Program-made: the position numbers and the translations under genes
Part shown: positions 1 through 12,624 of the stretch, piece after piece
Position numbering within the stretch: the stretch's first letter is position 1
Layout of the letters: each line of letters opens with the position of its first letter
From: Bacteriovoracaceae bacterium UBA2428
GTDB taxonomy: Bacteria; Bdellovibrionota; UBA2428
Length of the DNA: 12,624 nt
Direction: 5' to 3'
NCBI GenBank assembly: GCA_002343545.1
Contig: DDRA01000075.1
Span: forward strand, 1-12,624
Notes under the pieces: model-generated
What the model saw: only the letters and a program-made list of their open reading frames with translations
Database searches by the model: none
What the model was told of the DNA's origin: nothing

Positions 1-249
1 GCCAATGCCGGGGTGCTTGCCACCCCGGTTCTCGGTGAGATTGGCGCCGACGCGACCCTTCAAGATGCCGTCGCGACGCGCGATCCAAAAGCGCCGCACG
101 AAAACGAAAGGGCCGTGCAGGTAATCCTGCCAGTGGGACTCGGGTTCGAGCCCGATGCGGTAGGGATCGCGGCGTAAAAGCCCCGGCGTCGCGGCAAAGT
201 CGGCTTCGAGCGCCGCGCCGTCCACCGGAACGATCTCGACCGCGCTCAC
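1..249 (-). CDS. Probable GNAT-family N-acetyltransferase, N-terminal part (cut by window edge)
   Basis: The first 83 codons of a gene that continues past the left edge. The start is GTG at 249, which overlaps the upstream stop codon as GTGA and has a GAGGA ribosome binding site 7 bases upstream (257-261). The visible residues include RRDPYRIGLEPESHWQDYL at about 27-45, then a beta-rich stretch with WIARRDGILKGRVGANL at about 57-73. This resembles the N-terminal half of GNAT acetyltransferases, where a 'DPxW.PPL...' region precedes 'ARRDGxxVGRIAA' strands. The acetyl-CoA binding loop would lie outside the window, so the family is an inference from a fragment. As the last visible gene of the operon it may acylate the pathway product. 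The reading frame is certain; the product is only moderately sure. Confidence 0.55.
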   Translation of the reverse strand, partial: MSAVEIVPVDGAALEADFAATPGLLRRDPYRIGLEPESHWQDYLHGPFVFVRRFWIARRDGILKGRVGANLTENRGGKHPGIG

Positions 250-2975
250 TCGAGGATCCTCACTTCGCCTTTGCCGGCGTCGACGCGTACGCGCATGCCC
301 GTCTTGAGGCGGGTCATGAGGCCGCCCGAAATGCCGACGATCGTCGGGAGCCCCAGCTCGCGCGCGACGACCGCCGAGTGCGAGAGGAGACTACCCCGCT
401 CGATCAAGAGACCGCCGCAAGCCGGGTAGAGCGGGACCCATCCCGGATCCGTACGCGAGGTCACGAGGATCTCGCCCGCGAGCCCGACCGTGTCTCTGAG
501 TTCGTGCGCGACGCGCACGACGCCCTCGATGACGCCCGGGCAGCAGGGCGTGCCGAGCAAGACGTTGGGGTCGTCGCTCACGAGGGGCTCCGACTTCAGA
601 AGATCGCCGTCCATGAGGACGTTCGCGTGGCGAATCGAGTTGCCCGCGGCGCCGTAGGTCAGCAAACGTTCGGGCGGCGACGGCGTCCGTCGGTAGACCT
701 CGAACTCGCGGAAGCGCGCCGCGACGACCGGGCGGAAGTCCGACAGCACCGCGCGGCCCTCGACGTAGCCCACCCACTCGTCCACGGTCATGTAGAAGAT
801 ATCGCGCGGCGCCTCGATCGCGCCGGACCGTGCGAGCTTCTCGCCGGCCGCGCGGAAGAGGTTGCGCAGAAGTCCGTAGACTTTCGTGCGGGCGAAGCGC
901 AGGTTCTCACGGTGGCGCACGGCGCGACGCGCGTTCCCGAGCACCCAGAAGTACACGAGGCGGCGCAGAGCGCCGAGCTTGCCGCGAACCTTCTTCTCGG
1001 CGGCGTCGCGGATCGCCTCTTCGCGCTCCTTCATGGCCTGAATCGAGTAGGACTTCATGCGCACGTAGTTGGCCACGACGTTGAGCGCGAAGCTCGGGTC
1101 GTCGTGCAAGTCGGGCTCTTCGAGCTTGAGCTCGTTCACGCAGCGGAAGCCGTATTTGTCGAGAAAATCGGCGAAGCGCGCGTGCAGCTCCGCGTGCTCC
1201 TTCGATTCGCGGATCGCGTCCCACGCCTTCGCGGGATCGAGCGCGAGGTACCACTCGCGGCGCGCGGCGGGGCCGTTGTCGATCGCGTCGGCGATACGCA
1301 TGAGGGCCTTCGTGGGCTCGGTGCTTTCGAGGTCACCCTGCCCGCAGAGAAGATCGTTCTGCAGCGAGGCCCCCGCGTCGCCCTCGGCGACCCACTTGCC
1401 GGTGAGGCTCTTGAGCGTGCCGAAGAAGACCATGCAGAGGAAGTCGTTGATGAGGGGGACCTGCCAACGTTGCAGGAGCTCCTCTTGGAGTTCGCGGTAG
1501 TAGTCGGCGAGCTCCGGCAGCGCAAGCTTGCCGAGATCGCGGCGACGGCTGCGCTGGTAGATCGCGTCGAAGTCACGGTGGAAGTCGTTCACGATGCGAT
1601 CGATGTTCCAGTACCAGTAGAAGCCCGCCCCCATGAGACGGGCCTTCACGCCGAAGGAGTACTTCGGAGCTTGCGACATGAAGTCGAAGAGCGAGCCGTG
1701 CTCGGGCTTGAGGTTCTGCTTCACGCCCATCATGGTTTCCATGAAGCCCGGGTTCGTGCTCGCGCCCGGCATGAGCAGCAGGAGCCGGTACCAACTCAAG
1801 AGATTGTAGTAAACGCGCCCGCGCACGAGACCGAGCATGTTGCGGAAGTGATATTCGTGCGCGCGCACGACGGGCTTCGGGACGCCCATGACGTCGCAGA
1901 ACTGCAGGTAGACCTCGCGGTAGGTCCAGCTCGCGAACGAAAAGGTGAGGGGCGTCGTGACGCCGCTGAAACTCTCGATGATGTTCGAGTTATCCCAGAG
2001 CGTGGGCGCCGTGCCGTTCACGTGCGGGTCGTAGAAGGCCGCCGGCGGGACTTGCGTGATCGGACGCGTCTGCAGACAGTATATCTTGCCCTCGGCGAGC
2101 GACCACTCCATGTCCTGCGGTCCGCCGAAGCGCTCTTCGAGGCGCAGCGCGAGACGCGAGATCTCGGCGATCTGCGCGTCGCTCAGCGCGGCGGCCGAGG
2201 CGCGCGGTTCCGCGACCGGCACCTGCCGCAAACCGCCTTCGGGCGACTGGCGGAACTCGGCTTCCTTCTTGACGACTTGGCGCTTGGTGATCTCGAAACT
2301 CGAGCGATTCACGACGAAGTGATCCGCGTCCAAAGCGCCGCTCACGAGCCCTTCGCCCTGGCCCCAAACCCCGTCGACCACGAGGTGGTCGCGATCGAGC
2401 GGGCTCACGGGGTTGCGGCTGAAGCAGACGCCCGCGGCTTCGGAGTCCACCATGAGCTGCACGACGACGCCCATGCGGATGCCCGTCACGGCGAGGCCGT
2501 TCTCGCGCCGGTAACTGAGCGCGCGGTCCGAGTACGCCGAAGCCCAGCAGCGGCGCAGGGAATCGAGCACCGCCTCGAGTCCCTTTTGGAAAAGGTAGCT
2601 CGAGAACATGCCCGCGAAGGAGTGATCCTTGGAATCTTCGTCGATGCCGCTCGAACGAACCGCGACGAAGCGATCGGCGAGATTCATCTTGGTGAGCGCG
2701 CACTGGATCTCGGCCCGCAGCTCGGCGGGGATCTCGAGGCTCAGGAAAAGGCGTTCCTTTTCTTCGTGGCTCTCCGGCAAGCGCTCCGCGAGACCGTGCG
2801 CCGAGAGGAAAGCCTGAAAGGCTTCGTCGCCGACGCAGAACCAGGCCGGCACCGGAAAGCCCGCCGAGGACATGCGCGCCATGTTGAGGGCCTTGCCGCC
2901 CCCTTCGCGCCGGAAGCGATCGAGCGGAGTATCGGCGTGCAGAAGCAAGGCGAGATCAGGATTGGACTTCGTCAT
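246..2975 (-). CDS. PEP-synthase/rifampin-phosphotransferase-like dikinase-family phosphotransferase
   Basis: A 909-residue enzyme built like rifampin phosphotransferase: an N-terminal ATP-grasp PPDK domain (about 15-310), a helical middle domain (about 325-770) and a C-terminal swivelling phosphohistidine domain (about 800-905). Visible motifs are GGGKALN (25-31), VRSSGIDEDS (106-115), SFAGMFSSY (119-127), the ATP-grasp closing motif DMEW...LQTRPIT (288-307), and the phosphocarrier loop LLSHSAVVARELG with His866. The PEP-binding TIM barrel of true PEP synthase is absent. In this family ATP's beta-phosphate is carried by the His to an acceptor bound in the middle domain; the acceptor here is unknown and is probably the pathway's own small molecule. 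I chose ATG at 2975 because it overlaps the prenyltransferase stop as ATGA and has GGGAG 7 bases upstream. A start at 3077 would run 106 bases into the upstream gene. The gene lies within the P450-ligase-UbiA operon. Confidence 0.85.
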   Translation of the reverse strand: MTKSNPDLALLLHADTPLDRFRREGGGKALNMARMSSAGFPVPAWFCVGDEAFQAFLSAHGLAERLPESHEEKERLFLSLEIPAELRAEIQCALTKMNLADRFVAVRSSGIDEDSKDHSFAGMFSSYLFQKGLEAVLDSLRRCWASAYSDRALSYRRENGLAVTGIRMGVVVQLMVDSEAAGVCFSRNPVSPLDRDHLVVDGVWGQGEGLVSGALDADHFVVNRSSFEITKRQVVKKEAEFRQSPEGGLRQVPVAEPRASAAALSDAQIAEISRLALRLEERFGGPQDMEWSLAEGKIYCLQTRPITQVPPAAFYDPHVNGTAPTLWDNSNIIESFSGVTTPLTFSFASWTYREVYLQFCDVMGVPKPVVRAHEYHFRNMLGLVRGRVYYNLLSWYRLLLLMPGASTNPGFMETMMGVKQNLKPEHGSLFDFMSQAPKYSFGVKARLMGAGFYWYWNIDRIVNDFHRDFDAIYQRSRRRDLGKLALPELADYYRELQEELLQRWQVPLINDFLCMVFFGTLKSLTGKWVAEGDAGASLQNDLLCGQGDLESTEPTKALMRIADAIDNGPAARREWYLALDPAKAWDAIRESKEHAELHARFADFLDKYGFRCVNELKLEEPDLHDDPSFALNVVANYVRMKSYSIQAMKEREEAIRDAAEKKVRGKLGALRRLVYFWVLGNARRAVRHRENLRFARTKVYGLLRNLFRAAGEKLARSGAIEAPRDIFYMTVDEWVGYVEGRAVLSDFRPVVAARFREFEVYRRTPSPPERLLTYGAAGNSIRHANVLMDGDLLKSEPLVSDDPNVLLGTPCCPGVIEGVVRVAHELRDTVGLAGEILVTSRTDPGWVPLYPACGGLLIERGSLLSHSAVVARELGLPTIVGISGGLMTRLKTGMRVRVDAGKGEVRILE
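257..261 (-). promoter_or_regulatory. Ribosome binding site for the GTG-started GNAT-like gene
   Basis: GAGGA on the minus strand, 7 bases before GTG at 249. It lies inside the last codons of the upstream gene and supports an otherwise uncertain GTG start that overlaps the preceding stop by 4 bases. Confidence 0.55.
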
Positions 2976-3832
2976 TTTGGAGCTCCCGAGGAATAGAGGG
3001 CGACCAAGATCCAGAGATGCGCGAGTAGCGAGAGGGTCGCGAGTCCCTCGACGACCTTGAAGCGCGAAGGCTTCCACACGAGCAGCGCGCCGCTCAGCAC
3101 GAGCGCGCCTTGCAGCGGCCAGAGCCAGGGACCGATGCCGAGGCCGTAGGCGCCCCAGGCCGAAAGCGCCGCGCAGAGCGTGTAGAGCGCCCAGCTACGC
3201 CGGGGACCGTAGACGGAGAGGTAGGTCTTCAGGATGGGATGCGCCGAAGGATCGAGCTTGCGGCAGATCTCGTAGGCAAAGAAAGATCCCAGGATCAGCC
3301 ACGAGAACGAGAACGTGGTGGCAACCGGCGTCGGACCGGGGTGCAGATCGACCGCGAAGAAGCAGAGACCCACGATGACGATTTGGTGCGAAATCGCGTA
3401 AAGGAGCGGGCGGCGACCGAGCCAATCGCCCACGAAGAATTCGCGGTACATGAGCAGGAGGTAAACGGTCACGAGCGCGTAAAGGGCGCCCGAACACCAA
3501 CCGCCCATGAGGGCTGCCAGTCCCGCGAACACGAACATTCCTACCGCGACGGCGCGCAGCGCGCGACCCACTTCGGTCGTCGTGAGCAGTCCGCGCGGCA
3601 GCGGCCGCTCGGGGTGCGCGACGCGATCCTTGTCGAGATCCTTGATCTCGTCCATGAGCCGAAGCTCGCCCGTGAAGAGGAAGGCGCCGACCATCGCGAC
3701 GGCGAAGGCCGCCCAGGAAAACTCGGGCGCGAGGCGACCGGCCGAAGCCGCGAGGCCGCCGGCCACGAGCAGATTGGGAACGACGGGAAAGCGTTCCTTG
3801 AAGTAAAGGCCCCACTTCATCGAGTCAGCCAT
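2972..3832 (-). CDS. UbiA-family membrane prenyltransferase
   Basis: A 286-residue polytopic membrane protein with about eight hydrophobic segments and the first aspartate-rich UbiA motif clearly present: D61-x3-D65-x3-D69-R70 followed by HPERPLPRG (73-81). In UbiA enzymes this loop binds the Mg-diphosphate of an isoprenyl donor. The second motif is atypical: YEICRKLD (187-194) followed by TYLSVYG (203-209). That matches a non-ubiquinone UbiA subgroup with 'E.xRK.....TYS..xG' rather than the usual second DxxxD. The family transfers prenyl groups to aromatic or other acceptors, or in one branch phosphoribose to polyprenyl phosphate, so the substrate is open. The start at 3832 has a strong AAAGGAG site 4 bases upstream and overlaps the ligase gene by 16 bases. 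An alternative ATG at 3820 would give a 4-base ATGA overlap like the other junctions but has poorer spacing from that site. Confidence 0.85.
   Translation of the reverse strand: MADSMKWGLYFKERFPVVPNLLVAGGLAASAGRLAPEFSWAAFAVAMVGAFLFTGELRLMDEIKDLDKDRVAHPERPLPRGLLTTTEVGRALRAVAVGMFVFAGLAALMGGWCSGALYALVTVYLLLMYREFFVGDWLGRRPLLYAISHQIVIVGLCFFAVDLHPGPTPVATTFSFSWLILGSFFAYEICRKLDPSAHPILKTYLSVYGPRRSWALYTLCAALSAWGAYGLGIGPWLWPLQGALVLSGALLVWKPSRFKVVEGLATLSLLAHLWILVALYSSGAPK
2983..2987 (-). promoter_or_regulatory. Ribosome binding site fixing the phosphotransferase start
   Basis: GGGAG on the minus strand, 7 bases before ATG at 2975. It lies within the last codons of the prenyltransferase gene and decides the start in favour of 2975 over the in-frame ATG at 3077. 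Confidence 0.6.
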
Positions 3833-5268
3833 GCGGCTCCTTTCTTGAGGGTCGCCGCGCGGTCGATGCGGGCCCGGTGGCGTCGATCACGCTGAATGCG
3901 CGCCTCGACGCGAATTTCGATCTCGGGAAACTGGGCGCGGATCTCGGCGTCGCGCGCCGAGACGCCCTCGCCCACGAGCGCGAGGCGGCCGCGGGGATCA
4001 CGGTGCACGAGCGCGGCGCTCGACCCGAACCAGGCGTAGAAACGCTGCTCGAGCTCGAAAAGCGCCACGTCCTGCTGCGCGCGGCCGCCGTACCAGTGGA
4101 TCCCCTCGGCATCCGCCGCGATGCGATCGCCCATGAGGTGCCAGACGTCGCCGTTCGCGTCGCGACGCTTGTTCTCGCGGTTGTCCTTTTCGCTACCCAG
4201 GTACATCGGGCAGACCTGGCCGCCCGCGACCCAAAGTCCCTTTTCGTCGCTCGCGAAGCGGGTGCCTTCGGCCGGCGTCCCCACGCAGAGGGTTTGGAAG
4301 TAGCCGCGCCCGCGGCTGCGGCGCACGGCCTCGCGGGCGTCGATGAGGGCGACGGGCTCGGCTTCGCTGCTGCCGTAGACGTGGGTGACCCGCGCGTCGG
4401 GCCAACGATCGAAGGCCCGCTCGAAGATCGCGCAGTCCGTGAGCGCGCCGCCGACCTGGATGGAGCGCAAGGCGTCGGCGCGGCCGTGCTTGAGGAACTG
4501 CCGCAGGAAGGCCGGACCGCAAGAGAGGGTCTCGGGGCGCACGCCGGTCGGCAGCTCGCCGACGAGGGCAAGACGCGAAGCTTTCCAGTCGGCGGGCACG
4601 ATGACGGAACCGCGCCCGGAGGCGAGATTACTGAGGGCGAGATTCGCGAAGACGCAAAGATCCGGGCCCGCGTAGGCCTCGAAGCCGAAGAGCCCTTCCA
4701 GGATTTCCTGGTGATGCGCAAGGTAGCCATGCGTGCGCACGACGCCCTTGGGCGCGCCCGTCGTGCCCGATGTAAAGGTCACGATGCCGATCTGCGAAGA
4801 GTCGACGTCGCGGGCGCGCGCGGCCTCGCCCGTCGAGGCCTTCGGAAGTTCCGAGGTGCGTATCCAGTGCGGAACGGCGCGGATCGCCGACGAGCGCAGG
4901 CCCCAGAGCGAGCCCATCCATCCGCTCACGAACGCCTTCGGGCGCATGAGCTCGATGACGTGGCGAATATTGGCGAGCGGCATCCACGGCTCGACGAGCA
5001 TGAGCGTGGCGCCCTGCGCGAGGGTCGCCATGACCCACGCGAAGAAAACGGGGCTCAAGGTGTCGGCGAGCACGACCGTGTCGCCCGGCCCCACCCCGCG
5101 CGACGCGAGCAGGGACTGTCCCTTGGCCACGAGCGCGCGGAACTCGCCGAAGCTCACGTGATCCGCGTTCGTGAGCGAGTCGCGCGACTTGAGAAAGAGA
5201 ATGGCCGTCTTCGCCGGATCGACGCCCTTACGCGAAAGGAAAAGCTCGGTGCAATTTTTCGTCGTCAT
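3817..5268 (-). CDS. OleC-like AMP-forming acyl ligase (ANL superfamily)
   Basis: A 483-residue adenylate-forming enzyme. Visible core motifs are the P-loop TFTSGTTGAPKGV (164-176), the A5 motif YGSSEAEPV (298-306), HLMGDR (377-382) in place of the usual YxTGD, and GGR at 394-396. The combination YGxxEAxPV, WHxMGD and a C-terminal D-RH-x-x-(K/R)-I-x-R block (461-470, DRRHRARIDR) resembles OleC, the beta-lactone synthetase of long-chain olefin biosynthesis, more than ordinary acyl-CoA ligases. The usual C-terminal 'PKTxxGK' catalytic-lysine block is not seen, and the lysine expected in the OleC-type 'RHxxKI' is Arg467. It probably activates a carboxylic acid as its adenylate; whether it then makes a thioester, an ester or a beta-lactone cannot be told. 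No OleA, OleB or OleD is in the window. The start at 5268 overlaps the P450 stop as ATGA. Confidence 0.8.
   Translation of the reverse strand: MTTKNCTELFLSRKGVDPAKTAILFLKSRDSLTNADHVSFGEFRALVAKGQSLLASRGVGPGDTVVLADTLSPVFFAWVMATLAQGATLMLVEPWMPLANIRHVIELMRPKAFVSGWMGSLWGLRSSAIRAVPHWIRTSELPKASTGEAARARDVDSSQIGIVTFTSGTTGAPKGVVRTHGYLAHHQEILEGLFGFEAYAGPDLCVFANLALSNLASGRGSVIVPADWKASRLALVGELPTGVRPETLSCGPAFLRQFLKHGRADALRSIQVGGALTDCAIFERAFDRWPDARVTHVYGSSEAEPVALIDAREAVRRSRGRGYFQTLCVGTPAEGTRFASDEKGLWVAGGQVCPMYLGSEKDNRENKRRDANGDVWHLMGDRIAADAEGIHWYGGRAQQDVALFELEQRFYAWFGSSAALVHRDPRGRLALVGEGVSARDAEIRAQFPEIEIRVEARIQRDRRHRARIDRAATLKKGAAWLTR
3837..3843 (-). promoter_or_regulatory. Strong ribosome binding site for the UbiA-family gene
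   Basis: AAAGGAG on the minus strand, 4 bases before ATG at 3832 and 16 bases before the alternative ATG at 3820. It is the strongest Shine-Dalgarno sequence seen in the operon and favours the longer 286-residue product, although the shorter start would restore the 4-base overlap pattern. Confidence 0.6.
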
Positions 5269-6602
5269 CGTTGCTCTCGCTTCGTGACGCGCAACCAGAC
5301 GCCGTCTTTCGTGCCGATCGTCACCTTCGCGTCGGCGACGGGATCGCGGCCCGCGACGGGCGCGAAGTCGAAGCGCTTGACCATCTCGGCCAATACGACC
5401 GCGATCTCCATCGTCGCAAGGTTACGGCCGATGCAGAGTCGCGGCCCGAGCCCGAAGGGAAAGTAGGCATCTCGACGCAAGGAGGCCTGGCGTTCGGGCG
5501 CGAAGCGATCGGGATCAAATTCCTCGGGCCGCTCCCAGAAGGCCGAATCGCGCTGCGTGACGTAGGGACTCACGAGGATGATCGAGCCGGCCGGGATGTG
5601 GTAGCCACCAAGCGTGTCGTCGGCGAGGGCGCGGCGGGACCAGGCCCATCCCGCGGGGTAGAGACGCAGGGATTCCTCGACGACGCGGTAGAGGTAACGG
5701 AATCCGCGCAGAGTCGTCGCGTCCATAGGCTGGCCGTCGACCTCGGCGCGTATGCGCGCCACGATCTCGGGCCGCTTCGACAGGAGCCAAAGCGACCACG
5801 ACAGCGAATGCGCCGTCGTCTCGTGGCCGGCAAGCAGCAAGGTCACGATCTCGTCGCGGACCTGACGATCGCCCATGACCTCGCCCGTCTCGGGATCTTG
5901 GGCCTTGAGCAGGAGCGAAACGAGCGTCCGCCCGGGCTCCGTGCGCGCCCGTTCGTGCCGCACGATCTCCTCGACGATCTCGTCGATCGCCGCGACGGCG
6001 GCGCGGAACTCGTCGCGGGCGGCCGAGGGCCACCAGTCCGGCGTGGGTACGAGGGAATAGAAGCGTTTGATGAGGTAGTCGTTCACGACCTGCATCGCGG
6101 GGTGCAGCCGCGCGAAGGTCTCGCGCATCTCGGTGCCGAAGAGCGCCCGCCCTACGATCTCGAGCGCGAGCTTCATCATCTCGGCCTCGACGTCGATCTC
6201 GCGATCCGTCGAAGCGTCCCACTTCTCGATCGTCGTCGCGGCGGCGTTCGCCATGATGGGGATGAGCGAGACGAGATACTCCATCTGGAACATGGGCTGC
6301 ATCGTGCGCCGCTGCTTCTTCCACAGCTCGCCCGAACTCGTGAAGATGCCGTTGCCGAAGATGGCGCCCAGATTCGTCGCCTTCTCGTAGTTCTTCATGC
6401 GGGTGACCATGACGGCGTGCACGTCGTCGGGATGGTTGACGAGATGCACGAGATGCCCCGCGAGGCGGTAGCGCACGACGTCGCCGTAGCGTTTCCGTGA
6501 TTCGGTCAGGAACTGCAGGCGATCCTGACGGTACTCGAAGAGATTCCCCAACCACGGGAGGCCCCTCGGCCCCGGAGCGATGCGAATTTCGGGCGCGGCC
6601 AT
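5265..6602 (-). CDS. Cytochrome P450 monooxygenase
   Basis: A complete 445-residue soluble bacterial P450 with all signature elements: the proline-rich entry GPRGLPWLGN (11-20), the I-helix oxygen-binding motif AGHETT (258-263), the K-helix ExxR (E310-R313), the PEEFDPDRF meander (359-367) and the heme loop FGLGPRLCIG (383-392), where Cys390 is the iron ligand. There is no N-terminal membrane anchor. It most resembles the CYP110/CYP102-like bacterial group acting on fatty acids, terpenes or polyketide-like substrates, from general appearance only. The ATG at 6602 follows a purine-rich GAGGGGGA sequence at good spacing. It is the first gene of the operon and runs into the acyl ligase with an ATGA overlap, so it probably hydroxylates the precursor or product of the same pathway. 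Ferredoxin and reductase partners are not in the window. Confidence 0.93.
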   Translation of the reverse strand: MAAPEIRIAPGPRGLPWLGNLFEYRQDRLQFLTESRKRYGDVVRYRLAGHLVHLVNHPDDVHAVMVTRMKNYEKATNLGAIFGNGIFTSSGELWKKQRRTMQPMFQMEYLVSLIPIMANAAATTIEKWDASTDREIDVEAEMMKLALEIVGRALFGTEMRETFARLHPAMQVVNDYLIKRFYSLVPTPDWWPSAARDEFRAAVAAIDEIVEEIVRHERARTEPGRTLVSLLLKAQDPETGEVMGDRQVRDEIVTLLLAGHETTAHSLSWSLWLLSKRPEIVARIRAEVDGQPMDATTLRGFRYLYRVVEESLRLYPAGWAWSRRALADDTLGGYHIPAGSIILVSPYVTQRDSAFWERPEEFDPDRFAPERQASLRRDAYFPFGLGPRLCIGRNLATMEIAVVLAEMVKRFDFAPVAGRDPVADAKVTIGTKDGVWLRVTKREQR

Positions 6603-6710
6603 ACCTCGAGTCCCCCTCTGCGTTCTGCACCCGTCAGTGTTTCATAGCGAGGCCCGATTACCAGAGCGGGGAGCGTCGGCCGAACGTCAGCAAAAGCGGA
6701 ACGAAGGCGG

Positions 6711-6766
6711 CGAGGTGCGGCCGGCGAGGTGCGGCCGGCGAGGTGCGGCCGGCGAGGCGCCCCGGC
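6711..6766 (-). repeat. 14-base tandem repeat array A (CCGGCCGCACCTCG on the minus strand)
   Basis: Three perfect head-to-tail copies of a 14-base unit (6711-6724, 6725-6738, 6739-6752; CGAGGTGCGGCCGG as written on the plus strand), then a degraded fourth copy (6753-6766, about 9 of 14 matching). In minus orientation the unit is CCGGCCGCACCTCG, identical at 12 of 14 positions to the unit of the array at 8682-8765. The array begins about 33 bases after the stop of the unknown gene at 6799 and reads in that gene's sense direction. Confidence 0.9.
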
Positions 6767-6773
6767 GCCTTTT
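6755..6773 (+). terminator. Short GC-rich hairpin with T run (terminator-like, doubtful)
   Basis: AGGCGCC (6755-6761) and GGCGCCT (6764-6770) are perfect inverted arms around CC, with a TTTT run at 6770-6773 on the plus strand. The shape is like an intrinsic terminator, but no plus-strand gene ends here; both flanking genes are on the minus strand, where no T run follows. It overlaps the degraded last unit of array A and may simply be a by-product of the repeat. Confidence 0.25.
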
Positions 6774-6798
6774 CGCACCGGCAGCGCGTCAAACGCAT

Positions 6799-7479
6799 TC
6801 ATTCTTCCGAGATGGGCGGCAGATCGAGGTACAAAAATGGCACCCCTTCCGCCTGGAGGGGAGCCACGGCCAGGTCGAAGTCGACCGAGCGGACGAGCAG
6901 CGAAAAATGGGAGCGCAGGAGAAACCACGAAAAGCCGAGCGTCGATCCCACGCCCTTCTCCCGCGCGAGCGCGTCGTGTTTGGGCGCCAAGTAGGCGATG
7001 CGGCGCATCGATTCCAAAAGATGACGGTACATGCAAAGGAAGGCCGCGGGCGCGTGAACCCGGTCGATCTCGGCCTGAAGGACGGGACGCAAGGCCGCGA
7101 AGCCGCCCCTACGGTAGGCGACCTTGAGGTCGCGCACGACGGCCGCCGCGTTCGGGCGACGCAAGGCTTCGAGCGAGGGAATCTCGTCCGGGCGCATCGG
7201 GCGCAAATCGGGCGCCAAGTGCATCGACACGTAGTCGTCGACGACGATCGGAACCCCGGCGCGCTGGTAGCGACGCGCGTACCAGTCGACGGGCCGAGAC
7301 AGGAAGGCGGCCAGGCGCTCGTTCCGGATGAGCTGACGCGAATAGGGCAAGGAACGGCCACCCGACATCTCGGCGTAGATCGGCATCCGCTTCGTGTTGA
7401 TGGACATCGCTTCGCGCAGGTGACGCTCCAGCGCCCCCCACTTCGGATCGTCGAGCAATCCTTCCAGCTTCGTCGTCAT
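6799..7479 (-). CDS. Hypothetical protein of unknown family (226 aa)
   Basis: I do not recognise this protein. It has no signal peptide and no membrane segment. It is rich in Arg and Leu and predicted mostly helical, with a central run of helices (about 80-185) containing VVDDYVSMHLAPDLRPM near residues 80-96. The C-terminal half has an aromatic-rich stretch (TLGFSWFLLRSHFSLLV, about 178-194) and ends in PPISEE. Third-position G/C preference matches the neighbours, which supports a real gene. I took ATG at 7479 because it is the first Met followed by a normal soluble N-terminus (MTTKLEGLL); an in-frame start at 7566 would add 29 Arg-rich residues read through the divergent intergenic region. 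The ribosome site is weak (GGGG just upstream). It is transcribed toward the P450 operon 196 bases away and may or may not be co-transcribed with it. Confidence 0.65.
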   Translation of the reverse strand: MTTKLEGLLDDPKWGALERHLREAMSINTKRMPIYAEMSGGRSLPYSRQLIRNERLAAFLSRPVDWYARRYQRAGVPIVVDDYVSMHLAPDLRPMRPDEIPSLEALRRPNAAAVVRDLKVAYRRGGFAALRPVLQAEIDRVHAPAAFLCMYRHLLESMRRIAYLAPKHDALAREKGVGSTLGFSWFLLRSHFSLLVRSVDFDLAVAPLQAEGVPFLYLDLPPISEE

Positions 7480-7525
7480 ACCCCGAGGATAACAGCCGGA
7501 GGCCGCCGCGTCCTTCCGCCCGAAC

Positions 7526-7537
7526 GGAACACGTTCC
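7526..7537. promoter_or_regulatory. Inverted repeat in divergent intergenic region (candidate operator)
   Basis: GGAAC-AC-GTTCC is a perfect 5-base inverted repeat in the 130-base gap between the divergent genes starting at 7479 and 7610. Its position would suit a shared regulator site. The arms are short and could occur by chance; no clear -35/-10 pair was found on either strand of this gap. Confidence 0.25.
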
Positions 7538-7609
7538 CGGCGTCGAGTTCCTGACGTTTGCGGCATCCGCGCGCTCGTCGGAAGATCAAGGGATGGAGCC
7601 TTTGCCCGG

Positions 7610-8695
7610 ATGAGTCGCGCCTACTTCAAGACGCTCAACTACACGCTCGCGAACGAAGACACCGCGCTCGAGCTCGCGATCCTTCCCGACGGCGTCGACC
7701 ACGTGTTGAGCGTCGCCGGCAGCGGCGGCCGCGTCATGCCCCTGCTCGCGCGCTCGCCCCGCCACGTGACCTGCGTCGATCTCGTGCCGGAGCAACTCTG
7801 GCTCACGGAGCTCCGCTTCGAATCGCTACGGGCCTTCGATCTGGAAGACTTCAAAAGCTTCTGGGGCTACCCGCCCTCGCCCGCCGACCCCGAAAAACGC
7901 CGTCGTCTCTTCGAACGGATCCGCCTTTCGCCGGAAGCCCACGCTTTCTTGTGGGGACTCTTCGAGGCGAAGGCCTGGAACTCGATCCTCTACGACGGCA
8001 AGTGGGAAGACACCTTCGCCAAGATCAGTCGCCTGACACGCTTCTTCACGGGCGAAGCCGGCGCCAAGCTCTTCGAATGCCGCACCCTCGAAGAACAGAG
8101 ACGCTACCTCGCGAGCGAGTTTCCCTGGATGGGCTGGCGCGCGCTCATCTTCTTATTCGGGAACGCGCGGCTCTTCAACACGCTCCTCTACAAGGGGCAC
8201 TTTCCGCGCAAGAACATCCCCAAGAGCTTCTACGCCTTCTACTTCGACGCCTTCCGCGCCCTCTTCGAGCGCGGGCTCGCGCGCGAAAACTACTTTCTCG
8301 AGGTGCTCTTCTTCGGCCGCGTCGTGCACCCCGAGGCCTGCCCGATCGAGTGCGATCCCGAAGTCTACGCCCGGGCCAAACGCGGGCTCGAGGGCGCCAA
8401 TATCGAGTACCGCGCCGGGGATCTCATCGAGCTGACCGCGCAAGCCTCCCGACCCGTGGATTTTCTCTCGCTCTCCGACGTCCCCTCGTATTTTTCGGGC
8501 GAGCTGGAGCGGAACTTCCTGCAGCGTTGCGCGCGGAGACTCGCCCCGAACGCGATCGTCGTGCTGCGGAACTACATGCACGTTCCCGAGGGACTCGACC
8601 GGACGGGCTTCCGCACGATCACGGCCGAGCACTCGGCCGCGATCGCCCGCGAAAAACTGCAGATGTACGACGTCGAGATCTTCCGCCGCGCCTAG
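7610..8695 (+). CDS. DUF3419 family protein (BtaA-like SAM-dependent aminocarboxypropyltransferase fold)
   Basis: A 361-residue protein with the features of DUF3419: NYTLANED near the N-terminus (10-17), the SAM-binding glycine loop VLSVAGSGGR (32-41), CVDLVPEQLWLTELR (55-69), FWGYPPSP (84-91), and a late Rossmann strand DFLSLSDVPSYF (284-295) followed by VVLRNYMH (317-324). The characterised member BtaA transfers the 3-amino-3-carboxypropyl group of S-adenosylmethionine to diacylglycerol in betaine-lipid synthesis. The partner N-methyltransferase BtaB is not nearby, so the acceptor is uncertain; many DUF3419 proteins are uncharacterised. It is probably cytosolic or peripheral at the membrane. 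ATG at 7610 has only a distant GGAG site. The gene ends with TAG inside the first unit of a 14-base repeat array and is convergent with the Fic-like gene. No BtaB fusion is present. Confidence 0.82.
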   Translation: MSRAYFKTLNYTLANEDTALELAILPDGVDHVLSVAGSGGRVMPLLARSPRHVTCVDLVPEQLWLTELRFESLRAFDLEDFKSFWGYPPSPADPEKRRRLFERIRLSPEAHAFLWGLFEAKAWNSILYDGKWEDTFAKISRLTRFFTGEAGAKLFECRTLEEQRRYLASEFPWMGWRALIFLFGNARLFNTLLYKGHFPRKNIPKSFYAFYFDAFRALFERGLARENYFLEVLFFGRVVHPEACPIECDPEVYARAKRGLEGANIEYRAGDLIELTAQASRPVDFLSLSDVPSYFSGELERNFLQRCARRLAPNAIVVLRNYMHVPEGLDRTGFRTITAEHSAAIAREKLQMYDVEIFRRA

Positions 8696-8765
8696 CCGGC
8701 CGCGCCTAGCCGGCCGCGCCTAGCCGGCCGCGCCTAGCCCCCTAGCCGGGCGCGACCGCACCTAG
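8682..8765 (+). repeat. 14-base tandem repeat array B (CCGGCCGCGCCTAG) spanning two convergent stop codons
   Basis: Three perfect head-to-tail copies (8696-8709, 8710-8723, 8724-8737), preceded by a copy matching 12 of 14 (8682-8695) inside the end of the DUF3419 gene. They are followed by a shortened copy CCCCCTAG (8738-8745) and a degenerate one ending in CCGCACCTAG (8746-8765) that reaches the end of the Fic-like gene. Each unit ends in the self-complementary CTAG, so TAG is present on both strands; because 14 is not a multiple of 3 the stops fall in all frames. The unit matches array A (6711-6766, minus strand) at 12 of 14 positions. Confidence 0.92.
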
Positions 8766-11446
8766 GGCGACGGGGCGTCGGGTTTTGGAGCCGCGTCCGT
8801 GGGCGGAGGCGGCGCCGCTTGCGTGGCCGCGTCGACCGCGGACTCGCCCTTCAGTTGGAAATCCTTGCGCGCGAAGATCTGACCGATCGTCGAGTCCGGA
8901 TTGGCGAGCGCCGCTTCGACCTGGGCCAGTAGCTCGGGAGTCTCGACCTGGACGGGCGCGAGGTCCGCTTCGGTGATGGAGTGGACGATGCGCCACGGCG
9001 CCGCCGGACCGCGCTGCAACACCTCGTACTGATTCCCCCGCGTCGCGACGTGGTTCCAGCCCACGTTCGCCGCGTCCAGCTCGACGTACCACGCCCGCCC
9101 GCCGAAACCCGGATCCGTGTAGGGGAAGAACTCGAAGCCCGGGCGCACGAGGTGGATCGCGCTCGTCGTGAAGGAGATGTTGTCCTTCCCGACGAAATTG
9201 TCCTGGTGCAGGAAGTATTCGATCGTCATGCGGTCGAGGTTCTCCGAGACGCCGCGGCTCGCGAACTCGGATCCGTAGACCCGGCCGACGCCGTCCTTCA
9301 GCAGCTTCGCGACGGCGTCGAAGCCCACGTCGGGCTGGTCGGCGTGCCGTTTGATGAAGCTCGGCAACAGCTTGCCGACGAGTTTGGCGAGCTTCGGGTG
9401 CTTCTCGCGGAAGCCCGCGATCCCCGCGAGCGTCTTGGCCTTGAACTCGGGATCTTGCATGTCGCCCAGGAGCTTGCCCAAGCGATCGCGGATACCGTCG
9501 GCGCCCGGGATCGAGTTCAGGATCTTGCGGACCTGCGACTCCGGCAGGAAGCCGATGTGACGGGCCGCGCCCGCGTTCGTACGGAACAGCACGACCTTGT
9601 CGTCGGGGAAGCGCTTGACGCCTTCGTCGAAGCTCGCGACGCCGACCTTACTGCGCTCGAGGTGGGCGCGCATCGCGCGCGACATCGCCGTCGACTCGAA
9701 GAGGGCGCGGACTTCGGGCTTGAGCGCGGCTAGGTTCTTCTCGTAGTCGGCGAGCAAAGTGCGCGCCGCCGCGTGGAGCTTGCGCCGGCTCTCGCGAACT
9801 TTCGCGACGAGGTCGGGGAACTGCTTGCCGGCCGCCCGCTCGTACTCGCGGAAGATGAGATCCATCTTCTCGTACTGCGAAAGCACGTGGCCGGGGTTGC
9901 GGTAGATCTTCTTGGGGCTGTTCGTGAGGGACTTCTCCTCGAAGGGAGTCTGATCGCGTAGGCTCCGGATGAGCACGCGCACGGGGTCGTCGGTCGGAAT
10001 ATCGATGGCCTGCTCGAAGAGCTCGCGCTGCCACGGGTACAAGAAAAGCTCGCCCGCCTCGTTCGCCGCCTTGATCGTCGCGTAGTCGGCGATGCGGACG
10101 TCAGCGCCCTTGAGCGCGCCCGACTCGAGGTCGCGGAGCATCTGGAAGTGGGATCGGTAAACCTCGCGACGGGCCGCGAGGAAGGAGCTTCGGCGCGTCG
10201 GCTTGCCTTTGCGGCGGGGGTGGATCTTGAGTTCCGTGCCCGCGTGCTCGTAGAGGAAGTACGCGCGGTCCGAGATCGGGTAAAGCTGGCCGTCGCGCAG
10301 GACGTACGGAACCGCGTCGGGCCCGTACAGGAAACCGTCTTCGAGCAGGAGGAAGTCGCGGCCGCCGAGCCGGATTTCCTTGCCGCGGAAATCCTCGAGG
10401 GACTGGGCGACGACGCGCCGGGCGTTCGGCCGCCGCGCGAGGCTCACGCGCGTCTCGATCGTGTCGGGAATGGCCGCTGGCTTTTCTTCGCGGGCGTACT
10501 GCATGAAGCGCTCGATGCCTTCGCGCAGACGCAGGGCCCATTCGTCCGTCGTGAGCGTGAGGGCCTCGGATCCGTCTTCCAAGATGGGCGGCGGCAGGCC
10601 CGCTTCGCTCAGGATACGGTCGACGAAGAGGCGCGCCACGCGGCCGTTCCCCTCGTCGAAGGGGCGAATCGCGAGGAAGGCGCGGTGGAACTCGGCGGCG
10701 ACCTGGATGGGATCGGGATCGACCTTGTGGGCTTCGTACCAGGCGATGAGGTCTTGCAGCTTCTTCTCGGTCTCTTGGGGCGCGGCGTAGACGATCCAGC
10801 CGCGGCGTTCGCCGACGCCCGATCCCACGGGGAGCTCGACGAAGCCGTGACGATCGCCGCTCTTGCCGAGCCAGGGGTTCGAGACGAGCGCACCGTAGGC
10901 TTCTTCGTCGAGCGGACGCCACACGTGCTCGCGCGAGACGGCCGGGAAGCGCTTCACGCGACCGCCCGCGGCGGCCGTGAGTCCTTCCGGCACGAGCGTA
11001 TTCATCCGGCCCAGGGCCGGCTCCAATCCGCCGAGCGCCGTGCGATGAACGTCCTTGACGAGCTGGAGCGTCGGCTTGAACTCGCCGCGCGGAATGTTCG
11101 AGAGCAAACGATCGGCGCGCTTCCACGCGCGGTAGTTCTCGAGCCCGTACAGCTCGACGCCGTGGAGGAGCGGCGAACGGTTCGCCTCGTAGTCGCGCAG
11201 GCGCACGAAGCGCAGGAACTCCGAAGGCTGCTCGGCCCACTGCGACCACTTGCGCACGCCCTCGACCTCGGCCCAGAAAGCGCGGGCTTCGTCGAGACGA
11301 CTCGCGACGGAGCCGAGCTGATCGCCGAGGGGACGCAAGACGTCGGCGACGACGCGAGCGCACGAGGCGTCGACGCTGCCGAAGGCGAAGGCCGGCGAAA
11401 ACGCGAAGAAGGTCGCGACGGAGCGAAGCAAAACTGCGGATCTCAT
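8762..11446 (-). CDS. Predicted exported protein with Fic-like domain (His replaced by Arg) and C-terminal ADP-ribosyltransferase-like region
   Basis: An 894-residue protein. From ATG at 11446 it begins with a Sec-type signal peptide: MR, a hydrophobic core, then PAFA with likely cleavage after residue 21. An in-frame TTG at 11464 would add six residues before the signal and has no better ribosome site. Residues about 85-320 look like a Fic domain, with TLQLVKDVHR (126-135) and the signature IRPFDEGNGRVAR (260-272). The canonical motif is HPFx(D/E)GNGRxxR, so the catalytic His is Arg261 (codon CGC). The C-terminal region (about 615-825) has LFRTNAG around Arg622, SFTTS (758-762) and NQYEVLQRG with Glu808, spaced and ordered like the R-S-E residues of ADP-ribosyltransferases; this is pattern recognition, not proof. 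The middle (about 350-600) is not recognised. The tail is rich in Pro and Ala. It is possibly a secreted or periplasmic effector or toxin. Frame and Fic-like signature are firm; activity is open. Confidence 0.72.
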   Translation of the reverse strand: MRSAVLLRSVATFFAFSPAFAFGSVDASCARVVADVLRPLGDQLGSVASRLDEARAFWAEVEGVRKWSQWAEQPSEFLRFVRLRDYEANRSPLLHGVELYGLENYRAWKRADRLLSNIPRGEFKPTLQLVKDVHRTALGGLEPALGRMNTLVPEGLTAAAGGRVKRFPAVSREHVWRPLDEEAYGALVSNPWLGKSGDRHGFVELPVGSGVGERRGWIVYAAPQETEKKLQDLIAWYEAHKVDPDPIQVAAEFHRAFLAIRPFDEGNGRVARLFVDRILSEAGLPPPILEDGSEALTLTTDEWALRLREGIERFMQYAREEKPAAIPDTIETRVSLARRPNARRVVAQSLEDFRGKEIRLGGRDFLLLEDGFLYGPDAVPYVLRDGQLYPISDRAYFLYEHAGTELKIHPRRKGKPTRRSSFLAARREVYRSHFQMLRDLESGALKGADVRIADYATIKAANEAGELFLYPWQRELFEQAIDIPTDDPVRVLIRSLRDQTPFEEKSLTNSPKKIYRNPGHVLSQYEKMDLIFREYERAAGKQFPDLVAKVRESRRKLHAAARTLLADYEKNLAALKPEVRALFESTAMSRAMRAHLERSKVGVASFDEGVKRFPDDKVVLFRTNAGAARHIGFLPESQVRKILNSIPGADGIRDRLGKLLGDMQDPEFKAKTLAGIAGFREKHPKLAKLVGKLLPSFIKRHADQPDVGFDAVAKLLKDGVGRVYGSEFASRGVSENLDRMTIEYFLHQDNFVGKDNISFTTSAIHLVRPGFEFFPYTDPGFGGRAWYVELDAANVGWNHVATRGNQYEVLQRGPAAPWRIVHSITEADLAPVQVETPELLAQVEAALANPDSTIGQIFARKDFQLKGESAVDAATQAAPPPPTDAAPKPDAPSP

Positions 11447-11449
11447 GAA

Positions 11450-11462
11450 GTCCGTATCGGAC
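11450..11462. promoter_or_regulatory. Inverted repeat next to the start of the Fic-like gene
   Basis: GTCCG-TAT-CGGAC, a perfect 5-base inverted repeat with a 3-base loop, ends 3 bases before the ATG at 11446 in the 80-base divergent gap. It could be an operator or an mRNA hairpin covering the ribosome binding region of the Fic-like gene. If translation starts at TTG 11464 instead, it is simply coding sequence. Confidence 0.3.
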
Positions 11463-11526
11463 AAAGTCCAAGAGATTCTGAGCGGGCCTCCCCGTTTCCG
11501 GGCGGAACGTTTAAGCTGGCGGGATC

Positions 11527-12555
11527 ATGGAGAAGCCGACCGATTCCCTACGCCCCTTCCTCATCGGCCGCGGCCGGGCCGGTTCGGCCATCGTGAAGGC
11601 CCTCGACCTGCTGCGTCGCACGGATCCTGATCTTCGCCTCGAAGAGTGCGTGCTCCTCCCGCGCGAGGCGGACTTCGGCGCCCTCCCCCCGAACGCGGTT
11701 CTTTGCGTCGCGAACCCCCACGCCCTGCACCCCGAAACGCTCGAGCGGGCCGCGCGCGCCGGCGTGCGCTACGCCCTCTGCGAAAAGCCGCTGGCCGTTT
11801 CGATGGGGGGCATCGAGCGCCTGCGACGCCTCGAAGGTCTCGAGGTCGCCGTCTTCCACGGTTACCGCGTGCAGTGGGGCATTCAGGCCCTCGCGCGCCG
11901 GCTTGCCGCCGGCGAGCTCGGCCAAGTCTTTCGCATCGAGATCCGCTATTGGCAATCCTCGGCCGCGCAACGCGCGCTCACCCAACAAGCCCCCGCGACG
12001 ACCGCACCGGTACCCGCGGCGAGCGCCCCGCCCAACTGGAAGAACGATCGCGCCTTGGCCGGCGACCACGACACCGTCGTGGACCTCGGCACGCACGCCC
12101 TGGATCTGGCGAGCTTCCTCGCGGGACGCCTGCCGATCTCGCTCGTGACCGAGCTTCTGCACGTGAACGCGGAAGCGCCCCACCGCGATACGCACGCCGA
12201 GATACGCGCGGACTTCGGGGCGGGGCTCGGCGCCCGCCTCTCGGCTTCCAAGGCGGTGCACGGCGCGGGCAACGACCTCGAAGTCGTCGTGCTCGGCACG
12301 AAAGCCGCGGCGACGTGGCGCTTTCAGCAACCCGACCAGCTCGAGATCGGCGCCGGGCGGGAACGCCGCATCCTCGCGCGCGACACGGCGACGGGCTCGG
12401 GTTTCACGCCCTTCCACGGGCTGGGCTGGATCGAGGGTTACTTCGAGATCGCGCGACGCGCCCTCCGCCAATGGCGGCTCGGCGAACGCGCCGATTTTCC
12501 GGAGCTGCGCGGATCGCTCGACCTCGCCGAACGCTTGCTCGCCAGCCTCGACTGA
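11527..12555 (+). CDS. Gfo/Idh/MocA-family NAD(P)-dependent oxidoreductase
   Basis: A 342-residue protein with the family's landmarks: an N-terminal dinucleotide-binding loop GRGRAG (14-19), the cofactor/substrate motif CEKPLA (85-90) with Lys87, and the catalytic block DLGTHALDL (186-194), where His190 and Asp193 fit the usual GxHxxD. The C-terminal half is the beta-sheet dimerisation and substrate domain. Members oxidise or reduce hydroxyl groups of sugars, inositols and related compounds; the substrate cannot be inferred. Between strands there is an unusual Ala/Pro/Thr-rich linker at about 154-169. The Rossmann part is shorter than usual (Glu86 rather than about 95). ATG at 11527 has a weak GCGGGA ribosome site. 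It is divergent from the Fic-like gene by 80 bases and has no sugar-pathway neighbour in view. Confidence 0.85.
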   Translation: MEKPTDSLRPFLIGRGRAGSAIVKALDLLRRTDPDLRLEECVLLPREADFGALPPNAVLCVANPHALHPETLERAARAGVRYALCEKPLAVSMGGIERLRRLEGLEVAVFHGYRVQWGIQALARRLAAGELGQVFRIEIRYWQSSAAQRALTQQAPATTAPVPAASAPPNWKNDRALAGDHDTVVDLGTHALDLASFLAGRLPISLVTELLHVNAEAPHRDTHAEIRADFGAGLGARLSASKAVHGAGNDLEVVVLGTKAAATWRFQQPDQLEIGAGRERRILARDTATGSGFTPFHGLGWIEGYFEIARRALRQWRLGERADFPELRGSLDLAERLLASLD

Positions 12556-12584
12556 AATTCGCGGAGATCCTCGGCGAATTTCAG
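12552..12584. terminator. Perfect 11-base inverted repeat after the oxidoreductase (possible bidirectional terminator)
   Basis: CTGAAATTCGC (12552-12562) and GCGAATTTCAG (12574-12584) are exact inverse complements around an 11-base loop, which itself can form GAG-ATC-CTC. The left arm contains the oxidoreductase stop TGA (12553-12555). The right arm contains TGA on the opposite strand (12581-12583), in frame with an open stretch entering from the right edge. There is no T run, so it is not a textbook intrinsic terminator. Confidence 0.5.
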
Positions 12585-12624
12585 GACTTGAAGGACATCA
12601 CGCATTCGACCGAGACCCGGCCGT
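12581..12624 (-). CDS. Possible C-terminal end of a convergent gene (fragment)
   Basis: A minus-strand frame open from the right edge encodes GRVSVECVMSFKS and then stops at TGA (12581-12583) in the mirror position to the oxidoreductase stop in the inverted repeat. The symmetry suggests two convergent genes sharing one hairpin. Only 13 residues are visible, the family cannot be recognised, and an open stretch this short can occur by chance. Confidence 0.3.
   Translation of the reverse strand, partial: GRVSVECVMSFKS

Follow-up and report, generated by a model that had tools for sequence, protein, structure and literature searches.

A conserved set of genes, recurring around a phosphoenolpyruvate-synthase-like protein (PEPS) in several phyla, was identified starting from the DNA presented above, the whole stretch of which (12,624 bp) is referred to as the window. 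We propose that these genes encode an undescribed pathway whose product is a homoserine-type alkyl lipid, N-acylated and exported towards the outer membrane, and we put the chances of this proposal at about even; that a conserved pathway exists is far more certain than what it makes. All of the named enzymes fall into known families, and the set as a whole does not match any named system by its membership tests. A description of the pathway was not found in the open-licence full-text literature, where the original prediction for this DNA, that the genes have no published equivalent, also held.

Genes of the window

The window comprises bases 1-12624 of a 39,482-bp contig from a 3.37-Mb draft genome that is 74% complete, and position 1 is where the assembled contig itself ends, rather than an arbitrarily placed cut. 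Next to this end, five genes lie on the minus strand: a GNAT-family gene truncated by the contig end (1..249, first 83 residues), PEPS (246..2975), a UbiA-family membrane transferase (2972..3832), a short AMP-binding ligase of 483 aa (3817..5268) and a cytochrome P450 (5265..6602). These are the five families named in the original prediction, and their place, strand and family were confirmed, for GNAT by way of its relatives. The neighbours in P450/ligase/UbiA/PEPS/GNAT overlap by 4, 16, 4 and 4 bp, respectively, and, judged from these overlaps, the five genes are likely to be on one common transcript. The GNAT fragment itself has no Pfam match (PF00583 included), and the two full-length relatives that were scanned match PF00583; the fragment is called GNAT because it aligns with the start of the full-length relatives that adjoin PEPS at the same position (37.7% over 53 aa). 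The P450 matches PF00067 with 299.6 bits and contains the heme-Cys motif, as FGLGPRLCIG.

PEPS consists of an ATP-grasp domain (PPDK_N) and a phosphohistidine swivel domain. Its start codon is most likely the ATG at 2975, which gives 909 aa as in P0001, rather than at the start of the 943-aa open reading frame, and with this start the stop codon of UbiA and the start codon of PEPS share ATGA. Although PEPS exceeds the NCBIfam equivalog cut-off for phosphoenolpyruvate synthase (NF004881, 891.9 vs. 883 bits), a PEP synthase proper was rejected, since the Pfam scan (E ≤ 0.01) gave just PF01326 and PF00391 and did not find PF02896, the C-terminal PEP/pyruvate-binding barrel. PPDK_N with the swivel and without the barrel is the architecture of rifamycin phosphotransferase (RPH) and of the prodigiosin ligases PigC/RedH. 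PEPS has the domain order and a long similarity in common with these enzymes, with nearly full-length matches to RedH (399.5 bits) and PigC (349.2 bits), but it is far under their equivalog cut-offs (1350 and 1300 bits) and its gene neighbours differ. The RPH equivalog cut-off was missed as well (331.5 vs. 999 bits), and RPH-type rifampin resistance was rejected by this score and by the gene context. The GGK, RSS and SHSA motifs (ATP-grasp and swivel-His) are invariant in the 14 of 14 aligned PEPS, all from the window's phylum, so that PEPS looks catalytically able.

The UbiA-family protein matches PF01040 with 44 bits (cut-off 34.2). The first Asp motif, D(E/D)xKDxxxD, is present in 17/17 members. 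UbiA prenyltransferases usually carry a second Asp-rich motif, which is not found in its usual form in any of the 17, with (E/D)xxRK...Y in its place, and some members retain other acidic residues nearby. The nearest solved structure to the UbiA profile is digeranylgeranylglyceryl phosphate synthase (6m31, E = 9.9e-07), which forms an ether bond.

The ligase matches PF00501 with 104.7 bits. It had been called OleC-like, and it is indeed related to OleC, but it remains far under the cut-offs of the OleC models (78 vs. 900 and 60.6 vs. 850 bits). The ligases of this set fall into two types, termed LIG (the window's own) and OLEC, which differ at the C-terminal catalytic Lys of adenylate-forming enzymes (motif A10). 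Arg occupies this place in the window ligase and in all LIG-type members with the motif (21/21, the window included) and Lys in all OLEC-type ones (19/19), the motif being missing in 2 of the 42 members. Among the best 120 of 515 ligase homologues, the window's included, the residue is Arg in 116, Lys in 3 and another in 1. Because of this exchange and the atypical second motif of UbiA, plain carboxyl activation and plain prenyl transfer are doubtful. Together with the structural relative of UbiA, these features suggest something other than ordinary acyl-CoA and prenyl chemistry.

Further to the right, a plus-strand gene (7610..8695) encodes a DUF3419/BtaA-like protein, a predicted SAM:3-amino-3-carboxypropyl transferase (PF11899 over residues 4-340 of 361, 120.1 bits vs. 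a cut-off of 28.2). In betaine lipids, the head group is the work of DUF3419/BtaA. Compared with solved structures, the BtaA profile gave weak methyltransferase-type matches and nothing else. Between BtaA and the P450 lies the linked minus-strand gene of X255 (6799..7566, start codon uncertain), an uncharacterised helical protein whose gene occurs in 7 of the best 80 relative loci described below. Of seven X255 members scanned, none had a Pfam match, and its matches to solved structures were weak; fold searches with X255, and likewise with the membrane protein KIN9 (see below), gave no firm match. X255 forms a helical bundle in which certain His, Glu and Asp residues are invariant, and it possibly binds metal. 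A Fic-domain protein and a GFO/IDH oxidoreductase are encoded still further rightward in the window; their families are absent from those named at four or more of the 81 clustered loci.

Recurrence of the gene set around PEPS

Among 97 related genomes, 76 have some PEPS match. A UbiA match adjoins PEPS in all 25 high-scoring loci fetched (L007-L031), whereas the nine loci of paralogues, all retrieved with short flanks (L002-L006, L032-L035), showed none of the remaining window families. The genes were then clustered for a first set of 20 stretches no longer than 20 kb, including two from the window's own contig. The order BtaA-P450-ligase-UbiA-PEPS-GNAT occurs in L042 and L040, and also in L055, which ends inside PEPS. 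The loci L051 and L049 are longer and contain DAGK, OleD-like, AAR, BtaA, formyltransferase, a hydrolase-half-like protein, ligase, UbiA, PEPS, ABC, MacB/FtsX and LolA-like genes; the hydrolase-half-like protein, which resembles the hydrolase half of fused ligases, has no Pfam match in L051.

A scan of GTDB genomes with the PEPS profile gave at least 576 pattern stretches and at least 533 relatives, and the best 80 of 533 were kept. These 80 were picked on PEPS patterns alone, independently of the neighbouring genes, and the families that recur emerged from a clustering of 81 loci that presupposed none of them, those at four or more loci being named. The scan behind these names covered the recurrent families except C22, and some of the rarer genes; three short recurrent families have no Pfam match. 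The clustering newly revealed an HMG-CoA reductase (HMGR, C8) and KIN9 (C9) at loci where AAR/OleD-like and DAGK are absent. Six core functions besides PEPS could be summarized: ligase, UbiA, BtaA, an amine-capping enzyme (GNAT or formyltransferase, FMT), a thioester reductase (AAR + OleD-like, or HMGR) and a lipid kinase (DAGK-type or KIN9).

Families were counted with the same queries at E ≤ 1e-5, and for HMGR, KIN9, MMPL and LolA as many as four of the queries per family were drawn from the 80 loci themselves, so that self-matches are counted. Among the 50 long loci (at least 15 kb) of the best 80, UbiA occurs in 46, ligase in 45 (LIG 20 and OLEC 25), BtaA in 40, GNAT in 32, FMT in 13, DAGK in 21, KIN9 in 13, AAR in 17, OleD-like in 18, HMGR in 15, P450 in 9 and X255 in 7, together with MMPL (10), FtsX (9), LolA (9), ABC (11) and FADD (3). 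As controls, 20 stretches of 20 kb were used, every one from a different genome within the window's phylum; KIN9 was found in 1, ABC in 6 and FADD in 1 of them, and the remaining families in none. The exporter families (MMPL, FtsX, LolA-like) are present in 22 of the 50 long loci vs. 0 of the 20 controls. All six core functions were found in 27 long loci, five in 7, four in 5, three in 7, two in 1, one in 2 and none in 1, compared with none in 19 control stretches, one in 1 and more than one in 0/20. It should be noted that the support consists of such counts and of the PEPS tree below, and not of the Fisher tests also made, which assume independent loci although the loci are not independent of each other.

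The arrangement is conserved as well. UbiA adjoins PEPS on the same strand in 62 of the 68 loci having UbiA among the best 80, and ligase adjoins UbiA in 52 of 62. In single loci, an OLEC-type ligase is fused to UbiA (L108) and a FADD-type ligase to HMGR (L131). The original prediction had taken conservation in relatives as its test: ligase, UbiA, PEPS and GNAT occur together in 40 of the best 80 loci and all five genes in 12, and in the window's order on one strand the four are found in 22 and the five in 7. Its claim of a biosynthetic set without the usual core synthase is also supported. What is not supported is the view that the five genes are the pathway, since they are part of a larger set to which BtaA, then uncounted, belongs despite its opposite strand (it is found in 46 of the best 80 loci), and that the P450 starts it: a P450 is missing from most relatives (present in 12/80 best and 9/50 long loci) and is an accessory of the gene set.

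The six functions besides PEPS are complete in 28 of the best 80 loci under ten phylum labels, Bdellovibrionota with 15 and the other nine with 1 or 2 each. Labels among the best 80 include Gemmatimonadetes, Planctomycetes, Verrucomicrobia, Lentisphaerae, Kiritimatiellae, Bacteroidetes, Riflebacteria/Ozemobacter, Omnitrophota, Krumholzibacteriia, Myxococcales and others, and such labels of draft genomes are fallible, as in an 'Euryarchaeota' PEPS that is nearly identical to a Gemmatimonadetes PEPS. The formyltransferase variant is found, for example, in strain kdesi (L104) of the laboratory organism Bdellovibrio bacteriovorus.

Co-occurrence extends to whole genomes. In 240 genomes spread evenly over the window's phylum (completeness filter 80%, the window's own genome included), 88 carry PEPS (E ≤ 1e-120) and 86 carry BtaA (E ≤ 1e-20); 82 genomes have both, 6 PEPS alone, 4 BtaA alone and 148 neither. 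The six with PEPS alone score 410-678 bits, among the weaker PEPS. Where both are present, they are no more than 15 kb apart in 63 genomes, on the same contig 1.17 Mb apart in 1 and on separate contigs in 18. A chance neighbourhood was rejected by this co-occurrence and by the 20 controls.

The window's genome holds each core function, GNAT as a fragment, with AAR, OleD-like and DAGK genes on two other contigs. AAR lies close to the end of contig C13 and is 45% identical to the AAR of L051, and contig C89 carries DAGK and an OleD-like gene truncated at the contig end, adjoining a LolA-like gene. The genome's own HMGR, on contig C12, is distant from the cluster type (28.75%, 42 bits).

Mutually exclusive alternatives

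The alternatives exclude each other: both members of a pair (GNAT/FMT, AAR/HMGR, DAGK/KIN9 or LIG/OLEC) occur together in 0/50 long loci and 0/80 best loci. Among the 50 long loci of the best 80, AAR is combined with DAGK in 16 and with OleD-like in 17, and HMGR with KIN9 in 12. On a FastTree tree of 80 PEPS (those of 79 of the best 80 loci and of the window), the minimum number of changes is 3 at the amine-capping step, 6 at the reductase step and 3 at the kinase step; therefore, each of these three pairs has been exchanged more than once. For example, the PEPS of L099 and L100 are inside the FMT/OLEC clade, yet GNAT and LIG are the genes present at these loci. This pattern of exchange suggests a common task for the alternatives, namely amine capping, reduction of a thioester to an alcohol and phosphorylation of that alcohol. 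Exchanges between non-homologous enzymes are a strong handle on function; from them, an alcohol, the phosphate of this alcohol and an acylated amine would be expected.

HMGR could also be thought of as a source of mevalonate. Genomes with cluster HMGR were examined for 16 of the 19 loci concerned; with a strict model, and in genomes that may be incomplete, mevalonate-diphosphate decarboxylase (MVD) is over its cut-off in 1 of the 16, with weak matches in 3 more, and IspH, an enzyme of the alternative isoprenoid route, is found in 13. Neither MVD nor IspH was seen in G247 and G256. In G250, MVD is present and IspH was not found. The scarcity of MVD and the presence of IspH make mevalonate supply unlikely, and the cluster HMGR probably rarely serves isoprenoid supply.

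Proposed pathway and competing readings

We infer the chemistry from the enzyme families, as steps without a fixed order. An acyl thioester would be reduced to a primary alcohol by AAR and the OleD-like reductase in the window's phylum, or by the HMGR-like enzyme elsewhere, and the alcohol would be phosphorylated by KIN9, which is perhaps a membrane kinase using CTP, or else by the DAGK-type kinase. UbiA may join the lipid (phosphate) to an acceptor, BtaA may move 3-amino-3-carboxypropyl from SAM, GNAT or the formyltransferase may cap the amine, and the ligase may activate or bind a carboxyl group. RPH-type enzymes phosphorylate with the beta-phosphate of ATP, and PEPS could phosphorylate an intermediate in the same way. 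In some members the P450 would decorate the product, and MacB/FtsX, LolA-like or MMPL proteins would export it. That the product is a lipid is pointed to by the more constant partners, namely DUF3419/BtaA, the thioester reductase and the lipid kinase, and by the exporters at the loci; the prenylated and phosphorylated aromatic or hydroxy acid of the original prediction is not supported.

An envelope lipid is the simplest account using every core gene, one that we consider evenly balanced between right and wrong. Somewhat more tentatively, the genes may define a new class of membrane lipid made by a modular, multi-phylum pathway whose reductase, kinase and capping enzyme can each give way to an unrelated enzyme, in which HMGR has been recruited to make a lipid alcohol instead of mevalonate, and UbiA with one Asp motif and the RPH/PigC-like phosphotransferase perform undescribed chemistry. 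If so, predators such as Bdellovibrio and certain Planctomycetota, Verrucomicrobiota, Gemmatimonadota and Bacteroidota (as labelled) would share a kind of envelope lipid for which no description was found, and many proteins labelled 'phosphoenolpyruvate synthase' would be misnamed.

Then, could the product be a diffusible, lipid-tailed specialised metabolite, such as an antibiotic, signal or pigment? PigC/RedH catalyse the ATP-dependent condensation of two halves in prodigiosin synthesis, and PEPS, which matches RedH and PigC over nearly full length (399.5 and 349.2 bits), might act likewise; AAR also matches the N-terminal part of PigE (164.2 bits), and some members have a P450. However, the equivalog cut-offs (1350, 1300 and 850) were missed by far, no other prodigiosin family is among those named at four or more of the 81 loci, and the LolA-like and MacB/FtsX partners better fit an envelope lipid. 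We regard such a metabolite as unlikely. It is more improbable still that the genes are a derivative of the Ole system (OleA-D) making a beta-lactone or olefin that is further decorated. The set does have OleB-, OleC- and OleD-like members: an OLEC-type ligase reaches 232.6 bits with the OleC models, the OleD-like protein matches OleD weakly (28.6 bits), and an alpha/beta-hydrolase is fused to the ligase in L045. Formyltransferase is found in 15 of the best 80 loci, and lipstatin carries a formyl group. But the cut-offs for OleC (900, 850) and OleD (580) were missed, the OleA thiolase is not among the families named at four or more of the 81 loci, and the window's ligase type has Arg for the catalytic Lys. 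To our knowledge, BtaA, UbiA, PEPS and the kinase, which the set has as extra core functions, have no place in the Ole pathway.

A similarly small probability goes to a lipid of an already described class, such as a betaine, ornithine-like or ether lipid, with genes that have gone unrecognised in these phyla. Many of the phyla are poorly studied, and PF11899 is common to the set and to the betaine-lipid BtaA. Beside PEPS, however, neither BtaB nor any other N-methyltransferase is recurrent at the 81 loci, except for one family of the TPMT type at 5 of them; N-methylation would be prevented by GNAT or FMT, and the remaining enzymes would be unexplained, the set tying BtaA to UbiA, PEPS, kinase and reductase. 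Least probable of all, and very improbable in our view, is the original scheme, in which the P450 oxidises a hydroxy or aromatic acid, the ligase activates it, UbiA prenylates it and PEPS phosphorylates it. The five genes overlap in one apparent operon, and aromatic acids are frequent substrates of the UbiA and AMP-ligase families; yet the scheme begins with a gene found in just 12 of the best 80 loci, leaves BtaA, the reductase and the lipid kinase unused, and calls on a UbiA whose second Asp motif is not in its usual form in any of 17 members.

The proposed envelope-lipid pathway can also be compared with other known systems. Aryl polyene and xanthomonadin-type envelope lipid clusters likewise combine a ligase with MMPL and LolA-like proteins for export, whereas the present set has no recurrent ketosynthase, and we know of no such cluster that shares its other core enzymes. 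Unlike in phytol salvage by phytol kinase and a UbiA prenyltransferase, the alcohol would come from an acyl thioester, and the UbiA of the set is without the usual second Asp motif; the logic of alcohol to phosphate to UbiA transfer is the same in both.

Database naming of the PEPS and unusual relative loci

The phosphoenolpyruvate-synthase-like protein of the gene group (PEPS; 246-2975, minus strand) exceeds the cut-off of NF004881, the NCBIfam equivalog model named 'phosphoenolpyruvate synthase', while the PEP/pyruvate domain was not found in it. Therefore, many such names in databases are probably wrong.

At two of the loci fetched for comparison (L099 and L100), the GNAT gene and the gene for LIG, the ligase type present in the window, adjoin a PEPS belonging to the clade of the formyltransferase and the other ligase type, OLEC, which is a module swap. 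At the edge of a Planctomycetes locus (L132:1-11343), PEPS is matched a second time, and the genes for a P450, an MFS transporter, GNAT, OLEC and UbiA lie downstream of this match.

HMG-CoA reductase variants

The HMG-CoA reductase of L054, a locus also holding PEPS, BtaA and UbiA, carries a fused C-terminal APH-type kinase domain. On another contig of the window's genome (C12), a 771-aa ORF (L139:4937-7252), whose residues 335-710 form an HMG-CoA reductase domain, differs from the cluster-type enzyme, with 28.75% identity.

Neighboring genes in the window

The X255 gene (6799-7566, minus strand) is linked to the gene group, and its family has members in the window and in L060, L065, L068, L074, L078 and L082, with a Pfam match in none of the seven scanned. 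X255 is a helical bundle in which certain His, Glu and Asp residues are invariant, and possibly binds metal.

The 900-aa Fic-domain protein (PF02661; 8762-11464, minus strand; core sequence RPFDEGNGRVAR) matches the XopAC model weakly (41.7 of 450 bits). Arg stands here in place of the first His that the Fic motif normally has, which makes ordinary AMP transfer doubtful. The GFO/IDH/MocA oxidoreductase (11527-12555, plus strand) apparently lies outside the gene group.
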